Below are positions 1 through 64,000 of a DNA stretch of 64,000 bases, in pieces. Source of the DNA: Lachnospiraceae bacterium. GTDB taxonomy: Bacteria > Bacillota > Clostridia > Lachnospirales > Lachnospiraceae. The notes under the pieces were generated by a model. It had not been told where the DNA came from and did no database searches. It saw only the letters and a list, made by a program, of their open reading frames with translations. Where the stretch lies: NCBI GenBank assembly GCA_017615545.1, contig JAFZZY010000013.1, positions 1 through 64,000 on the forward strand. Reading direction: 5' to 3'. Numbering within the stretch: position 1 is the stretch's first letter; each line of letters starts with the position of its first letter. Made by a program: the position numbers and the translations under genes.

Positions 1-344
1 AGAATGAAATCCGGCTTATGCGCCAGAACATCCTCCTCCACGCGCGCAACGCCAAAGTAGGAATCGGTCGCGCCGATTCCAGCGTTGATATAGGAGATCT
101 GAACATCCGGGAAACGATTGCAGAACCAGTCATACACGCGGTAGGCATAGCAGGTCGTGGGCATGGACGCAGAGAACCCCTGCGTGATACTGCCTCCGAG
201 GAAGGCGATCACCAGCGGTTTCCCGCTCTGCTCCTTCTCGAACAGCATCTTCATGCGGTCCAGGTTTCCGTAGGCGATGATACCGTCGTTCAGCATCTGC
301 CGGTATGCATCTTCGTTTTTCATCAGTTTCGTAAGTCCGGTCAT
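1..344 (-). CDS. SGNH/GDSL-family hydrolase, N-terminal part
   Basis: The gene starts at ATG 344 behind a strong AAAGGGGG ribosome site and runs off the left edge, so only about 114 residues are visible. Around residue 40 the sequence IAFLGGSITQG is the block I motif of SGNH hydrolases, with Ser as nucleophile. NAGIGATDS further on fits block III. Family members are esterases or deacetylases, often acting on acylated sugars; the substrate cannot be told here. It follows rpe by 28 bases and could be the last gene of that operon, where B. subtilis has thiN. The catalytic Asp-His block lies outside the window. Confidence 0.75.
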   Translation of the reverse strand, partial: MTGLTKLMKNEDAYRQMLNDGIIAYGNLDRMKMLFEKEQSGKPLVIAFLGGSITQGFSASMPTTCYAYRVYDWFCNRFPDVQISYINAGIGATDSYFGVARVEEDVLAHKPDFI

Positions 345-372
345 ATCATTACCCCCTTTCGGTTGGGCAAAA

Positions 373-1026
373 CTATTTGACAGCTTCGAAAAGCCCCTCT
401 ATATTGGATTTTATATCTCCGCGAAATACTGCGGTGCCGGCGACAAATACATTGGCCCCGGCTTTTTTAGCGTCTTTGATGGTGTTCACTGTGATGCCGC
501 CGTCGACTTCAATATCGACCGACATCGAATGCGAACGGATATAGGAATACAAGGTGTGGACCTTATCCAGGGTGTGCGGGATAAGCTTCTGCCCTCCGAA
601 ACCGGGCTCCACCGTCATCACGAGCACCATGTCCAGCATGGGCAGGTAGGGATAGACCTCCTCCACGGGGGTGTCGGGCTTCACGGAGATGCCGGCCTTC
701 ACGCCGAGCGCGCGGATCGCCGCCAGCGTCTGCTTCACGTCGCTGCAGGCCTCCAGGTGCACGGTGATGATGTCCGCCCCGCTCTTCGCGAAACGCTCCA
801 CATAGCGGATCGGTTCGTCGATCATGAGATGCACATCGAACACGATATCGTCGAAACTCTTCTTCAGGGAAGAAATGACGGGGAAACCGATGGAGATGCT
901 GGGAACGAAATGTCCGTCCATGACATCGATGTGCAGATACTGTGCGCCGTTTTCTTTCACCTGGCGGATCTGGTCTCCGAGGATCGCATAATCCGCGGCT
1001 AATATGGAGGGTGACAGAATATCCAT
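373..1026 (-). CDS. rpe: Ribulose-phosphate 3-epimerase
   Basis: This enzyme interconverts D-ribulose 5-phosphate and D-xylulose 5-phosphate in the pentose phosphate pathway. The 217 residues are full family length and form a TIM barrel. SPSILAADYA at the N-terminus, HIDVMDGHFVPS (catalytic Asp and metal ligands) near residue 34, MTVEPGFGGQ near 137 and VDGGI near 175 are diagnostic. ATG 1026 follows a GAGG ribosome site and lies 15 bases after rsgA. The order prpC-prkC-rsgA-rpe is the same as in B. subtilis, which supports the call and co-transcription. Confidence 0.97.
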   Translation of the reverse strand: MDILSPSILAADYAILGDQIRQVKENGAQYLHIDVMDGHFVPSISIGFPVISSLKKSFDDIVFDVHLMIDEPIRYVERFAKSGADIITVHLEACSDVKQTLAAIRALGVKAGISVKPDTPVEEVYPYLPMLDMVLVMTVEPGFGGQKLIPHTLDKVHTLYSYIRSHSMSVDIEVDGGITVNTIKDAKKAGANVFVAGTAVFRGDIKSNIEGLFEAVK

Positions 1027-1041
1027 CGCAAACCTCGCTTT

Positions 1042-1935
1042 CTAATACTTTTTATTTCGTTTCAGTTCTTCAAAGATCAAAACATAATTCTGGTAGCGCT
1101 CGGGGGCAATGTCTCCCCGGGCCGCGGCTTCTTTTACCATGCAGTCACGTTCTCTCACGTGCATGCATCCGGTGAACTTACAGCCGCTCTCAAACGGTTC
1201 AAATTCGGGATAATAGTCACGCAGGGTATCACACTCCGTCTCCTCCAGAAAAAGGCTGGAAAAGCCCGGTGTATCGCACAGATACGTGTCCTCAGCGATA
1301 CGCATCAGTTCGCTGTGGCGTGTCGTGTGCTTTCCGCGCGAGATCTTCTCCGAGAGGCCGCCGGTCTGCGACTTTGCCTCGGGAAACACCGCATTGACGA
1401 AGGAAGACTTTCCGACGCCGGATGGTCCGGCGAGTACAGTCGTCTTTCCGCGCAGATGCTCTGCTGCTTCCGCAATGCCGTATCCGGTCAATGCGCTCAT
1501 GAACAGGACTTCACATCCGCTGTTCTCGTAGATCCTGCGGCAGTGTTCCATCGCCGCTTCATCGATCAATTCACATTTGTTAAAGCACAGTAGGATCGGC
1601 ACTTCCCGCATCTTCAGCGAGATCAGAAAACGATCCACCAGGTTATAGTTCGGCTCGGGACGGGTGCAGGCCATGACCAGCATCGCCTGGTCGACATTGG
1701 CCACCGTAGGCCGAAGCAAGAGGTTCGTACGCGGCAGGATCTTCACGATGCTTCCGCGGTCGGGCTGGCCGTCCGCCGTATCCTCTTCGATCTCCACGCG
1801 GTCACCTATGGCCGGTTTGATCTTCTGGTAGCGGAATAGTCCACGCGCCGTACATGTATAGAGTTTTTCTTCCGAACTATCCGTGAGAGCGACCAGATAC
1901 AGTCCTCCCACTCCTTTGATGATCCTGCCCTGCAT
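1042..1935 (-). CDS. rsgA: Ribosome small-subunit-dependent GTPase A
   Basis: RsgA (YloQ/CpgA) is a late assembly factor of the 30S subunit. The 297 residues show an N-terminal OB-fold, then a circularly permuted GTPase in which FNKCEL (G4) precedes GPSGVGKSSF (G1, about residue 170) and DTPGFSSL (G3, about 222). The C-terminal zinc knuckle is visible as CKFTGCMH followed by Cys. ATG 1935 sits only 3 bases after the kinase stop and has a weak ribosome site, so translation is probably coupled to prkC. In Firmicutes the neighbouring PrkC can phosphorylate this protein, which fits the gene order. Confidence 0.96.
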   Translation of the reverse strand: MQGRIIKGVGGLYLVALTDSSEEKLYTCTARGLFRYQKIKPAIGDRVEIEEDTADGQPDRGSIVKILPRTNLLLRPTVANVDQAMLVMACTRPEPNYNLVDRFLISLKMREVPILLCFNKCELIDEAAMEHCRRIYENSGCEVLFMSALTGYGIAEAAEHLRGKTTVLAGPSGVGKSSFVNAVFPEAKSQTGGLSEKISRGKHTTRHSELMRIAEDTYLCDTPGFSSLFLEETECDTLRDYYPEFEPFESGCKFTGCMHVRERDCMVKEAAARGDIAPERYQNYVLIFEELKRNKKY

Positions 1936-1938
1936 AGA

Positions 1939-4419
1939 TCAGTTTTCGCTCGAAGCTTCAGCGGTCTCCGGAGTTTTCTCAACGGGCTTCGTCGGAGCTT
2001 CGGTCGGCTCCTGCGTTGCAGGCGGCGTCGTCGGTGTAGGCGTTGTCGGAGCCGGTGTTGTCGGCGCCGGCGTTGTAGGTGCCGGTGTCGTCGGTGCCGG
2101 CGTTGTAGGCGCCGGTGTTGTAGGCGCAACGGTCGTAGGAGCCGGTGTTGTCGGCGGAGCCTTTGCAACTACCAGCGTGATCGTCGAAGTATACGGTACC
2201 TCGATGCCTGCTTCGTAATTCGCGCGAAGCACATAACCCTCGGTTACATTGTTCGACTCTTCTTCGATCACCTCGACCTCGAGTTCGAGATCTTCCAGTT
2301 CCTTCTGGACATCTTCCAGTTTGCGTCCGCGGAACTGCGAAGGCAGGGTAACCTTTCTCACACCGTCACTGATCACAACTTCGATCTCGGTATCAAACTT
2401 CACCTTACGGCCTTCCTTCACGGACTGCTTCATGATCTTACCCTTTTCGACCTCATCGCTGTTCTCATAGGTCGCGCCTCTGAGCTTCAGTTTGAGTTCA
2501 ACCAGGATCTTCTCCGCCTCATCGCGGGTCTTACCGGTCAGATCGGGCATCTCGACATACTGGCTGCCCTTACTGATGGTAACGTCGATCTTCGTACCGG
2601 CAGTGATCTTCTCATTGACATCGATCGACTGCTTGATAACAAGACCTTCGTCATAATATTCGTTAAATTCTTCAGATACTTCACCAAGAACCATCTGATT
2701 CTGCGTCAGGAATTCATCCAGATCATCGATGCTCTTGCCGATCAGAGTCGGGCAATAAAACTCAACGATCTCTTCACCCTGGCTGATATAAACGGTTATG
2801 CGGTCGCCGGCCTTCAGCTTACCGCCGCTGCTCGGCGATGTCTGGATGACCTGACCCTTCTTATACTTTTCACTGGCTTCATAAACCGGGCTGACCTCCA
2901 GTCCGAGTGCCTTCAGTGCCTTGATGACATCGACCTCATCCTCACCGACCAGGTTCTCGGGTACGATGACCATGGAGCTACCCTTACTGATGGTCAGATG
3001 AACGGTGCTATGCTTATCAACGATGGTATCCGCAGCATAATCCTGGGCGATAACAATGCCCTTCTCGTAGATCTCGCTGTACTCTTCCTTCGAATGCTGG
3101 TAGCCGAGGTTCTTAGACTTCAGCAATTTGTCTGCATCGTCCGCCTTCATTCCGACTACGTTCGGCATACGTACCTGGCTCTCAGCCAATGTAGTCTCGG
3201 CCGGGGTCGTCGCTACTGCAGAAGTCTTAGGCGTCACCGTGGTCTCGACCGTAGGAGTATCTTTACTGCCGATCCAGTTCAAGGTCTTCGCCACGAAGTA
3301 GAATGCTACACACAAAATAAGTACAGCAAGTATGATACCGAGTATAAGGATCACCTTATCAAAGATCGCGCCGCCCTCATCATCGTCATCATCCTCGTCA
3401 AATTCGGGAATAGAAATGACTTCACTGCCTTTTGCCGAAGCTGCGGCCGGCTTCTCAGAACCTTCTTCTGTCTCACTGTCATTGATAACGATGCTGGTAT
3501 TCTTCATTTGTTTGATCTGCATGAGATCGCTGTCCGACATGATCACGGTCGGGCCGGTCTCATCCTCGGGCTGTCCGGCGATGGTAACAAAATCCTCGTC
3601 AGGCATCAGGAGTGCTTTACGCAGATCCGTGATCAGTTCGGTCACGGAGTTATAACGACGCTCGGGTTTCTTCTGCGTCGCTTTCAAAATGATCTTTTCG
3701 AGGCTGATGGGGATCAGCGGATCGAGCTGTCTCGGCGGGATCATCTCGTTGTTGAGATGCGCCAGAGCGATGGATACGGTTGAATCACCGTCGAACGGCA
3801 CCTTACCTGTCAGCATCTCGTACAGGGAGATACCGAGGGAATAGATGTCGCTGCGCTCATCGGAATAGCCGCCGCGCGCCTGCTCAGGCGAGAAATAATA
3901 AACCGAACCTACAGCGTCGGAATTGATGGTATTCGAAGAAGCCGCCTTCGCGATACCGAAGTCGGTCACTTTGACCTTACCCTCTTTGGAGATGATGACG
4001 TTCTGCGGCTTGATATCGCGGTGAACGATGTGACGTTCATGCGCCGCGCCGATACCTTGAACGATCTGGATCGTGATGCCGATCGCCTCGCGGATCTCAA
4101 GCTTACCCTTCTTCTGGATGTACTCCTTCAAAGTGATGCCTTCCACGAGTTCCATAACGATATAGTGGAGTTCGCCCTCATCGCCTACATCGAAGATACT
4201 TACGACATTCGGGTGCGACAAACCGGCAGCGGCCTGCGCCTCTGCCTTAAAGCGAGCGACAAAATTCTCGTCATCGCAGAATTCCTTCTTGAGGACTTTG
4301 ATAGCGACCATACGGTTGAGCTTATGACATTTGGCTTTGTAAACCTCTGCCATACCGCCGACGCCGATCATTTCCAGGATCTCGTAGCGATCGCCTAAAA
4401 ACATACCCTCTTTTAACAT
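1939..4419 (-). CDS. prkC: PASTA-domain Ser/Thr protein kinase
   Basis: This is a membrane eukaryotic-type kinase of the PrkC/Stk family, which senses peptidoglycan fragments and regulates growth, wall synthesis and translation. The 826 residues contain a kinase domain (1-275) with the glycine loop IGVGGMAEV, VAIK Lys41, HRDIKPQN Asp135 and DFG Asp153. An acidic juxtamembrane stretch follows (DEDDDDDEGG, 341-350), then one membrane helix (about 353-378) and five extracellular PASTA repeats from about residue 418. The protein ends in a Thr/Pro tail of repeated APTTP units, which is unusual. ATG 4419 has an AAGAGGTGAG ribosome site. It follows the PP2C gene by 12 bases, the usual kinase-phosphatase pair. 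Confidence 0.97.
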   Translation of the reverse strand: MLKEGMFLGDRYEILEMIGVGGMAEVYKAKCHKLNRMVAIKVLKKEFCDDENFVARFKAEAQAAAGLSHPNVVSIFDVGDEGELHYIVMELVEGITLKEYIQKKGKLEIREAIGITIQIVQGIGAAHERHIVHRDIKPQNVIISKEGKVKVTDFGIAKAASSNTINSDAVGSVYYFSPEQARGGYSDERSDIYSLGISLYEMLTGKVPFDGDSTVSIALAHLNNEMIPPRQLDPLIPISLEKIILKATQKKPERRYNSVTELITDLRKALLMPDEDFVTIAGQPEDETGPTVIMSDSDLMQIKQMKNTSIVINDSETEEGSEKPAAASAKGSEVISIPEFDEDDDDDEGGAIFDKVILILGIILAVLILCVAFYFVAKTLNWIGSKDTPTVETTVTPKTSAVATTPAETTLAESQVRMPNVVGMKADDADKLLKSKNLGYQHSKEEYSEIYEKGIVIAQDYAADTIVDKHSTVHLTISKGSSMVIVPENLVGEDEVDVIKALKALGLEVSPVYEASEKYKKGQVIQTSPSSGGKLKAGDRITVYISQGEEIVEFYCPTLIGKSIDDLDEFLTQNQMVLGEVSEEFNEYYDEGLVIKQSIDVNEKITAGTKIDVTISKGSQYVEMPDLTGKTRDEAEKILVELKLKLRGATYENSDEVEKGKIMKQSVKEGRKVKFDTEIEVVISDGVRKVTLPSQFRGRKLEDVQKELEDLELEVEVIEEESNNVTEGYVLRANYEAGIEVPYTSTITLVVAKAPPTTPAPTTVAPTTPAPTTPAPTTPAPTTPAPTTPAPTTPTPTTPPATQEPTEAPTKPVEKTPETAEASSEN
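2020..2165 (-). repeat. Short tandem repeat coding the Thr/Pro tail of the kinase
   Basis: A degenerate 12 to 15 base unit, reading on the plus strand as variants of gccggtgttgtcg, is repeated about ten times near the 3' end of prkC. It encodes TTPAP-type units after the fifth PASTA domain. The repeat stays in frame, so copy number can change without breaking the gene. The tail would lie outside the cell and could be glycosylated or span the wall; both are inference. Confidence 0.85.
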
Positions 4420-4431
4420 TTAACTCACCTC

Positions 4432-5157
4432 TTAAATCTCAGGGTCAATGATGACCACACTTATGTTGTCCTGTCCGCCGTTGCGGTTCGCCGCTTCGAT
4501 GAGCTGCTCGCATTTCGATCTTAAGGATATCTCCTTCGACAGGATCTGAAAGATCTCTTCGTCACTGACCATGTTCGTCAAACCGTCGGAACACAGGATC
4601 ACCTGGTTTCCGGAGGACAGTTCGATCTCGAAATAGTCGACTGTTACACCTGATGGGCTTCCGATCGCCCGGGTAATGATGTTCTTCCTCAGTTTGTATT
4701 CATCGGAGTCCCGGGTCATCTTACCCATCGAGACCATTTCCTCTACATAGGAGTGGTCACGCGTGATCTGACACATTTCGTGGCTGGCGACGTACAAACG
4801 GCTGTCGCCGACATTGGCCACGTATAAGACATTGTCCTCGATGGTCGCCAGGACCAGGGTCGTGCCCATGCCCCACATCTCGAGGTTTTCATCCGCCTGC
4901 CGGACCAGCATGCGGTTGACCTGATGAATACTGGTATCTATCTTAGAGATCAGGAAGGGGTTCGTCGAACTTTCCAACAGACGGACAATGTTCTCGATCG
5001 TGTACCGCGAAGCGAAGTCGCCGGCGTTATGACCGCCCATGCCGTCGGCCACGATGTACAGATTCTTCAGCGACCCGACCGGTGTATCGGAACTGAAATA
5101 CATGTCCTGATTCATCGTTCGTGTTTTGCCGACATCCGTCATGCCATAGGAACGCAT
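4432..5157 (-). CDS. prpC: PP2C-family protein phosphatase
   Basis: This is the soluble Mn/Mg-dependent Ser/Thr phosphatase that reverses PrkC phosphorylation. The 241 residues carry the PP2C motifs: RTMNQD near the start, VADGMGGHNAGD (metal-binding Asp), GDSRLY, TRDHS, CSDGLTNMV and the C-terminal GGQDNISVVI. An upstream ATG at 5193 is in frame, but ATG 5157 has a far better ribosome site (GGAGGTAGGG) and matches the family N-terminus (MRSYGMTD), so it was chosen. It lies between rlmN and prkC, as in B. subtilis and many Clostridia. Confidence 0.96.
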   Translation of the reverse strand: MRSYGMTDVGKTRTMNQDMYFSSDTPVGSLKNLYIVADGMGGHNAGDFASRYTIENIVRLLESSTNPFLISKIDTSIHQVNRMLVRQADENLEMWGMGTTLVLATIEDNVLYVANVGDSRLYVASHEMCQITRDHSYVEEMVSMGKMTRDSDEYKLRKNIITRAIGSPSGVTVDYFEIELSSGNQVILCSDGLTNMVSDEEIFQILSKEISLRSKCEQLIEAANRNGGQDNISVVIIDPEI

Positions 5158-5204
5158 ATCCCCTACCTCCTCTCTTTGTTTTCTCTTTCCCATATTACCG
5201 GGTC

Positions 5205-6269
5205 CTATTTTTTAAACGTTTCGGACTCCGGATTTCCTTCGGAATATCGTCTTCTCAACTGCCCGCAGGCCCCATCGATATCCCGTCCTATTTCTCTTCT
5301 AATAGTAGCATTTATTTGGAATTTTTCAAGTTTTTTTTGAAAAGCATAGACCGCTGCAGTCTCCGTCGCGTTGTAATTCCTCTCCTTCACGGGGTTGATC
5401 GGGATCAGGTTTACATGCGTGTGATCGAAGTATTTATTGAGCAGTTTTCCGAGCTTTTCGGCGTAGGCCTGCGAGTCATTTTCCCCGCGTACCAGACCGT
5501 ACTCAAAGGTGAGCCGACGCTTGTTTTCATCGTAATACTCGCGGCAGGCCGTGAGCAGTTCGTCGATGCTGTAGACGCGGGCGACCGGCATCAATGCCTT
5601 ACGCTTCTCGTCATCCGCCGCGTGCAACGATATGGCCAATGTGATCTGCAGGTTTTCATCCTTCAGCTGGCGGATCTTCGGCACGAGGCCGCAGGTCGAT
5701 ACCGTGATATTTCTCTGGCTGATGTGCTCGCCGTTCTCATCGGAGATTCGACGCACAAAGGATACGACGTTATCGTAGTTATCCATCGGCTCGCCACATC
5801 CCATCATTACGAGGTTGCTCACACGTTCACCTGTGTGACGGATGATGGCGTATACCTGCCCCAGCATCTCGCCGACCGTCAGATTACGTAACAGGCCGTC
5901 CAACGTGGATGCGCAGAACACGCAACCCATGCGACATCCCACCTGTGTGGAGATGCAGACCGATATGCCGTGATGATAGATCATCCGGACACTCTCGATC
6001 AGGTTCCCGTCGGGAAGGGCGAACAGGTACTTCCGTGTTCCGTCCACAGCGCTCTCCTGATAGGTGACCAGGCGGATCGGATCGACGATGTATCGCTCCT
6101 CCAACTCAGCGATCATCTTCGCCGGAAGGTTCGTCATTTCCTTGAAGGAAGCGACCTTCGAGACATGCAACCAGCGGTACAACTGGTCCGCGCGGAACTT
6201 CGGCTGACCGAGTTCGGAAACGAGACTTCGGATCTCATCCAGATTTAATGATAAAATATCCGGTTTCAT
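5205..6269 (-). CDS. rlmN: Dual-specificity 23S rRNA/tRNA adenine-C2 methyltransferase
   Basis: RlmN is a radical SAM enzyme that methylates C2 of A2503 in 23S rRNA and of A37 in some tRNAs. The 354 residues hold the iron-sulfur motif CRMGCVFC near residue 113, the SAM-binding GEP motif in MMGCGEPMDNY and the resolving CGQLR near the C-terminus that supplies the methyl-carrying Cys. ATG 6269 has a CAGGAGG ribosome site. A 153-base gap upstream contains a likely promoter, so the rlmN-prpC-prkC-rsgA-rpe block may be transcribed separately from rsmB. Confidence 0.97.
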   Translation of the reverse strand: MKPDILSLNLDEIRSLVSELGQPKFRADQLYRWLHVSKVASFKEMTNLPAKMIAELEERYIVDPIRLVTYQESAVDGTRKYLFALPDGNLIESVRMIYHHGISVCISTQVGCRMGCVFCASTLDGLLRNLTVGEMLGQVYAIIRHTGERVSNLVMMGCGEPMDNYDNVVSFVRRISDENGEHISQRNITVSTCGLVPKIRQLKDENLQITLAISLHAADDEKRKALMPVARVYSIDELLTACREYYDENKRRLTFEYGLVRGENDSQAYAEKLGKLLNKYFDHTHVNLIPINPVKERNYNATETAAVYAFQKKLEKFQINATIRREIGRDIDGACGQLRRRYSEGNPESETFKK

Positions 6270-6312
6270 TCCTCTGCCTCCTGTTCCCGGTTTATCATGG
6301 CTCTCTGATGCG

Positions 6313-6341
6313 ATTTTAGCAAGAGAGAATCATAAAATCAA
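6313..6341 (-). promoter_or_regulatory. Putative sigma-A promoter of rlmN
   Basis: Read on the minus strand: TTGATT, a 17-base spacer, TAAAAT. It lies 44 bases upstream of the rlmN start. The same -35 context (TTGATTTTA) is seen before rimP. Identified by eye only. Confidence 0.6.
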
Positions 6342-6422
6342 CTTTTTAGCGAAAATATAATACAACTGTAACAAACTTTAATACAATTGAAACATGAATT
6401 CACATTTCTGTAACAAATACGG

Positions 6423-7886
6423 TCAATTCGACCATTTACGAGTCAGACGGCATAAGTAGAAACCTTCGCCCGGATAATCGCCCGGAAACAGGCTGAAACC
6501 GTAGGATTCCTTATATCCCGCATAGCCGCAAACGCCGAGCGCTTCCTTTAGTTCCTGCGTTGCGGACGGATCTTCCTCATACGGAAAATGCTCGCAAAAC
6601 CAGTGCATCTGGTCGGCATTCTCCCCGGGATTCAAAGTGCACGTGCTGTACAAAAGCGTGCCGCCCTCTTTCACATATGTGGAAGCCTGCGTCAGGATCT
6701 CGCGTTGCAATGCTTCAAGGGCTTTTAAGTCTTCAACTTTCAAACGATGACGAATGTCCGGCTTGTTGCCGAGCATGCCCAGTCCCGAGCACGGGACATC
6801 GGCGATCACGATATCAAAGGCTTCCTGACCCAAACGTTCCAGTAATCCGGCTTTCGTCGCATCCCAGACACAGGTCGTGACCTTATCCTCCATGCGGTAG
6901 AACTCGCGGTTCTCTTCGATCCTCGCCGTCTTCTCAGGGCTCAGATCACAGGAGATCACGGGATGCATATTTGCGTCGATCCTGCTGAGACGGTCCGCTG
7001 CATGAAAGGTCTTACCACCGGGGCTGGCACACAGCTCCAGGACGCGGTCGCCGCTCTTTAATGGAAGCAGTCGTCCGACCATGGCGGAACTGATATCCTG
7101 CACCATGAAGTAGCCTTCGCGATAGATCGGTTCCTCCATCAGAGCGTCCAGTCTCGGACAGATGAACATCTCAGCCTCTTCGATGCTACGGTTATCGCAA
7201 GGATGAATCGCCAGAATGCCTCGATCGATCAGATCTTTGATCTGCGCGGTAACATCCCCACGATCGGTCCTTAAAAGATGGACTGAGGTCGGAAGTTCAC
7301 CATGCTCCATAAAGGCTTCGCAGATCGATGTGACGCTGTCCGGATAGGCTTGCTTCAACAAGTTGTAAACAAACTCCGGCACGCCGTAGATCACAGATTC
7401 CGGTGCTTCGGGAAGCAGTTTCCGGTACAGTTCCGAAGGTTTTTCTGCAACTTCCGGATACTCTGTCAGAACGCGATCCCGTTCACGGATCAGCGTACGG
7501 AGAACTCCGTTGACGAAACCTGACAGCGGCGTGAACTTGCGTTTCTTCACCAGTTTCACCGCCTCATCGCAGATCGCATATTCCTTCACCGAGTCCATCT
7601 CGTAGATCTGGTATGCGCTCAAGCGAAGCAGGTTCCGGATAAAGGGTTTCATTTTCCGAACAGGGACCTTCGACACACTGTCGATGCAGGCATCCAGCGT
7701 GATCATCCGCTCCACCGTTCCGATGCATAAACGGGAAATGAACGCGCGGTCCCGCCGGTCCAGATATGCGTATTTATCCAACACCTGTCGCAGCAAACGG
7801 TTCAAAAATCCGCCGTTTTGTGTGACTTCCGTCAGGATATCCAGCGCTATCGCGCGCAGATCGATCGACTTGGGCTGCTCGTTCAT
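6423..7886 (-). CDS. rsmB: 16S rRNA cytosine-967 C5-methyltransferase
   Basis: RsmB methylates C967 of 16S rRNA using SAM. The 487 residues comprise an N-terminal NusB-like RNA-binding domain (1 to about 140) and a Rossmann methyltransferase domain. Motif I reads LELCASPGGKTFH near residue 284, the motif IV Cys lies in DVPCSGLGM, and the nucleophilic Cys is in YSTCTLNPGEN near 417. ATG 7886 has an AAGGAG site. It follows fmt by 13 bases in the conserved def-fmt-rsmB order. Confidence 0.96.
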   Translation of the reverse strand: MNEQPKSIDLRAIALDILTEVTQNGGFLNRLLRQVLDKYAYLDRRDRAFISRLCIGTVERMITLDACIDSVSKVPVRKMKPFIRNLLRLSAYQIYEMDSVKEYAICDEAVKLVKKRKFTPLSGFVNGVLRTLIRERDRVLTEYPEVAEKPSELYRKLLPEAPESVIYGVPEFVYNLLKQAYPDSVTSICEAFMEHGELPTSVHLLRTDRGDVTAQIKDLIDRGILAIHPCDNRSIEEAEMFICPRLDALMEEPIYREGYFMVQDISSAMVGRLLPLKSGDRVLELCASPGGKTFHAADRLSRIDANMHPVISCDLSPEKTARIEENREFYRMEDKVTTCVWDATKAGLLERLGQEAFDIVIADVPCSGLGMLGNKPDIRHRLKVEDLKALEALQREILTQASTYVKEGGTLLYSTCTLNPGENADQMHWFCEHFPYEEDPSATQELKEALGVCGYAGYKESYGFSLFPGDYPGEGFYLCRLTRKWSN

Positions 7887-7899
7887 TCTAACTCCTTAA

Positions 7900-8853
7900 T
7901 TATTTTGCTTCAGGATCCGGTGAAAACACCGTACCGGTTGCCACTATCTTATTGCCGTTCAGGAAATCGCGTACCGGCATGGCTTTCTTTCCCTGAAGCT
8001 TCAGCTCGGTGACTGTCAGGATGCCGTCACCGGTCTGGATATTGATACCTTCGGGTGTAACAGATGTAACCGTTCCCGGTTTTTTGATCGAATTGCCCGG
8101 AAGGATCTTTGCTTTAATGATGTTCAGTTGCTGACCGTTCACAAACGTATAAGCGCCCGGCCAGGGGTAATACGCGCGGATCATGCGCTCGAGTGCCGCC
8201 GCCGACTCCGTGAAATCAAGAAGGCCATCCTCTTTGTGGATCATGCCGGCATAGCAACTCTTTTTGTCATCCTGAGGTTCAGGCTTTACCTCACCTGCCT
8301 CAATAGCATCAAGAGTGCGGATCAACAGCGGACCCGAAAGCTCAGCCAGACGATCATGCAGAGATTCTCCCGTATCCGTCGGAAGGATCTTCGTCTTCAC
8401 GCGCGCCAGCATATCACCGGTATCGAGACCCTGCGCCATCTGCATGATGGTCACGCCGGTCTCCTTCTCTCCGTCCAGGATGACCTTCTGGATCGGCGAA
8501 GCGCCGCGATATTTCGGAAGCAGGGACGCGTGCACATTGACACAGCCGTACTTCGGCAGTTCCAGGATCTCCTTCGGTAGAATCTGACCGAACGCTGCCA
8601 CGACGATAATGTCCGGGTTGATCTCCCGCAGCTGGTCGATATTCTCCTGTTCGCGGATCTTCACCGGTGTGTAGACCGGAATATTGAATTCCATGGCCTT
8701 CACCTTTACCGGCGAGTAAGTCAGCTGTGCCTTCCTTCCGCGATATTTATCCGGCTGCGTATAGACCGCAACCACATCCAAAAACGGATTTTTGATCAGC
8801 GCATCAAGCGATGCCACCGCAAAATCCGGGGTTCCCATAAATACGATCCTCAT
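7900..8853 (-). CDS. fmt: Methionyl-tRNA formyltransferase
   Basis: Fmt formylates Met on initiator tRNA, using 10-formyl-tetrahydrofolate. At 317 residues it is full length. The sequence begins MRIVFMGTPDFAV; the catalytic N-H-D set is visible in VNVHASLLPKYRGASP (about 108-123) and the Asp in QGLDTGDM. The C-terminal OB-like domain begins near residue 205. The folate donor is made by fhs, 3 kb upstream on the same strand. The neighbouring def removes the formyl group again. Confidence 0.97.
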   Translation of the reverse strand: MRIVFMGTPDFAVASLDALIKNPFLDVVAVYTQPDKYRGRKAQLTYSPVKVKAMEFNIPVYTPVKIREQENIDQLREINPDIIVVAAFGQILPKEILELPKYGCVNVHASLLPKYRGASPIQKVILDGEKETGVTIMQMAQGLDTGDMLARVKTKILPTDTGESLHDRLAELSGPLLIRTLDAIEAGEVKPEPQDDKKSCYAGMIHKEDGLLDFTESAAALERMIRAYYPWPGAYTFVNGQQLNIIKAKILPGNSIKKPGTVTSVTPEGINIQTGDGILTVTELKLQGKKAMPVRDFLNGNKIVATGTVFSPDPEAK

Positions 8854-8883
8854 CCTTATCTCTCCCTTACGTGTTGCAAAAAA

Positions 8884-9363
8884 CTATTCCTCTTCTTCCA
8901 CCGCGTAATTACTGTCCATCAGCTCGCTTTCCTTGCGGTCAATGTACAGAACGCCGTCGAGGTGGTCCAGTTCGTGACAGATGGCACGTGCCAGAAGTTC
9001 CTCGCCCTCGATCTCATAGTAGTTCATATCGAGGTCGTACGCGCAAGCCTTAACATAGTTAGGTCTGCGTACGTAAGCCATCTTTCCTGCAAGGCTCAGG
9101 CAACCCTCAGTACCAAACTGCTCGCCGCCGGTCTCCAGGATCTTCGGATTGATCATGATGATCGGTCCCTCACCTACATCGATGACCACGATCCTTTTGA
9201 TCACGCCGACCTGCGGAGCCGCCAGACCGACACCGTTGTTCTCGTACATCGTGTCGATCATATCCTCAACGAGTGTGCGGATACGTCCGGTCACTTCTTT
9301 TACCTCTTTGCACTGCTTCCGGAGAACATTGTCCCCGAACTCTCTTATCTTGCGAATTGCCAT
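8884..9363 (-). CDS. def: Peptide deformylase
   Basis: This metalloenzyme removes the N-formyl group from nascent proteins. All three motifs are present in 159 residues: GVGLAAPQVG, EGCLSLAG (metal Cys) and HELDHLDG (two metal His and catalytic Glu). The second motif has LAG where most enzymes have VPG, a small variation. ATG 9363 follows a GGAGG site. It lies between priA and fmt, the common Firmicutes order. Confidence 0.97.
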   Translation of the reverse strand: MAIRKIREFGDNVLRKQCKEVKEVTGRIRTLVEDMIDTMYENNGVGLAAPQVGVIKRIVVIDVGEGPIIMINPKILETGGEQFGTEGCLSLAGKMAYVRRPNYVKACAYDLDMNYYEIEGEELLARAICHELDHLDGVLYIDRKESELMDSNYAVEEEE

Positions 9364-9389
9364 GATAACCTCCGATTTCTATAGCGATG

Positions 9390-11708
9390 TCACGCTCCGG
9401 TGACATCAAACTCCAACAAAACATTTTGTGTATGATTCTTAAAGTGATTGCGCTCTTCCTGCGCGGCTACGTCGACGTCCAGATCCTTCGCCTCGTTCAA
9501 AACGGGATAATTGAACCGCTTCAAAATGGCATCCCGGATGCGTGTCAGTTCAAATGTCGAAGAAGATTTAATGAGCACACGCTTGCGGTAGACATAGTTG
9601 ATCTTCGGCATGCTGTCCTCGGTAGGCCCGTAGAGCGCCGGCGCCCTGCCCGTGTCCTCAACCGGTTTGATGAACGTCTCTGTGATATATCGGGCGATCT
9701 CTGCCCCCGCCCGATGCGCGGCCGTCTCTGACGGACTGTGCAGGCGGATGACCATCAGGCACATCGACGGCGGATAGCCGGAATTCCTGCGGTACTGGAT
9801 CTCGCGCTCGAAAAACGCGTCGAAATTCTGTTCCGCGGCTGCCTGTATGGAAAAATGCTCCGGTCGGTAGGTCTGGATCACGACGTCGCCTGCGAGCCTT
9901 CCGCGACCGGAACGCCCGGCTGCCTGCGTCAGCAACTGGAACGTTTTCTCCGCCGCGCGGTACATCGGCATGTTCAGCGACCGGTCTGCCAGCAAAACGC
10001 CGACCAGGGTCACATTCGGAAAATCATGTCCCTTCACGATCATCTGCGTGCCGATCAGGATATCGGCCTCATGGTTCGCAAATGCGGACAGGATCTGTTT
10101 ATGTGCGTCCTTTTTCGCCGTGGTGTCCTGGTCCATGCGCAGGATCCTCGCCTCGGGAAATGCGGTCTGTACGAGCAACATAGCCTTCTGCGTGCCGATA
10201 CCCATCGGCGTCATCCGGCCCTCCTTACAGGACGGGCAGTTTCTCGTCGCAGGACGCGTATACCCGCAATAATGACAACGTAGCATGTTGTCCTGGTGAT
10301 AGGTCAATGCGATGTCGCATTTCGGACATTTCTCGACGTAACCGCAGGAGTAACATGACAGGGAGTTCGAAAAACCGCGGCGGTTCAAGAAAAGCATGAC
10401 CTGCTCGTTTTTCTTGAGTCTCTCCTCGATCATTGCATGCAAGGTGCGGCTCAAGATGGAGGAATTGCCCGCCTTCATCTCCGCCCGCATGTCGATGACG
10501 TGCGTCTGCGCCAGGCGGCTGTCCGCATTGCCCCGATGCGATAAGGTGACGAGCTTGTAAATGCCCTGTTTCGCGTGATAGTAACTTTCCACGCTGGGTG
10601 TCGCAGATCCGAAGATCGTCAACGCCCCGGAAACCTTCGCGCGGTACGCGACCAGGTCGCGCGTGTCATATTTGGGGTTATTTTCGTTTTTGTAACTGTC
10701 CTCGTGCTCCTCGTCGACGATGATGATGCCGACGTCCGGCAACGGGGAAAACAGTGCTGAGCGCGGGCCGATGCAGACATCCACCTCGCCCTCTTTGCAT
10801 CGCAGGTACTGCTCGTAGCGCTCGCCCTGCGACATCCGCGAGTTCAGGATGGCGACCCTGTCGCGGAACCGGTCATAAAACCGTTTGACCATCTGATAGG
10901 TCAATGCGATCTCCGGCACCAGCAAAATGGCTTGTTTGCCGTTCTGGATGACACGTTCGATCAACTCCATGTATATGAGCGTCTTTCCGCTGCCGGTGAT
11001 CCCGTAGAGCAGGCAGGTGCGGTTGGCTCCGCGCATGTGCTCCTCCCAGATCTCCTCGATCGCGTTTCTTTGCTCTTCATTCGGCGTAATATCCTCCTGG
11101 CTGTGGCCGCCGCTCATATCGCCGAAATCGCCGAAGGAATAGCCTTCTTCCACCTTGCGGATAATGCCCTGTTCCAGCAGGGGCTTCGTCGTGGATGCGG
11201 ACACATTGAGTTCCTTCGCTACACGCTCAGAACTCAGTCTGCCTTCCTGAAGCAAAGCCTCCAGCAGGCGGACCCGCGCCTGCATATTCTTCTTAGTACG
11301 GATGCCGTCCAGCATCGTTTCCAGCTCTTCCCTCGTCACAGCGGCTTCGTAGTGGAAACTCTTCCGCGTAAGGACCGCAGTTTTGACCGGCATGACGGTC
11401 TGCAGCGCCTTACTGAGGGTAACGCCGTAACGATTGCGCATCCAGTGCGCCATAACGAGCATCTCGTCATCGACCATCAGTCGTTGCTGCAGGATCTCGG
11501 CGATCGGCTTCGTCTTTTCTACAGCGAACTCCGGCGTATCCGTGATCTCACAGACATAGCCGCGGACCGGTGTCTTGCCGTTCCCGAAAGGAACTGCGAC
11601 CACACTGCCGATGTGGACTTCATTTAACAAATCGTCCGGGATCACGTACTGAAAGTACCGGTCGAGTTCTTTAACTTTTCGGTCAATGAGTACGTTTGCG
11701 AATAGCAT
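9390..11708 (-). CDS. priA: Primosomal replication restart helicase PriA
   Basis: PriA recognises stalled replication forks and reloads the replicative helicase. The 772 residues show an N-terminal DNA-binding domain, the Walker A motif GITGSGKT near residue 242, the DEEH box in IIVDEEHEDS, and a zinc-binding insert with eight Cys (CYSCG to CPSC, about 460-500). Helicase motifs V and VI lie at IGTQMIVKG and TQAAGRSGRG. ATG 11708 has an AAAGGA site. It opens the priA-def-fmt-rsmB group. Confidence 0.97.
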   Translation of the reverse strand: MLFANVLIDRKVKELDRYFQYVIPDDLLNEVHIGSVVAVPFGNGKTPVRGYVCEITDTPEFAVEKTKPIAEILQQRLMVDDEMLVMAHWMRNRYGVTLSKALQTVMPVKTAVLTRKSFHYEAAVTREELETMLDGIRTKKNMQARVRLLEALLQEGRLSSERVAKELNVSASTTKPLLEQGIIRKVEEGYSFGDFGDMSGGHSQEDITPNEEQRNAIEEIWEEHMRGANRTCLLYGITGSGKTLIYMELIERVIQNGKQAILLVPEIALTYQMVKRFYDRFRDRVAILNSRMSQGERYEQYLRCKEGEVDVCIGPRSALFSPLPDVGIIIVDEEHEDSYKNENNPKYDTRDLVAYRAKVSGALTIFGSATPSVESYYHAKQGIYKLVTLSHRGNADSRLAQTHVIDMRAEMKAGNSSILSRTLHAMIEERLKKNEQVMLFLNRRGFSNSLSCYSCGYVEKCPKCDIALTYHQDNMLRCHYCGYTRPATRNCPSCKEGRMTPMGIGTQKAMLLVQTAFPEARILRMDQDTTAKKDAHKQILSAFANHEADILIGTQMIVKGHDFPNVTLVGVLLADRSLNMPMYRAAEKTFQLLTQAAGRSGRGRLAGDVVIQTYRPEHFSIQAAAEQNFDAFFEREIQYRRNSGYPPSMCLMVIRLHSPSETAAHRAGAEIARYITETFIKPVEDTGRAPALYGPTEDSMPKINYVYRKRVLIKSSSTFELTRIRDAILKRFNYPVLNEAKDLDVDVAAQEERNHFKNHTQNVLLEFDVTGA

Positions 11709-11740
11709 TGTCGATCGGTCCTTTCTGCTTTTTTAACGGA

Positions 11741-11774
11741 ATCGAGTAGGTGGGAATAATCACGCCTACTCGAT
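11741..11774. repeat. Perfect inverted repeat between fhs and priA
   Basis: ATCGAGTAGG pairs with CCTACTCGAT across a 14-base loop in the 77-base gap. No good U-tract follows on the minus strand, so a classical intrinsic terminator is doubtful. It could be an mRNA processing or stability element between the two genes, or a protein-binding site. Confidence 0.5.
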
Positions 11775-11785
11775 CGAACGGTCAA

Positions 11786-13459
11786 TTAAAATAATCCTGT
11801 GATCCGTCCCTCTTCATTGACATCGATGGAGAACGCCGCCGGTGTCTTCGGAAGTCCGGGCATGGTCATGATGGTACCGGTCAGCGCAACGATGAAGCCG
11901 GCGCCGGCATTGACATAGACCTCACGGATATTGATGGTGAAATCCTTCGGACGGCCCAGAAGCGTCGGGTCATCCGACAGAGAATACTGGTTCTTGGCTA
12001 TGCAGATCGGCAACTCGCCAAAGCCCATCTTCTCGAATTTGTCGATCATCTTCGAAGCGGCGGCCGCATAGGTGACCTCCTTCGCTCCGTAGATCTCTTT
12101 ACAAATGGTCTCGATCTTTTCGCGGATCGGACGGTTCAGTTCGTAGAGCGGCTTATACTCGCTCTTCTTCTCTTTGATCGTCTTAAGGACGGTCTTAGCG
12201 AGATCCTCGCCGCCGGCGCCGCCCTTCTCCCAAACTCTGGCCAAGGAGAATGCACAGCCGCGTTCACGGCAGTAATCCTCGATGATCTTGTACTCTGCCT
12301 CGGTATCGGAAACAAACGCGTTCAGCGCTACCACGATCGGAACGCCGTACTTCTGGATGTTCTCGATATGCTTTCCGAGGTTCTCGATTCCGGCCTTCAG
12401 CGCGGGGATATTCTCGGTGTTGAGCTGATCCTTCGGCGCTCCGCCGTTATATTTCAGTGCACGCGCGGTCGCTACGAGAACGACTGCATCCGGCTTCAGT
12501 CCGGCTACGCGGCATTTGATGTCCAAAAACTTCTCAGCGCCCAGGTCTGCGCCGAAACCGGCTTCCGTAACTACATAGTCCGCCAGCTTCAGTCCCAGCT
12601 TTGTAGCACGTACGGAGTTGCATCCGTGGGCAATGTTTGCGAACGGACCTCCGTGTACGATCGCGGGTGTATGCTCCAGCGTCTGGATGAGGTTCGGTTT
12701 GATCGCATCCTTCAAAAGCGCAGCCATCGCGCCTACCGCCTGCAGATCTGCAGCGGTCACGGGCGTCTGGTCGTAACGATAACCGACGATGATTCGCGCC
12801 AGTCTCGCCTTCAGGTCTTCCATGTCGGAAGCCAGGCAGAGAACTGCCATGATCTCGGTTGCAACCGTGATGACGAAGTGGTCCTCACGCGGAACACCGT
12901 CCGTGCGGGAACCGAGGCCGATAACGATATTACGCAGGACGCGGTCGTTCATGTCCTCACAACGCTTCCAGGTGATCTGTCTCGGGTCGATGCCGAGCGC
13001 ATTGCCCTGCTGGATGTGGTTATCCAAAAGAGCCGCCAACAGGTTATTGGCCGATGTGATCGCATGGAAATCGCCGGTAAAATGCAGGTTCAGGTCTTCC
13101 ATGGGAACGACCTGGGAGTAGCCGCCGCCGGCCGCTCCGCCCTTGATGCCGAAACACGGGCCCAGGGAGGGCTCACGCAGGCAGATCAGGGATTTCTTCT
13201 TCAGGCGTCCGAGCGCCTGGCCCAGGCCGACCGTAATGGTCGTTTTACCCTCACCGGCAGGCGTCGGATTGATCGCCGTAACCAGGATCAATTTACCATT
13301 CTTTTTCTTCTTCAAACGCTTCTCCAGCGTATCCGAAAGCTTCGCCTTATACTTTCCGTAGAGTTCCAGGTCATCGCCCTCAATGCCGAGTGTCTTCTGT
13401 GCCACCTCGGCGATCGGTTCCAATTTGACTTCCTGTGCGATCTCAATATCGGTCTTCAT
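11786..13459 (-). CDS. fhs: Formate-tetrahydrofolate ligase
   Basis: Fhs makes 10-formyl-tetrahydrofolate from formate, ATP and tetrahydrofolate, feeding purine synthesis, formyl-Met-tRNA and, in acetogens, the Wood-Ljungdahl pathway. The 557 residues match the family's usual length. The P-loop [10 protein letters not shown] lies near residue 67, [20 protein letters not shown] near 95, and the C-terminal [12 protein letters not shown] is typical. ATG 13459 has a GGAGACC site. Its product is the cofactor of the nearby Fmt and of PurN at 43496. Nothing else of an acetogenic pathway is visible, so a C1-supply role is the safe reading. Confidence 0.97.
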
Positions 13460-13513
13460 ATCAGGTCTCCGTTCCAGGCTTATGATTCAAGCCTAATGTA
13501 TTTTAATAGTGTC

Positions 13514-16432
13514 TTACTTTGTTATGCCGTTCTCATCGCAATACTGCTCGAACTGGGCCTGCGTCATCAGGACGCGTCTCGGTTTGGTTCCCTCTTCCTC
13601 GCCGACCAGTCCGGCTTCCGCCAGCTGATCGATGATGCGGGCCGCACGGTTGAAACCGATGCGGAAAGCTCGCTGTAGCATACCGATGGAACACTTATCC
13701 TTACCCGCAAGCAGCAGTCCTGCTTCACGGAACAGCTCATCCAATGCGAAACGATCCTCTTCCTGCGCTTCACTGTCGCTTTCAGCCGCCTTATCCTTAC
13801 CGGAGGCCGATGCCTCGATGTGCTGGTTGATCTCGTCGGCTTCTTCCGCCGATCCGCCAATGACGTTCTTCTGCTTTGTCAGGAACTCGACGACAGCCGA
13901 GACTTCCTTATCCGAAACGAAGGCGCCCTGTACACGCAGCGGCTTCTGGATGCCTGCAGGATAATACAACATGTCGCCGCGGCCCAAAAGTTTCTCGGCA
14001 CCGATCATATCCAGGATGGTTCTGGAATCGACACCGGAGGATACGGAAAATGCGATTCTGGAAGGCACGTTTGCTTTGATGACGCCGGTGATGACATTGA
14101 CCGAAGGACGCTGGGTCGCCAGGATCAAATGCAAGCCTGCGGCACGGGCCATCTGTGCCAGACGGCAGATGGAGTCTTCCACCTCGCCGGGTGCGACCAT
14201 CATGAGGTCGGCAAGCTCGTCGACGATGATGACGATCTGCGGCAGAGGTCTGAGTCCAGGCTTATCCGGCTCTGCCTTCGCCTGCTCGGCGATCTTCTCG
14301 TTGTACCCCTTCAGATCACGTACAGACAGATCGGCGAATTTCTTATATCGCTGGGTCATCTCGGAAACTGCCCAGGACAGGGCTCCGGATGCCTTCTTCG
14401 GATCTGTGACAACAGGGATCATCAGGTGAGGGATGCCGTTATAAACCGAAAGTTCTACGACCTTCGGGTCAATCAGGATGAGCTTAACCTCCGACGGTTT
14501 CGCCTTATAAAGGATACTCATGATGATAGTATTGATACATACTGACTTACCGGAACCGGTCGCGCCCGCGATCAAAAGGTGCGGCATCTTACCGATATCC
14601 GAGATGATGTTCTGGCCGCCTATATCCTTACCTGCGCCAAACGACAGTTTTGAAGATGCATTGCGGAAATCATCGGAGTCCAAAAGGTCGCGCAACATAA
14701 CCGATGCGCTCTCGCGGTTCGGGATCTCGATACCGATGGCTGCCTTTCCGGGGATCGGCGCCTCGATACGGATGTCCGGCGCTGCCAGGTTCAGTTTGAT
14801 ATCGTCCTGCAGGCGCACGATCTGGCTGACCTTGACGCCCTGTTCGGGAGCCAGCTCATACCGCGTGACCGTAGGGCCGCAGCTGACGTTCGTAACCGTA
14901 ACTCCGACACCGAAGTTCTGCAAGGTCTGCTGCAACTTCATGGCGTTCTCACGGAGTTCATTGTCCATATTGCGTCCGCCCTTACCGACGCCTTTGTTCA
15001 GCAACGATATCGGGGGGAATACATATTCTTTCGGTTCGATGTAATGCTTTACCGGGGCCAATGCGGCGGAAACATCTTCAAAGATCGTCGACTCGCCTTC
15101 GCGCTTCAACGAAGGCACCTTACTCTGGCCGCCCTGTCCGACCTCATGTGTGATCACACGGCCGGAGGATGTCACGAGGGTCTTAACATCCGGATCGTCG
15201 CCCAGCGAACGTGTCAAAGCATCGGCAGTGATATTGTTGCCGCCGGACGGACGCATATTCTGGGAACTGTTCTGCGAAGAACCGTTCTGCGATGAACTGC
15301 TCTGCATAGGTCTGCTTCCGGTCGAAGGAAGATCCTTGCGGCCCATCGCGGCGCTCGCTGCCGCAGCAACAGCATTCTGTACCGTCTGACGGGAAGTCCC
15401 GTCCAATCCGGGACGCTTCACAGGCTCTTCGATGTCGCCGTGAATAGTCTCCATCAACGGGATATCATCCTCCGGATCCATGGAAACGATCTTCGTCTGG
15501 TTGTTATATGTGACGGAAAAACTTCCGATCTTGGACTTCTTAACTTCATCGTAGACGGGGTTCTGAACCTTACCGTCCTTCGAAACCGTAGTATCGGCTG
15601 TGTTTGCATTGGCCGACGGAAGAGCTCCTCCGAGGCCTGCACGTGCCTGCTGTTCTTTCCGCGCGATCTCAAGTCTGCGCTCGGAATCGATACGCTCCTG
15701 GTCCAGTTTGATCTGTTGCATGGCTTCCCGCTCCTGCTCGCGGATCTTCTTACGCTCGCGGCGCACTTCCAGGTCACGGTTCGCATGACGGGCTACCGAT
15801 GTCGAACGCTCTTTGATCGCCTCGGTGATCGAGAAACGGGTCAGAAGGACCACAGCGATCAGGAACAATACGATGTCAATGACATAAGACGCGATGACAC
15901 CAAAGATGGGTACGAGGATCTTTACGATGGCACCACCGATCAGACCGCCGCCCTTACCTTCCATAGCCGTCTTATAGATAACACCAAGTTTCATCTCCTC
16001 GGCATTCGTGCCCGAATGGCGCAACAGTTCGGTAAATGTGCACACCAAAACGACCATGGCCGCCATACATACGATCTTACCGGCGGAGATCGATGTCTCC
16101 TTCCGCTTGATGATGTAGTAGACCGTGGCTATGATGATCAAAACCGGCACGATATATCCGATGATGCCGAACAGGCCGAATGTAAGGTTCTTTAAGAGTT
16201 CACCGATCGGTCCGCAGAGTTTGAAATTACTCAAAAACAAGAGGATCGACAACGCAAACATAAGCAGGACCAAGATCTCATTACGCAGCGTAACATCTGC
16301 GTTTTTAGTCATGCTCCGTTCCCGCGTACTGTGTTCGCTTCCGCGTTCCGATGTCGATCTCGTGCGCTGCGGCGTCGTACGACGTCCGCTGCCCGAGGAT
16401 GAACTTCCGTTCTTGTTGCTGTTTGAAGCCAA
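13514..16432 (-). CDS. ftsK: FtsK/SpoIIIE-type DNA translocase
   Basis: This septal ATPase pumps chromosomal DNA during division or sporulation. The 972 residues have a basic, Ser-rich N-terminal tail, about four membrane helices between residues 48 and 200, and a long variable linker. The motor domain follows, with Walker A IAGATGSGKSVC and Walker B IVDELADLMM. The C-terminal winged-helix gamma domain (about 895-960) reads sequence polarity of the DNA. The start is TTG 16432 with an AAGGA ribosome site 8 bases away. Whether the cell uses it as FtsK or SpoIIIE cannot be told. An extended -10 promoter lies about 120 bases upstream. Confidence 0.95.
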   Translation of the reverse strand: MASNSNKNGSSSSGSGRRTTPQRTRSTSERGSEHSTRERSMTKNADVTLRNEILVLLMFALSILLFLSNFKLCGPIGELLKNLTFGLFGIIGYIVPVLIIIATVYYIIKRKETSISAGKIVCMAAMVVLVCTFTELLRHSGTNAEEMKLGVIYKTAMEGKGGGLIGGAIVKILVPIFGVIASYVIDIVLFLIAVVLLTRFSITEAIKERSTSVARHANRDLEVRRERKKIREQEREAMQQIKLDQERIDSERRLEIARKEQQARAGLGGALPSANANTADTTVSKDGKVQNPVYDEVKKSKIGSFSVTYNNQTKIVSMDPEDDIPLMETIHGDIEEPVKRPGLDGTSRQTVQNAVAAAASAAMGRKDLPSTGSRPMQSSSSQNGSSQNSSQNMRPSGGNNITADALTRSLGDDPDVKTLVTSSGRVITHEVGQGGQSKVPSLKREGESTIFEDVSAALAPVKHYIEPKEYVFPPISLLNKGVGKGGRNMDNELRENAMKLQQTLQNFGVGVTVTNVSCGPTVTRYELAPEQGVKVSQIVRLQDDIKLNLAAPDIRIEAPIPGKAAIGIEIPNRESASVMLRDLLDSDDFRNASSKLSFGAGKDIGGQNIISDIGKMPHLLIAGATGSGKSVCINTIIMSILYKAKPSEVKLILIDPKVVELSVYNGIPHLMIPVVTDPKKASGALSWAVSEMTQRYKKFADLSVRDLKGYNEKIAEQAKAEPDKPGLRPLPQIVIIVDELADLMMVAPGEVEDSICRLAQMARAAGLHLILATQRPSVNVITGVIKANVPSRIAFSVSSGVDSRTILDMIGAEKLLGRGDMLYYPAGIQKPLRVQGAFVSDKEVSAVVEFLTKQKNVIGGSAEEADEINQHIEASASGKDKAAESDSEAQEEDRFALDELFREAGLLLAGKDKCSIGMLQRAFRIGFNRAARIIDQLAEAGLVGEEEGTKPRRVLMTQAQFEQYCDENGITK

Positions 16433-16449
16433 TGTACTGATCCTTCCCG

Positions 16450-16474
16450 TGACAGATACGAACCCCGTCTGTCA
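16450..16474 (-). promoter_or_regulatory. Leader hairpin just before the ftsK ribosome site
   Basis: TGACAGA and TCTGTCA form a perfect 7-base-pair stem around an 11-base loop, ending some 10 bases upstream of the GGGAAGGA ribosome site of ftsK. A hairpin at this place could modulate ribosome access or mRNA stability. No known riboswitch was recognised. Confidence 0.4.
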
Positions 16475-16552
16475 CCCGAAAAACTAAGTCGATTTTTCCT
16501 TCTTTTCGTGTTTTACGCACACCAAATAATGGCACAACGTCCCACAGGGAAT

Positions 16553-16581
16553 ATTATACCAAATTCGAGCAAAAGATACAA
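16553..16581 (-). promoter_or_regulatory. Putative promoter of ftsK
   Basis: Minus strand: TTGTAT, a 17-base spacer ending in TGG, then a perfect TATAAT. The TG gives an extended -10. It sits immediately after the terminator of the upstream NlpC/P60 gene, which supports an independent ftsK transcript. Confidence 0.7.
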
Positions 16582-16586
16582 GTATA

Positions 16587-16615
16587 AAAGACCCGGAAAC
16601 GAATTCCGGGTCTTT
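16587..16615 (-). terminator. Intrinsic terminator of the NlpC/P60 gene
   Basis: AAAGACCCGGAA and its exact complement form a 12-base-pair stem with a 5-base loop, followed on the minus strand by TATACTT. It lies 39 bases past the stop codon of the hydrolase gene. Confidence 0.8.
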
Positions 16616-16653
16616 CGTATTTTCACTCTACGGAAGCTTCCTTCCGCCGTATT

Positions 16654-18276
16654 TTATTCCCCTATGACATTTCTCGCGCCGATAGGCGTCATGTAGTCAT
16701 AACGGTCGATAACGATGCCTCGTTTCTCACTGGCCGCATGGATCATCTTACCGTTTCCGATGTAGATGCCGACATGTCCGACGCAGTTTCTTTTAGCGCT
16801 CCAGAAGAAGATCAGATCGCCGGGTTTCATGTCTTTATAGTCGACCGGAACACCGTTGTTCTTCATCTGGTAAGCTGCCGTTCTGGACAATTCATAACCG
16901 AAGTGTTCAAATACTCGCATGGTGAAACCGGAGCAGTCTACGGCTACGCCGAGTTTCGTGCCGCCATACTTATAGGTACCGCCGAGGTACTCCATGGCGA
17001 AATCGATTAGCTGCTTACGGATCGGGTTCATCTCAGGCTCGGTATATTCCACTGCCTCAGGCAACATGTAGAACCAATCGGTATAATCGCTGTGTACATA
17101 ACCTTCATCTTCAGAACCGAGGTCGATCTTGATCCATTCGCCCTCAAATCCGCTTACTACAAAGACGGATCCCTTAGAGATCTGGGTAATGATATCATGC
17201 TTCGTCGAAGGACCCGAACGAACGTTCAACGTTTTCGCGGTAACTTTGATACCCGGGAAACAGTTTTCGATCGCCAAACGTTTCGCTTCTTCACCGATCG
17301 CCACGTATTCTGCATTGATCCAACCATCGACCTCATTAGAGATGATGTGGAACCACTGCCCGTCTGCGGAAGGCTCCAGAAGATCGACGCCGCTGAACTT
17401 ATACAATTTACCGACGATCTTACCGGTCTTTGTGCTCGGAGCGTTACGCACATTCAAATAGTTCTTAGCGATGACGACACCGAGGTTATTAAAGCCGTTC
17501 ATAACGCTTTCGCGCGGATCGGCCGCAACGATATCCAGAACGGTATCCAATCCCTGATAGCGGATATAAAACAGATTCGAACCCGCTTCAAAAACCTTAC
17601 CGATCTCGGCGCATTCCCACTCAGGCAGGACAATGCGCTGACCGTCTTCGAGTTCACCCTGCAACTGAATGTCGGAAGCAAGGGAAACGTCACCAACGTA
17701 AACCCGCGGTCCTGTGTAGATCGCAACGATCCTCGTCAGCCACTCTCCATTCGGACCGATCGCCTTCGGCGGCTCCGTGGTCGGCTCTTGTGTCGTCGGT
17801 TCCGGCGTAGACTCTTCCGTCGTCGGTTCCTGTGTTGTAGGCTCCGGGACTGTCATTTCATCGGTCGGACCATTATTGGCCGTACCGGACTTCGTCTCGA
17901 ACAGGCTCGACGCGATCTGCGACAAACGATCCTGTGAATCAAACGTAATGTCTTCCTCAGCTGCGACCGACGCTAAAATGTCTTCCAAAACGGCAACAGA
18001 AACCTCACCATCCGAGGACAGACCCTGCAGGATGGAACAAATGCGATCGTATTGCGACTGAGATATATAGCCTTTATCCAGGCTGGCTTGGTAATTTTTT
18101 TCCAGGTCTTCTATCTTGTAAGAAGTCGTGGATCCGTAGATCCTGTCAGACTCACCTGCATCACCACGTCCCGAAAAGATCGTAACCAAAAGCAATACTA
18201 CCATAGCACCCAGCCAAAGGATGGACGCCAAAAGCTTACGATGTTTCGAAACGAAAGGAATGAAATGATCTTTCAA
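16654..18276 (-). CDS. Membrane-anchored NlpC/P60 cell-wall hydrolase with SH3 domains
   Basis: This is probably a D,L-endopeptidase cutting peptidoglycan stems outside the cell. The 540 residues contain a membrane helix (15-34), a helical region, an EPTTQEPTTE linker (140-170), an Ig-like domain (about 182-252), two bacterial SH3 domains (264-328 and 343-400) and an NlpC/P60 domain (420-540). The catalytic set is Cys448 in VDCSGF, His501 in HVGIY and His513 in IHA. The start is TTG 18276 behind GGAGGTTTTTGAT. It is a single-gene unit with a consensus promoter and a terminator. Its linker-Ig-NlpC layout recurs, without catalytic residues, in the lipoprotein at 32039-33370. Confidence 0.92.
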   Translation of the reverse strand: MKDHFIPFVSKHRKLLASILWLGAMVVLLLVTIFSGRGDAGESDRIYGSTTSYKIEDLEKNYQASLDKGYISQSQYDRICSILQGLSSDGEVSVAVLEDILASVAAEEDITFDSQDRLSQIASSLFETKSGTANNGPTDEMTVPEPTTQEPTTEESTPEPTTQEPTTEPPKAIGPNGEWLTRIVAIYTGPRVYVGDVSLASDIQLQGELEDGQRIVLPEWECAEIGKVFEAGSNLFYIRYQGLDTVLDIVAADPRESVMNGFNNLGVVIAKNYLNVRNAPSTKTGKIVGKLYKFSGVDLLEPSADGQWFHIISNEVDGWINAEYVAIGEEAKRLAIENCFPGIKVTAKTLNVRSGPSTKHDIITQISKGSVFVVSGFEGEWIKIDLGSEDEGYVHSDYTDWFYMLPEAVEYTEPEMNPIRKQLIDFAMEYLGGTYKYGGTKLGVAVDCSGFTMRVFEHFGYELSRTAAYQMKNNGVPVDYKDMKPGDLIFFWSAKRNCVGHVGIYIGNGKMIHAASEKRGIVIDRYDYMTPIGARNVIGE

Positions 18277-18320
18277 ATCAAAAACCTCCGCGGAAAATGT
18301 TACAAAAGTGTTACGATGGT

Positions 18321-18349
18321 ATTATAGCAAATTGTATTTGACTTGTCAA
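18321..18349 (-). promoter_or_regulatory. Consensus sigma-A promoter of the NlpC/P60 gene
   Basis: Minus strand: TTGACA, exactly 17 bases, TATAAT, a full match to the consensus at both hexamers. The -35 hexamer overlaps the last codons of ribF, so the promoter is carried partly inside the upstream gene. The strength of the match predicts high, mostly unregulated expression. Confidence 0.9.
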
Positions 18350-19284
18350 GTTTCTGCAAAAAACCTAGCATTTTCCATGTCCAGACGCATCTGGGCCATG
18401 AGTTCATCGACCGACGAAAAGCGTTTTTCGGGGCGCAACATCTTAAGCAATTCAACCGTGGCGATCTGTCCGTAGAGGTCGCCGTCGAACCCGATCAGGT
18501 GGGTTTCAGCCGTGATCACATTCTGGTCGTTGTTCTCACGGAAGGTCGGGCGGATGCCGATATTCGTTACGCCGGTCCAGGTGCTGCCATCCGGGAGCAG
18601 GACCTTTGACGCATATACGCCGAACGGCGGCAGGATCACGTCATTTTCCGGAAACTGATTGATGGTCGGCATGTTCATGACGCGTCCCATCTTCCGACCG
18701 TGCATGACCTCGCCGATGAAGCTGTAACGATAGCCCAGCATCGTATTGGCCTCCTCGATCTGCCCTTTTAACAGGCATTCGCGGATGCGCGTGCTGCTGA
18801 TCGCCTCGTCGTTATAATACTCTTTATCCAAAGCCTGTACGGTAAAGCCTTTTTCCTCGCCATAGGTGCGCAGAAAGTCCGAATCACCGGCGCGGTGATA
18901 ACCGAACCGGAAATCATTGCCCACGCAGACGGCCTTCGCATGCATCCGACAAAGCATGAATTCATCCACAAACTCCTGCGGCGACATCTTCATGATCTTA
19001 TCGGAAAACAGGCACTCCACGAGATAGTCGATGCCCATATCCGCCAGGCGACGGCGCTTCTGCGTCTCGGAGATGATCCGCTTCTGCCGACCGTTCCCGA
19101 GCTTTTCATACGGAGAACTTGAAAACGTAAAGACAACGGCAGGGCGCCCGGTATTCAGTTTTTCTTCCAGCAATGTCCGGAATATCTTTTGATGTCCCAG
19201 ATGCAGACCGTCAAACTTGCCGACCGTTATCACGGTCTCCGCCGCCGGCAGCACCTGCGTTTTCTTTCCTTCGAAGATCTCCAT
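18346..19284 (-). CDS. ribF: Bifunctional riboflavin kinase / FAD synthetase
   Basis: RibF makes FMN from riboflavin and then FAD. The 312 residues show the adenylyltransferase domain first, with TVGKFDGLHLGHQ (nucleotide-binding HxGH) near residue 20 and ISSTRIR near 165. The flavokinase domain follows, with GRKMGRVMNMPTIN near 197. ATG 19284 lies 3 bases after truB. RibF commonly ends the nusA-infB operon in Firmicutes. No FMN riboswitch is present. Confidence 0.97.
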   Translation of the reverse strand: MEIFEGKKTQVLPAAETVITVGKFDGLHLGHQKIFRTLLEEKLNTGRPAVVFTFSSSPYEKLGNGRQKRIISETQKRRRLADMGIDYLVECLFSDKIMKMSPQEFVDEFMLCRMHAKAVCVGNDFRFGYHRAGDSDFLRTYGEEKGFTVQALDKEYYNDEAISSTRIRECLLKGQIEEANTMLGYRYSFIGEVMHGRKMGRVMNMPTINQFPENDVILPPFGVYASKVLLPDGSTWTGVTNIGIRPTFRENNDQNVITAETHLIGFDGDLYGQIATVELLKMLRPEKRFSSVDELMAQMRLDMENARFFAET

Positions 19285-19287
19285 TGA

Positions 19288-20247
19288 TTACCTCTTGCTA
19301 TCTTCCGTGCGGACGTGGAAGATCTTTACGGGGCGGTAAATGACCGTGCCGTCTGTCTTCGATGTATCCGCACGATAAGTCGCACAAAAACGACCATTTG
19401 TATCATATAAAAGCACGGGATCTTCGTCACCCGGGCGAATGCATTCCATGCGATCCGCCGCAATGACGTTACCATTCTCCAAAAAGCGTGCAAACTCCGG
19501 CAGGATGCGGTACGCCGCATGCCCGTCGTAAAAGTGCTCCACGGTCAAAAACAAGTGCTCCGCTCCAGCTTCGGAAGCCACAGCCTCCTCCAGTTCTTTC
19601 AGAGTCACCGCGTTTTCCATGGAAAACTGCGCAACACGAACACGTGTCAGCGACTGCATGCAGGCACCGACACCGAGTTTCTCGCCGATATCATGGATCA
19701 GGGTCCGAATGTATGTTCCCTTCGAGCAATGCACGCGAAGCTTCACCAGCACACCGTCCCGCACCAAAACGTCCAGTTGAAAGATCGTGACGGGGCGCGC
19801 CTGACGTTCCACCTCAATGCCCTTACGAGCCAGATCTACGAGTTTTTGTCCGTTGACCTTTAACGCACTGTACATCGGCGGAATCTGCGCGTACGGGCCT
19901 GTAAACGCCATACAGGCGGCATTGACCGCGTCATCCGACAGTTCCAGGCAGGTTTTTTCGTCCGTCTGACGTAAAACACTGCCCGTCATGTCCTGGGTGT
20001 CGGTCACGATGCCCAGACGCATCACGGCTTCGTAGACCTTGTCATGATCCGTCAGAAACTCGCAGAGCTTCGTCGCCTCCCCGACGCAGACAGGCAAAAC
20101 ACCGACCGCATCTGGATCCAACGTCCCGGTGTGGCCGATCTTGCGTGTATGCAGGATGCCGCGCATCTTCGCAACGACATCATGGGAGGTAAAGCCCTTC
20201 TCTTTGTAAATGTTGATGATGCCCTGATATTCCATATCACTCTTCAT
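19288..20247 (-). CDS. truB: tRNA pseudouridine-55 synthase
   Basis: TruB forms pseudouridine 55 in the T-loop of tRNAs. The catalytic Asp lies in GHTGTLDPDAVG (about residues 38-49), followed by DKVYEAVMRLG and the KGTYIRTLIHDIG motif. The C-terminal PUA-like domain begins near 245. ATG 20247 overlaps the end of rbfA by 11 bases; ATG 20235 (MEYQGIINIYK) is an equally possible start because neither has a clear ribosome site. Many Clostridia carry a DHH phosphoesterase gene between rbfA and truB; here there is none. Confidence 0.96.
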   Translation of the reverse strand: MKSDMEYQGIINIYKEKGFTSHDVVAKMRGILHTRKIGHTGTLDPDAVGVLPVCVGEATKLCEFLTDHDKVYEAVMRLGIVTDTQDMTGSVLRQTDEKTCLELSDDAVNAACMAFTGPYAQIPPMYSALKVNGQKLVDLARKGIEVERQARPVTIFQLDVLVRDGVLVKLRVHCSKGTYIRTLIHDIGEKLGVGACMQSLTRVRVAQFSMENAVTLKELEEAVASEAGAEHLFLTVEHFYDGHAAYRILPEFARFLENGNVIAADRMECIRPGDEDPVLLYDTNGRFCATYRADTSKTDGTVIYRPVKIFHVRTEDSKR

Positions 20248-20635
20248 CTGAAGCAGTCTCTTCCTCGTCGGAGCGGTCGGGCATCTGCGCCATGACCTCT
20301 TCGATCTTGTGGGACATATTTACGCCATAAGCGATCGATGTGTCCGCGATAAAGCGGATCTCCGGCGTGTTGCGGAGATTTACCGTATGTGCCAGGCGGG
20401 TGCGCACGAAGGGCGCAGCACTCTTCAAGCCTGCCATCGTCTCCTTCAGCGCGTTCTCATCCCCGAGCACACTGATGTACGCCTTGCAATATTTCAGGTC
20501 CGGGGTGACCTCGACCGCGGTCACGCTCGTCATCGGGCTGATGCGCGGATCTTTGATCTCACTGCGGATGATATTGCTCAGTTCTTTCATCACTTCCCCG
20601 TTGATCCGGGTAGCTTTATTACTGTTTCTTCTCAA
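20237..20635 (-). CDS. rbfA: 30S ribosome-binding factor A
   Basis: RbfA is a KH-fold assembly factor that binds near helix 1 of 16S rRNA. The 132 residues include RINGEVMKELSNII at the N-terminus, the KDPRI motif and the ALKETMAGLKSA helix. The acidic C-terminal tail (EEETASDEE) overlaps truB. The start is TTG 20635 with only a weak AGAGAG purine run. Two hairpins lie between infB and this gene. Confidence 0.95.
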   Translation of the reverse strand: MRRNSNKATRINGEVMKELSNIIRSEIKDPRISPMTSVTAVEVTPDLKYCKAYISVLGDENALKETMAGLKSAAPFVRTRLAHTVNLRNTPEIRFIADTSIAYGVNMSHKIEEVMAQMPDRSDEEETASDEE

Positions 20636-20651
20636 ATGTCTCTCTCTTTCC

Positions 20652-20699
20652 GCAAAGCATCGCGCTTTGCAAAGCAGGCTTTCGCCTTACGCGAAAGCC
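20652..20699 (-). repeat. Two consecutive hairpins between infB and rbfA
   Basis: On the minus strand GGCTTTCGC/GCGAAAGCC (9 base pairs, 5-base loop) is followed by GCAAAGC/GCTTTGC (7 base pairs, 5-base loop). No U-tract follows, so termination is unlikely. Such paired stems between genes of an operon often set mRNA decay and relative expression; here that is inference. Confidence 0.55.
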
Positions 20700-20711
20700 C
20701 GTTTTGGATTA

Positions 20712-23558
20712 CTATCTCGGTACTTCTACCATAATGTAGCCTTCGATCGTATCCTCGACTGCCACATCGTTAAACTTCTCAAATACCATACCGCATTCGA
20801 AGCCTTCCTTGACTTCCTTCACGTCATCCTTCATACGCTTCAGGGATGCCAGCTCGCCCTCGTAGATCTTCTCGTCTCCGCGGAAAATGCGGATCTTGCA
20901 GCCACGTGTGAACGAACCGCTCTTTACGTACGAACCTGCGATCACGCCGATGCCGGAAGCTTTGAACAGCGCACGGATCTCGCCGTGGCCGATGACCTTC
21001 TCCTCGTAGACCGGCTCGAGCATGCCCTTCATAGCAGCTTCCACGTCTGCGATCGCCTGGTAGATAATGCTGTACAGTTTGATGTCGACCTTCTCACGGT
21101 CGGCAACGGATTTCGCCATAACATCCGGACGAACGTTGAAACCGATGATGATCGCGTTCGATGCGGAAGCCAGGGAAACGTCGGATTCGTTGATGGCACC
21201 GACACCGCTGTGGATGACCTTGACCACGACTTCCTCGTTGGACAGTTTCATCAGCGACTGCTTAACGGCCTCAACGGAGCCCTGAACGTCAGCTTTGATG
21301 ATGAGGTTGAGTTCCTTGACATTACCCGCCTGGATCTGTGAATACAGACCATCCAGGGTCAGTTGCATCTTCGTGTTGTCAAGCAGTTTCACCTTGTTCT
21401 CAGCGATAAATGTCTCGGCAAAATGTCTTGCCTCTTTATCGGTATTGGTCGTGATGACGATCTCACCTGCGTTCGGAACGTCGTTCAGACCGAGGATCTC
21501 GACAGGCGTCGAAGGTGTTGCCACCTCGAGCTTGCGGCCCTTATCGTCCATCATCGCACGGACCTTACCATAGCAGGATCCGACAGTAACGTTATCACCG
21601 ACATGCAGGGTACCCTTCTGTACCAGAACGGTAGCGACGGGACCTTTACCTTTATCCAGTTTTGCTTCAATAACGAGACCACGGACTCTACGGTTCGGGT
21701 TCGCCTTCAGTTCCTTCACATCGGCAACGAGGAGGATCATCTCCAGCAACTCGTCGATGCCCTGACCGGTCTTCGCGGAAACCGGAACGAAGATGGTGCT
21801 GCCGCCCCAATCCTCGGGAACCAATTCATATTCGCTCATCTCCTGCTTAACGCGCTCGATGTTTGCGCTCGGCTTATCGATCTTGTTGATCGCAACGATG
21901 ATCTCAACGCCTGCAGCCTTCGCATGGTTGATCGCCTCGATGGTCTGCGGCATGACACCGTCGTCCGCTGCAACAACGAGGATCGCGATATCCGTGGACT
22001 TCGCGCCACGCATACGCATCGCGGTGAATGCCTCATGTCCGGGCGTATCCAAGAAGGTGATCATGCGGCCGTTGATGCCGACCATATATGCACCGATGTG
22101 CTGCGTGATACCGCCGGCCTCGCGGGCAATGACGTTCGTATCACGGATGCAGTCCAAAAGGGAAGTCTTACCATGGTCAACGTGACCCATAACGCAGACT
22201 ACCGGAGGACGGGTAACGAGGGTATCCTCGGGATCCTCGGTGTCGCGCAGCATCTCCTCGATGATGTCGACCTTCTCCTCGTGCTCGCAGATGATCTCGT
22301 AATCGATCGCGATCTCTTCTGCCTGCTCAAATGTCAGATCACTATTGATCGTGAAGATCTGTCCCTTCAGGAACAGTTTTTTGATCAGGGCTGCCGGCTG
22401 AATCTTCATCTTCTCAGCCAGATCGCTTACCGTAATGGTATCCGGTACCATGATCGATTTGATCTTCTCTTCTTCCTTCGCCTGGTCGGGCTTCTTCGGG
22501 CCTACGGACTTCATCTTGCTGAGGTTCTTGATGTTCTCCTCTTTGCGGATGCCGTTTCCGTACTGCTTGCTCTTCTCGCGTGTCTCACGCTCTTTCTTAT
22601 TTGTCGCCTTACCGCCGCGCATCTCGGTCTTCGTCTGGCCGAATCCCATTCCACCGGAAGAAGAAGAGGACTTACGCGCTGCCGGCTTACGATTGTTATT
22701 GTTCTCGTAATCGGCGTCCTTATCCTTGTTGAATCCTTCGTCCTTACCGAAACCTGCGTTGCGATAATCCGGACGTCCACCCTGACCGTTCTGGCCGAAG
22801 CGATTACCCTGCGGACGACCGCCCTGAGCGGGCGCACCTGTGCCAGGTGCTCTACGAGCGCCGTTTCTGTCAAATGAACCTTCCGGACGACCACCCTGAC
22901 CGAACGAACCGGTTCTCTGACCGGCAGTACGACCCTGACCGTCCTTACGGAAGTTGCCGCCTTCCTGTCTCGGACGAGCCTCTCCACGCTGAGGTCTCTG
23001 CTCTCCACGTGCCGGACGAACGACCTTTGTCTTCGGAGCCTCTACCGGAATCTCGATCTTCGCAACGATGACCTGGTCAGCGCTACGGATCTCATTGGCC
23101 AGCTCGCCTGCTTTAGCGGGCGCAGCCTTAGCGGGTTCCTTCGTCTCTTTAACCGGTGCTTTCTCTTCCTTCACCTCGGGTGCAGGTGCAACTGAAGCTG
23201 CAGGAGTGTCGGTCACAGCAGGCTCCGTCTTCACCTTAGGCGTTGCTACGGGCTTCTCAGCCTTCTCAGGTGCTGCCTGCTCAACCACAGGAGCTGCCGA
23301 AGCCTTCGGAGCCTTTACGGGCTCTTCTGTCTTTTCAGCTACCTTCTTCGCAGTCGGGCGTGTGCTCTTAGCAACATCCGTCTTCATGTTCTGCGGACGA
23401 ACGACCGTCGCATACTTCGTGGTGCTGTGCTGCGGGCGAACGACCGTCGCGTAACGTTTCTTTTTTGCGCCGTCTTCTGCCGCAGGCGTTGCTTTCGCTT
23501 CTTCAGCTGCCGGCGCTTTCTTTATTTCTTTTTTATCCTTATCGTTGATCTCTGCCAT
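20712..23558 (-). CDS. infB: Translation initiation factor IF-2
   Basis: IF-2 brings formyl-Met-tRNA to the 30S subunit and promotes 70S joining. The 948 residues start with a long low-complexity region of about 350 residues, first Lys/Ala/Glu/Pro rich and then rich in Gly, Arg, Gln and Asn ([11 protein letters not shown]). The G domain holds [17 protein letters not shown] and NKIDKPSA (about 455-570). Domains II, III and the tRNA-binding C2 domain follow. ATG 23558 has a CGGAGG site. The G/R-rich part is unusually long and resembles RNA-binding disordered tails. Confidence 0.97.
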
Positions 23559-23570
23559 ATAATTCCTCCG

Positions 23571-23882
23571 TTACTGTTGATCCGTTGTGAAATAGTTTAT
23601 GATCGTACGGGCAATGCCTGCATCATTGACACTAATGACCGCACGCGTTTCACTCCCGATCGCCTTCCCAAGTGTTTCCATGTCAAATCGCTCATAAAGA
23701 GGTACCTGATAAAACGTCGTTTTATCACGAAATCGCTTCTTCGTGTTCGCGGATGCTTCTTCGGATACGATGACGACCTTCGCCTTGCCGCCGCGGATCG
23801 CTTCCTCTACGAGAAACTCGCCCGACGCCAGTTTGCCGGCCTTCTTCGCTATGCCCAGCATTGACAATATCTTTTTATTCAA
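23571..23882 (-). CDS. L7Ae-family ribosomal-protein-like protein YlxQ
   Basis: This small RNA-binding protein of the L7Ae/L30e fold is found in the nusA-infB operon of most Firmicutes; its role is not settled, although kink-turn binding is expected from the fold. The 103 residues include LGIAKKAGKLASGE, the loop AKVVIVSEEASANT and GKAIGSETRAVISV. The start is TTG 23882, overlapping the end of the YlxR gene by 8 bases, with GGAG at about 10 bases. The overlap indicates coupled translation. Confidence 0.9.
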   Translation of the reverse strand: MNKKILSMLGIAKKAGKLASGEFLVEEAIRGGKAKVVIVSEEASANTKKRFRDKTTFYQVPLYERFDMETLGKAIGSETRAVISVNDAGIARTIINYFTTDQQ

Positions 23883-24153
23883 GCGTATCCATCTCCTTTT
23901 CCAAAGCCGAAAAGATATCCTCGGAAATGTTCGTCTTCAGCGAGCGGTTTAAACCTTTGTTCTTATGCGCCGCTTTCAGGCACTCCGGATTCTTGCAGAT
24001 ATATGCGCCGCGTCCGTTTTTCTTACCGGTCGCGTCCAGTGATATCTCGCCTTCCGTCGTCTGTACAACACGTATCATTTCCTTTTTCGGTTTCATCTCC
24101 CCGCAACCGACACACATGCGGAGCGGGATCTTTTTAACAATCTGTTTTGCCAC
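23875..24153 (-). CDS. rnpM: YlxR-family RNase P modulator
   Basis: YlxR/RnpM binds the RNase P RNA and tunes its activity in B. subtilis. In 92 residues the family signatures RMCVGCGEMKPKKEMIRVV and GRGAYICKNPECL are seen. The Cys pairs may bind metal. The start is GTG 24153, with GAGGTGAG upstream at a rather long distance. It lies between nusA and ylxQ as expected. Confidence 0.92.
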   Translation of the reverse strand: MAKQIVKKIPLRMCVGCGEMKPKKEMIRVVQTTEGEISLDATGKKNGRGAYICKNPECLKAAHKNKGLNRSLKTNISEDIFSALEKEMDTLE

Positions 24154-24188
24154 GAATGCTTTCTCACCTCTTTAATGATCTGCTATGA

Positions 24189-25427
24189 TCATTCCTCGTC
24201 GTTCTCGGAGGTCTCCTCGGAAGCTTCCTCAGCCTCCTCATATTCCTCATCTTCGTCATAGTATTCTTCTGCGCCTTCTTCACCCGCTTCGAATTCGCTG
24301 TAGCCCTCGTACTCTTCGCCGTCATAGCCCAGTTCCTCGAACAGGCCGCTTTCCTTCGCCTGGGTCTCGGACTTGATGTCGATCTTGTAACCGGTCAGTC
24401 TCGCAGCAAGACGGGCGTTCTGGCCTTCCTTACCGATGGCCAAAGAAAGCTGGTAATCAGGAACGATAACGATGGCGTCACGCTCTTCCTCATCTGCCCA
24501 AACACCGATGACCTTTGCAGGGCTCAGCGCGTTCTCAATAAGCAGCGCGGGGTTCTCGTTCCAGTTGATGATGTCGATCTTCTCACCGTTGAGTTCATTG
24601 ACCACGGCGTCGATACGTGCACGCTTCATACCGATGCATGCGCCGATCGGATCTACGTTCGGATCGTTGGACCATACCGCCATCTTCGTACGGGAACCTG
24701 CCTCACGGCTGATCGCCTTGATCTCAACGATACCATCACGGATCTCGGTAACTTCGTTCTCGAACAGACGCTTAACGAGCTCCGGATGAGAACGGGATAC
24801 AGTCACGCGCGGTCCGCGGGATGCGTCTTTAACTTCGACCACGTAGAGTTTGAGGCGCTGACCTGTGCGGTATACCTCACCCTTCGGGATCTCGGATGCC
24901 TTCAGGTTAGTCTCGATCTTACCGAGATTGATGTTGACATCCTCTTTATCTTTCACATAGTGCTGAACGATACCGGTAATGAGATCCTTCTCCTTTTCAT
25001 AGTACATCTCGAAAAGGTTCTTTCTCTCTTCCTCGCGAAGCTTCTGGATGATGACATTCTTTGCCTCGCCGGCAACGATACGGCTGAAGTTTTTGGACTC
25101 CTTCTGGTCGCGGAAAATGTCTCCCAGTTCCACACCGGGATCCTTCTCCTTTGCGGCCTCGAGCGAGATCTCACAGGTCGGGTCGGTCACGGTCTCAACT
25201 ACCGTCTTCTCAACCCACACACGAAGCTCGCCGGTCTCACGGTCGATCGTTACGAAAACATTGTCAGCCTTACCGAAGTTCTTGCGGCATACGCCGAGCA
25301 GGGACTGCTCCACTGCATCGAGGATGACTTCCTTCTTAAAGCCTTTCTCTTTCTCCAGTTGCTCAAGAGCCTCGATCAACTCTCTGCTGTCCTTGTTTTC
25401 TTTGGTATCTTTTGCAGCCTTTCTCAT
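24189..25427 (-). CDS. nusA: Transcription termination/antitermination factor NusA
   Basis: NusA binds RNA polymerase and nascent RNA, and controls pausing, termination and antitermination. The 412 residues contain the polymerase-binding N-domain (1 to about 130), an S1 domain and two KH domains; SRSHPELVKRLFENEVTEI and AIGKEGQNARLAARLTGY are typical. The C-terminal 50 residues are almost entirely Glu, Asp, Tyr and Ala, an acidic tail not found in the short B. subtilis protein. ATG 25427 has a GGAGG site. Confidence 0.97.
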   Translation of the reverse strand: MRKAAKDTKENKDSRELIEALEQLEKEKGFKKEVILDAVEQSLLGVCRKNFGKADNVFVTIDRETGELRVWVEKTVVETVTDPTCEISLEAAKEKDPGVELGDIFRDQKESKNFSRIVAGEAKNVIIQKLREEERKNLFEMYYEKEKDLITGIVQHYVKDKEDVNINLGKIETNLKASEIPKGEVYRTGQRLKLYVVEVKDASRGPRVTVSRSHPELVKRLFENEVTEIRDGIVEIKAISREAGSRTKMAVWSNDPNVDPIGACIGMKRARIDAVVNELNGEKIDIINWNENPALLIENALSPAKVIGVWADEEERDAIVIVPDYQLSLAIGKEGQNARLAARLTGYKIDIKSETQAKESGLFEELGYDGEEYEGYSEFEAGEEGAEEYYDEDEEYEEAEEASEETSENDEE

Positions 25428-25474
25428 TTTTATCGTATCCTCCTATTCTGTACTCAAGTCTGCTACTAATCGTT

Positions 25475-25996
25475 TTAAAAGTCGATCGCCTGACGGATCA
25501 GCGCGATCTCTTTTCTCTGAAACGTGCGCTCTTTCGTCTCAGTGAGCGCTATGGTCACGGTCTCATCATCATAAGAGACCAGGGTTCCCGTAAAGTCTTT
25601 GGTCTTCTGCGCCGCCTTTTTCTTCGCCTTCGGATCTGCCTCTTCGGCGTTCTCGTCGACCGAAACAGGCTTGTAAAGTTTGATCTCTACATCTTTACCG
25701 ATGTTCCGTGCGAAATCCTTCGGTTTTACCAGCGGACGTCCCAGACCGGGCGAACTCACTTCCAGGATGTAATTATCCTCGATCGGATCCGTCTCGTCGA
25801 GTTTGTCGCTGACATAGCGGCTGACCGTTTCACAATCGTCGATGGTGATGCCGCCCTCTTTGTCAATGTAGTAGCGCAGGTAGTAGTTCCCGGCCTCCTT
25901 GACATATTCGACGTCCACCAGTTCAAAACGGTTCTCGGCAATGACCGGGGCTACCAGCTCTTCGGCCAATGCAACGATGTCTTCGGATTTTTTCAT
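25475..25996 (-). CDS. rimP: Ribosome maturation factor RimP
   Basis: RimP is needed for 30S assembly around protein S12. ATG 25996 was chosen because it has GAGGGATTTCAA upstream and begins the family sequence (MKKSEDIVALAEEL); the reading frame stays open farther upstream but with no homology or ribosome site. The 173 residues include LVDVEYVKEAGNYYLRYYID, the GGITIDDCETVSR motif and YILEVSSPGLGRPL. A charged insert (ENAEEADPKAKKKA) is seen near residue 115. It opens the nusA operon, preceded by a promoter and a leader hairpin. Confidence 0.95.
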   Translation of the reverse strand: MKKSEDIVALAEELVAPVIAENRFELVDVEYVKEAGNYYLRYYIDKEGGITIDDCETVSRYVSDKLDETDPIEDNYILEVSSPGLGRPLVKPKDFARNIGKDVEIKLYKPVSVDENAEEADPKAKKKAAQKTKDFTGTLVSYDDETVTIALTETKERTFQRKEIALIRQAIDF

Positions 25997-26058
25997 TTGA
26001 AATCCCTCTTTTATAATCTGATAAACAAATGCTCTTTGGGCTGTTTTTGCAAATAGAA

Positions 26059-26080
26059 AAGTGGGCTTTGCAGCCCACTT
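26059..26080 (-). promoter_or_regulatory. Leader hairpin of the rimP-nusA operon
   Basis: AAGTGGGCT and AGCCCACTT pair perfectly (9 base pairs) around the GNRA-type loop GCAA, followed by TTCTATTT. It lies between the promoter and the rimP start, about 60 bases before the start codon. The shape suggests an attenuator or a stability stem. NusA autoregulates its operon in E. coli, which makes a NusA-sensitive element attractive, but this is inference. Confidence 0.55.
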
Positions 26081-26108
26081 AACATACTCACTATAACAAC
26101 TGTAACGA

Positions 26109-26137
26109 AGTTTAGCACACTTTTTTCGTAAAATCAA
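26109..26137 (-). promoter_or_regulatory. Putative promoter of the rimP-nusA-infB operon
   Basis: Minus strand: TTGATT, 17 bases, TAAACT. The next nine bases after TTGATT continue as TTACG, close to the arrangement before rlmN. No better hexamer pair was found in the 186-base gap. Confidence 0.6.
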
Positions 26138-26182
26138 TACCCAAATCGAAAATTTTTACGAAAATGCCAAAAAAACTACCGA

Positions 26183-26467
26183 TCAGTCGAGTTTCCGTCC
26201 GCAACAAGGACAGCCCTTCCAGGGATTTCCCAGATGATAATATAGTTTCCTACCTGTCGTATACATTTTCTCCTGGCAGTGTGGACACCTGTAAAACAAG
26301 TAAATGATATAACGATATAGAATGCCGATGGCCATCAAAACAGCAAGAAAAGTGATCCGATAGTCCCTATCATCAGCTGTAGTCATAAGGATCATGATCA
26401 AGGCAACCAATGTCAGGCCGATCCGTATTACTGCCCACTCAATAATAAACAACACCTTAGCAAACAT
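26183..26467 (-). CDS. Small membrane protein with C-terminal zinc ribbon
   Basis: I do not recognise a named family. The 94 residues hold two hydrophobic helices (about 2-22 and 40-62) followed by CPHC and a C-terminal CPCCGRKLD, which together form a likely four-Cys zinc ribbon facing the cytoplasm. ATG 26467 has an ideal AAAGGAGG site; a TTG 21 bases farther upstream lies inside that ribosome site and was rejected. It is a paralog of the adjacent 26513-26800 gene; both end in the pattern NPWKGCPxCGxxLD. Function unknown. Confidence 0.75.
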   Translation of the reverse strand: MFAKVLFIIEWAVIRIGLTLVALIMILMTTADDRDYRITFLAVLMAIGILYRYIIYLFYRCPHCQEKMYTTGRKLYYHLGNPWKGCPCCGRKLD

Positions 26468-26512
26468 TGAAGCCCTCCTTTTTTGCAACGCACTTTATTT
26501 GTAATACACTTA

Positions 26513-26800
26513 TCAATCCAGCTCATGGCCGCAATGCGGGCAGCCCTTCCAGGGATTTGAAAGATGAATATTTGCTCTTATACCTACGGTATACAATTCC
26601 TTTCCGCAATAGGGGCATCGGAAACAAAAATGTACAAGGAGACGAGAAGCAAGGAAAAAAAGAAAAATGAACACCGTCGGAACCACACACCATTCTGTAC
26701 CGGCATTCGGATTTGTTAAACCGATACAAAAAGGGATGATACATAGTGCCGCCAATACATTCAACACCCAGTAGACGATATATTTTTTCTTTAAGCTCAT
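26513..26800 (-). CDS. Small membrane protein with C-terminal zinc ribbon, paralog
   Basis: The 95 residues repeat the design of the next gene: two hydrophobic stretches (about 8-28 and 36-58), then CPYCGKELY and the C-terminal NPWKGCPHCGHELD. The near-identical length and shared C-terminus show an old tandem duplication, while the membrane parts have diverged. ATG 26800 follows GAGGAGG, which directly abuts the flotillin terminator. Function unknown; a membrane-tethered metal sensor or adaptor is only a guess. Confidence 0.75.
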   Translation of the reverse strand: MSLKKKYIVYWVLNVLAALCIIPFCIGLTNPNAGTEWCVVPTVFIFLFFLASRLLVHFCFRCPYCGKELYTVGIRANIHLSNPWKGCPHCGHELD

Positions 26801-26814
26801 GTCTCTGCCTCCTC

Positions 26815-26854
26815 AAAAAACACATCCACGAATATGTTCGCGGATGTGTTTTTT
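26815..26854 (-). terminator. Strong intrinsic terminator after the flotillin gene
   Basis: An 18-base-pair stem with one G-U pair and a CATA loop, flanked by six A and six T. It is symmetric and would work on both strands. The T-run ends a few bases before the GAGGAGG ribosome site of the next gene, so read-through may be what expresses the two zinc-ribbon genes. Confidence 0.85.
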
Positions 26855-26881
26855 CAAAATCGATTTACGATAATTAACTGA

Positions 26882-28522
26882 TTACTCAACATCCGTAGTA
26901 GGATCCACGGTTACTGTCTCAACAGTCGTGGTAGCCGCTTTAACTGCGTTTACCATCTCCGGAGAAGCATTGATCGTTACATTGCGGTTAACCTGAGCAT
27001 CATAACCCTTCGCCTTAACGAGGTCAGCCAGGTCAACACCGGTAACTTCCTTCATGGACTCAAATACCTGAGCCATAACGCCGGTAACATTGCCCGCTAC
27101 GCTGGTCACGCCATTGCCGTTGCCGCTGTCCATGATCATGATCTTGTCAATCTGGCTCAGAGGCTCAGCGATCTTACCTGCAACATCCGGAAGAACACGG
27201 ATGAGCATCTCGGCAACAGCTGCGCCGGTGTACTGCTGATAAGCCATAGCCTTCTTGGACATAGCCTCCGCCTCAGCGATACCTTTTGCACGGATCGCTG
27301 CAGCTTCTGCCATACCACGCTGGCTGATAACGTCTGCTTCTGCCTGACCGGTGGTCTTAATAGCCTCAGCGTCAGCCATCGCCTTGATGCGCTTTGCCTC
27401 AGCCTCAGCAGCTGCAAATTTCTTACGAGCCTCAGCCTCCGCCTCTGCCTCTGCGATCTTACGATACTTCTCGGCATCTGCGATGGTCTGTGCTTTTTCC
27501 TTGTCGGCCAGAGCGGGCTCAACAACTTCTGCACGAAGGCTTTCCTTCTTGCGCTCAGCCTGCTTTGCGGCAAGTTCGATATTCTTCTGCTCTTTTGCGA
27601 TCTGGATCTGCACCTGAGCAGCTTCGATGTCTTTCTGACGCTCCTGACGCATGAGTTCTACGTCGAGAGCTGCAGCAACGACTTCCTTCTCGGTGATATT
27701 CTTCTGAATATCGTACGCGGAGTCTGCCTTTGCCTTTGCTGCCTGCTGCTCCTGCATGTAAGCAGCTTCCTGAACGGCTTTCGCCTTAGCAGCTTCACTG
27801 ATCTCGGTCTCAGCCTGCAATCTGGCCTGCTCACCGGCTCTTCTTGCCTTAGAAGTCTCGATCTGAGCTTCGCGGTTTGCCTCAGCCTTCGCGATCTCAG
27901 CGTCTTTCTTCTTCTCTACGATCTGCTTAACACCGAGTGCCTGGATATATCCGTTGGAGTCGTTGATATCCTTAATGGTAAATACCTTTACCTCGAGACC
28001 CATTTCCATGAGCTCGGTACCAACAACTTCCTGTACCTTTGCGGAAAATGTCTCACGATCACGGTAGATCTCTTCTACGGTCATCGTGGAAACGATCTCA
28101 CGAAGTTTACCTTCGAGTACGTTTGTAGCGGTGTCACGGATGGAACGCTCGATCTCGTTCTCATTCTTACCTGTGAACTGCTCGATCGCGTTGAAGATCG
28201 CGTTCGACTCATTCTTAACTTTGATAACCGCTGTACCTACAACGGCGATCGGAACGCCCTGGGATGACATACTCTCATCCGTCGTAACATCCAACTGGAT
28301 ATTACCGAGGGAAATGGTATCCACACGCTCGAATACGGGGATGACCAGACCACCGCCACCGGTGATGATACGTTTCTTAAGACCGGTAACTACCGCAGCC
28401 TTATCCTGCGGAACTTTTCTCCACATGGACAAAATGATGGAAACGATGATGATGACACCGATAGCTACGACCACACCAATGATCAAGCTCTTCGGGATCT
28501 CAAACGAAGATAATGTTAACAT
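26882..28522 (-). CDS. floT: Flotillin-family membrane scaffold protein
   Basis: Flotillins organise functional membrane microdomains. The 546 residues begin with a membrane-inserted hydrophobic stretch (12-33), then the SPFH/band 7 domain (about 35-200), and a long Ala/Glu coiled coil with repeated EA motifs (about 215-450). The C-terminal part contains GNGNGVTSVAGN. ATG 28522 has an AGGAGG site. The preceding gene is an NfeD-like protein, the usual partner of flotillin (YuaF-YuaG in B. subtilis). Confidence 0.93.
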   Translation of the reverse strand: MLTLSSFEIPKSLIIGVVVAIGVIIIVSIILSMWRKVPQDKAAVVTGLKKRIITGGGGLVIPVFERVDTISLGNIQLDVTTDESMSSQGVPIAVVGTAVIKVKNESNAIFNAIEQFTGKNENEIERSIRDTATNVLEGKLREIVSTMTVEEIYRDRETFSAKVQEVVGTELMEMGLEVKVFTIKDINDSNGYIQALGVKQIVEKKKDAEIAKAEANREAQIETSKARRAGEQARLQAETEISEAAKAKAVQEAAYMQEQQAAKAKADSAYDIQKNITEKEVVAAALDVELMRQERQKDIEAAQVQIQIAKEQKNIELAAKQAERKKESLRAEVVEPALADKEKAQTIADAEKYRKIAEAEAEAEARKKFAAAEAEAKRIKAMADAEAIKTTGQAEADVISQRGMAEAAAIRAKGIAEAEAMSKKAMAYQQYTGAAVAEMLIRVLPDVAGKIAEPLSQIDKIMIMDSGNGNGVTSVAGNVTGVMAQVFESMKEVTGVDLADLVKAKGYDAQVNRNVTINASPEMVNAVKAATTTVETVTVDPTTDVE

Positions 28523-28580
28523 TCTATTCCTCCTGTTTAATGATCCGATATACTAATCGGAGAATGCTTTTGTTCGGGTA

Positions 28581-29165
28581 CTATTCGTCCCCAAGGCGAT
28601 ACTTTTCTGCCATGTCCTTCGGACGGACGATGACTTCGTTCTTTTCGACCCGTACGATCGTAACGATCGAGCCCTGACGGATCACCTGTGTGGGATTATC
28701 CGCTTTCGCCGGATAGTTCGTCGTGATACCGTCAAACGTCGTAACACTGACCGAACCGAAACCGCCGGCAATGATCGTATTGACCACATGACCGTCACAG
28801 CCTACCAGGTCTTCGCGAGAAATCGTGGTGTGTTCCACCTTCCGCAATGTGCGGATCAGACTCTGAATGATAACCGCTCCGACATATCCGACTGCCACCG
28901 CGATAAGAACGACCATCCATGTTTTCAATGAGTCGCCCAGGATCTTACCCATGGCGCCGAACAGCATAAGGCCGACACAAATACTGTGAAGCGATACCGG
29001 CAAAAGTGAAATAGAGATATCACCGATATCGAACCCGAAGTCAAAACCGAGATCCGGTCCGTCTCCGTCTGTGTCAACGGAAGCATCAAATATTCCGCCA
29101 AGAAGCAGCGTGATCAACGGTATCGCAAAGCCAACAACCAGACAAATCGTATATACCGTATCCAT
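28581..29165 (-). CDS. NfeD/YuaF-like membrane protein
   Basis: This is the small membrane partner usually encoded next to flotillin. ATG 29165 (MDTVYTICLVVG) was chosen for its GGAGGGAG site; an in-frame ATG farther upstream has none. The 194 residues have three hydrophobic helices (about 3-25, 47-70 and 78-100) and a C-terminal beta-rich OB-like domain with VGCDGHVVNTIIAGGFGSV and GSIVTIVRVEKNEVIVRP. Separated from floT by 58 bases, it most likely forms a two-gene operon with it. Confidence 0.85.
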   Translation of the reverse strand: MDTVYTICLVVGFAIPLITLLLGGIFDASVDTDGDGPDLGFDFGFDIGDISISLLPVSLHSICVGLMLFGAMGKILGDSLKTWMVVLIAVAVGYVGAVIIQSLIRTLRKVEHTTISREDLVGCDGHVVNTIIAGGFGSVSVTTFDGITTNYPAKADNPTQVIRQGSIVTIVRVEKNEVIVRPKDMAEKYRLGDE

Positions 29166-29226
29166 GAAGCTCCCTCCTTCCTTGCGACAGTTATCGAAAA
29201 AATCTGTTTTTTCTGCTCGCAAGTGT

Positions 29227-29235
29227 ATTATATCA
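29227..29235 (-). promoter_or_regulatory. Extended -10 promoter candidate of the NfeD-flotillin operon
   Basis: On the minus strand TGATATAAT gives a TG-extended -10 hexamer with a perfect TATAAT. No convincing -35 hexamer is seen at 16-18 bases, as is usual for extended -10 promoters. It lies about 60 bases before the NfeD-like start. Confidence 0.55.
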
Positions 29236-29254
29236 AATCAAGGGCCGTGGTTTA

Positions 29255-30364
29255 TTACTTTTTTCTTTCACTTTTCGCACAAATATAGTTCTTTGCAACA
29301 AGCATCTCTGCACAGAGAACTGCACCGCCGGCAGCACCACGCAGGGTGTTGTGGGACAGGCCGACAAACTTCCAATCGTAGACTGTATCCTCACGCAGAC
29401 GGCCGACGCTTACGCCCATACCATTCTCGTAATCTACGTCCAGAGCGACCTGCGGACGATTGTCCAATTCCAGGTACTGGATGAACTGCTTCGGAGCGCT
29501 GGGCAGCTCGAGTTTCTGCGGCTCACCGGAAAATGCGAGAAGCTTCTCGATAAGCTGCTCCTTCGTTACTTTCTTCTTGAACTTAACGAAGACTGCCGCT
29601 GTATGTCCGTTCAGAACGGGAACGCGGATGCACTGGCATGTGATCACAGGGCTGGTAGCCGGAACGATCACGCCATCCTTAACCTCGCCCCACAGACGCA
29701 GAGGCTCCTTCTCACTCTTCTCTTCCTCACCGCCGATATACGGGATGATATTGCCCACCATCTCAGGCCAGTCTTTGAAAGTCTTACCTGCGCCGGAGAT
29801 CGCCTGATAAGTTGTAGCAACAACTTCGTAGGGCTCGAACTCTTTCCAAGCAGTAAGGACCGGAGCATAGCTCTGGATGGAGCAGTTCGGCTTAACAGCG
29901 ATGAAACCATACTTCGTACCCAGACGCTTCTTCTGTGCATCGATCACGTCGAAGTGCTCGGGGTTGATCTCCGGAACTACCATGGGAACATCCGGTGTCC
30001 AACGATGTGCGCTGTTGTTGGAAACAACAGGTGTCTCTGTCTTCGCATAAGCCTCCTCGGCTGCGGCGATGGCTTCCTTCGTACCTTCGTAAGCGCTGAA
30101 TACCATATCAACCTGAGAAGCAACCTTCTCAACTTCATCTACGTTCAAAACGACCAGTTTCTTAACTGCCTCCGGCATCGGGGTATCCATCTTCCAACGA
30201 TCGCCGACAGCTTCCTCATATGTCTTACCGGCGGAACGAGGGCTCGCTGCAACAGCAACGACCTCAAACCAGGGGTGCTCTGCCAGGATGGAGATAAAAC
30301 GCTGTCCTACCATACCTGTTGCGCCCAAAACGCCGACTTTTAATTTCTTGTCCAATCTCTTCAT
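29255..30364 (-). CDS. asd: Aspartate-semialdehyde dehydrogenase
   Basis: Asd reduces aspartyl phosphate to aspartate semialdehyde for lysine, diaminopimelate, threonine and methionine synthesis. The 369 residues begin with KVGVLGATGMVGQRF (NADP fold). The active-site Cys is in KPNCSIQSY, and the second motif contains SGEPQKLELPSAPKQFI. The spacing and NCS context fit the archaeal/fungal-like Asd subgroup also found in Clostridia and Bacteroidetes. ATG 30364 was chosen for GGAGGACATT over two in-frame ATGs slightly upstream. No lysine riboswitch is recognisable in the short leader. Confidence 0.94.
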   Translation of the reverse strand: MKRLDKKLKVGVLGATGMVGQRFISILAEHPWFEVVAVAASPRSAGKTYEEAVGDRWKMDTPMPEAVKKLVVLNVDEVEKVASQVDMVFSAYEGTKEAIAAAEEAYAKTETPVVSNNSAHRWTPDVPMVVPEINPEHFDVIDAQKKRLGTKYGFIAVKPNCSIQSYAPVLTAWKEFEPYEVVATTYQAISGAGKTFKDWPEMVGNIIPYIGGEEEKSEKEPLRLWGEVKDGVIVPATSPVITCQCIRVPVLNGHTAAVFVKFKKKVTKEQLIEKLLAFSGEPQKLELPSAPKQFIQYLELDNRPQVALDVDYENGMGVSVGRLREDTVYDWKFVGLSHNTLRGAAGGAVLCAEMLVAKNYICAKSERKK

Positions 30365-30467
30365 AATGTCCTCCATTCCGATGTCCACCGTGAAAAGTCA
30401 AATTTCCGTCCCACGCGGACATTCCTCTATTTGATGTGCGACTCCGGCAAATACCTCTAAAACGTAA

Positions 30468-30502
30468 GATAGTAGCGACGAGAAATCTCCATCGCTACTA
30501 TC
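30468..30502 (-). terminator. Terminator of the tRNA-Thr gene
   Basis: GATAGTAGCGA and TCGCTACTATC form a perfect 11-base-pair stem around a 13-base loop with a small inner GAG/CTC stem. TTACGTTTT follows on the minus strand. It starts 5 bases after the end of the tRNA. Confidence 0.75.
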
Positions 30503-30506
30503 AATA

Positions 30507-30579
30507 AGCTCCTGGGGGGACTCGAACCCCCGACCTGCGCATTACGAATGCGACGCGCTACCAGCTGCGCTACAGAAGC
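30507..30579 (-). tRNA. tRNA-Thr (anticodon CGT)
   Basis: The 73-base sequence folds as a full cloverleaf. The acceptor GCTTCTG pairs with CAGGAGC, the D stem is GCGC/GCGC, and the T arm is GGGGG-TTCGAGT-CCCCC. The anticodon loop TTCGTAA carries CGT in positions 34-36, reading ACG (Thr). The anticodon stem has one mismatch at its outermost pair (27-43). CCA is not encoded, as is common for some Firmicutes tRNAs. It is a single-gene unit with its own promoter and terminator. Confidence 0.93.
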
Positions 30580-30606
30580 AACCATATGTTTTAGGCTGAT
30601 CGCCGT

Positions 30607-30623
30607 GTCATCTTTAAGATGAC
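30607..30623 (-). repeat. Palindrome between promoter and tRNA-Thr
   Basis: GTCATCTT and AAGATGAC flank a single central base. It lies between the promoter and the 5' end of the tRNA, so it would be in the primary transcript leader, or could help terminate the upstream MATE gene. Confidence 0.4.
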
Positions 30624-30630
30624 TTACGTT

Positions 30631-30659
30631 ATGTTAACACATTGAATATGGTATGTCAA
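30631..30659 (-). promoter_or_regulatory. Promoter of tRNA-Thr
   Basis: Minus strand: a perfect TTGACA, 17 bases, TAACAT. The -35 hexamer overlaps the stop codon region of the MATE gene. Spacing to the tRNA 5' end is about 50 bases. Confidence 0.75.
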
Positions 30660-32035
30660 GCATTTTTTTGCCTGTTTTCCTTGAATTTTCTGCTCAGTAT
30701 CAGGAAGCAGATCAGATGAACGCTGAAGGTGAGCGCCCACGAGATCGGATAGGTAATATAGATCATGCTCGCGTTGTGGAATCGCGGGATCCGGAACACC
30801 GTCCAAAGCCAGATCAGACGCAGGAAACATGCGCCGATCAGCGATACGATGGTCGGCATGACCGAATAGCCCATGCCGCGGATCGAGCCGACGCAGACAT
30901 CCATCATACCACAGAGCATGTAGGTCGTCATGATCATCCACAAGCGCACCATGCCCGCATCGATGATCTCGGGATTTCCCGAATAGATACCAAGGAGCGG
31001 CCGTCCGAAGAAAAGTGCCAGATATCCCAGAACCGTGCCTACCACGATGACGCTCGCTTCCGTCGTCCAAAAGATGGGACGTACCCTGTGCATTTTGCCG
31101 GCACCCAGGTTCTGACTGGTAAATGAAATAGACACCTGATGAAAGGCGTTCATCGATACATAGACGAAGCCCTCGATATTCATCGCGATGGAATTGCCGT
31201 CGATGACCATGTCGCCGAGTTCATTGACCGAGGACTGGATCACTACGTTCGCCAGAGAAAAGATCACACCTTGGAATCCGGCAGGCAGACCGATCCGCGC
31301 TACGCGCTTCAGGATGTGCCGCTTGAGGTACGGATGGCGCAGATCAAAGTGAAGTTCGCCCTTCTCTCTCATCAGGCACCGTACGACTAAGACTGCGGAC
31401 AATGTCTGCGACAGAATGGTCGCAAGCGCAACGCCTGCAACATCCATCTGGAATACGATGACGAAGATCAGATTCAGTACCACGTTCAGCGCACCGGCGA
31501 TCGTCAGGTAGGTCAGCGGTCGACGTGTATCGCCGACTGAACGCAGGATCGAGCTTCCGAAATTGTAGACCATCATCGAGGGCATGCCGAGGAAGTACAC
31601 CGTCAGGTAAATGACCGCCTTATCGAGGATCTCGCCCTTTGCGTTCATCAGGATCAGGATCGGACGGACGAAACTAATGCCGACGACCATCAGAAGAAGT
31701 CCGGAGATCACGGCGATACCCAAAGAAGTATGGATCGTGTCCTTCAACTTCTCATGCTGCTTGGATGCATAATAGCGCGCGACTAAAACGCCGGTGCCCA
31801 CGGAGAGCCCGACGAACAGATTCGTCAGCAGATTGATCAGCGATCCCGTACAGCCGACCGCGCCCAACGACGAGTCGCCGGCATACTGACCGACGACGAC
31901 GATGTCCGCCGCGTTGAACAAAAGCTGCAGGATGCTCGAAAGCATCAGTGGGACCGCAAACTTAATGATATTCGGTAACAAGGCTCCTTCGAGCATATCC
32001 ACTCTCTTGGAACCGGTTCTATGATTCATACTCAC
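30656..32035 (-). CDS. MATE-family multidrug/metabolite efflux transporter
   Basis: This is a Na+ or H+ coupled exporter with about 12 membrane helices in 459 residues. NIIKFAVPLMLSSILQLLFN and ADIVVVGQYAGDSSLGAVG near the start are typical of the DinF/NorM-like branch common in Clostridia. The C-terminus is basic (RKFKENRQKNA). The start is GTG 32035, six bases after a GGAG; ATG 32029 is a close alternative. It begins 3 bases after the stop of the lipoprotein gene. The substrate cannot be predicted. Confidence 0.93.
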   Translation of the reverse strand: MSMNHRTGSKRVDMLEGALLPNIIKFAVPLMLSSILQLLFNAADIVVVGQYAGDSSLGAVGCTGSLINLLTNLFVGLSVGTGVLVARYYASKQHEKLKDTIHTSLGIAVISGLLLMVVGISFVRPILILMNAKGEILDKAVIYLTVYFLGMPSMMVYNFGSSILRSVGDTRRPLTYLTIAGALNVVLNLIFVIVFQMDVAGVALATILSQTLSAVLVVRCLMREKGELHFDLRHPYLKRHILKRVARIGLPAGFQGVIFSLANVVIQSSVNELGDMVIDGNSIAMNIEGFVYVSMNAFHQVSISFTSQNLGAGKMHRVRPIFWTTEASVIVVGTVLGYLALFFGRPLLGIYSGNPEIIDAGMVRLWMIMTTYMLCGMMDVCVGSIRGMGYSVMPTIVSLIGACFLRLIWLWTVFRIPRFHNASMIYITYPISWALTFSVHLICFLILSRKFKENRQKNA

Positions 32036-32038
32036 TAT

Positions 32039-33370
32039 TTACTCCATCAGGAAGGACCAGTCCATATTCCAGTACTCGCCATAAACCCCCGGCGTCAGAC
32101 TCTTCCATGTCTCCCGGTCGCAATCGACCTTAAAATGATAATTCCCCGCGGCATCAAAGCGGATGTACTCTCCGTTCTTCATGACCTCGCAGAGCGCGTT
32201 TTTCTTTAAATATTCCTGCTTCCAATGCTCGACGAATACCTCGGGAAGCTGGAAGTCATCATAGCAAAAGTACGTCGGATAATATCCGTCCACGCACGAG
32301 GACAGGTCTACCGTGAAGAAGAAATTCCTCACGCGGCCGATGATATACGGAACGTCATCTACGTAGGATGTCACCCATTCTCCGTAGATCTTTTGATCCT
32401 TAAAAGCATCCATCACGTAGACGAAGCTCTCCTCGCCGTACATTTCGCAGGTATTGTCAAACAGACGACGACAGGTCGTCTCATGCATCCAGTAAAAATC
32501 CGCCTTATGATCGGCGTTCAGGGACAGAACAAAATCGCCGCCCACGTAGATCCCCAGCAGGGTCTGACTGCTTTCGCCTTCCGTCTTCATATCGGTAAAC
32601 TTCACCAGATCGCCGACACGAACCTGGTCACGGCTGACTTCGGCCCCGTAGGTTTCGATCTCTTCCGCCGTGTACGGCAGGCGGATCCCGTGCTTCCCGT
32701 AGATCTCGCGGACGAACAGAGCCGACCGCTGTGTCAGCGTGAGTTCACTTCCGTTCAACGCCATAACGGAGAACGGATCGCTCTTCTCGGGTTTATATGC
32801 GACCGAAAGGTATTTGAGCGCTGAAACGAGCGGCTTCTGTCCGGACAATGCTTTACTTGAGGCGACATCCACATCACAACTTGTGTTGCCGTCCTTCATG
32901 CCCGCGACAGCAGGAACGATCACATCGCAAGATAAACCGTCGTACGTGATCGTGAATGTATTGTCCCCGACCTTAAGAAGTTTATATAGGTCCGCATTCC
33001 AGCCCGCAGGGTTCTCTTCGAGGATCTCCTCGCCCTGCATCACACGTACCTGAAGATCCTTGATCTCCACGCGTTCCCTTTCGAAGCGCTCAGGTCCTAC
33101 ATAGGTCACCGTAAGAACACGAGGCTCGGTCTCGGGTTCGGTCGTCGTCGCCTTCGTCGTTGCAGGATCCGTCGTGGTCTCTGCTGCTTTTGTTTCCGGC
33201 GCGTTATCTTCCGTAGAATCCGCAGAAAAAGAAGGCCCCTCCTTTAAAGCGGCTGTCGTCCCGGCGATGCCCGGGGTATCCGGCTCCGTCGCCGGATCCT
33301 GCCCGTTCTTACAGGAGCATAGTCCGGAAAACAATATGAGCAAACACAGGATACTGACAACTCTTCGCAA
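32039..33370 (-). CDS. Lipoprotein with Ig-like domain and degenerate NlpC/P60-like domain
   Basis: No named family was recognised. The 443 residues start with a lipoprotein signal whose lipobox is LCSC (Cys20), a Thr/Glu/Pro linker (60-83), then an Ig-like domain (about 85-153) that resembles the one in the hydrolase at 16654-18276. Residues 205-300 follow the NlpC/P60 pattern (VREIYGKHGIRLPYTAEEIE, VRVGDLVKF, LLGIYVGG), but the position of the catalytic Cys reads TQRS and the His of HVGIY is Leu. It is therefore probably a non-catalytic relative that binds wall or partners. The C-terminal third is unassigned. The start is TTG 33370 behind AGGGGG. Confidence 0.6.
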   Translation of the reverse strand: MRRVVSILCLLILFSGLCSCKNGQDPATEPDTPGIAGTTAALKEGPSFSADSTEDNAPETKAAETTTDPATTKATTTEPETEPRVLTVTYVGPERFERERVEIKDLQVRVMQGEEILEENPAGWNADLYKLLKVGDNTFTITYDGLSCDVIVPAVAGMKDGNTSCDVDVASSKALSGQKPLVSALKYLSVAYKPEKSDPFSVMALNGSELTLTQRSALFVREIYGKHGIRLPYTAEEIETYGAEVSRDQVRVGDLVKFTDMKTEGESSQTLLGIYVGGDFVLSLNADHKADFYWMHETTCRRLFDNTCEMYGEESFVYVMDAFKDQKIYGEWVTSYVDDVPYIIGRVRNFFFTVDLSSCVDGYYPTYFCYDDFQLPEVFVEHWKQEYLKKNALCEVMKNGEYIRFDAAGNYHFKVDCDRETWKSLTPGVYGEYWNMDWSFLME

Positions 33371-33387
33371 AGAAAGGTCCCCCTTTT

Positions 33388-34785
33388 TTATCTGCCTTGA
33401 TAGTTAGAAAGCTTCGTATAGGCCTGCGCAGACCACTGACTTTCGGGATCGATCGCGATCAGTTTGTTCAGGCACTCACGCATGGCATTGACGTCACCGA
33501 CCGATTCATAGCTGAGAGCCAGATAGTAAAGCACCGGCTCCGAATCCGGCTTCAGGGTATTGGCCTGCAACAGATACTGGATCGACCGCTCGTAGTCCAA
33601 CTGGTCGCGATACCGCAAACCACAGTAGTACAGGCGGTACCACATCTCCTCATGCATATCGTCTTTGATCGCACGGTATGCCTCAGCGTAGACTTTATCG
33701 CCGGACTGGGAATCGAGATCCAGATATGCATTCATCGCCTTGAGGTAGTCCTCATCGACGTACATCTTCATAACGCCGATCAGCGTCTGATACTCTTCGA
33801 TCTGCTTGCGTAGATCCGAGATCGTTTCGGTCGCGGTCGACGCATCATTTTCCCTTTCACTCAGGCTTCGCTCCAGCCGGGCGACATCGTCCTGCAGGTT
33901 CGAATTATCAGTCTGCAACCGCATGATCTCCGTTCGCAGGTTCGAAACCTGCGTGAGACTGTCGGTCAGCATGGCTCGCGCCTCACCCTGCTCGATCCTT
34001 CGCACCGAAGGCACGACGATGAAATAGATGAGTAAGGCTCCAAGTAGGAAACCGATCGCGATATACATCGCGTAAACAACATAAGAACTGTATTCCCGGA
34101 TCGCAGATGCCGGGGTAATAACTCCATCCTCCTCGGATGCAAACCGCCCTTTCACTACATCGGACAATGATGTATCATTCCTGCGGGCTTCATTGATCGC
34201 CTCTAAATAACGGATGGTCGTCGAGTCACCGCAATCGATGGCCGCGCAACGCTTCAGCAGACGCTCCGCCTTCGTGTAAGCGCCATCCTGCATGTACAAA
34301 AGCGCCAGCAGCTGATATGCCTTAACGTTGTTGTACGGTTTGGAAACGATCCGCTTCAGCGACAGCAGCGCCAGATCGCGGCTGCCCACCTCCAGATAAT
34401 GCAGCGCATTATTATATCGGTGCAGGTTTGCCGACAGTGCCTTCTGCGTCGTTTCCACTTGCTTAAGATAGCCGTCGGCAGGATTATCCTTATCGTTCAG
34501 GTTCTTACTGATGACCCACTCACGCAGAGCGTAAACCAACTCGCCAAGTTCATAATAGATCAACCCGAGGAGATTTCGCGCTTCGTAGTTTTTCTTATTC
34601 AGATTTAAACATTGGTGCAATGCTGTCAGCGCTCCGGTCAGATCCCGTCGCTTCGCGCGCTCCAATCCCAGATTGTAATATGAGTTCGACGTTTGAATGA
34701 TCTCTCGATACAACCGGATATCGGTACCGCATGTCAGGCAGACGTCCTGCTTCGACAGCTTCGCCCCGCATATCAAACATTGCAT
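33388..34785 (-). CDS. Zinc-ribbon and TPR protein with one membrane helix
   Basis: The 465 residues begin with a CLICG...CLTCG zinc ribbon (Cys3, 6, 16, 19), followed by TPR-like helices (about 35-200) and one membrane helix (about 233-256). An extended coiled coil (about 265-330) and further TPR repeats (about 345-460) follow. With the ribbon inside, the coiled coil and second TPR block would lie outside the cell. That points to a scaffold protein linking cytoplasm and wall, but no specific function is known to me. ATG 34785 has an AAGGAG site and lies 3 bases after the 47-residue gene. Confidence 0.75.
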   Translation of the reverse strand: MQCLICGAKLSKQDVCLTCGTDIRLYREIIQTSNSYYNLGLERAKRRDLTGALTALHQCLNLNKKNYEARNLLGLIYYELGELVYALREWVISKNLNDKDNPADGYLKQVETTQKALSANLHRYNNALHYLEVGSRDLALLSLKRIVSKPYNNVKAYQLLALLYMQDGAYTKAERLLKRCAAIDCGDSTTIRYLEAINEARRNDTSLSDVVKGRFASEEDGVITPASAIREYSSYVVYAMYIAIGFLLGALLIYFIVVPSVRRIEQGEARAMLTDSLTQVSNLRTEIMRLQTDNSNLQDDVARLERSLSERENDASTATETISDLRKQIEEYQTLIGVMKMYVDEDYLKAMNAYLDLDSQSGDKVYAEAYRAIKDDMHEEMWYRLYYCGLRYRDQLDYERSIQYLLQANTLKPDSEPVLYYLALSYESVGDVNAMRECLNKLIAIDPESQWSAQAYTKLSNYQGR

Positions 34786-34788
34786 GTT

Positions 34789-34932
34789 TTACTCCTTATC
34801 CGATGTGTCCTTCAAGATCCTGGCCAATATATCAGTAACATCCACCAACGGTGTATTTTTTATCGTCTCCTCGGTATCTTTTAACTCGAGGCTCGGTTTA
34901 AACTTCGTAAGCTCTTCTTCAAAATTCAACAT
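34789..34932 (-). CDS. 47-residue acidic protein of unknown function
   Basis: ATG 34932 has a GGAGG site at 8 bases and a clear promoter upstream, so this short gene is likely real; an in-frame upstream ATG has no ribosome site. The product (MLNFEEELTKF... ending TSDKE) is acidic and predicted helical, with no membrane segment and no Cys. It is tightly coupled to the TPR membrane protein gene (3-base gap) and may be its small partner. No family was recognised. Confidence 0.7.
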   Translation of the reverse strand: MLNFEEELTKFKPSLELKDTEETIKNTPLVDVTDILARILKDTSDKE

Positions 34933-34963
34933 GTGAAAAACCTCCGCGGAAAGTTTACATTTT

Positions 34964-34992
34964 ATTATACTTGTTTTACGCGGAAAATGCAA
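34964..34992 (-). promoter_or_regulatory. Promoter of the 47-residue/TPR/lipoprotein/MATE operon
   Basis: Minus strand: TTGCAT, 17 bases, a perfect TATAAT. The leader then contains TTTCCGCGGAGGTTTTT, the same 17 bases as in the leader of the NlpC/P60 gene at 18276. Confidence 0.8.
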
Positions 34993-35011
34993 GCACGTAA
35001 ACGAAGAAGCC

Positions 35012-35037
35012 GCGTCGCAGGAAGGTTCCTGCAACAC
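35012..35037 (-). terminator. Terminator-like hairpin after the ATP-grasp gene
   Basis: GTGTTGCAGGAA pairs with TTCCTGCGACGC through 12 positions including two G-U pairs, with a very short turn. The following sequence is only moderately T-rich. It sits between the end of the clpB cluster and the next promoter, where a terminator is expected. Confidence 0.5.
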
Positions 35038-35044
35038 AGCTTTA

Positions 35045-36052
35045 TCAATTCTTCAGGCTTTTCTCGATGGCCTTTGTATAGATCTTTTTTGCGAGTTTGT
35101 AGCACTCTTCGTTATAGGATGCGAGATTCTCCATCATAACGCCGTTATTGACCTCGAGGATCATGTAGCGGTCATCGTAGGTGCGGATCACGTCGCAGGA
35201 TACAAAACGGAGTTTGAATGCATCCGTGACCTTTTGCGCCAGTTCGACCGCTTTTGCGGCGGCTTCGGCGTCCGCATCGGACACGGGGCTCTTTTTAGAA
35301 ACCGGATATAAGATCTCAGGCGCTGCTCCCTGCCCCAGATTATGCTTCCAGGACAGTACATAACTCTCGCCCTTCTTCGGCACGTACGCACCCTTCTTAT
35401 GCTTTTTGTCTCCGTGCTCAAAATCGTAGGAAACCGTCTCACCGGATAACAATCGATCAGCAAACGCGGGATCCTCCGCCACTTTTATCAAAAGCAGTTC
35501 CTGCACGGTGTGCTCACCGTCACCGATCAGCTGCGGACGACATTTCCGGAAAACCACCTGAACCTTCCCGTCGAGCATGATGCACCGCATCTCGTCGCGG
35601 ATCGGAATATAGGGGGAAATGCACATGGAAGGCGCCTCCGTATAGATGCAATGCGCGGCGTACTCAAGTTCCTTCTGTGTCTCTGCCACAAAGACCAGAT
35701 GGCCACCGGTGCCCTGATTATCCTTACAAACGACCTTTTTATATTTCTTTAAAAGCGCCGCCATATCGGCATAGTAACCGGTATCGCCGAAGATGTACTC
35801 GGGATGGGCAGGCGACATAAAGCAGGTGTGCGGAACACAGGGGATGCCCAGATGCTCCATCATATCGGCCGCGATCGACTTATCCTTACAAACGGCTGCC
35901 TGCGCGGCCAGATCCAGCCCGAACTGATAGCCGAATATGAATGCCTTTTTATCATCCTTCGAAAGCAGAAAGGCCCAGTCCCCGGAAAAACCGGTGCATG
36001 TGATCCCTTTCTCCTGACAGATTTCTTTGATCAATTTGACAAATGTACTCAT
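35045..36052 (-). CDS. ATP-grasp ligase of unknown substrate
   Basis: The 335 residues fit an ATP-grasp carboxylate-amine ligase of the RimK/cyanophycin-synthetase type. An N-terminal lobe precedes CKDKSIAADMMEHLGIPCVP (about 74-93), typical of the entry to this fold. KVVCKDNQGTGGHLVF (about 127-142) is the glycine-rich ATP loop, and YMILEVNNGVMMEN near 305 carries the Mg-binding Glu and Asn. ATG 36052 has an AGGAGAAC site and lies 11 bases after the Mur-type ligase. Cyanophycin synthetase joins the same two ligase types in one protein, so the two genes may act on one substrate; the substrate is unknown. Confidence 0.75.
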   Translation of the reverse strand: MSTFVKLIKEICQEKGITCTGFSGDWAFLLSKDDKKAFIFGYQFGLDLAAQAAVCKDKSIAADMMEHLGIPCVPHTCFMSPAHPEYIFGDTGYYADMAALLKKYKKVVCKDNQGTGGHLVFVAETQKELEYAAHCIYTEAPSMCISPYIPIRDEMRCIMLDGKVQVVFRKCRPQLIGDGEHTVQELLLIKVAEDPAFADRLLSGETVSYDFEHGDKKHKKGAYVPKKGESYVLSWKHNLGQGAAPEILYPVSKKSPVSDADAEAAAKAVELAQKVTDAFKLRFVSCDVIRTYDDRYMILEVNNGVMMENLASYNEECYKLAKKIYTKAIEKSLKN

Positions 36053-36063
36053 AGTTCTCCTGT

Positions 36064-37683
36064 TTACGGCATTTCCAGTGTCTCCGGAGGGATCACCTCG
36101 GCGATGACCTTCTTAACGAATTCAGTATCGCTGTAGGGGATCTTTTTGCCGTTGATCTCCTGATAGGTCTCCTGACCCAGATCGATGATGGCGATCAGAT
36201 CGCCTTCCTGTACGTGTTCGATCGCATAGCGGATCGCTTTCTTTCGGTTGGGAATGACTACATAATTTCCCTTCGTCAGCTTAAGGCCCTGAGCGATTGT
36301 CAGGAAAATGTTTTCAAAGGTCTCATAGCGGTTGTGTCCCGAAGTAACGATGGACAGATCCGCGAGTCTTCCGCTGGCCTCTCCCATCTCGAATCTTCGG
36401 GACAATGCGCGATTGCCGTCCGCAGAGAAGATGCAGACCAGACGTTTGGGCAGAAAATGCCGCAGGGACACCAGCAGGTTGCGTGTGCTGTAACCGTTGT
36501 GCGCGAAATCCACACAAACGGAGAAACGCGTGCTCTGATAGACCATATCCAGGCGGCCGGGCACATGAATGCGGCTGAGCGTTTCGATGATGGTCTCGTA
36601 AGATACTCCCATCAAACGTGTGACCGTAATTGCGGCCATGGCATTGCCCACCTGATACAGACCCGGGAAATTCACATCCACAGAGGCAGCCGGTGATGCC
36701 TGGGCATCCTTCTCATAAACGTCCATGTGGACCATGGGACGGAACCGGTCGGAAGTCTCGTAGATATTGTCGGCATAAAACAATGCCTGCTCGTCCTCTG
36801 ACAAAGCCAGCTCCGCAGGCTTCGGTCCCGTGCCGAAAAAGACGGTATTCTTGATGCCTCGGCCGCGAATCTCCGCGAGAAACGCATCCAGATGCTGCGA
36901 ATCGTAGCAAACGATGGGCTGACGAGCAACATCCATCAGCATGCTTTTGAAGTGCAGATATTCTTCAAAACTTTTATGTTCGATGGGGCTGATATGGTCA
37001 CCCTCAACGATATTCAAAAATAAAGCATAGTCGAACGTGATCCCGGCGATACGGTCCATCATGATGCCGGCCGAGGAACACTCCACGACAGCGCACTCGC
37101 ATCCCGCTTTTACAAAGCCGTCGAGGATGCGGAACAGTTCATCGGAGTCGGGTGTCGAGTTCGGAAGCTCCTCCATCTGTCCATCAACGATGGCGCCGCT
37201 GGAACCGACACTCCCGCACTTATGATCGGCGGCATTCAGGATCTCCGAGATCATGTGGGTGGTCGTCGTCTTACCTTTGGAACCGGTCAGGGCGATCATC
37301 TTCATCTTCCGCTCAGGATGATCATAATAATTCGCGATCAGGAGTGCCTTCGTCTTACGTACATTGTCCGTGGAGACGACGGTCACTCGGGACAATGCGG
37401 CAGCGAAGCCTGCATCCCCGTTCTCCTGCGCACGGATCTCCTTCAAAACACGCTCTGTCTGATCTTCTTCTATAACGACAAGCGCCGCGCCGCGCCGGAT
37501 CACATCGCAGATCACTGTGTGTGAGTCAAAACGCACGCCGCGGACGCAAACGTACAGGTCGCCGGGTATGATGCGGCGATGATCCATTTTTGCGGTAACT
37601 CCGGTCACCTCAACTGAAGCGGCCTTCGTACCCTCATATATCTTTCGGCATACTATACCTTCCAACAGGTTTTCTTTAAGCAC
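36064..37683 (-). CDS. MurE-like amide ligase with unusual substrate motif
   Basis: The 539 residues have the three Mur-ligase domains. The P-loop is GSKGKTT (134-140), the carbamylated-Lys candidate lies in HFKSML (Lys246), and VPGRLDMV plus VDFAHNGYS (about 374-399) match MurE. The amino-acid recognition motif DNPR of diaminopimelate-adding MurE is replaced: TSGHNRYE stands where TSDNPRxE is expected. The GxGGDRD segment is also altered to SADGNRA. It is therefore probably not the housekeeping MurE. GTG 37683 overlaps the dehydrogenase gene by 8 bases and has GGAGG, so expression is coupled. It may act with the adjacent ATP-grasp ligase. Confidence 0.8.
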   Translation of the reverse strand: MLKENLLEGIVCRKIYEGTKAASVEVTGVTAKMDHRRIIPGDLYVCVRGVRFDSHTVICDVIRRGAALVVIEEDQTERVLKEIRAQENGDAGFAAALSRVTVVSTDNVRKTKALLIANYYDHPERKMKMIALTGSKGKTTTTHMISEILNAADHKCGSVGSSGAIVDGQMEELPNSTPDSDELFRILDGFVKAGCECAVVECSSAGIMMDRIAGITFDYALFLNIVEGDHISPIEHKSFEEYLHFKSMLMDVARQPIVCYDSQHLDAFLAEIRGRGIKNTVFFGTGPKPAELALSEDEQALFYADNIYETSDRFRPMVHMDVYEKDAQASPAASVDVNFPGLYQVGNAMAAITVTRLMGVSYETIIETLSRIHVPGRLDMVYQSTRFSVCVDFAHNGYSTRNLLVSLRHFLPKRLVCIFSADGNRALSRRFEMGEASGRLADLSIVTSGHNRYETFENIFLTIAQGLKLTKGNYVVIPNRKKAIRYAIEHVQEGDLIAIIDLGQETYQEINGKKIPYSDTEFVKKVIAEVIPPETLEMP

Positions 37684-38740
37684 CGAATACTTCCTCCATC
37701 TGATCGTAAAGCTCTCCGAGTCGTTCGTCGGAAAGATCGGTTTCGTTCAGGATCGTGTAGCGGTCCGCGCGTGTGCCGGCCGCTTTCTGCCATGCCCCGA
37801 TGAAAACTTCCTTCGAGATGCCCAGTTTCGACGGGCATACGGGAACCTGATAGTCCTTCAGCATCTTCGTGATCTTCGCAACATTGCGGCCCTGGAACAC
37901 GCAGGCACCGTAGCTTCCGACCGCAACGGCGATGCCATGGGGCAATGAGACCTCATCGGGATAACACTCTTCCAACGCATGGCAGAACAAATGTTCGGAA
38001 CCCGAGGACGGGCGGGAACTGCCTGCGATCTCCATCGCCAGGCCGCCCATGACCAGGGCGTGCGTCAGCATCTTAATGAAATCCTTGCTGTAGATCTCTT
38101 TATTCTCATTGTAACAGATGGAATTAAACGCCATCTTCGACATCATATAGGCGAAATCTTCCATCGTGCCGTGTTTCTTCTGCGCGGCGAGCTTCCAGTC
38201 ATTGAGCGCCGTGTATTTGCTCACGGTGTCGCCGATTCCGGACAGAAGCTGGTGCTTCGGCGCCGTCAGGATGACATTGGCATCCACGATAACAGCGGCA
38301 GGGATGCCGCAGCCGAAGGTCTTCCGGGCCCTGCCTTCGGTCCCGAGGACCGCCATCGGGGAAGCGATCCCGTCGTTGCTCAGTGTCGTGGGCAGGCACA
38401 GAAACAGCGTCTTGGAAACAAACGCCGCATATTTCGCCATGTCCAGGACGGAACCGCCGCCCAGTCCGATGACCAGATTGATATTTCCCACGCAGATATG
38501 CTTCGCCAGTTCGACGGCGCTGTCAAACGTGCCGGCCGATACCAGATAGACTTCACACTGCTTAAGATCCGCGCAGATATCACGGATCACATTTGCAAAG
38601 ATATCCTTCAGGTTCCCATCGGTCACGAGGATCGCTTTCCTTTTTTTGATATCCGGAATGCAATCCTTCATGACCTGATCCACGCGGGAAAACACGCCCT
38701 CCTCCACGATCAGGTGGTAGGGCAATTGAAATTGTTGCAT
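37676..38740 (-). CDS. Glycerol-1-phosphate dehydrogenase-like enzyme (AraM/EgsA family)
   Basis: This is a metal-dependent NAD(P)H dehydrogenase of the iron-containing alcohol dehydrogenase fold. The 354 residues show GLGGGSVLDMAKYAA (nucleotide loop, about 92-106), PTTLSNDGIASPMA (about 117-130), typical of the sn-glycerol-1-phosphate dehydrogenase branch, and metal ligands in LSGIGD (Asp171), GSEHLFCHALE and LPHG. Known members make sn-glycerol 1-phosphate from dihydroxyacetone phosphate. No geranylgeranylglyceryl phosphate synthase (PcrB) is in the window. It lies 3 bases after clpB and overlaps the Mur-type ligase, which ties it to both. Confidence 0.82.
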   Translation of the reverse strand: MQQFQLPYHLIVEEGVFSRVDQVMKDCIPDIKKRKAILVTDGNLKDIFANVIRDICADLKQCEVYLVSAGTFDSAVELAKHICVGNINLVIGLGGGSVLDMAKYAAFVSKTLFLCLPTTLSNDGIASPMAVLGTEGRARKTFGCGIPAAVIVDANVILTAPKHQLLSGIGDTVSKYTALNDWKLAAQKKHGTMEDFAYMMSKMAFNSICYNENKEIYSKDFIKMLTHALVMGGLAMEIAGSSRPSSGSEHLFCHALEECYPDEVSLPHGIAVAVGSYGACVFQGRNVAKITKMLKDYQVPVCPSKLGISKEVFIGAWQKAAGTRADRYTILNETDLSDERLGELYDQMEEVFGA

Positions 38741-38743
38741 TGA

Positions 38744-41392
38744 TTACTCCTTCTTATCGGCTTTCGAAGCCTCCGTCTCATTTGCTTCCCCATTTGAAGC
38801 GGGAACTGCCGTAGCGAACAGTTCTTCTTTCTCGGCATCCAGGTCGATCAGGATCGAATCACCCATGGAGATCGAACCTTCGAGGATCAGTTTTGCGGCC
38901 AATGTCTCGACGTGCTTCTGCAGGAATCTCTTCAGCGGACGCGCACCATAGGCAGGATCGTAACCTTCATCGATGACGAACTGCTTCGCCGCAGGCGTCA
39001 GTTTGATGACGAGCTGCTTCTCGACCAGTCTCTTATTGACCGATGCAAGCATGAGATCCATGATGCCGGTGATGTTGTCCTTCGTGAGCGGCTTAAAGAG
39101 AATGGTCTCGTCCAGACGGTTCAGGAACTCCGGACGGAAGTGCTCACGCAGGTCGTTGTAGACCATTTCCTTCGCTTCTTCGCTGATCACGCCATTCTCG
39201 TCGATGCCGTCCAGCAGGTACTGGGAACCGATGTTGCTCGTAAGGATGATGACCGTATTCTTAAAATCGACGGTACGGCCCTGAGAGTCGGTCACACGAC
39301 CATCGTCGAGGATCTGTAAGAGGATATTGAAAACGTCGGCGTGGGCCTTCTCGACCTCATCAAAAAGGATTACCGAGTACGGCTTTCTGCGGACGGCTTC
39401 GGTCAGCTGACCGCCCTCCTCGTAACCCACATATCCGGGCGGCGCTCCGATCAAACGGGATACGGAGTGTTTCTCCATGTATTCGGTCATATCGAGACGC
39501 ACCATGTTGTTCTCATCGTCAAAGAGGTTCTGGGCCAGAGCCTTCGCGAGTTCCGTCTTACCTACACCGGTAGGTCCCAGGAACAGGAAGGAACCGATGG
39601 GCTTACCCGGATCTTTGATGCCGGCACGGGAACGGATGATGGACTCGGAAACCTTCGTCACTGCATCATCCTGGCCAATGACTCTCTTATGGAGTTCTTC
39701 GTCGAGATGCAATGTCTTATTGCGCTCGCTCTCGGTCAGTTTTGTCACCGGAATATTCGTCCAGCGAGATACGATAATTCCGATCTCTTCTTCTGTAACC
39801 GCCTCATGGACCAGTGAATAATCGTGGTTCTGCTGCGCGATCTCGGCAGCCTCCAGACGTTTCTGTGCGTCCGGCAGTTTACCGTACTGCAGTTCGGCCG
39901 CCTTCTCCAGATTGTATTCCTGCATCGCTGCCTGGATCTGCTTATTGATATCGTCGATCTCTTCACGGATGACGGAAATGGACTCGAGCTGCTTTTTCTC
40001 CTCTTCCCATTTCGCCATCTGGGTATTCAGTTCTTCCCGTTTCTTCGTTAGTTCCTCGGACAGTTCCGCCAGACGCTCACGGGACAGTTTATCCGTCTCT
40101 TTCTTCAGGGCCGCCTCTTCGATCTCCATCTGCATGACCTTACGGGAGATCTCATCGAGATCTGCCGGCATGGAATCGAGTTCGGTCTTCACCATCGCGC
40201 AGGCCTCATCCACGAGGTCGATGGCTTTATCGGGCAGGAAACGGTCGGAAATGTAACGATTGGACAATGTAGCCGCCGCCACGAGGGCACCATCGGTGAT
40301 CTTTACGCCGTGGAATACTTCGTAACGCTCTTTCAGTCCACGAAGGATGGAAATGGTATCTTCAACCGAGGGCTCATCGACCAGAACGGGTTGGAAACGA
40401 CGCTCCAGGGCCGGATCCTTCTCGATGTACTGACGATATTCGTCGAGGGTCGTCGCACCGATACAACGAAGCTCACCACGCGCCAACATGGGTTTCAGCA
40501 TGTTGCTCGCATCCATGGCGCCGTCGGTCTTGCCTGCGCCTACGATCAGGTGCAACTCATCGATGAACAGGATGATCTGACCTTCACTGTTTTTCACTTC
40601 TTCCAGAACAGACTTCAGTCTTTCCTCAAACTCACCACGATACTTCGCGCCGGCAACCAGTGCGCCCATATCGAGGGAGAATATCTTTTTATCTTTCAGT
40701 GCCTGCGGAACATCGCCACGCACGATACGCTGCGCCAGGCCTTCGATGACGGCCGTTTTACCGACGCCGGGCTCACCGATCAGACACGGATTGTTTTTTG
40801 CCTTACGGGACAATATACGCACGATACGGCGGATCTCTTCATCACGGCCGATGACCGGATCCATTTTCTGCTGACGTGCCTTTTCCACGAGTTCGGTGCC
40901 GTATTTCTCGAGAGACTCGTAAGTTGCCTCAGGATTATCGGTCGTCACGCGCTGATTACCGCGGACGGACTTTAAAGCCATCAAAAAGCCTTCGCGGTTA
41001 ACCCCGAAGTCACGGAACAATGTCTTGGTATCGCCGGCGCTGTATTTGATCAAAGACAGGAACAGATGCTCGACGGATGTATAGTCGTCGCCCATCAGTT
41101 TCGCCTCGTCCTCCGCGCTGATGATTACTTTATTCAACGGACCGGAAAAATACACCTGTACGTCTCCGGATACCTTAACCTTCTTCTGAATGATCTCCTC
41201 GGTGCGTTGCTGCAGGAGTTTCGGGTCGATCGCCATCTTCTCGAGAAGCTTCGCGATCAGACTGTCTTCCTGTGTAAGCAGCGCCAACAGGAAGTGCTCC
41301 TGCTCGATCTGCTGGTTCCCGTATTTGTAAGCCAGCTTTTCGCTCTGCTGAACGGCCTCGGTAGACTTTTGTGTGAATCTGCTGATATTCAT
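38744..41392 (-). CDS. clpB: ClpB disaggregase
   Basis: ClpB is the AAA+ chaperone that pulls proteins out of aggregates with DnaK. The 882 residues contain the Clp N-domain, two ATPase modules (Walker A GEPGVGKT near 206 and GPTGVGKT near 605) and the coiled-coil M-domain between them. No ClpP-binding loop is seen. ATG 41392 was chosen, since a second in-frame ATG 9 bases upstream directly abuts the GGAG ribosome site. A perfect CIRCE element lies in the leader, so HrcA control is very likely. Three further genes follow closely. Confidence 0.97.
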
Positions 41393-41456
41393 ATACGTCA
41401 TCTCCTTAGTCTTTCGGATCTCCCTCCCCGGGATGTTCCGCTTCCTTTTCTGAAAA

Positions 41457-41483
41457 TTAGCACTCTTCGCCTTCGAGTGCTAA
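41457..41483 (-). promoter_or_regulatory. CIRCE operator (HrcA-binding site) of clpB
   Basis: TTAGCACTC, nine bases, GAGTGCTAA: an exact match to the CIRCE consensus arms. It lies just downstream of the likely -10, around the transcription start, the position where HrcA represses heat-shock operons. No CtsR heptad repeat was noticed here. Confidence 0.97.
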
Positions 41484-41494
41484 TCCCTACTAAA

Positions 41495-41523
41495 GTTTTA
41501 CTACATTTTGACCGAAATGTAAA
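41495..41523 (-). promoter_or_regulatory. Putative promoter of the clpB cluster
   Basis: Minus strand: TTTACA, 17 bases, TAAAAC. The -10 is weak, but its position 12 bases before CIRCE fits HrcA-controlled promoters. Confidence 0.5.
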
Positions 41524-41586
41524 GAGTCTTTTCTTACTTTTTTGGGTCTTTTTCGCTTAATTTATCTTAAAGTCAGACGAAACCGC

Positions 41587-41615
41587 TTGAACTTTGAAAC
41601 ATTTTCCGATATAAT
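41587..41615 (+). promoter_or_regulatory. Promoter of the plus-strand PH-domain-like gene
   Basis: TTGAAC, 17 bases, a perfect TATAAT, about 57 bases before the start codon at 41672. It diverges from the clpB promoter about 64 bases away. Confidence 0.75.
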
Positions 41616-41671
41616 CTTTAATAGAGATATGCAGAGCGTGATCATTGCGTATCGGGAAGGAGAATAAGATT

Positions 41672-42139
41672 ATGTCAAAAGCTACCATGACAGCGGCTGA
41701 GCCCGAGATCATCTGGAAAGATCGTAAACATCATATGTGGTTCCCGCTTAGTTTCGATAGATATCGCGTTTCGCAGGATCGTCTCTACACGGAGAAGGGT
41801 TTCTTCTCATCCACCTACGACGAGCTTCTGCTCTATCGTGTGATCGACCTGAAGCTTCGCAGAAATCTTCTGCAGAAGATCTTCGGGACCGGTTCCATCA
41901 CCATTACCGCAAAAGCGGATAATGACCACGATCTGGTCTTAAAGAACATCCGCCGTCCTCTGGCGGTAAAAAACCTGATTTCTGAATTGGTCGAGACGGC
42001 CCGTGATAAGAAACGCGTTGTCGGTAAAGAGTTCTTCAGCATGGAGGGCGGCCCGCACATTGACATAGATGGCTCGCTCCTCGGCGATGATCCCGACATC
42101 GAGATGAGCGGGGCTTACGACAATGATTATGACGATTGA
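41672..42139 (+). CDS. PH-domain-like (bPH_2) small protein
   Basis: This is the only protein gene on the plus strand. The 155 residues start at ATG 41672 behind GGAAGGAG; an in-frame ATG at 41645 has no such site. The core (about 10-115) reads as a bacterial PH-like beta barrel: RYRVSQDRLYTEKGFF...YDELLLYRVIDLKLRRNLLQKIFGTGSITI is the usual pattern of bPH_2 domains. There is no membrane helix, and the C-terminus is very acidic (DNDYDD). Such domains are often membrane-associated; the role is unknown. It is a single-gene unit with promoter and terminator. Confidence 0.8.
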   Translation: MSKATMTAAEPEIIWKDRKHHMWFPLSFDRYRVSQDRLYTEKGFFSSTYDELLLYRVIDLKLRRNLLQKIFGTGSITITAKADNDHDLVLKNIRRPLAVKNLISELVETARDKKRVVGKEFFSMEGGPHIDIDGSLLGDDPDIEMSGAYDNDYDD

Positions 42140-42165
42140 TCGGGCATAGACCCATAAGAAAATAA

Positions 42166-42203
42166 CCGCCGGTCGGCACTTGCGTGCCGGTCGGCGGTTT
42201 TGT
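42166..42203. terminator. Terminator shared by the PH-like gene and purD
   Basis: A 14-base-pair stem (CCGCCGGTCGGCAC with its partner, two G-U pairs) and a TTGC loop, followed by TTTTGTTTTT on the plus strand and A-rich sequence before it. It lies between two convergent genes and probably stops both. Confidence 0.85.
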
Positions 42204-42205
42204 TT

Positions 42206-43477
42206 TTATGCTTCGTCGATCGCTTTACCGATGTCGTTGCGCATGTATTTATTCTCGAAGCTGACGAGTTTCGTTGCCTCGTAAGCATTTGCGCGGGCGG
42301 TCTTTAAGTCGGGACCGATCGCGGTCACGCCGAGGACACGTCCTCCGTTCGTCACGATCTTATCGCCGTCAAACTTGGAACCGGCATGGAATACAAACTT
42401 ATCCGTTGCGCCGTCAAAATTCTCCAGACCTGTGATCTCGAAGCCCTTCTTGTAAGAAACCGGGTAGCCGTCCGATGCCAGGACGACGCAAACTGCAGCA
42501 TTGTCCGCAAAGGATAGTTCGATCTGATCCAAGGTTCCGTCTACGCAAGCCTCAAATACTTCCATGATGTCGTTCTCCATACGAGGCAGAACGACCTGCG
42601 TCTCGGGATCGCCGAAACGAGCATTGAACTCAAGAACCTTCGGACACTCCGGTGTCAGCATCAGGCCGAAGAAGATCACGCCCTTAAACTCACGACCTTC
42701 AGCTGCCATCGCATCCACGGTCTTCTGGTAGATATGCTCGCGGCAGAATTTGTCGACTTCTTCCGTGTAGAACGGGCTCGGGGAAAATGTACCCATGCCG
42801 CCGGTATTCAGGCCCTGGTCGCCATCCTTCGCGCGTTTATGATCCTGAGCGCTCGTCATGATGCGGATGGTCTTACCATCGCAGAACGACAGGACGGAAA
42901 CCTCGCGTCCGGTCATGAACTCCTCGACAACGATGGTGTCGCCGGCGCTGCCGAACTGACGATCCAACATGAGAGTCTTCACGCCCTCGATCGCTTCTTC
43001 ACGTGTATTGCAGATCAGAACACCCTTACCGAGTGCCAAGCCGTCTGCCTTCAGAACGGTCGGGATCGGACAGGTCTTTACATACTCCAGCGCTGCCTCG
43101 GGACTGTTGAATGTCTCGTATGCCGCGGTCGGAATGCCGTACTTCTTCATCAGATCCTTGGAAAATGCCTTCGAACCCTCCAGGATCGCTGCGTTCTTAC
43201 GAGGTCCGAATACACGGATATTTGCCTCTTCGAACTTATCTACGATGCCGCCAACCAGCGGATCGTCCGGTCCCACGATCACGAAATCGATCTTCTCTTC
43301 TTTCGCGAAAGCGACCATCTTATCAAATTCCATAACGCCGATCGGCACGCAGGTCGCGATCTTCGCGATGCCCGCATTGCCCGGGGCACAATATAACTTC
43401 GTCACGCGCGGACTCTGCGCTACCTTCCATGCGATCGCATGCTCGCGGCCGCCGCCGCCAACGATCAATACCTTCAT
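42206..43477 (-). CDS. purD: Phosphoribosylamine-glycine ligase
   Basis: PurD makes GAR from phosphoribosylamine, glycine and ATP, the second step of purine synthesis. The 423 residues start MKVLIVGGGGREHAIAWK, with the ATP-grasp part KADGLALGKGVLIC (about 143-156) and FNARFGDPETQV near 285. ATG 43477 has a GGAGG site. It is last in the purE-purM-purN-purD run and ends 3 bases from the shared terminator. Confidence 0.97.
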   Translation of the reverse strand: MKVLIVGGGGREHAIAWKVAQSPRVTKLYCAPGNAGIAKIATCVPIGVMEFDKMVAFAKEEKIDFVIVGPDDPLVGGIVDKFEEANIRVFGPRKNAAILEGSKAFSKDLMKKYGIPTAAYETFNSPEAALEYVKTCPIPTVLKADGLALGKGVLICNTREEAIEGVKTLMLDRQFGSAGDTIVVEEFMTGREVSVLSFCDGKTIRIMTSAQDHKRAKDGDQGLNTGGMGTFSPSPFYTEEVDKFCREHIYQKTVDAMAAEGREFKGVIFFGLMLTPECPKVLEFNARFGDPETQVVLPRMENDIMEVFEACVDGTLDQIELSFADNAAVCVVLASDGYPVSYKKGFEITGLENFDGATDKFVFHAGSKFDGDKIVTNGGRVLGVTAIGPDLKTARANAYEATKLVSFENKYMRNDIGKAIDEA

Positions 43478-43495
43478 CTTATCGTTCCTCCGTTT

Positions 43496-44140
43496 TCACT
43501 GTTTGATACGTACGGTACGTGTTTCGGGATCGACCGAAACCAGGCCGCGGGAAATATATTCGATCGCCTTCGGCAGGATGATCCACTCCGCCTGCTCCAT
43601 CACACGGAGCTGCAGGCTCTTCGGCGTATCGTCCTGTAAAACTTCAACGGCTTTCTGGAAGATGATGGGGCCGGTATCGGTTCCCTCATCCACAAAATGT
43701 ACGGTCGCTCCGGTCACCTTCACGCCGCGCGCCAGCACTGCCTCATGCACCTTCAGTCCGTAATATCCGGTTCCGCAGAACGACGGGATCAGGGACGGAT
43801 GGATGTTGATGATTCGGTCTTTATAAGCGCGGATCATGGCCTTCGGGATGATCACCAGGAAGCCGGCCGCTACGACCAGGTCGACATTGTATTTTACGAC
43901 TGCATCGGTCAATGCATTCTCGAAATCCAGACGCGATGTGAAATTCTTCGGGGAAATACACTGCGCCGGGATGCCTGCATTTTCCGCACGTGTCAGAGCG
44001 TACGCGTTTGCGTTATTGCTGATCACGAACGAGATCTCGGTATTCGGGATGACGCCGCTCTTTACGGCATCGATGATGGCCTGCAGGTTCGTTCCGCCGC
44101 CGCTGACCAAAACGCCGATCTTAAACTTTGATTCGGACAT
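43496..44140 (-). CDS. purN: Phosphoribosylglycinamide formyltransferase
   Basis: PurN transfers the formyl group of 10-formyl-tetrahydrofolate to GAR. The 214 residues include VSGGGTNLQAII, NIHPSLIPSF (catalytic Asn and His), and the Asp of VDEGTDTGPI. The cofactor is the product of Fhs, encoded at 11786. ATG 44140 has an AAGGAG site, 45 bases after purM. Confidence 0.97.
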   Translation of the reverse strand: MSESKFKIGVLVSGGGTNLQAIIDAVKSGVIPNTEISFVISNNANAYALTRAENAGIPAQCISPKNFTSRLDFENALTDAVVKYNVDLVVAAGFLVIIPKAMIRAYKDRIINIHPSLIPSFCGTGYYGLKVHEAVLARGVKVTGATVHFVDEGTDTGPIIFQKAVEVLQDDTPKSLQLRVMEQAEWIILPKAIEYISRGLVSVDPETRTVRIKQ

Positions 44141-44185
44141 GCTCGCACTCCTTTCAAGTGTAAGAATACGAATGATATTTCAGGA

Positions 44186-45211
44186 TCAGATCAGTTTTAC
44201 GCCCTTTTCTCCGGCGATCACCTGACCGACAACATATGCCTTATCTCCTGTGCTCTCGAGTGCCTTAAGCGTTGCATCAACATCCTTCGGATCGATCGCA
44301 AGCACCATGCCGAGACCCATGTTGAAGGTGTTGTACATCATCTTCTCTTCGATGTCGCCCTTCTTCTGCATGAGTTTGAAGATAGGAAGCACGGGATAGC
44401 TGTCTTTCTTAACTTCAGCGCAAACGCCATCCGGCAGCATGCGCGGGATATTCTCATAGAAACCGCCGCCGGTGATGTGGCTGCAGCCCTTAATGGTTAC
44501 GCCGCTCTCTTTTACAGCGCGAAGTGCCTTTACGTAGATGCGGGTCGGAGTGATCAGGGTCTCGCCCAGGGTCGCACCGAGCTCGTCATAGTAAGTATCC
44601 AGAGACTCTTTCGTCATCTCGAATACCTTACGTACCAGTGAGAAACCGTTGGAATGCACGCCGGTAGAAGCAATACCGATGAGGGCATCGCCGGGCTTGA
44701 TATTCTCGCCGGTGATCAGATCCTTGCGATCGACCAGTCCAACAGAAAAACCTGCCAGATCATACTCATCCTCAGGCATAAGACCGGGATGCTCTGCAGT
44801 CTCGCCGCCGATCAGCGCGCAATCGGACTGAACACAACCGTCTGCAACGCCCTTAACGATCTGCGCGATCTTCTCGGGATAGTTCTTACCGCAAGCGATA
44901 TAATCCAGGAAAAACAAAGGCTCACCGCCGGCGCACGCTACGTCGTTTACGCACATAGCTACTGCGTCGATACCGATGGAATCATGTTTATCCATCAAGA
45001 AGCAAAGCTTTACTTTCGTTCCGCAACCGTCGGTTCCGGACAGAAGTACCGGGTCGTCCATCTCCTTGATCTTCGCCATGGAGAATGCGCCTGAGAAACC
45101 GCCGATGCCGCCCAGAACTTCCGGACGCATGGTCTTTTTGATGTGCTCCTTCATCAGCTCGACCGACTTGTATCCGGCCTCGATGTCTACTCCTGATTTC
45201 TTGTAATCCAT
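44186..45211 (-). CDS. purM: Phosphoribosylformylglycinamidine cyclo-ligase
   Basis: PurM closes the imidazole ring to give AIR. The 341 residues include GGFSGAFSM, SGTDGCGTKVKL, GGETAEHPGLM and GCSHITGGGFYENIPRML, all typical. ATG 45211 follows CGGAGG, 18 bases after purE. The order purE-purM-purN-purD skips the purC, purF, purH and purL genes, which must lie elsewhere. Confidence 0.97.
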   Translation of the reverse strand: MDYKKSGVDIEAGYKSVELMKEHIKKTMRPEVLGGIGGFSGAFSMAKIKEMDDPVLLSGTDGCGTKVKLCFLMDKHDSIGIDAVAMCVNDVACAGGEPLFFLDYIACGKNYPEKIAQIVKGVADGCVQSDCALIGGETAEHPGLMPEDEYDLAGFSVGLVDRKDLITGENIKPGDALIGIASTGVHSNGFSLVRKVFEMTKESLDTYYDELGATLGETLITPTRIYVKALRAVKESGVTIKGCSHITGGGFYENIPRMLPDGVCAEVKKDSYPVLPIFKLMQKKGDIEEKMMYNTFNMGLGMVLAIDPKDVDATLKALESTGDKAYVVGQVIAGEKGVKLI

Positions 45212-45229
45212 GATAGATCCTCCGTTTGA

Positions 45230-45745
45230 TTATTTCATTTGTTCCATGTATGCTTTGTATCCGATGTTCTCGATCTTTTCTTTCTTAGCGACTACGCCGT
45301 CCTTCAGCTCATCTTTGTAAGCCACGATCTTCTCGTAGACTGCTTCATCACTGATCGCGATCATCTTTGCTGCGAGGATGCCCGCATTGGCCGCACCATC
45401 GATCGCTACCGTGGCAACGGGGATACCCGAAGGCATGGAAACGATGGAGTACAAAGAGTCAACGCCGGACAATGCTTTCGAATGGATCGGCACGCCGATG
45501 ACGGGAAGCGGAAAGATCGCCGCGCACATGCCGGGCAGATGCGCTGCTCCGCCTGCGCCTGCGATGATGACCTGGAAGCCTTTATCCCGGGCCGTCTTAG
45601 CGTAATCAAAGAAAATATCGGGCATACGATGTGCCGAAATGATGGTCATCTCGTACTCGATCCCGAATTTCTCCAGCATGGCTGCTGCTTTGCTCATGAT
45701 GGGCAGATCGGAATCGCTGCCCATGACAATACCTACTTTTGCCAT
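45230..45745 (-). CDS. purE: N5-carboxyaminoimidazole ribonucleotide mutase, catalytic subunit
   Basis: PurE interconverts N5-CAIR and CAIR. The class I signature GSDSDLPIM is at the start, followed by SAHRMPD and [11 protein letters not shown]; 171 residues is the normal length. ATG 45745 follows GCGAGG. It begins the purine run and follows a gene of unknown function by 27 bases. No purine riboswitch was seen upstream. Confidence 0.97.
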
Positions 45746-45772
45746 TTGTAAGCCTCGCTTTCTTTTGGTAAA

Positions 45773-46765
45773 TCACAGTTTGACGATGTGCAGGGTCTCA
45801 AGCCCTTGCTTTCGCCGGTTTTCTGTATCTTGGATCTGCTGACGGATCTGGCCCGTCGGCAGGTATTTCTGCAAAAACTGCGCGTCGATGCGGCGCTGTT
45901 TCACAAACGCATCCGCGAGTTTCGTGTACAGGCCGCCATAGCCCTGAAGAAACAACGCGGGATGGTATTCAACCGCGTAGAACGACAGTCGAAACGGTAA
46001 CGTTTCATATTCGGACAATGCTTTCAGGAAGAACGGAAGTTTTACCACGTTTCCATTGAAGCCGACCGTCTGGCCGGATGCATTGTCCATCAGATAGGCG
46101 ATCACATCCGAATAGCGGTTCTCTTCCGGATGCTCCGCGATCTTTTGCATCATGTGTTCGTGCGCCTGCGTGTCAAACGGCAGACCGCAGTAATACGCTT
46201 CCGGATCCTCGCAAAACGCCTGCCACAGGGCGGCGCCGTTTGTTTCGGATGAGCTGTCGTCCGTGATAAAGATCGTGTCATAGCGATACTCGATATACTC
46301 AGTATCGTACGCGTGATGCATGGAAGCGATCTTCTCAAGGATCACCTCATCCTGGATCTGCTCTTCCGCTCCTGTACGACCTTCCGTCACCTCGGAAACG
46401 TAGCTGAAAACTTCCAGCGCCAGTTCCATGTAGATGAGGTCGGCGCCAAAACCGAACACGCTGTCTGTTCCTTTCGCCCGGTCTCCCTTCGCGGAAAATG
46501 TCAGGCAGTCCGCGCACTCCCGCATCAAAAGCCGCAGGGAATGCTCGCAACTCTTCGGAAGCCTCGTGTCCTCGCTCTGCGTTTCCGCATCGGCAAATGA
46601 ACCTTCGAAGCCGTCTCCAAACGATATCCAGAACATCTCCGGATCCTGTTCCAGCAAAAGCAGGAACAGAGCGTGGAAATAACGATCCAAAGGACGCTCA
46701 GATGTTGCCAGTTCAACCGATAATTCCGAGATCCGGTCTTCGGCCAAACTTCTGCGTTCGATCAT
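45773..46765 (-). CDS. Protein of unknown function, 330 residues
   Basis: No family was recognised. The protein is acidic and cytoplasmic by appearance, with no signal peptide or membrane helix. It is rich in aromatic residues (FWISFGDGFEGSF near 45, YDTEYIEYRYDTIF near 153) and has a basic Gln/Arg-rich C-terminal helix. ATG 46765 has a very good AAGGAGG site, so the gene is real. It stands between a VanZ-like gene and purE with gaps of 28 and 27 bases, suggesting one transcript, but nothing links it to purine chemistry. Confidence 0.7.
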   Translation of the reverse strand: MIERRSLAEDRISELSVELATSERPLDRYFHALFLLLLEQDPEMFWISFGDGFEGSFADAETQSEDTRLPKSCEHSLRLLMRECADCLTFSAKGDRAKGTDSVFGFGADLIYMELALEVFSYVSEVTEGRTGAEEQIQDEVILEKIASMHHAYDTEYIEYRYDTIFITDDSSSETNGAALWQAFCEDPEAYYCGLPFDTQAHEHMMQKIAEHPEENRYSDVIAYLMDNASGQTVGFNGNVVKLPFFLKALSEYETLPFRLSFYAVEYHPALFLQGYGGLYTKLADAFVKQRRIDAQFLQKYLPTGQIRQQIQDTENRRKQGLETLHIVKL

Positions 46766-46793
46766 CGTTACGTCCTCCTTCTACGTTGCGGCT

Positions 46794-47264
46794 CTAAGCC
46801 TTTGCCTTTTTATCCCGGTGCGCCAGCCGGACGAATCCGCGAAAGATCGCGAATAAGATATATCCGAGCACGCCGCCCGCGGTATTTAGGATCAGATCAT
46901 CCACATCGAAGCTGCCCAGGTTGAAGCAAAACTGGATCGTTTCGATCAACAGGCTGAAAAACGCGGAAATGATCAGACAGATCAGGATGTTGGCCTTCTT
47001 CGGAACGGCACATACGAACATACCGAGCGGCATGAACATGACGACATTTCCGAAGATATTCAACAACATGCTGCGGGTGCCTACGATTTCTCTTTGGTTC
47101 CAAAACCGCAGGATCTCTTTAAACGGCTTGAGATTATACCGCGGAGACCCGTCCGCAACATTGTCCATGCGGACACCGAAGCAGGTCACGTAGAACACCA
47201 GCGCCAGGTACAGGAAAAACAGCAGGATCAGGATCCTTCTCTGTTTTTTGGTCAATTGTTTCAT
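46794..47264 (-). CDS. VanZ-like membrane protein
   Basis: The 156 residues form about four membrane helices with the VanZ pattern: YNLKPFKEI, MLLNIFGNVVMFMPLGMF, SLLIETIQFCFNLGSFDVDDLILNTAGGVLGY. VanZ itself gives low-level teicoplanin resistance, but most family members have no known role and no van genes are present. ATG 47264 follows the stop of the 50-residue gene by 5 bases and lacks a strong ribosome site, so translation is probably coupled. Confidence 0.88.
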   Translation of the reverse strand: MKQLTKKQRRILILLFFLYLALVFYVTCFGVRMDNVADGSPRYNLKPFKEILRFWNQREIVGTRSMLLNIFGNVVMFMPLGMFVCAVPKKANILICLIISAFFSLLIETIQFCFNLGSFDVDDLILNTAGGVLGYILFAIFRGFVRLAHRDKKAKA

Positions 47265-47269
47265 CTTAC

Positions 47270-47422
47270 TCAGAATGTGATGTTTTTGCGATTTGCAAGC
47301 GTGTGTGCTCCGTTAATGATCGCAATGATGCCTGCAGCCAAGCCGGTAACTACTACTACAACACCGACAGCGATGCTGCCTGCGCCGGACATTGTCAAAG
47401 AACGATATAACTTCTCTCCCAT
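47270..47422 (-). CDS. 50-residue single-helix membrane peptide
   Basis: ATG 47422 has a strong AAGGAGAT site. The product begins MGEKLYRSLTMSGAGS, continues with one hydrophobic helix rich in Val, Ala and Ile (about 16-38) and ends ANRKNITF. A short N-terminal part plus one helix suggests an inner-membrane micro-protein. It lies between pyrE and the VanZ-like gene, 22 bases after pyrE, and may be a partner of the VanZ-like protein. No family was recognised. Confidence 0.7.
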   Translation of the reverse strand: MGEKLYRSLTMSGAGSIAVGVVVVVTGLAAGIIAIINGAHTLANRKNITF

Positions 47423-47444
47423 GATTTATCTCCTTCTCTTGTAA

Positions 47445-48122
47445 TTATTTTGCACCGTACTGTGCGTAATACTCGTCGATCGCCTTCTTCATAGCGTCGT
47501 CGATGTAGACCTTACCATTGTAGGGCTTGTTGTAGAGGTGCTCAACCACCTCATCCATGGTAACGATGGCGCGTACCTTCATACCGTACTTCTCTTCGAT
47601 CTCATCGAAGGAGCTCTTCTCGCCGGTGCCGCGCTCCTGGCGGTTGACCGATACCATCAGACCGCATACCTTGCACTCAGGAGCTGCGCCCTTGATGATG
47701 GGCATGGTCTCGGCGATGGATTTGCCGGATGTGGTCACGTCCTCGACCATCATGACACGGTCGCCGTCTTTGATCGGGCTTCCGAGGAGGATGCCGACGT
47801 CGCCATGATCTTTAACCTCCTTACGGTTAGAGGAATATCGAACCGTTGCGCCGTACTCTGAGAACAGAGCCATGGAAACGGCCGTAGCAAGCGGGATACC
47901 CTTGTATGCCGGGCCGAAAACGATGTCAAAATCCGTACCGAATTCGGTCGCGATGGCGTTTGCGTAGTACTTTCCGAGTCGCAGAAGCTGCTCGCCGGTG
48001 TTGTAGAAACCGGTGTTGATGAAAAACGGGGACTTACGTCCGCTCTTCGTGATAAACTCACCGAAGCGCAATACCTGGCTGTCCACCATAAACTCGATAA
48101 ACTCTTCCTTGTAACGTTCCAT
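47445..48122 (-). CDS. pyrE: Orotate phosphoribosyltransferase
   Basis: PyrE joins orotate to PRPP giving OMP. The 225 residues include FGPAYKGIPLA, the flexible loop RKEVKDHGD and the PRPP motif VMMVEDVTTSGKS. ATG 48122 has CGGAGG. A promoter lies about 50 bases upstream in the gap after pyrD, so pyrE can be expressed apart from the other pyr genes. No PyrR-binding attenuator was found. Confidence 0.97.
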   Translation of the reverse strand: MERYKEEFIEFMVDSQVLRFGEFITKSGRKSPFFINTGFYNTGEQLLRLGKYYANAIATEFGTDFDIVFGPAYKGIPLATAVSMALFSEYGATVRYSSNRKEVKDHGDVGILLGSPIKDGDRVMMVEDVTTSGKSIAETMPIIKGAAPECKVCGLMVSVNRQERGTGEKSSFDEIEEKYGMKVRAIVTMDEVVEHLYNKPYNGKVYIDDAMKKAIDEYYAQYGAK

Positions 48123-48168
48123 TTAGGATACCTCCGTGAAATTACAATTTGTTGATCGCTGCGCAATC

Positions 48169-48198
48169 ATTCTATCATAAAAACCATCGAATTTGCAA
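48169..48198 (-). promoter_or_regulatory. Promoter of pyrE
   Basis: Minus strand: TTGCAA, 18 bases ending in TGA, then TAGAAT, an extended -10 arrangement. It lies wholly in the 90-base gap between pyrD and pyrE. Confidence 0.65.
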
Positions 48199-48212
48199 GT
48201 ACTTCCGACGGC

Positions 48213-49124
48213 TTATGACTCTTTTGCAAGCTTGCCGATGATCTGATTTATGTCTTCGCATTTGTGGCGGATCAGGTAGTCTTCGATACCCTTAGCGACT
48301 TCCACAGTCGCGTACGGATTGAAGAAATTCGCCGTTCCGACGCTGACTGCCGTCGCGCCGGCAAGCAGGAACTCCAGCGCATCGGCTGCGCAGGCAATAC
48401 CGCCCATGCCGATGATCGGGATGGAAACCGCGCGGGCTACCTGGTAGACCATGCGGACCGCTACGGGTTTGATCGCCGGACCGGACAGGCCGCCTGTCTT
48501 ATTTGCCAGGGCAAATGTCTGGCGCTCCACGTCGATCTTCATGCCGGTAAGCGTGTTGATCAGGGACAATGCGTCGGCTCCGCCGGCTTCCGCCGCACGT
48601 GCCATCACAGTGATGTCCGTCACGTTCGGCGAGAGTTTCATGATGACGGGCTGTTTCGCGTGGCTCTTCACCGCGCGTGTGATCGCTTCGACCGCCTTCG
48701 GGTCCTGACCGAACGCGATGCCGCCCTCTTTGACATTCGGGCAGGAAATATTGATCTCCAGCAGGTCGACCGGCTCGTCCGCCAGACGATCTACCACTGC
48801 AAGATACTCTTCCGTCGTATGTCCGCAGACATTGACGATCACCTTCGTATCATACTGTTTGAGGAACTGCAGGTCACGCTTGCAGAACACTTCCACGCCG
48901 GGGTTCTGAAGGCCGATGGCGTTCAGCATGCCGGAGGCGGTCTCTACGATGCGGGGCGTCGGATTGCCGGGCCAGGGTACATTGGCCACGCCCTTCGTAA
49001 CCACGCCGCCGAGGGCGGACAGGTCGACGAATTCACTGTATTCCATACCGGAACCAAACGTTCCGGACGCTTCAAGCACGGGGTTTTTCAGCTCCACGCC
49101 CGCGATATTTACGGATGTCTTCAT
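48213..49124 (-). CDS. pyrD: Dihydroorotate dehydrogenase B, catalytic subunit
   Basis: PyrD (PyrDB class 1B) oxidises dihydroorotate with FMN and passes electrons to PyrK and NAD+. The 303 residues include NPVLEASGTFG, NPGVEVF, INISCPNVKEGG (active-site Cys) and PIIGMGGI. ATG 49124 shares one base with the stop codon of the HAD-PyrK gene (TGATG), so the two subunits are translationally coupled. Confidence 0.97.
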   Translation of the reverse strand: MKTSVNIAGVELKNPVLEASGTFGSGMEYSEFVDLSALGGVVTKGVANVPWPGNPTPRIVETASGMLNAIGLQNPGVEVFCKRDLQFLKQYDTKVIVNVCGHTTEEYLAVVDRLADEPVDLLEINISCPNVKEGGIAFGQDPKAVEAITRAVKSHAKQPVIMKLSPNVTDITVMARAAEAGGADALSLINTLTGMKIDVERQTFALANKTGGLSGPAIKPVAVRMVYQVARAVSIPIIGMGGIACAADALEFLLAGATAVSVGTANFFNPYATVEVAKGIEDYLIRHKCEDINQIIGKLAKES

Positions 49125-50557
49125 CAGAGTACCACCTCCGTCGCATCAAAGACGGGACCGTCTTTGCAGATTCTCTTATTGTGTACCTGCGAGTGGTCGT
49201 CCACTTCGACACTCTGACAGACACAGCCTAAGCAGGCGCCGACGCCACAGGCCATCTTTTCTTCCATGGAGACATAGCAGGTAATGTTGTTTTTTTCGGC
49301 AAATGCTTTGATCGCGCGCAGCATGGGTGTTGGGCCGCAGGCGTAGATCACATCCGCCGTCAGACCGTTTGCCTCGATCGCATTGAGGACATTGCCCTTC
49401 GTGCCCGCGCTGCCGTCTTCCGTCGCTATAACAACGGTTGCGTACGGCTCGAAATCCTCGTTCAAAAACAGGACGTCGCGGTAACCGAGCACGGCCATGA
49501 TGTTTTCTTTTGCCATGCCCTGTGCGCTCAGTTTCTTCGCCATCTCGAGCATCGGAGGGATGCCGATGCCGCCGCCGATCAGGAAGGCTTTGCTATCTGT
49601 GCGGGTCGGGAAACCATTGCCCAGAGGGCCCAAGATCTCGATCGGGTCGCCTGCCTGATATTTGGAAAATGCGTCGGTGCCGAAGCCTGCCACGCGGTAT
49701 ACGATGCGCAGCGTGCCGGCAAACTTATCGACCTCGCAGAGGCTGATGGGACGCGGCAACAGGTGCGCGCCGTCGTTGGTGTATACAGAAATGAACTGGC
49801 CGGCTTTTGCGAAGGCGGCGATGCCAAAAGCTTCGATCACCATGCTGTAGATGCCGTCGCACAGTTTTTCCTGGGAAACCACTTTTGCAGTGATCTTTTG
49901 TTTCATTTTATCCTCCTGTCCGAAGAAGAAAGCGTCTGCAACCCGGGGCAATGCGTCGATCGAAGGGATCGTAAGCGTGCCCTTCGGAATGGTGCCAAAA
50001 CCATAGGATGCGTGGATGAAGCGGATGCCGGCGCGGGACGCCGCCATGTAGTCCGCATAGATATCACCGACGTAGACCGCCCGTGTCAGGTGCTCATCTT
50101 CAACTACCTTCTTGATGTTATCCCATTTCGGCAGACCGGTGTCACCCGCAGCGAGCTTTCCGTCAAAATACTGCCACATGTTGTGGTGGTTCAAAAAGGA
50201 TTCGATGTAACCGCACTGGCAGTTGCTGACGATGTACAATTTGTACTTCTTTCTCAGTTCTGTCAAAGTCTCGACCAGGTTCGGGTAGAGCTCGCCGCCG
50301 AGACGCTCCAGGGTAGCGATCTCATTGTCCATCGCGCGCTGAAAGAGGTCAGTCCGTTCATCATCCGGCATGTCGGGCAGCAGTTTCTTCGCGATGTCCG
50401 GAAGCAGCATGCCCATCACGCTGTGGATGTCATCCGCGGTCAATGTAAGCGAAAGCCCGGGATGCTGCGCGAACACCTCGTTCCACGCCGTCGCCACATG
50501 CTCTGCGGAATCCCAAAGCGTTCCGTCCAGGTCAAATAATATACCGTAATTACTCAT
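49124..50557 (-). CDS. pyrK: Fusion of HAD hydrolase and dihydroorotate dehydrogenase subunit PyrK
   Basis: One open frame of 477 residues joins two complete proteins. Residues 1-217 are an HAD phosphatase of the Gph type: FDLDGTLWDS, VSNCQCGY, GLPKWDNI and VGDIYADY are the four motifs. Residues 218-477 are PyrK: FAD-binding RPISLCEV, GGGIGIPPMLEM for NAD, and the 2Fe-2S cluster Cys in CGVGACLGCVC. At the junction a perfect AGGAGG lies 5 bases before an in-frame ATG (49906), so a free PyrK can also be made. ATG 50557 was chosen over GTG 50563 because the GAGG ribosome site overlaps the latter. Such a fusion is unusual. Confidence 0.92.
   Translation of the reverse strand: MSNYGILFDLDGTLWDSAEHVATAWNEVFAQHPGLSLTLTADDIHSVMGMLLPDIAKKLLPDMPDDERTDLFQRAMDNEIATLERLGGELYPNLVETLTELRKKYKLYIVSNCQCGYIESFLNHHNMWQYFDGKLAAGDTGLPKWDNIKKVVEDEHLTRAVYVGDIYADYMAASRAGIRFIHASYGFGTIPKGTLTIPSIDALPRVADAFFFGQEDKMKQKITAKVVSQEKLCDGIYSMVIEAFGIAAFAKAGQFISVYTNDGAHLLPRPISLCEVDKFAGTLRIVYRVAGFGTDAFSKYQAGDPIEILGPLGNGFPTRTDSKAFLIGGGIGIPPMLEMAKKLSAQGMAKENIMAVLGYRDVLFLNEDFEPYATVVIATEDGSAGTKGNVLNAIEANGLTADVIYACGPTPMLRAIKAFAEKNNITCYVSMEEKMACGVGACLGCVCQSVEVDDHSQVHNKRICKDGPVFDATEVVL
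49904..49917 (-). promoter_or_regulatory. Internal ribosome-binding site and start for stand-alone PyrK
   Basis: AGGAGG-ATAAA-ATG occurs inside the HAD-PyrK frame, exactly where the PyrK family sequence begins (MKQKITAKV). A protein starting here has 260 residues, the usual PyrK length. The site codes for Gln-Glu-Asp in the fused product. Confidence 0.75.
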
Positions 50558-50569
50558 CTTCACCTCTGT

Positions 50570-50603
50570 AAAAAAGGGAACCGTTTTATGATTTCCGGTT
50601 CCC
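50570..50603 (-). terminator. Terminator between the zinc-ribbon gene and HAD-pyrK
   Basis: GGGAACCG and CGGTTCCC form an 8-base-pair stem with a 12-base loop, followed on the minus strand by TTTTTT. The ribosome site of HAD-pyrK begins only a few bases later, so this may act as a partial terminator or attenuator inside the pyr group. Confidence 0.75.
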
Positions 50604-50628
50604 CTGGCTCGCAGCCACGACCGGCTGC

Positions 50629-50796
50629 TTATAGATCAAACATATCGTTTATTTTTTCTTCGTCGCTTCGATTATCCTCGGCAACACCCTCAACGATCGA
50701 GAAAAGAGAATTACACTTATAGCACTGATAGGTACCGTCCGGGTTCTCCATGATGAATTTCTCGCCGCAGAAAGGGCAATACTCGGCTCTTTTCAT
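50629..50796 (-). CDS. 55-residue zinc-ribbon protein
   Basis: ATG 50796 lies behind AAGGAGG. The short product reads MKRAEYCPFCGEKF... with CYKCNSLF, giving a CxxC-x17-CxxC zinc ribbon (Cys7, 10, 26, 29), followed by an acidic tail ending INDMFDL. Proteins of this kind can be RNA polymerase or ribosome-associated adaptors, but no specific family was recognised. It lies 77 bases after pyrF and directly before a terminator. Confidence 0.75.
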   Translation of the reverse strand: MKRAEYCPFCGEKFIMENPDGTYQCYKCNSLFSIVEGVAEDNRSDEEKINDMFDL

Positions 50797-50873
50797 TCTA
50801 CATTCGCCTCCTTATGGTCAGGTCCCACACACAATATCCGGGAAACACAAGTACCAGATTCATGGTAACACAA

Positions 50874-51812
50874 TTACTTCGCGATGTCAACATGCGCAGC
50901 GATATCTGCGATCATATCTTCGGTCGCTTTTCTCGATGCCTGCGCGAAGTTTTCGGGGCCGAATTCCTTGTATTTGTCGGCCTTATATGCAGCGATGATG
51001 CCGCGGGAAGAATTGACGATCGCGCCCAGTCCGTCCTCGTTGAAGTACGGAGCCAGATCTGCCGCCGTTCCGCCCTGTGCGCCGTAGCCCGGCACCAGAA
51101 TGTACGCGCGCTTCATGATCTTACGCAGCACCGCGCCCATCTCGGGATAGGTCGCTCCGACAACTGCGCCGACTGCACTGTAACCGTGGCGGCCAATGTA
51201 TTCTGCGCCCCATTTATCGACCATCTCACCGACGATCTCATACAGCGGACGTCCGCCGTCTACGATACGATCCTGGAACTCACCGCTCGAAGGGTTCGAA
51301 GTCTTCACCAGTACGAAGATACCCTTATTCTCTTCCTTGCAGACCTTTACGAACGGAAGCACACCGTCCGAACCGAGGTAAGGATTCACCGTTGCGAAAT
51401 CCTCACGGAAGCCCGGCGCAAAAGCCTCGCCGGCCAGGGGCGCGTGGCCCAGGTGGCCGATCGCATAAGCGGCCGAGGTCGAACCGATGTCACCACGCTT
51501 GATATCGCCGATGACAACGAGCTCCTTCTCCTTGCAATAGTTGACGGTCTTAACGAACGCTTCCACGCCCGGCAGGCCAAACTGCTCATACATCGCTATC
51601 TGCGGCTTCACCGCCGGGATCAGGTCATAGACCGCGTCCACGATCTGCTTGTTGAACTGCCAGATCGCCTCGGCAGCGCCTTCGGCCGTCACACCATGCT
51701 CAGCGAACGCCTTCTCCTTTATATGTTCAGGAACATACGCCAGCATCGGGTCCAGTCCCACAACAACGGGTGCCTTTTTAGCGATGATCTTCTCGATCAG
51801 TGTATCAATCAT
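50874..51812 (-). CDS. pyrF: Orotidine 5'-phosphate decarboxylase
   Basis: PyrF makes UMP from OMP. The 312 residues belong to the longer type 2 group: VVVGLDPMLAYVP at the start, the catalytic DIKRGDIGSTS near residue 109 and GYGAQGG near 247. ATG 51812 has an AGGAGAAC site, 33 bases after pyrC. Confidence 0.96.
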   Translation of the reverse strand: MIDTLIEKIIAKKAPVVVGLDPMLAYVPEHIKEKAFAEHGVTAEGAAEAIWQFNKQIVDAVYDLIPAVKPQIAMYEQFGLPGVEAFVKTVNYCKEKELVVIGDIKRGDIGSTSAAYAIGHLGHAPLAGEAFAPGFREDFATVNPYLGSDGVLPFVKVCKEENKGIFVLVKTSNPSSGEFQDRIVDGGRPLYEIVGEMVDKWGAEYIGRHGYSAVGAVVGATYPEMGAVLRKIMKRAYILVPGYGAQGGTAADLAPYFNEDGLGAIVNSSRGIIAAYKADKYKEFGPENFAQASRKATEDMIADIAAHVDIAK

Positions 51813-51845
51813 ATCTGTTCTCCTAATATGCCTCTATTTCGCGTT

Positions 51846-53129
51846 TTAAGCCTTGTATACGACATTTCCGTCCACGATGGTATAAACGACCTTTCCGTAG
51901 ACTTCCTTGCCGTTAAACGGCGTATTGTGTCCCTTCGACACAAAGGTGCTTGCATCGATCGTGTAATGTGCTTCGGGGTCAATGATCGTGATATCCGCAG
52001 CCTTTCCCACGCCGAGCGTTCCGCGGTCGACCTTAAGTACCTTTGCGGGGGTCATGCTCATGCGCTCTGCCATCTGCATCGGGGTCAGGTAACCCGGACG
52101 CACCAGATTGGTAATGGTCAGACAAACGGCGGTCTCGGACCCGACGATCCCGAACGGTGCCGTAGCGATACCGCGTTCTTTTTCTTCCGCGCTGTGCGGT
52201 GCATGGTCGGTGGAGATCGTGTCGATCGTTCCGTCCGCCAGGCCCTCGATCAGAGCCTGCACATCCTGCTTCGTGCGAAGCGGCGGGTTCATCTTAAAGT
52301 TTGCGTCATCGGAAGTGATCTCGTCGCAGGTCATGCTGAAATGGTGCGGGCAGACCTCAGCGGTCACCTTTACGCCATCCGCCTTCGCTTTGCGGACCAT
52401 CTCTACGCTATCTGCCGTCGAGCAGTGACACAGGTGCAGTCTCGCACCGGTCTCCTTCGCCAGCAGGATATCTCTTGCAACAATGATATCTTCTACTGCG
52501 TTCGGTATTCCTTCGACGCCGATCTTTTGGGCTACCGGGCCCGCATTGATCGCGCCCTTACCCACTAAGTTTTTATCTTCACAGTGCGCCATGACAACGA
52601 TATCGTTCTCTTTCGCGCGCATCATGCCTTCGCGATAGACCATCGAGTTCATGACGGACTTTCCGTCCTCGCTAATCGCGTAGGCGCCGGCTTCCTTCAT
52701 GGCTGCGACATCCGTCGGCTCCACTCCGATCTGTCCCATAGTCACGGCGCCGACCGGGTAAATGCGGATCGGTGATACCGCTTTTGCCTTCTCGACCTCA
52801 AAGCGGACCATTTCCGCCGAGTCGATGACCGGCTTGGTGTTCGGCATGGGACATACGCCCGTGAAACCGCCCTTAGCGCAAGATTTTGAACCGGTCTCGA
52901 TCGTCTCTTTGTATTCGAAACCGGGCTCACGGAAGTGCACGTGCAGATCGATCAGGCCGGGCATCACATACATGCCTTTCGCATCGATGACATCGGCACC
53001 GGCGAGTTCATACGTTTCGCCCTCCTTGCAAACAGCGGCGATCACGCCGTCCTTCACATAGAGATCCCGAACGCCGTCAATGGCATTGGCAGGATCCAGC
53101 ACTCTTCCGTTCTTAATGATCAGATTCAT
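51846..53129 (-). CDS. pyrC: Dihydroorotase
   Basis: PyrC cyclises carbamoyl aspartate to dihydroorotate. The 427 residues are of the long bacterial type (PyrC class I): zinc ligands in DLHVHFREPG (about 61-70), HCED near 180, HLCHCSTADS near 235 and the Asp of STDHAPHS near 305. ATG 53129 lies 22 bases after trpS. carAB and pyrB are not in the window. Confidence 0.96.
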   Translation of the reverse strand: MNLIIKNGRVLDPANAIDGVRDLYVKDGVIAAVCKEGETYELAGADVIDAKGMYVMPGLIDLHVHFREPGFEYKETIETGSKSCAKGGFTGVCPMPNTKPVIDSAEMVRFEVEKAKAVSPIRIYPVGAVTMGQIGVEPTDVAAMKEAGAYAISEDGKSVMNSMVYREGMMRAKENDIVVMAHCEDKNLVGKGAINAGPVAQKIGVEGIPNAVEDIIVARDILLAKETGARLHLCHCSTADSVEMVRKAKADGVKVTAEVCPHHFSMTCDEITSDDANFKMNPPLRTKQDVQALIEGLADGTIDTISTDHAPHSAEEKERGIATAPFGIVGSETAVCLTITNLVRPGYLTPMQMAERMSMTPAKVLKVDRGTLGVGKAADITIIDPEAHYTIDASTFVSKGHNTPFNGKEVYGKVVYTIVDGNVVYKA

Positions 53130-53151
53130 AGATTGCCTTTCTGTAAAACGA

Positions 53152-54237
53152 TCAGGAATTATACTTCTTCGCCTGCTCAGCGATCAACTCAGCGTCATCG
53201 AAGTAGTTGATCTTCATGGCAGCCTTCATCTCAGACAGAGTCTGCGCGGCAGCCTCACGCGCGATATCGCTGCCCTTCTTGAGGATGTTGTAAACCTCGG
53301 GGATATCCTTCTCATATTCTTTTCTGCGCTTACGGATCGGCTCGAGTTCCTCCTGCATTACGGAGTTCAGAAAACGTTTGATCTTCACGTCGCCCAGACC
53401 GCCGCGCATGTAGTGCGCCTTCATCTCGTCGAGGTTTGCGTAATCCGGGAAATAACGCTCGAAATGCTCGTCACGGCAGAAAGCATCCAGGTAGGTAAAT
53501 ACCGGGTTGCCCTCGACCTGGCCGGGATCGCTGACCTTCAAATGATTCGGGTCGGTGAACATGCTCATGATCTTCTTCTGCACTTCATCCGCAGGATCGG
53601 AAAGGTAGATGCAGTTTCCGAGGGACTTACTCATCTTCGCCTTACCGTCAATACCAGGCAGACGCAGGCAGGCCTTGTTATCCGAAAGCATCGCATCGGG
53701 CTCTACCAGCACGTCGCCGTAGATCTGGTTGAACTTACGCACGATCTCACGAGCCTGCTCGATCATGGGTAGCTGGTCCTCTCCAACCGGAACGGTCGTC
53801 GCCTTAAACGCAGTGATATCTGCGGTCTGGCTGACCGGGTAGGTGAAGAAACCTACGGGCAATGTATTCTGGAAGCCACGCATCTGGATCTCGTTTTTAA
53901 CCGTAGGGTTTCTCTGCAGTCTCGCTACGGTAACGAGGTTCATGTAGTAGAATGTCATCTCCGTCAGCTCGGAAACGTAAGACTGAACGAAGAGGTTCGA
54001 CTTCGTCGGATCGAGTCCTGCGGACAGGTAGTCCAGTGCTACTTCGATAACATTCTGACGGATCTTCTCAGGGTTGTCGGCATTGTCCGTAAGTGCCTGA
54101 GCATCCGCTATCATAATAAAAATACGATCATACTCACCGGAATTCTGCAGTTCCACACGGCGGCGGAGTGAGCCGACATAGTGACCTACATGCAGTTTAC
54201 CGGTAGGACGATCGCCTGTTAAAATAATCTTTCCCAT
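53152..54237 (-). CDS. trpS: Tryptophanyl-tRNA synthetase
   Basis: TrpS charges tRNA-Trp. The 361 residues include the HIGH-type motif [12 protein letters not shown] near residue 12 and KMSKSLGN near 195. ATG 54237 follows AAGGAG; the longer open frame upstream runs through the promoter and was rejected. A promoter lies about 55 bases before the start, leaving a leader too short for a T-box. The pyr genes follow closely, so the two pathways may share a transcript. Confidence 0.96.
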
Positions 54238-54291
54238 AACTGTCTCCTTGATACTTATGCGCTGAAAAATCCTTTGCGCATTGCTCTTATT

Positions 54292-54320
54292 AGTATATCG
54301 AATACGCGGCCTTTCGTCAA
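54292..54320 (-). promoter_or_regulatory. Promoter of trpS-pyrC-pyrF
   Basis: Minus strand: TTGACG, 17 bases, TATACT. The short leader contains an ATGCGC/GCGCAT stem of 6 base pairs but no T-box features (no specifier or antiterminator). Confidence 0.8.
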
Positions 54321-54356
54321 TCCTATTTATGACCGAATTTCTGCCCGTTTTCTTTC

Positions 54357-54389
54357 GTAAAAAGGAGGCGTCACAGTGGACACCTCCTT
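54357..54389 (-). terminator. Terminator of the large surface protein gene
   Basis: AAGGAGG and CCTCCTT pair around a 14-base loop, followed by TTTTT on the minus strand. A second small stem, CCGGTC-GAAT-GACCGG at 54397-54412, lies between it and the stop codon. Confidence 0.75.
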
Positions 54390-54420
54390 CTTTCAACCGG
54401 TCATTCGACCGGAACTTTAT

Positions 54421-57400
54421 TTACTTTTCTTCTTCTTTCTTGAAGATGAGAACACATGCTGACAGGCAGAGGAAACCAAGTACCATCATGGTGATACCGA
54501 TCGCCTTAGCGTAATCGGAGATACCCAGTACGTAGGTCTGGCTGCTGCCTCCGATGATCATCGGAGGATTCTGAGACGCTGTGGTCTCAGCCTGTGTTTC
54601 ATTGGCAAATGCCTGTGCCTCGGAAGGCTTCTTCTCTTCATTTCCGCCGCCCAGAAGAACAGGGTTGGACGGAACTTCTTCCTCTGCAGATGTTACAACT
54701 GCTTCGGTCTCAGCCTCTGTAGATGCCTTCGTCTCAGCTTCCGTTGCAACCGGAGGAAGGGATTCCTCTTCTGCCTCGGTCGTTACCGGAGGAAGTGTTT
54801 CGGGAACAGTCTCGATTACCTCTTCGCCGGTAGACTCTTCGGTCTCAGCCTCGGTAGGAATGATGTATTCCGTGGTAGGCTCAGGCTTGGTTTCCGTGCT
54901 GCTGCCGATCAATGTCGGAGCCTCGGTCGGTGCCTGTGTAGGAGCCTGGGTCTCAGGAGCCTTTGTCTCTGTGCTGCTGCCGATCAATGTCGGAGCCTCA
55001 GTCGGAGCTTCGGTTGTAGGTTCAGGCTTTGTAGGCGCTTCTGTAGGAGCTTCCGTAGGTGCCTCGGTGGTAGGCTCGGGCTTTGTAGGTGCTTCTGTAG
55101 GAGCTTCCGTTGTGGGCTCGGGCTTTGTAGGTGCCTCGGTAGGAGCCTCAGTTGTAGGCTCTTCAGCGCCTGTGGATTCCTCTGTAGGAGCTTCGGTAGG
55201 GATCACATACTCTGTGGTCGGCTCTTCAGCGCCGGTAGACTCTTCCGTAGGAGCCTCGGTCGGGATCACATATTCTGTGGTCGGCTCAGGCTGTGTAGGA
55301 GCTTCGGTAGGAACCTCTGTAGGTGCTTCTGTTGTAGGCTCGGGCTTTGTAGGTGCCTCGGTCGGAACCTCAGTCGGAGCTTCGGTAGGCGCCTCAGTAG
55401 GAGCTTCGGTGGTAGGAACCACGGTAGGAGCCTCTGTAGGTGCTTCTGTAGGAGCCTCTGTAGGTGCCTCGGTCGGTGCTTCCGTAGGAGCTTCGGTGGT
55501 AGGCTCAGCCTTATCGACCATAACGATCAGATCGCTGCCTGTAGAAACAACAGCATTGTCGATGGAGTAAAGCACACCCTTCTTGATCACGAAAGTGATA
55601 TCAGAAGCTACAACATATCCGTTCGGTGCAGCATGCTCATGCAACTTATATGTACCGTTTACAAGATCCTTGATCAGAGTAGGAGTTATACCGGACCTGA
55701 ACTCGATCATATCTGAGTTCTTCTTCGTAACTTCTGCCTTATTACCTGTAGAAACTACATAGTTTGTGAAATCGATCTTGTTACCCTTTTCATCAACACC
55801 TGTGAGCTGGAGGGTCGCACCCGGAAGTTCGGAGTCGTAAACATCCTGCTTGCTGATGTAGACATTTGCTGTCTTCGCCTTATCGTACATAACGATGAGG
55901 TCCTGACCTGCAGATACGGTAACCTTATCTACGCTGTACAGAGCGCCGTCCTTGATCGTGAAGTTGATCTTGGAAGCTACCAGGTAGCCATCCGGTGCAT
56001 TCAGCTCTTCCAGAGTGTAATCGCCATCTGGAAGATCCTTAAATGTTGAAGGCTTGGAACCGCTGAAGAAAGATACGACTGTGCTGGTGGTGATACCGGG
56101 CTTCGCATCAGAAGCGAGCTCGATGTTCTCGGATGTAAACTCGATCGGAGCCTTATCCTTATCTTTTCCGTACAGTCTCAGCTCAGCGCCCGGAAGTTCA
56201 ACACCGTAAACGTCCTGCTTGCTGATCTTAACGGTAGCCTTCTTCGGCTGCGGCTTCGCTGCATCGATCATAACGATCACATTGCCCTCAGCGTAAGCCT
56301 TTGCATTGACCTTAGAGATAGTGCCATCCTTGATCTCAAATTCGATATCGGTAGCTACCATGTAGCCCAAAGGAGCTACTTTCTCGGACAATGTATACTT
56401 ACCATCCTTGAGTCCCTTTACGTAGGAAGGCTCAGTACCGGTAATATATGCGAGTTTATCGTTTGTGGTCTTCTGAAGGGATGCGCCCTTTCCTCCCTCA
56501 AACTGTGTTGCATCAAAGATAACTGTGTTGCCGTTTGCGTCAACACCTGTCAGAACGAGCAGAGCACCATCAAGTTCTTCGTGGCCGGTATTCTGCTTGC
56601 TGATCTTAACATCCTTCGGAACCGGGATCGCGTCGTCGTACATAACGATGAGATCCTCTCCTGTTGCCCAAGACTTGGAAGAACAAGAGATCACTTCGCC
56701 CTCGTATACTGCGAAGGTGATATCGGTTGCTGTGAAGTATCCGCTGGGAGCAGTCTCTTCGTGGAGAACATAAACACCATTTACGAGATCCTTGATCAGG
56801 GTTGCTTCCTTACCGGAGATCCAAGTTACAGTCTGGCCGTCTTCGGAGATCTTCGGGCTGTTCTTGGCGTCAGCGATCTGCGCGTCGGTAAATACTACTG
56901 CCTTGTTGTTTGCATCCGTGCCTTTCAGAGTCATCTCTGCGCCTTCGATCTCATCTCCGCCGGTCGCCTTCTTAGAAAGGGAAACATCGGTGAGAACCGG
57001 GATCGCTTTGTCTGTCATGACGATCAGGTTCGAAGATGCGGAAACAGATGCGTTATTTACTTTCACCAGTTTACCCTTTTCAACGGTAAACGGAATATCA
57101 GTCGTTACATAGTAACCATTCGGAGCTGCCTCTTCGTGGAGGATATAGTCGCCATCCGGCAGTCCTACGATCTTAGATGAATTCGAACCGGAAAGGAACA
57201 TAAGAACGTTGTTCTCGACGCCAAGGAATGTGGCGTCATTTGCAGCCTTAAGGTTGTCCTTCGTAAGAGCTACAGCGTTGTTCTTTGCATCCTTACCGGA
57301 TACGAACAGCTTAGCACCCTTCAGTTCGGTACCGAAAACATCCTGCTTGCTGATCTCAACGTCGGTCAGGATCGGAGCCACATCGTCGAACATAACGATG

Positions 57401-59742
57401 ACATTGCCCTCAGAGTAGGACTTGCTGTTTACGGTTACGACTACATTATTCTGAATCTCAAATGTGATATCGGTCGATACTACATATCCGCCCGGGGCTC
57501 TCTCCTCATGCAGGGTGTAAGAACCATCGGGAAGGTTATGGAAGATCGTGGGAGCCTCGCCGGAGCGGAACTCGATCACGGTTGCAGCGTCGCCTTCGGT
57601 CAGGAGCAGTGCTCCGCCGTTCAGTTCAACGTCTGCAGTTGCGAAAACGATCTGAGCACCCTTTGTATCGGTGCCGTACAGCCACAGGAGTGCGCCGGGA
57701 AGCTCACCGCCCAGGCCGAGAACCTGCTTGCTGATGATAACGTCAGCGAACTTCGGTCCTTCTGTAGTAGGCTCTTCCGTAGTCGGAACTTCGATGGAAG
57801 TCTCAGGCTCGGTGGTCGGGATCTCAACGTAATCCGGAGTATTCTGAACCACGATCGTATTCTTAGCTGCGCTTGCAAACGAAGGCATGGTCAATGTCTT
57901 TGTCGAAGCCTGTACCGGACGATAGCCATACAGGGTTGCGGAAATGCTATCAAAAGGAATGTAGTTTACATTGCCCTGAGCATCCAGCGTAAAGAAGTGA
58001 AGCATGAACTCGCGATCGCCTGCCATCTGATTAGAGAAAGGAAGCGTATTAACGGTGTAACCGTTCTTACTTGCGTTCATGAATTTGCCGGACTTTCTGG
58101 AGCATGCAAGTACTTCGGAAGTCTTTGCATCCACGATCTCGACGCCAAGCTGTACGCCTGCAGGGATCTGTGTGGAGAATGTAGCGGTCACGTCGATCGC
58201 GTTCATGATAACGCTACCGAAACGCTCAGTCGGAAGCTGTGCGTATGCACCGCCTGCAACGACCTTGAAGCCACCGCCTGCGGTCGTCAGAGGAGCGATG
58301 ACCTTATCGATCTGTCTCTCGTTGATGACCTGTGTATTGAAGGTACCGTTTACGGCACCCTTATCCGTTACCTGGAACGGAATGCGTTCGGAATTCAGAA
58401 TATATCCTGCAGGAGCGCCGATCTCTACCAAATAGTAGTTGCCGGGCTTGATCCAGATGGTCGTGCCCTCTGCTGCTACGCTGACTGCCGTTGTGTAATC
58501 ACCCCTGCTGCTGGTCTTGAAGGAAACGAGTTTGCCTTCCATATCGCGAACCTGGAATACAGCGCCGCTCAATGCCTTACCATCAGTGGAAACCTTCTTG
58601 AGGACTACCTTAACCAGAGTCTCGGGAACCGGAACGACCTTGATGCCCGGGATCGAAACAACCGTGAAACGGCTGTTGTGTGTCTCACCGCCGTAGGTAA
58701 CGATGTTCTGAGCGATGACCGAACCATTGACCGCGTTCGCAGTAACGTTGGCGCAAGGAGCCAAAATGGTCGCTGTCATATCAGCATCGTTGGTAAGGTT
58801 ACCATGATACATGCCATCCGCTGAGGATGAGTCATAAATATTATAAAGGATGTTTGTACCTGAGAAGTATGTATCCTCGCTGTTGCGGATCTCTGTTCCA
58901 TCGGTGAACTTATAAGTCATCGCCTGATGGATGTGATAATCCGAATGGCCTGCGAGGTCGAGGTTGATGATCAGGGACTGGTTCGAAGAAGCGCGCTTCA
59001 TCGTAAGTCCTGCATAGTTCACAGTCTCGGGCTGAACGCCTTCAACGCGAAGCTTGTTGCAGAACTGCTTGTACTGATCCGCAGTCATCTTGATAACGTT
59101 TGTTGTATCCGGGGCCAAAGTGATCACGCCGATGTCGTTCTTGTCGCCGCCGGAAAGCTTATCGATCGTTCCTTCCAGAGTCGAAAGAGCCTGAGAAAGG
59201 CCCATCAGATAACGGAACTCTTTTTCAAAATCGATAAAGTATTTATTCTCATCTTCATATAAGAGCTTATAAACGTCCTTCTGCGTATCGCAGTCCGTGA
59301 TGGTGCCGTTGATCTTCGTCTGACCGCCGACTTTCTCAACATAATTCTGTCTGCCGAGAACCGTGCTGGTAGATGAGATCTGGGACGCTACCGGGAACAG
59401 ATAAGTCGCGTAAGAATACTCTGCAATATTGTTTTTAACTGCCTGATTCGTACCGAAATTCGTACCTGCAGACAAAACGTTCGCAGCGATATTACCATTG
59501 GTATGAACCAACGTATCCACGCGATTTTGCGCAAAAAGATGGAAATCACCTGCGACGCCCAGGATATTATATCCGTTGCTGTAGTCGTCATACGAACCTA
59601 CGATCGTCGCAATCTGATCTCCACTAACTGATGAATAATCTGCATAAAAACTATTGCCGGTGATAGCTGTTCCTGTTACGATCAACAGAACAGACATCAC
59701 CACGGCCAAAGCCTTTTTGAATGCATTTACCCTTCCTCTCAT
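54421..59742 (-). CDS. Large multi-domain surface protein (anchor-A head, SpaA repeats, Thr/Pro stalk)
   Basis: The 1773 residues begin with a signal peptide (about 8-30). The head (about 40-345) has the choice-of-anchor-A pattern (YNILGVAGDFHLFAQN, VHTNGNIAANVL). A SpaA-type domain follows (VVLKKVSTDGKALSGAVF). From about 663 to 1410 come six related SpaA/prealbumin-like domains, each opening with ISKQ and containing an L-E-APxGY motif. The Lys and Glu placement fits isopeptide-forming domains. A TEAPTEAP/KPEPTTEAPT stalk (about 1410-1660), a membrane helix and KKEEEK end the protein. No LPXTG is visible. ATG 59742 has GAGGAGG; ATGs upstream lack support. It is probably an adhesin or pilin-like protein; the ligand is unknown. 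Confidence 0.88.
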   Translation of the reverse strand: MRGRVNAFKKALAVVMSVLLIVTGTAITGNSFYADYSSVSGDQIATIVGSYDDYSNGYNILGVAGDFHLFAQNRVDTLVHTNGNIAANVLSAGTNFGTNQAVKNNIAEYSYATYLFPVASQISSTSTVLGRQNYVEKVGGQTKINGTITDCDTQKDVYKLLYEDENKYFIDFEKEFRYLMGLSQALSTLEGTIDKLSGGDKNDIGVITLAPDTTNVIKMTADQYKQFCNKLRVEGVQPETVNYAGLTMKRASSNQSLIINLDLAGHSDYHIHQAMTYKFTDGTEIRNSEDTYFSGTNILYNIYDSSSADGMYHGNLTNDADMTATILAPCANVTANAVNGSVIAQNIVTYGGETHNSRFTVVSIPGIKVVPVPETLVKVVLKKVSTDGKALSGAVFQVRDMEGKLVSFKTSSRGDYTTAVSVAAEGTTIWIKPGNYYLVEIGAPAGYILNSERIPFQVTDKGAVNGTFNTQVINERQIDKVIAPLTTAGGGFKVVAGGAYAQLPTERFGSVIMNAIDVTATFSTQIPAGVQLGVEIVDAKTSEVLACSRKSGKFMNASKNGYTVNTLPFSNQMAGDREFMLHFFTLDAQGNVNYIPFDSISATLYGYRPVQASTKTLTMPSFASAAKNTIVVQNTPDYVEIPTTEPETSIEVPTTEEPTTEGPKFADVIISKQVLGLGGELPGALLWLYGTDTKGAQIVFATADVELNGGALLLTEGDAATVIEFRSGEAPTIFHNLPDGSYTLHEERAPGGYVVSTDITFEIQNNVVVTVNSKSYSEGNVIVMFDDVAPILTDVEISKQDVFGTELKGAKLFVSGKDAKNNAVALTKDNLKAANDATFLGVENNVLMFLSGSNSSKIVGLPDGDYILHEEAAPNGYYVTTDIPFTVEKGKLVKVNNASVSASSNLIVMTDKAIPVLTDVSLSKKATGGDEIEGAEMTLKGTDANNKAVVFTDAQIADAKNSPKISEDGQTVTWISGKEATLIKDLVNGVYVLHEETAPSGYFTATDITFAVYEGEVISCSSKSWATGEDLIVMYDDAIPVPKDVKISKQNTGHEELDGALLVLTGVDANGNTVIFDATQFEGGKGASLQKTTNDKLAYITGTEPSYVKGLKDGKYTLSEKVAPLGYMVATDIEFEIKDGTISKVNAKAYAEGNVIVMIDAAKPQPKKATVKISKQDVYGVELPGAELRLYGKDKDKAPIEFTSENIELASDAKPGITTSTVVSFFSGSKPSTFKDLPDGDYTLEELNAPDGYLVASKINFTIKDGALYSVDKVTVSAGQDLIVMYDKAKTANVYISKQDVYDSELPGATLQLTGVDEKGNKIDFTNYVVSTGNKAEVTKKNSDMIEFRSGITPTLIKDLVNGTYKLHEHAAPNGYVVASDITFVIKKGVLYSIDNAVVSTGSDLIVMVDKAEPTTEAPTEAPTEAPTEAPTEAPTEAPTVVPTTEAPTEAPTEAPTEVPTEAPTKPEPTTEAPTEVPTEAPTQPEPTTEYVIPTEAPTEESTGAEEPTTEYVIPTEAPTEESTGAEEPTTEAPTEAPTKPEPTTEAPTEAPTKPEPTTEAPTEAPTEAPTKPEPTTEAPTEAPTLIGSSTETKAPETQAPTQAPTEAPTLIGSSTETKPEPTTEYIIPTEAETEESTGEEVIETVPETLPPVTTEAEEESLPPVATEAETKASTEAETEAVVTSAEEEVPSNPVLLGGGNEEKKPSEAQAFANETQAETTASQNPPMIIGGSSQTYVLGISDYAKAIGITMMVLGFLCLSACVLIFKKEEEK
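54880..55512 (-). repeat. Tandem repeat coding the Thr/Pro/Glu stalk
   Basis: Imperfect 12-base units (coding TEAP) and longer units (coding KPEPTTEAPTEAP and PTTEYVIPTEAPTEES) repeat in frame. The higher-order unit PTTEYVIPTEAPTEESTGAE occurs twice back to back and a third time in altered form. Slippage could lengthen or shorten the stalk without frameshift. Confidence 0.9.
55513..57755 (-). repeat. Six tandem SpaA-like domain repeats
   Basis: Each unit of about 115-125 codons starts with a beta strand ending ISKQ or LSKK, continues ExxGAxLxLxGxD, and ends LIVMxDxA. The repeats are divergent at DNA level, so the duplication is old. They encode the rod of the surface protein. Confidence 0.85.
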
Positions 59743-59831
59743 GATACAAAACCTCCTCATATACAACATGCAAATATATACCAAACACGGGCCATCCCAT
59801 ATTAACCCGCAATATATCGCATATCAATTTT

Positions 59832-59860
59832 ACCATACATCTTGAAAGATGTCCCATCAA
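59832..59860 (-). promoter_or_regulatory. Putative promoter of the surface protein gene
   Basis: Minus strand: TTGATG, 17 bases, TATGGT. It lies about 90 bases before the start codon. The spacer is filled by a perfect palindrome (59837-59852), which suggests a regulator or an invertible or paired structure at this site. Confidence 0.5.
59837..59852. promoter_or_regulatory. Palindromic operator candidate in the spacer of the surface protein promoter
   Basis: ACATCTT and AAGATGT flank two bases, a perfect 7-base dyad between the -35 and -10 hexamers. A dimeric repressor bound here would block RNA polymerase. No identical copy was noticed elsewhere in the window. Confidence 0.45.
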
Positions 59861-59982
59861 ATATTGTGGTAATGTGGGCAAGAACGGGCAAATCTCTTCT
59901 GCTAAATTTACCGATCCCACGAGCATATTTTAACAAATCACCTCTTAAATATCTATGGTATTTCGCAAGTGAAAATGAACGT

Positions 59983-62457
59983 TTACGGGTAATAGGTTTT
60001 AGTAAACGTTTTCGTTCCGAGGCGGACCAAAACCGCCCCTTTCCGATCGGTCATCCATATCTCAGAACCTTGTATTTTAAGGCGTGACAGCACCTCGGGA
60101 GCCGGGTGTCCGTAGTTATTCTTACCCACACTGATCAGCGCGATCTGTGGAGAAACCGCGGCAATGAAATCGTCACTTGAACTATGTGGTGCCCCATGGT
60201 GAGCCACCTTCAGGATCTCGGCGGACAGATTGGCATCCTGCTTCATCAACCACCCCTCCTGCTCCTTCGACATATCTGCGCAAAAGAGCAATATGTGTTC
60301 ATCAATTTCGATACGTAAAACGACCGATGCATCATTTTCTGATGTGTACGGATACGCAGGATCCGGCAGCAGGCATACAGCCTTCGCTCCGCCCACCGTG
60401 AATACCATTCCTGCGGACAATGCATACACTTCGCAGTCGGGCTTTCGTCCGCAAAGCTCCGCCAGTTCCTCGATCGTATCGGCCGCCGAGATCAAAAGAC
60501 GCCGGCAACGGATATGTGGCTTATAGTTTGCCCCCTTGTTCTCTTCCTTCGCGATCTCCTGCTCCCTCTGTACGAACGCGCTGATGTGATCCATATCAAA
60601 ATGCGTAAGCAGCCAGGCATCGACCGTATCCATGCCGTAATAAAGAAAAGCCGGTTCGACAACACGCTCCCACAGATCGTCGCGAAAAGTATTACCGCAA
60701 TCGATAACCAGATTTTCACCATTTGGGAAGCGAAAGATAAACCCATCTCCCTGTCCCACATCCAGCATAGTCAGTTCGGCGGCCGCAGGTGGTCGTCGCT
60801 TCAGTGCATTCGGGATCAGCAGACCACTGATCATAAGCAGGAGAAACAACGGCACACGAAACCTCAGCCGGTCCGGCAGATAACCTCGCCCCGTCGTCTT
60901 GCTCTTGCTTCGTCCGAAAGCCTCCAGCCTCGACGCCAGGCACAGGAGGATCAGACCGCCGCCATAGAAAACGATATACAGGAGCATTTCCTCTCCCTGC
61001 GGCCTTCCGGTCACGCAGACATTGCCCGAAAGATTTTCGAAACGATCCGAAAGCCATAGGATCATGCGGGCAATGCTGACCGCCGGCTGAAGGGCGAGCC
61101 GGTAGGCCGAAAACCCAAAAGAAGCAAGTAGGATCATCAGTGCTAAGCCCGCAAGCAATGTAAGCAACAACAGACTGATCAACGGAAGGACCAGTAGGTT
61201 CAAAAACATGGCATATCGCGCTGTCTCATAATACGCATAGCAGATCACGGGACTGATCACGACCAGGACCGTCCACGAAGTAAGCAAAGCCGACCGGAGC
61301 CGCGAACGGAGCCGTTTGCTCTCCGCCTTACTTCGTATCCAAAGTGCCTGCACATGCGGTACCGCCCAAAGGATCGCTGCCATGCTTAGAAATGATAATT
61401 GAAAGCCACTGTCAAACACCAGCAAAGGTTTCCATAGAGTCCTCCACAGGAAGCAGGCGCTGAGCGCACACTTCCCGTCATAAGTTCTTCCGATACATCG
61501 ACCGAAAGAAACGATCAGAAACATGTCGTACGCACGCAGCGAAGGATAACCGGAGCCGGTCAGGAACACGTACACTCCGATCACAGCAGCCCCCAGGATC
61601 AGCCGAAGATAAAACGGTACCCGCAATTTCTTCAGAAGGTACAGCAACATCGACGCCAGCATCGAGATATGAAGCCCCGACACTGTCAGGATGTGCGCCA
61701 GCCCCGATCTCCGCAGGCTTTCACGTTCGTCTTCTTCCATCGAGTTCTTCTCCCCCAGCAAGATCCCCTGGAAGAAACCATACACATCCTCGGGCGCGGT
61801 CGCCCGGATCGCCTCCAGCATCCACGTTCGAAGGGAAAGGATCGCCTCCTTTACGTTGTCGAAGCACCCTCCGCTTTCTGTTTCGTCCACGATCTTCCCG
61901 TCGTACACATGGTAGTATATTCCCCGGTAACCGTAATGGGAAAATGCGTCAAACCCTCCGGGGTTTTTTGTCCTCTCAAAACCTCCTGACTCACCTTCAT
62001 AAACGATCCTGCTTCCAATCTTCACATCCTGTGAAGTATAGACCAGCATCTCTCCCGCTAATGCTACCCCGTTTACCGAAATCATATCCAAAGTAAGCAC
62101 ATAGGTAATACCGTCTTCGCTCTCCTTTCGTTCCTTTCGGATCACGTGCCCTCTCATTTTGGTCACGGCACTCTCCGAAATTCCGATAGCTTCTTCCAAC
62201 CGATTCCCTGCACCATATAATACCCGTCCCTGCGTCTGCGCATGAAACATCCCCAGTAAAAACAAGACCGGGAGCAGCATATACGCTATGCTGTTCCCGG
62301 AATTCTTCCGTACAATATGTATGACTCCGATGGCGTAAACGATCGCGGCAGCGAAAGCCGCCGGAACGTTGATCATTCTCCCTGCCTGCGCCCCTGACAG
62401 GACGATCCCCATCCCCCAGGAAAGCGCGGCAGCAACCATCGGTCGCTTCAATATCAT
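59983..62457 (-). CDS. comEC: ComEC/Rec2-type DNA uptake channel
   Basis: ComEC forms the membrane channel for single-stranded DNA in natural transformation. The 824 residues have N-terminal membrane helices, an OB-like region (about 85-190), the Competence membrane domain (about 210-500), and a C-terminal metallo-beta-lactamase domain: LTMLDVGQGDGF, THFDMDHIS and VAHHGAPHSSS carry the metal ligands. ATG 62457 overlaps the GerMN gene by 4 bases. No comEA, comFA or pilus genes are in the window, so competence is not shown. Confidence 0.93.
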   Translation of the reverse strand: MILKRPMVAAALSWGMGIVLSGAQAGRMINVPAAFAAAIVYAIGVIHIVRKNSGNSIAYMLLPVLFLLGMFHAQTQGRVLYGAGNRLEEAIGISESAVTKMRGHVIRKERKESEDGITYVLTLDMISVNGVALAGEMLVYTSQDVKIGSRIVYEGESGGFERTKNPGGFDAFSHYGYRGIYYHVYDGKIVDETESGGCFDNVKEAILSLRTWMLEAIRATAPEDVYGFFQGILLGEKNSMEEDERESLRRSGLAHILTVSGLHISMLASMLLYLLKKLRVPFYLRLILGAAVIGVYVFLTGSGYPSLRAYDMFLIVSFGRCIGRTYDGKCALSACFLWRTLWKPLLVFDSGFQLSFLSMAAILWAVPHVQALWIRSKAESKRLRSRLRSALLTSWTVLVVISPVICYAYYETARYAMFLNLLVLPLISLLLLTLLAGLALMILLASFGFSAYRLALQPAVSIARMILWLSDRFENLSGNVCVTGRPQGEEMLLYIVFYGGGLILLCLASRLEAFGRSKSKTTGRGYLPDRLRFRVPLFLLLMISGLLIPNALKRRPPAAAELTMLDVGQGDGFIFRFPNGENLVIDCGNTFRDDLWERVVEPAFLYYGMDTVDAWLLTHFDMDHISAFVQREQEIAKEENKGANYKPHIRCRRLLISAADTIEELAELCGRKPDCEVYALSAGMVFTVGGAKAVCLLPDPAYPYTSENDASVVLRIEIDEHILLFCADMSKEQEGWLMKQDANLSAEILKVAHHGAPHSSSDDFIAAVSPQIALISVGKNNYGHPAPEVLSRLKIQGSEIWMTDRKGAVLVRLGTKTFTKTYYP

Positions 62458-63407
62458 TCTCCGTTCTGTTCTTCTTTATTCATGTCCAGATCACGCTCCA
62501 GCGGATCGATCAACGACAATTCCTCGCCAAACGGCTCGCCGTCTACTCCTTCGAACCGGATCGCAACGCGATTGATGTTCGTCAGCTCGGTCAATGAATT
62601 GACGATCGCGTAGACCATGGTCTTCGGTCGGATACCCTGCGCGTCCATGCTGCTAAGCACGTTCTGTGACAGGAGCACGTAGCAGATACCGTTGTTTACA
62701 TTGATCGAACGGATCTCCGTATCCGCAGGTAAAACGGCATGGTGATTTTCCTGCGTCGGACCTTCGATCAAAAGTTTCAAGACCAACTCATACAGGGTCG
62801 TACCATATCCGTAGGACACTTCGTGAACTTCCTCGCTCAGTTCCCGACCGTTTTCATCCGCAAAGAACAATTTCAAGCGGGCTTTTGCCAGGTTCTCAAA
62901 GAAATTCAGTTCAAAATCGCCGGCCGTCATCGCGCCGGGTGTATATCCGTTCGCGTCTTTAAATAACGCATCTTCGACGTAGATCAGGACCGAGTCCACG
63001 CCGTCGACTGCCGCCAACGTACGAACGATCGCCGCCCGCGCCAAGATCTCTCGCGTACTCTTCAGCGAATTGTACTCGCGAGAAAGATGCAGCTCCAATG
63101 TTCCCTCTTTGATACGCAGATTCTGCAACGATACTCCGGAACCGAATGCACAGTTGTGTCCATGCTCCGCGGGATCCTGCATGATGCTCATCAAGGTCCT
63201 CGCGAGATCCTCCGGTGTATCTCCCTTCGCATCCCGTACTTCGGTATCCAGATGGAGACCATCCTGTGTCAGATAATAAACTTCATATTCACCTTCTGCC
63301 AGTTTTGAAACCGTCGGAGTCTCCGCGTCTGCCTTCTTTTTGCAACCGCAGAAGCATGCCAAAACAAATGCCGTCAGAAGCAGACAAACAAACGTTCGTT
63401 TCATCAT
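62454..63407 (-). CDS. GerMN-domain lipoprotein
   Basis: The 317 residues begin with a lipoprotein signal (likely lipid Cys22 in FCGCKKK), followed by two GerMN domains (about 45-160 and 190-300). VYYLTQDGLHLDTEVR, IKEGTLELHLSREYNSL, ILARAAIVRTLAAVDGVDSVLIYVE and LLIEGP are typical. GerMN proteins act in spore germination in Bacillus, and in Actinobacteria LpqB carries such a domain next to the MtrAB sensor system. It overlaps the sensor kinase gene by 4 bases and comEC by 4 bases, so all three are likely one operon. Confidence 0.85.
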   Translation of the reverse strand: MMKRTFVCLLLTAFVLACFCGCKKKADAETPTVSKLAEGEYEVYYLTQDGLHLDTEVRDAKGDTPEDLARTLMSIMQDPAEHGHNCAFGSGVSLQNLRIKEGTLELHLSREYNSLKSTREILARAAIVRTLAAVDGVDSVLIYVEDALFKDANGYTPGAMTAGDFELNFFENLAKARLKLFFADENGRELSEEVHEVSYGYGTTLYELVLKLLIEGPTQENHHAVLPADTEIRSINVNNGICYVLLSQNVLSSMDAQGIRPKTMVYAIVNSLTELTNINRVAIRFEGVDGEPFGEELSLIDPLERDLDMNKEEQNGE

Positions 63408-64000
63408 GTGCCGTCTCCTTCCGAGCTCTCCGAAACATTGTTCAGAGGAATACGAACGGTAAATGTCGTTCCTTCGTTCTCCTTACTGAACACGCGGATG
63501 ATGCCCTTATGCATTTGGATAATGTTTCGTGTGATCGCCAGTCCGAGACCGGTACCGCCCATCTCACGGGAACGCGCCTTATCAACTCGATAAAAACGCT
63601 CAAAGATCTTCGTTTGGGATTCTGCCGGAATACCGAATCCGGAGTCCTCGACCTTGATGTAGAAATACTTATGGTCGGCGTTAAGTGAAACACGCACATG
63701 TCCGCTCTCGCGGTTGTATTTGATCGCATTTTCCACGAGGTTCGAGATCGCCAGAACGAGCTTCACCTCGTCGACCTCGGCATCGACCCTACGAAAACTC
63801 TCCAGAACGAGTTCGACGTTCTTTTTGCCGGCCAGCGGTTGCAAGCGCTTCAGCAAACCTTCCAGCATCGCATGGATATCGACCGTCGAATAGTTCAGGT
63901 TCGCCATCGATTCATCGGTGCGAACGAGCGTCAGCAAGTCGTCGATGATCTTCGCCTCACGGTTCAGCTCATCCGAAATATCCGTCATGAAATCCTCGTA
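63404..64000 (-). CDS. Sensor histidine kinase, C-terminal part
   Basis: The gene enters from the right edge; 198 residues are visible. They include the end of the dimerisation helix (ISDELNREAKIIDDLLTLVR) and the ATPase domain: N-box NLVENAIKYN, G1 VEDSGFGIP, F-box IFERFYRVDKARS and G2 GGTGLGLAITRNI. It resembles the PhoR/ResE/WalK group. The phospho-accepting His and any sensor domain lie outside the window. The stop overlaps the GerMN lipoprotein start (ATGA). Confidence 0.92.
   Translation of the reverse strand, partial: YEDFMTDISDELNREAKIIDDLLTLVRTDESMANLNYSTVDIHAMLEGLLKRLQPLAGKKNVELVLESFRRVDAEVDEVKLVLAISNLVENAIKYNRESGHVRVSLNADHKYFYIKVEDSGFGIPAESQTKIFERFYRVDKARSREMGGTGLGLAITRNIIQMHKGIIRVFSKENEGTTFTVRIPLNNVSESSEGDGT

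Follow-up and report, generated by a model that had tools for sequence, protein, structure and literature searches.

What amino acid is added by a MurE whose DNPR motif has been replaced? The third residue of the stem peptide bears on the cross-linking of the wall and on its sensing by the host, and the question arises at a single gene in the window, the whole 64,000-nucleotide stretch of Lachnospiraceae DNA that was analysed. An earlier reading of the letters (the sequence-only reading) had described the product of this gene as a MurE-like ligase with GHNR in place of DNPR, and had predicted that it retains catalysis with a different acceptor amino acid or amine. We assessed this prediction by a combination of alignment, structure modelling, phylogenetic analysis and searches of related genomes.

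Identity of the window gene

36064-37683, minus strand: MurE of the HNR subfamily, 539 aa, GTG start; the only MurE found in the draft genome

The open reading frame encodes a full-length MurE. The product contains the Pfam domains Mur_ligase_M and Mur_ligase_C and scores 304.7 bits against the MurE subfamily model TIGR01085, for which the curated cut-off is 257.3. An AlphaFold2 model built with 22 sequences (mean pLDDT 91.2, pTM 0.88) was compared with known structures over the aligned ranges, and its top matches were MurE enzymes sharing the fold along the full chain: 2xja (Z 39.2, 2.9 Å, 486 residues aligned), 4c12 (Z 38.1, 3.2 Å, 484 aligned) and 1e8c (Z 37.7, 3.0 Å, 478 aligned). The leading reading is that the gene is the housekeeping murE of a Lachnospiraceae genus from ruminant guts, the members of which are uncultured.

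The fold is common to the meso-diaminopimelate (meso-DAP) adding enzymes (EC 6.3.2.13; E. coli 1e8c, M. tuberculosis 2wtz/2xja) and the L-lysine-adding enzymes (EC 6.3.2.7; S. aureus 4c12), and the window protein falls below the curated cut-offs for both activities. It scores 313.4 bits against NF001126, the meso-DAP-adding equivalog (cut-off 373), and 245.3 bits against NF010628, the L-Lys-adding equivalog (cut-off 536). The ordinary MurE of a family relative (L012) passes NF001126 with 532.9 bits, while the HNR enzyme of Mobilibacterium timonense scores 374.0 and L136 scores 368.5. The NF001126 result argues against a MurE that still adds meso-DAP, holding the same ligand by other contacts and drawing it from an epimerase other than DapF or from uptake, an explanation that we consider rather unlikely. 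The NF010628 result similarly argues against an enzyme adding L-lysine or L-ornithine to a Lys-type wall, which we regard as improbable.

Residues of the active site and the distal pocket

37267-37284, minus strand: P-loop GSKGKT, residues 134-139 (within TGSKGKTTT), placed by alignment
36946-36948, minus strand: Lys246, putative carbamylated lysine, invariant in 22 sequences
36406-36426, minus strand: SADGNRA, residues 420-426, with Arg425 aligned to the Arg of GDRD
36328-36339, minus strand: GHNR, residues 449-452, aligned to the DNPR site
36169-36183, minus strand: DLGQE, residues 501-505, aligned to the GKGHE site; further changed stretch of the distal pocket

The catalytic regions are preserved, as the sequence-only reading had stated: the P-loop reads TGSKGKTTT, the PGRxD region reads VPGRLD, and Lys246 is present at the position that we take to be that of the carbamylated lysine of MurE. 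Acyl-phosphate chemistry is established for MurE and is expected here from the kept motifs. Since these motifs are retained, the genome yielded no second MurE and the gene is conserved through the genus, catalysis is very likely retained.

The placement of GHNR at the DNPR site was borne out by two alignments. A phmmer alignment with M. tuberculosis MurE (2wtz) runs ungapped from the GDRD segment to the DNPR site and lays IVTSGHNRYE on VVTDDNPRDE. A multiple alignment including E. coli K-12 MurE (L190; positions are those of the full-length protein, literature numbers being one lower) places GHNR on D414-R417, with D414 corresponding to G449, N415 to H450, P416 to N451 and R417 to R452; R390 corresponds to R425, and G465-K466-G467-H468-E469 to D501-L502-G503-Q504-E505. 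There is no shifted DNPR, and a pattern search found none elsewhere in the protein. The distal pocket of the window enzyme consequently differs from that of E. coli by D414>G, N415>H, P416>N, G465>D, K466>L and H468>Q, with R417 and E469 kept. At the sites corresponding to R390, D414 to R417 and G465 to E469, all 24 MurE sequences from other genera of the family carry R, D, N, P/S/H, R, G, K, G, H and E. The upstream segment SADGNRA had also been called unusual; this holds for SAD, which replaces GCG, and was rejected for the segment as a whole, as the Asn of GNR, where other enzymes have GDR, is the family norm (24 of the 24 Lachnospiraceae MurEs examined).

In the S. aureus structure paper PMC3829189, meso-DAP is described as bound through its distal carboxylate by the Asn and Arg of DNPR and through its distal amine by the Asp together with Glu468; in S. 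aureus MurE the Asn also contacts Lys457 and Glu460. We take Lys457 to be the lysine of GKGHE, in which case two mutually touching residues are both changed in the window enzyme. The DLGQE stretch, to which the sequence-only reading had not drawn attention, strengthens the GHNR observation, both belonging to the site for the distal side chain.

Compared with meso-DAP-adding enzymes, the window protein keeps the P-loop, Lys246, the Arg of GDRD, the last Arg of DNPR and the Glu of GKGHE, but has GHNR for DNPR and DLGQE for GKGHE. The retention of Arg417 and Glu469 is compatible with continued use of meso-DAP; the simultaneous change of three of the four DNPR residues and of K466, at a site where all 24 family enzymes keep D, N, R, G, K, H and E, speaks against it. 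The kept Arg417 argues for an acceptor with a distal carboxylate, so that a DAP-like amino acid remains likely; nothing found favours the simple amine that the sequence-only reading had allowed for. For a lysine- or ornithine-adding enzyme, the loss of the positive charge of K466 and the gain of D501 would produce a more acidic pocket, as is reported for the S. aureus Lys enzyme (PMC3829189), with which the window protein also shares Glu469. However, S. aureus has Ala where Arg417 is kept here, and its DNPA motif is described as using its Asp (PMC3829189); the window protein has Gly at the position where this residue, Asp406, binds the lysine amine.

A clade of HNR enzymes

The GHNR motif is identical in all six genomes of the genus and is also present in M. 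timonense (Anaerovoracaceae), so that chance or sequencing error is unlikely. The records of the genus MAGs give a rumen or omasum origin for three of five. A named genome collection was scanned with two short peptide patterns, a procedure that cannot show absence elsewhere, and yielded six loci, one in M. timonense and five in genus members G001-G005, the latter being the same genomes and adding no cases. Among 197 genomes of the M. timonense family, the top matches were four more enzymes with 46-48% identity to the M. timonense protein; these carry EHNR and GLG(D/H)D, and each genome gave one match at E 1e-40, compared with two in M. timonense. The second MurE-like gene of M. timonense (L164:5344-6885, minus strand) has EDPG at the DNPR site, and its best model is the Lys-ligase, below the cut-off. 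Two further MurE loci of that family (L156, L160) represent another variant, in which ASPR and GKGNVPYEE occupy the two stretches of the distal site.

Two substitutions characterize the group. His at the position of N415 and Leu or Phe at that of K466 occur together in 11 of 11 HNR sequences (six from the genus, M. timonense and four others), while Asn and Lys are kept in 47 of 47 DNxR sequences (24 from Lachnospiraceae and 23 further); two more sequences have ASPR with Lys. The M. timonense-family HNR enzymes share with the window protein the H-N-R residues, the SKGKTT P-loop and the loss of K466, and fall with it into one clade. They differ in their overall identity to the window protein (36-39%), in the Glu that opens the motif in four of them, in the second stretch (GFGHE or GLG(D/H)D) and in their gene neighbours. 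In three of these genomes a threonine aldolase-like gene lies directly 3' of the EHNR murE (L165:7542-8684, L166:8277-9317, L168:5384-6454); the L165 product matches Beta_elim_lyase. A role in the synthesis or processing of an amino acid is conceivable.

A careful tree of 50 sequences was calculated without the motif, P-loop and TPD columns, leaving out near-identical genus members (L008, L010, L011), near-duplicates (L019, L028, L135, L139, L151) and divergent sequences (L156, L160, L164). It recovered the HNR clade (the window protein, two genus members, M. timonense and three others) with support of 100/99, apart from the family's own MurEs, and M. timonense was the sequence nearest to the genus outside it. 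A quick tree of 58 sequences using all columns, from which L008, L010 and L011 were again left out, gave the same grouping for eight HNR sequences with support of 99. Since the HNR clade stands apart from the family MurEs in these trees, the genus enzyme is not an ordinary descendant of the family's MurE; transfer and an old paralogue could both account for it, the tree giving no direction.

The only MurE found in the genus and its neighbours

The sequence-only reading had proposed searching the rest of the genome for a canonical MurE. A Mur_ligase_M profile search of the draft genome returned five genes, and the four besides the window gene read as MurF (adjoining Ddl), MurD (between MraY and FtsW), MurC and FolC. 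Five matches were likewise obtained in five of the six genus genomes and four in G005, in which the MurD-like one is missing; in the five genomes other than that of the window the matches were paired by score only. A canonical MurE elsewhere was therefore rejected, none being found in the six genus genomes, all of which are drafts (listed completeness 88-100%). The only MurF found in the window's own genome (L001:1048-2655, minus strand) has membrane-like N-terminal segments, gives no match to the Mur_ligase N-terminal domain (PF01225) and scores 239 bits against TIGR01143, whose cut-off is 288.6. The status of the window enzyme as the only MurE found supports, indirectly, a role in UDP-MurNAc-tripeptide synthesis.

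37676-38740, minus strand: Fe-ADH_2 / glycerol-1-phosphate-dehydrogenase-like gene, sharing 8 nt with the start of murE
35045-36052, minus strand: ATP-grasp gene, 11 nt after murE, with weak similarity to RimK and to cyanophycin synthetase ATP-grasp domains
38744-41401, minus strand: ClpB chaperone, 3 nt upstream of the Fe-ADH gene

The tight packing of the Fe-ADH, murE and ATP-grasp genes would suit a MurE-like ligase working with these neighbours in another, non-wall pathway. The pairing of an ATP-grasp protein with a Mur ligase recalls cyanophycin synthetase, the Mur-ligase half of which shares the fold of the window protein (7wae: Z 28.5, 2.9 Å, 369 aligned) and whose ATP-grasp domain is weakly similar to the window's ATP-grasp neighbour (E 0.006). 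In the window, however, the ATP-grasp and Mur domains are encoded by separate genes, and the MurE scores 124.6 bits against a cyanophycin synthetase cut-off of 850. The Fe-ADH gene immediately precedes murE in the other five genus genomes as well (truncated by the contig end in one), and the ATP-grasp gene is also found in the five other genus loci. Neither has a match near the Anaerovoracaceae HNR MurEs, and the flanks examined around the ATP-grasp gene of two other genera of the family contain no murE; a fixed functional trio was rejected on these grounds. With no other MurE found in six draft genomes, even though murC, murD, murF, mraY, ftsW and ddl can all be read in G000, a ligase of a non-wall pathway is very improbable.

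Several further features of these neighbourhoods were recorded. The ATP-grasp protein has distant relatives in other families of the order, and the copy in G409 adjoins a TPR gene, as in the window. The ATP-grasp gene of one genus member (L061:1975-3011) is broken across two frames, at the same locus as the Fe-ADH gene cut by the contig end; in another (L062:10390-18631) an extra ATP-grasp fragment and several kb separate the ATP-grasp gene from the TPR gene. Elsewhere in the window, positions 54421-59784 (minus strand) encode a protein of 1787 aa that combines similar domains in repeated copies with long tracts of the TEAPTEAPT kind and looks like a surface protein.

Genes for diaminopimelate and lysine

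The genes of the genus point to LL-DAP. DapB is present in six of six genomes, with a dapA-like gene beside dapB (read in G000 only), and DapL exceeds its cut-off in all six, one copy being partial; the genes of the LL-DAP route, DapA (from G000), DapB and DapL, are thus present. DapF (PF01678) was found in none of the six, compared with 28 of 31 family genomes from other genera and 16 of 24 genomes of the order outside the family, and DapF is described as readily recognised by this model (PMC6721243, in excerpt). Ddh (TIGR01921, over cut-off) was likewise found in none, compared with 18 of 31 and 12 of 24 genomes, respectively. Both were missing from the matches in 6/6 genus genomes and in 4/55 elsewhere (G010, G012, G073, G076). 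With DapA, DapB and DapL present and neither DapF nor Ddh found, the known genes lead to LL-DAP and stop. The lack of DapF and Ddh matches also fits a Lys-type wall, against which the retained route to LL-DAP can be set.

The chief evidence opposing a strict absence of meso-DAP comes from LysA, an enzyme that uses meso-DAP and is not decaying in the genus. LysA of the family type is present in 6/6 genus genomes, under the curated cut-off as for most of the family. In a comparison of five genus genomes (G004 left out) with 15 genomes of other genera, the genus keeps 185 of 192 positions that are invariant in the 15 relatives; when the relatives were left out one at a time, each showed 0-6 changes, so that the 7 of the genus lie slightly above this range but are few. 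Because LysA needs meso-DAP and is conserved, an as yet unrecognised epimerase or salvage of meso-DAP has to be considered, and the lack of DapF was rejected as simple proof that meso-DAP is lacking. Free meso-DAP might be salvaged in the rumen.

Two further observations favour an enzyme that still adds meso-DAP. Among the relatives without DapF and Ddh matches (G010 and G012), G012 nevertheless has an ordinary-looking DNSR MurE. Furthermore, M. timonense, nearest to the genus on the careful tree, combines an HNR MurE with a DapF domain, which weakens the link of the HNR enzyme to DapF loss, although an organism making lysine alongside LL-DAP would have DapF too; dapF is reported in LL-DAP taxa (PMC9686282, PMC7601586, both in excerpt). 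The M. timonense domain lies at residues 1231-1336 (PF01678) of a 1353-aa frame (L163:3028-7086, plus strand), following a carbamoyl-phosphate synthase large chain; G078 (1350 aa) and G088 (1344 aa) contain frames of similar length with DapF matches. In the taxa treated in the excerpt of PMC9686282, genome data told DAP from Lys walls but did not tell LL-DAP from meso-DAP.

Acceptor and history of the HNR enzyme

The reading that we favour, with a probability of about 0.4, is that the window MurE has an altered distal pocket and takes LL-DAP instead of meso-DAP. A small remainder of the probability falls to explanations other than those considered here. On the favoured reading, Arg425, which is retained, would bind the acceptor by its alpha-carboxylate, and the rebuilt distal pocket would accept LL-DAP, the end product of the DapA-DapB-DapL route of the genome. 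In excerpts of PMC3681970, the rate of the DNPR MurE of V. spinosum, a DapL organism, with LL-DAP is reported as <1% of that with meso-DAP; a cell containing only LL-DAP would accordingly be poorly served by a DNPR enzyme. The change of acceptor predicted by the sequence-only reading is plausible and partly supported: the distal-site residues changed jointly in a monophyletic clade, and 6/6 genus genomes lack DapF and Ddh matches; on the opposing side stand the kept Arg417, which favours a DAP-like amino acid, and the well-conserved LysA.

GHNR was rejected as a general LL-DAP signature, as DNPR is present in a Streptomyces MurE homologue, which is plasmid-borne and may not be the housekeeping copy; HNR is thus not common to all MurE homologues of LL-DAP bacteria. 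The Streptomyces homologue came from a plasmid search giving 44 records with MurE homologues, all below 60% identity, of which three were opened; the Deinococcus homologue gave no match to the motif pattern, and the Vescimonas homologue gave two matches, unaligned.

9390-11708, minus strand: PriA, identified by reading and used as a query; no murE or dapF among its neighbours

At 24 DNxR murE loci of the family, examined with flanks of about 1.5 kb or less, PriA was matched in 10, DapF in six and both in two. We infer as the simplest history that dapF and the native murE were lost and an HNR murE gained, the latter displacing a native dapF-murE pair; the six genus genomes represent one lineage, in which the absence of dapF and the change of murE count as one event. 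A broader proposal is that recognition of the third residue by MurE was solved a second time in the HNR clade, by replacing Asn with His and Lys with Leu (Phe) in the distal pocket. The enzyme would have entered the genus from outside and displaced the native pair, so that this Lachnospiraceae lineage would carry LL-DAP or a different non-meso residue in its wall, with a possible sequence mark for such walls; taken as a whole, this proposal is tentative and somewhat unlikely. Literature searches on M. timonense, Mogibacterium, Lachnospiraceae MurE or DAP epimerase, and LL-DAP found no paper on the wall chemistry of HNR organisms.

An HNR MurE with a coupled change of the distal pocket, the only MurE found in genomes without DapF or Ddh matches, provides a concrete enzyme for the question of stereochemistry at the third residue. 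Automatic labels of 'meso-DAP ligase' may be wrong for this group of MurEs, and the wall of the genus may contain an unusual form of a usual cell-wall amino acid.
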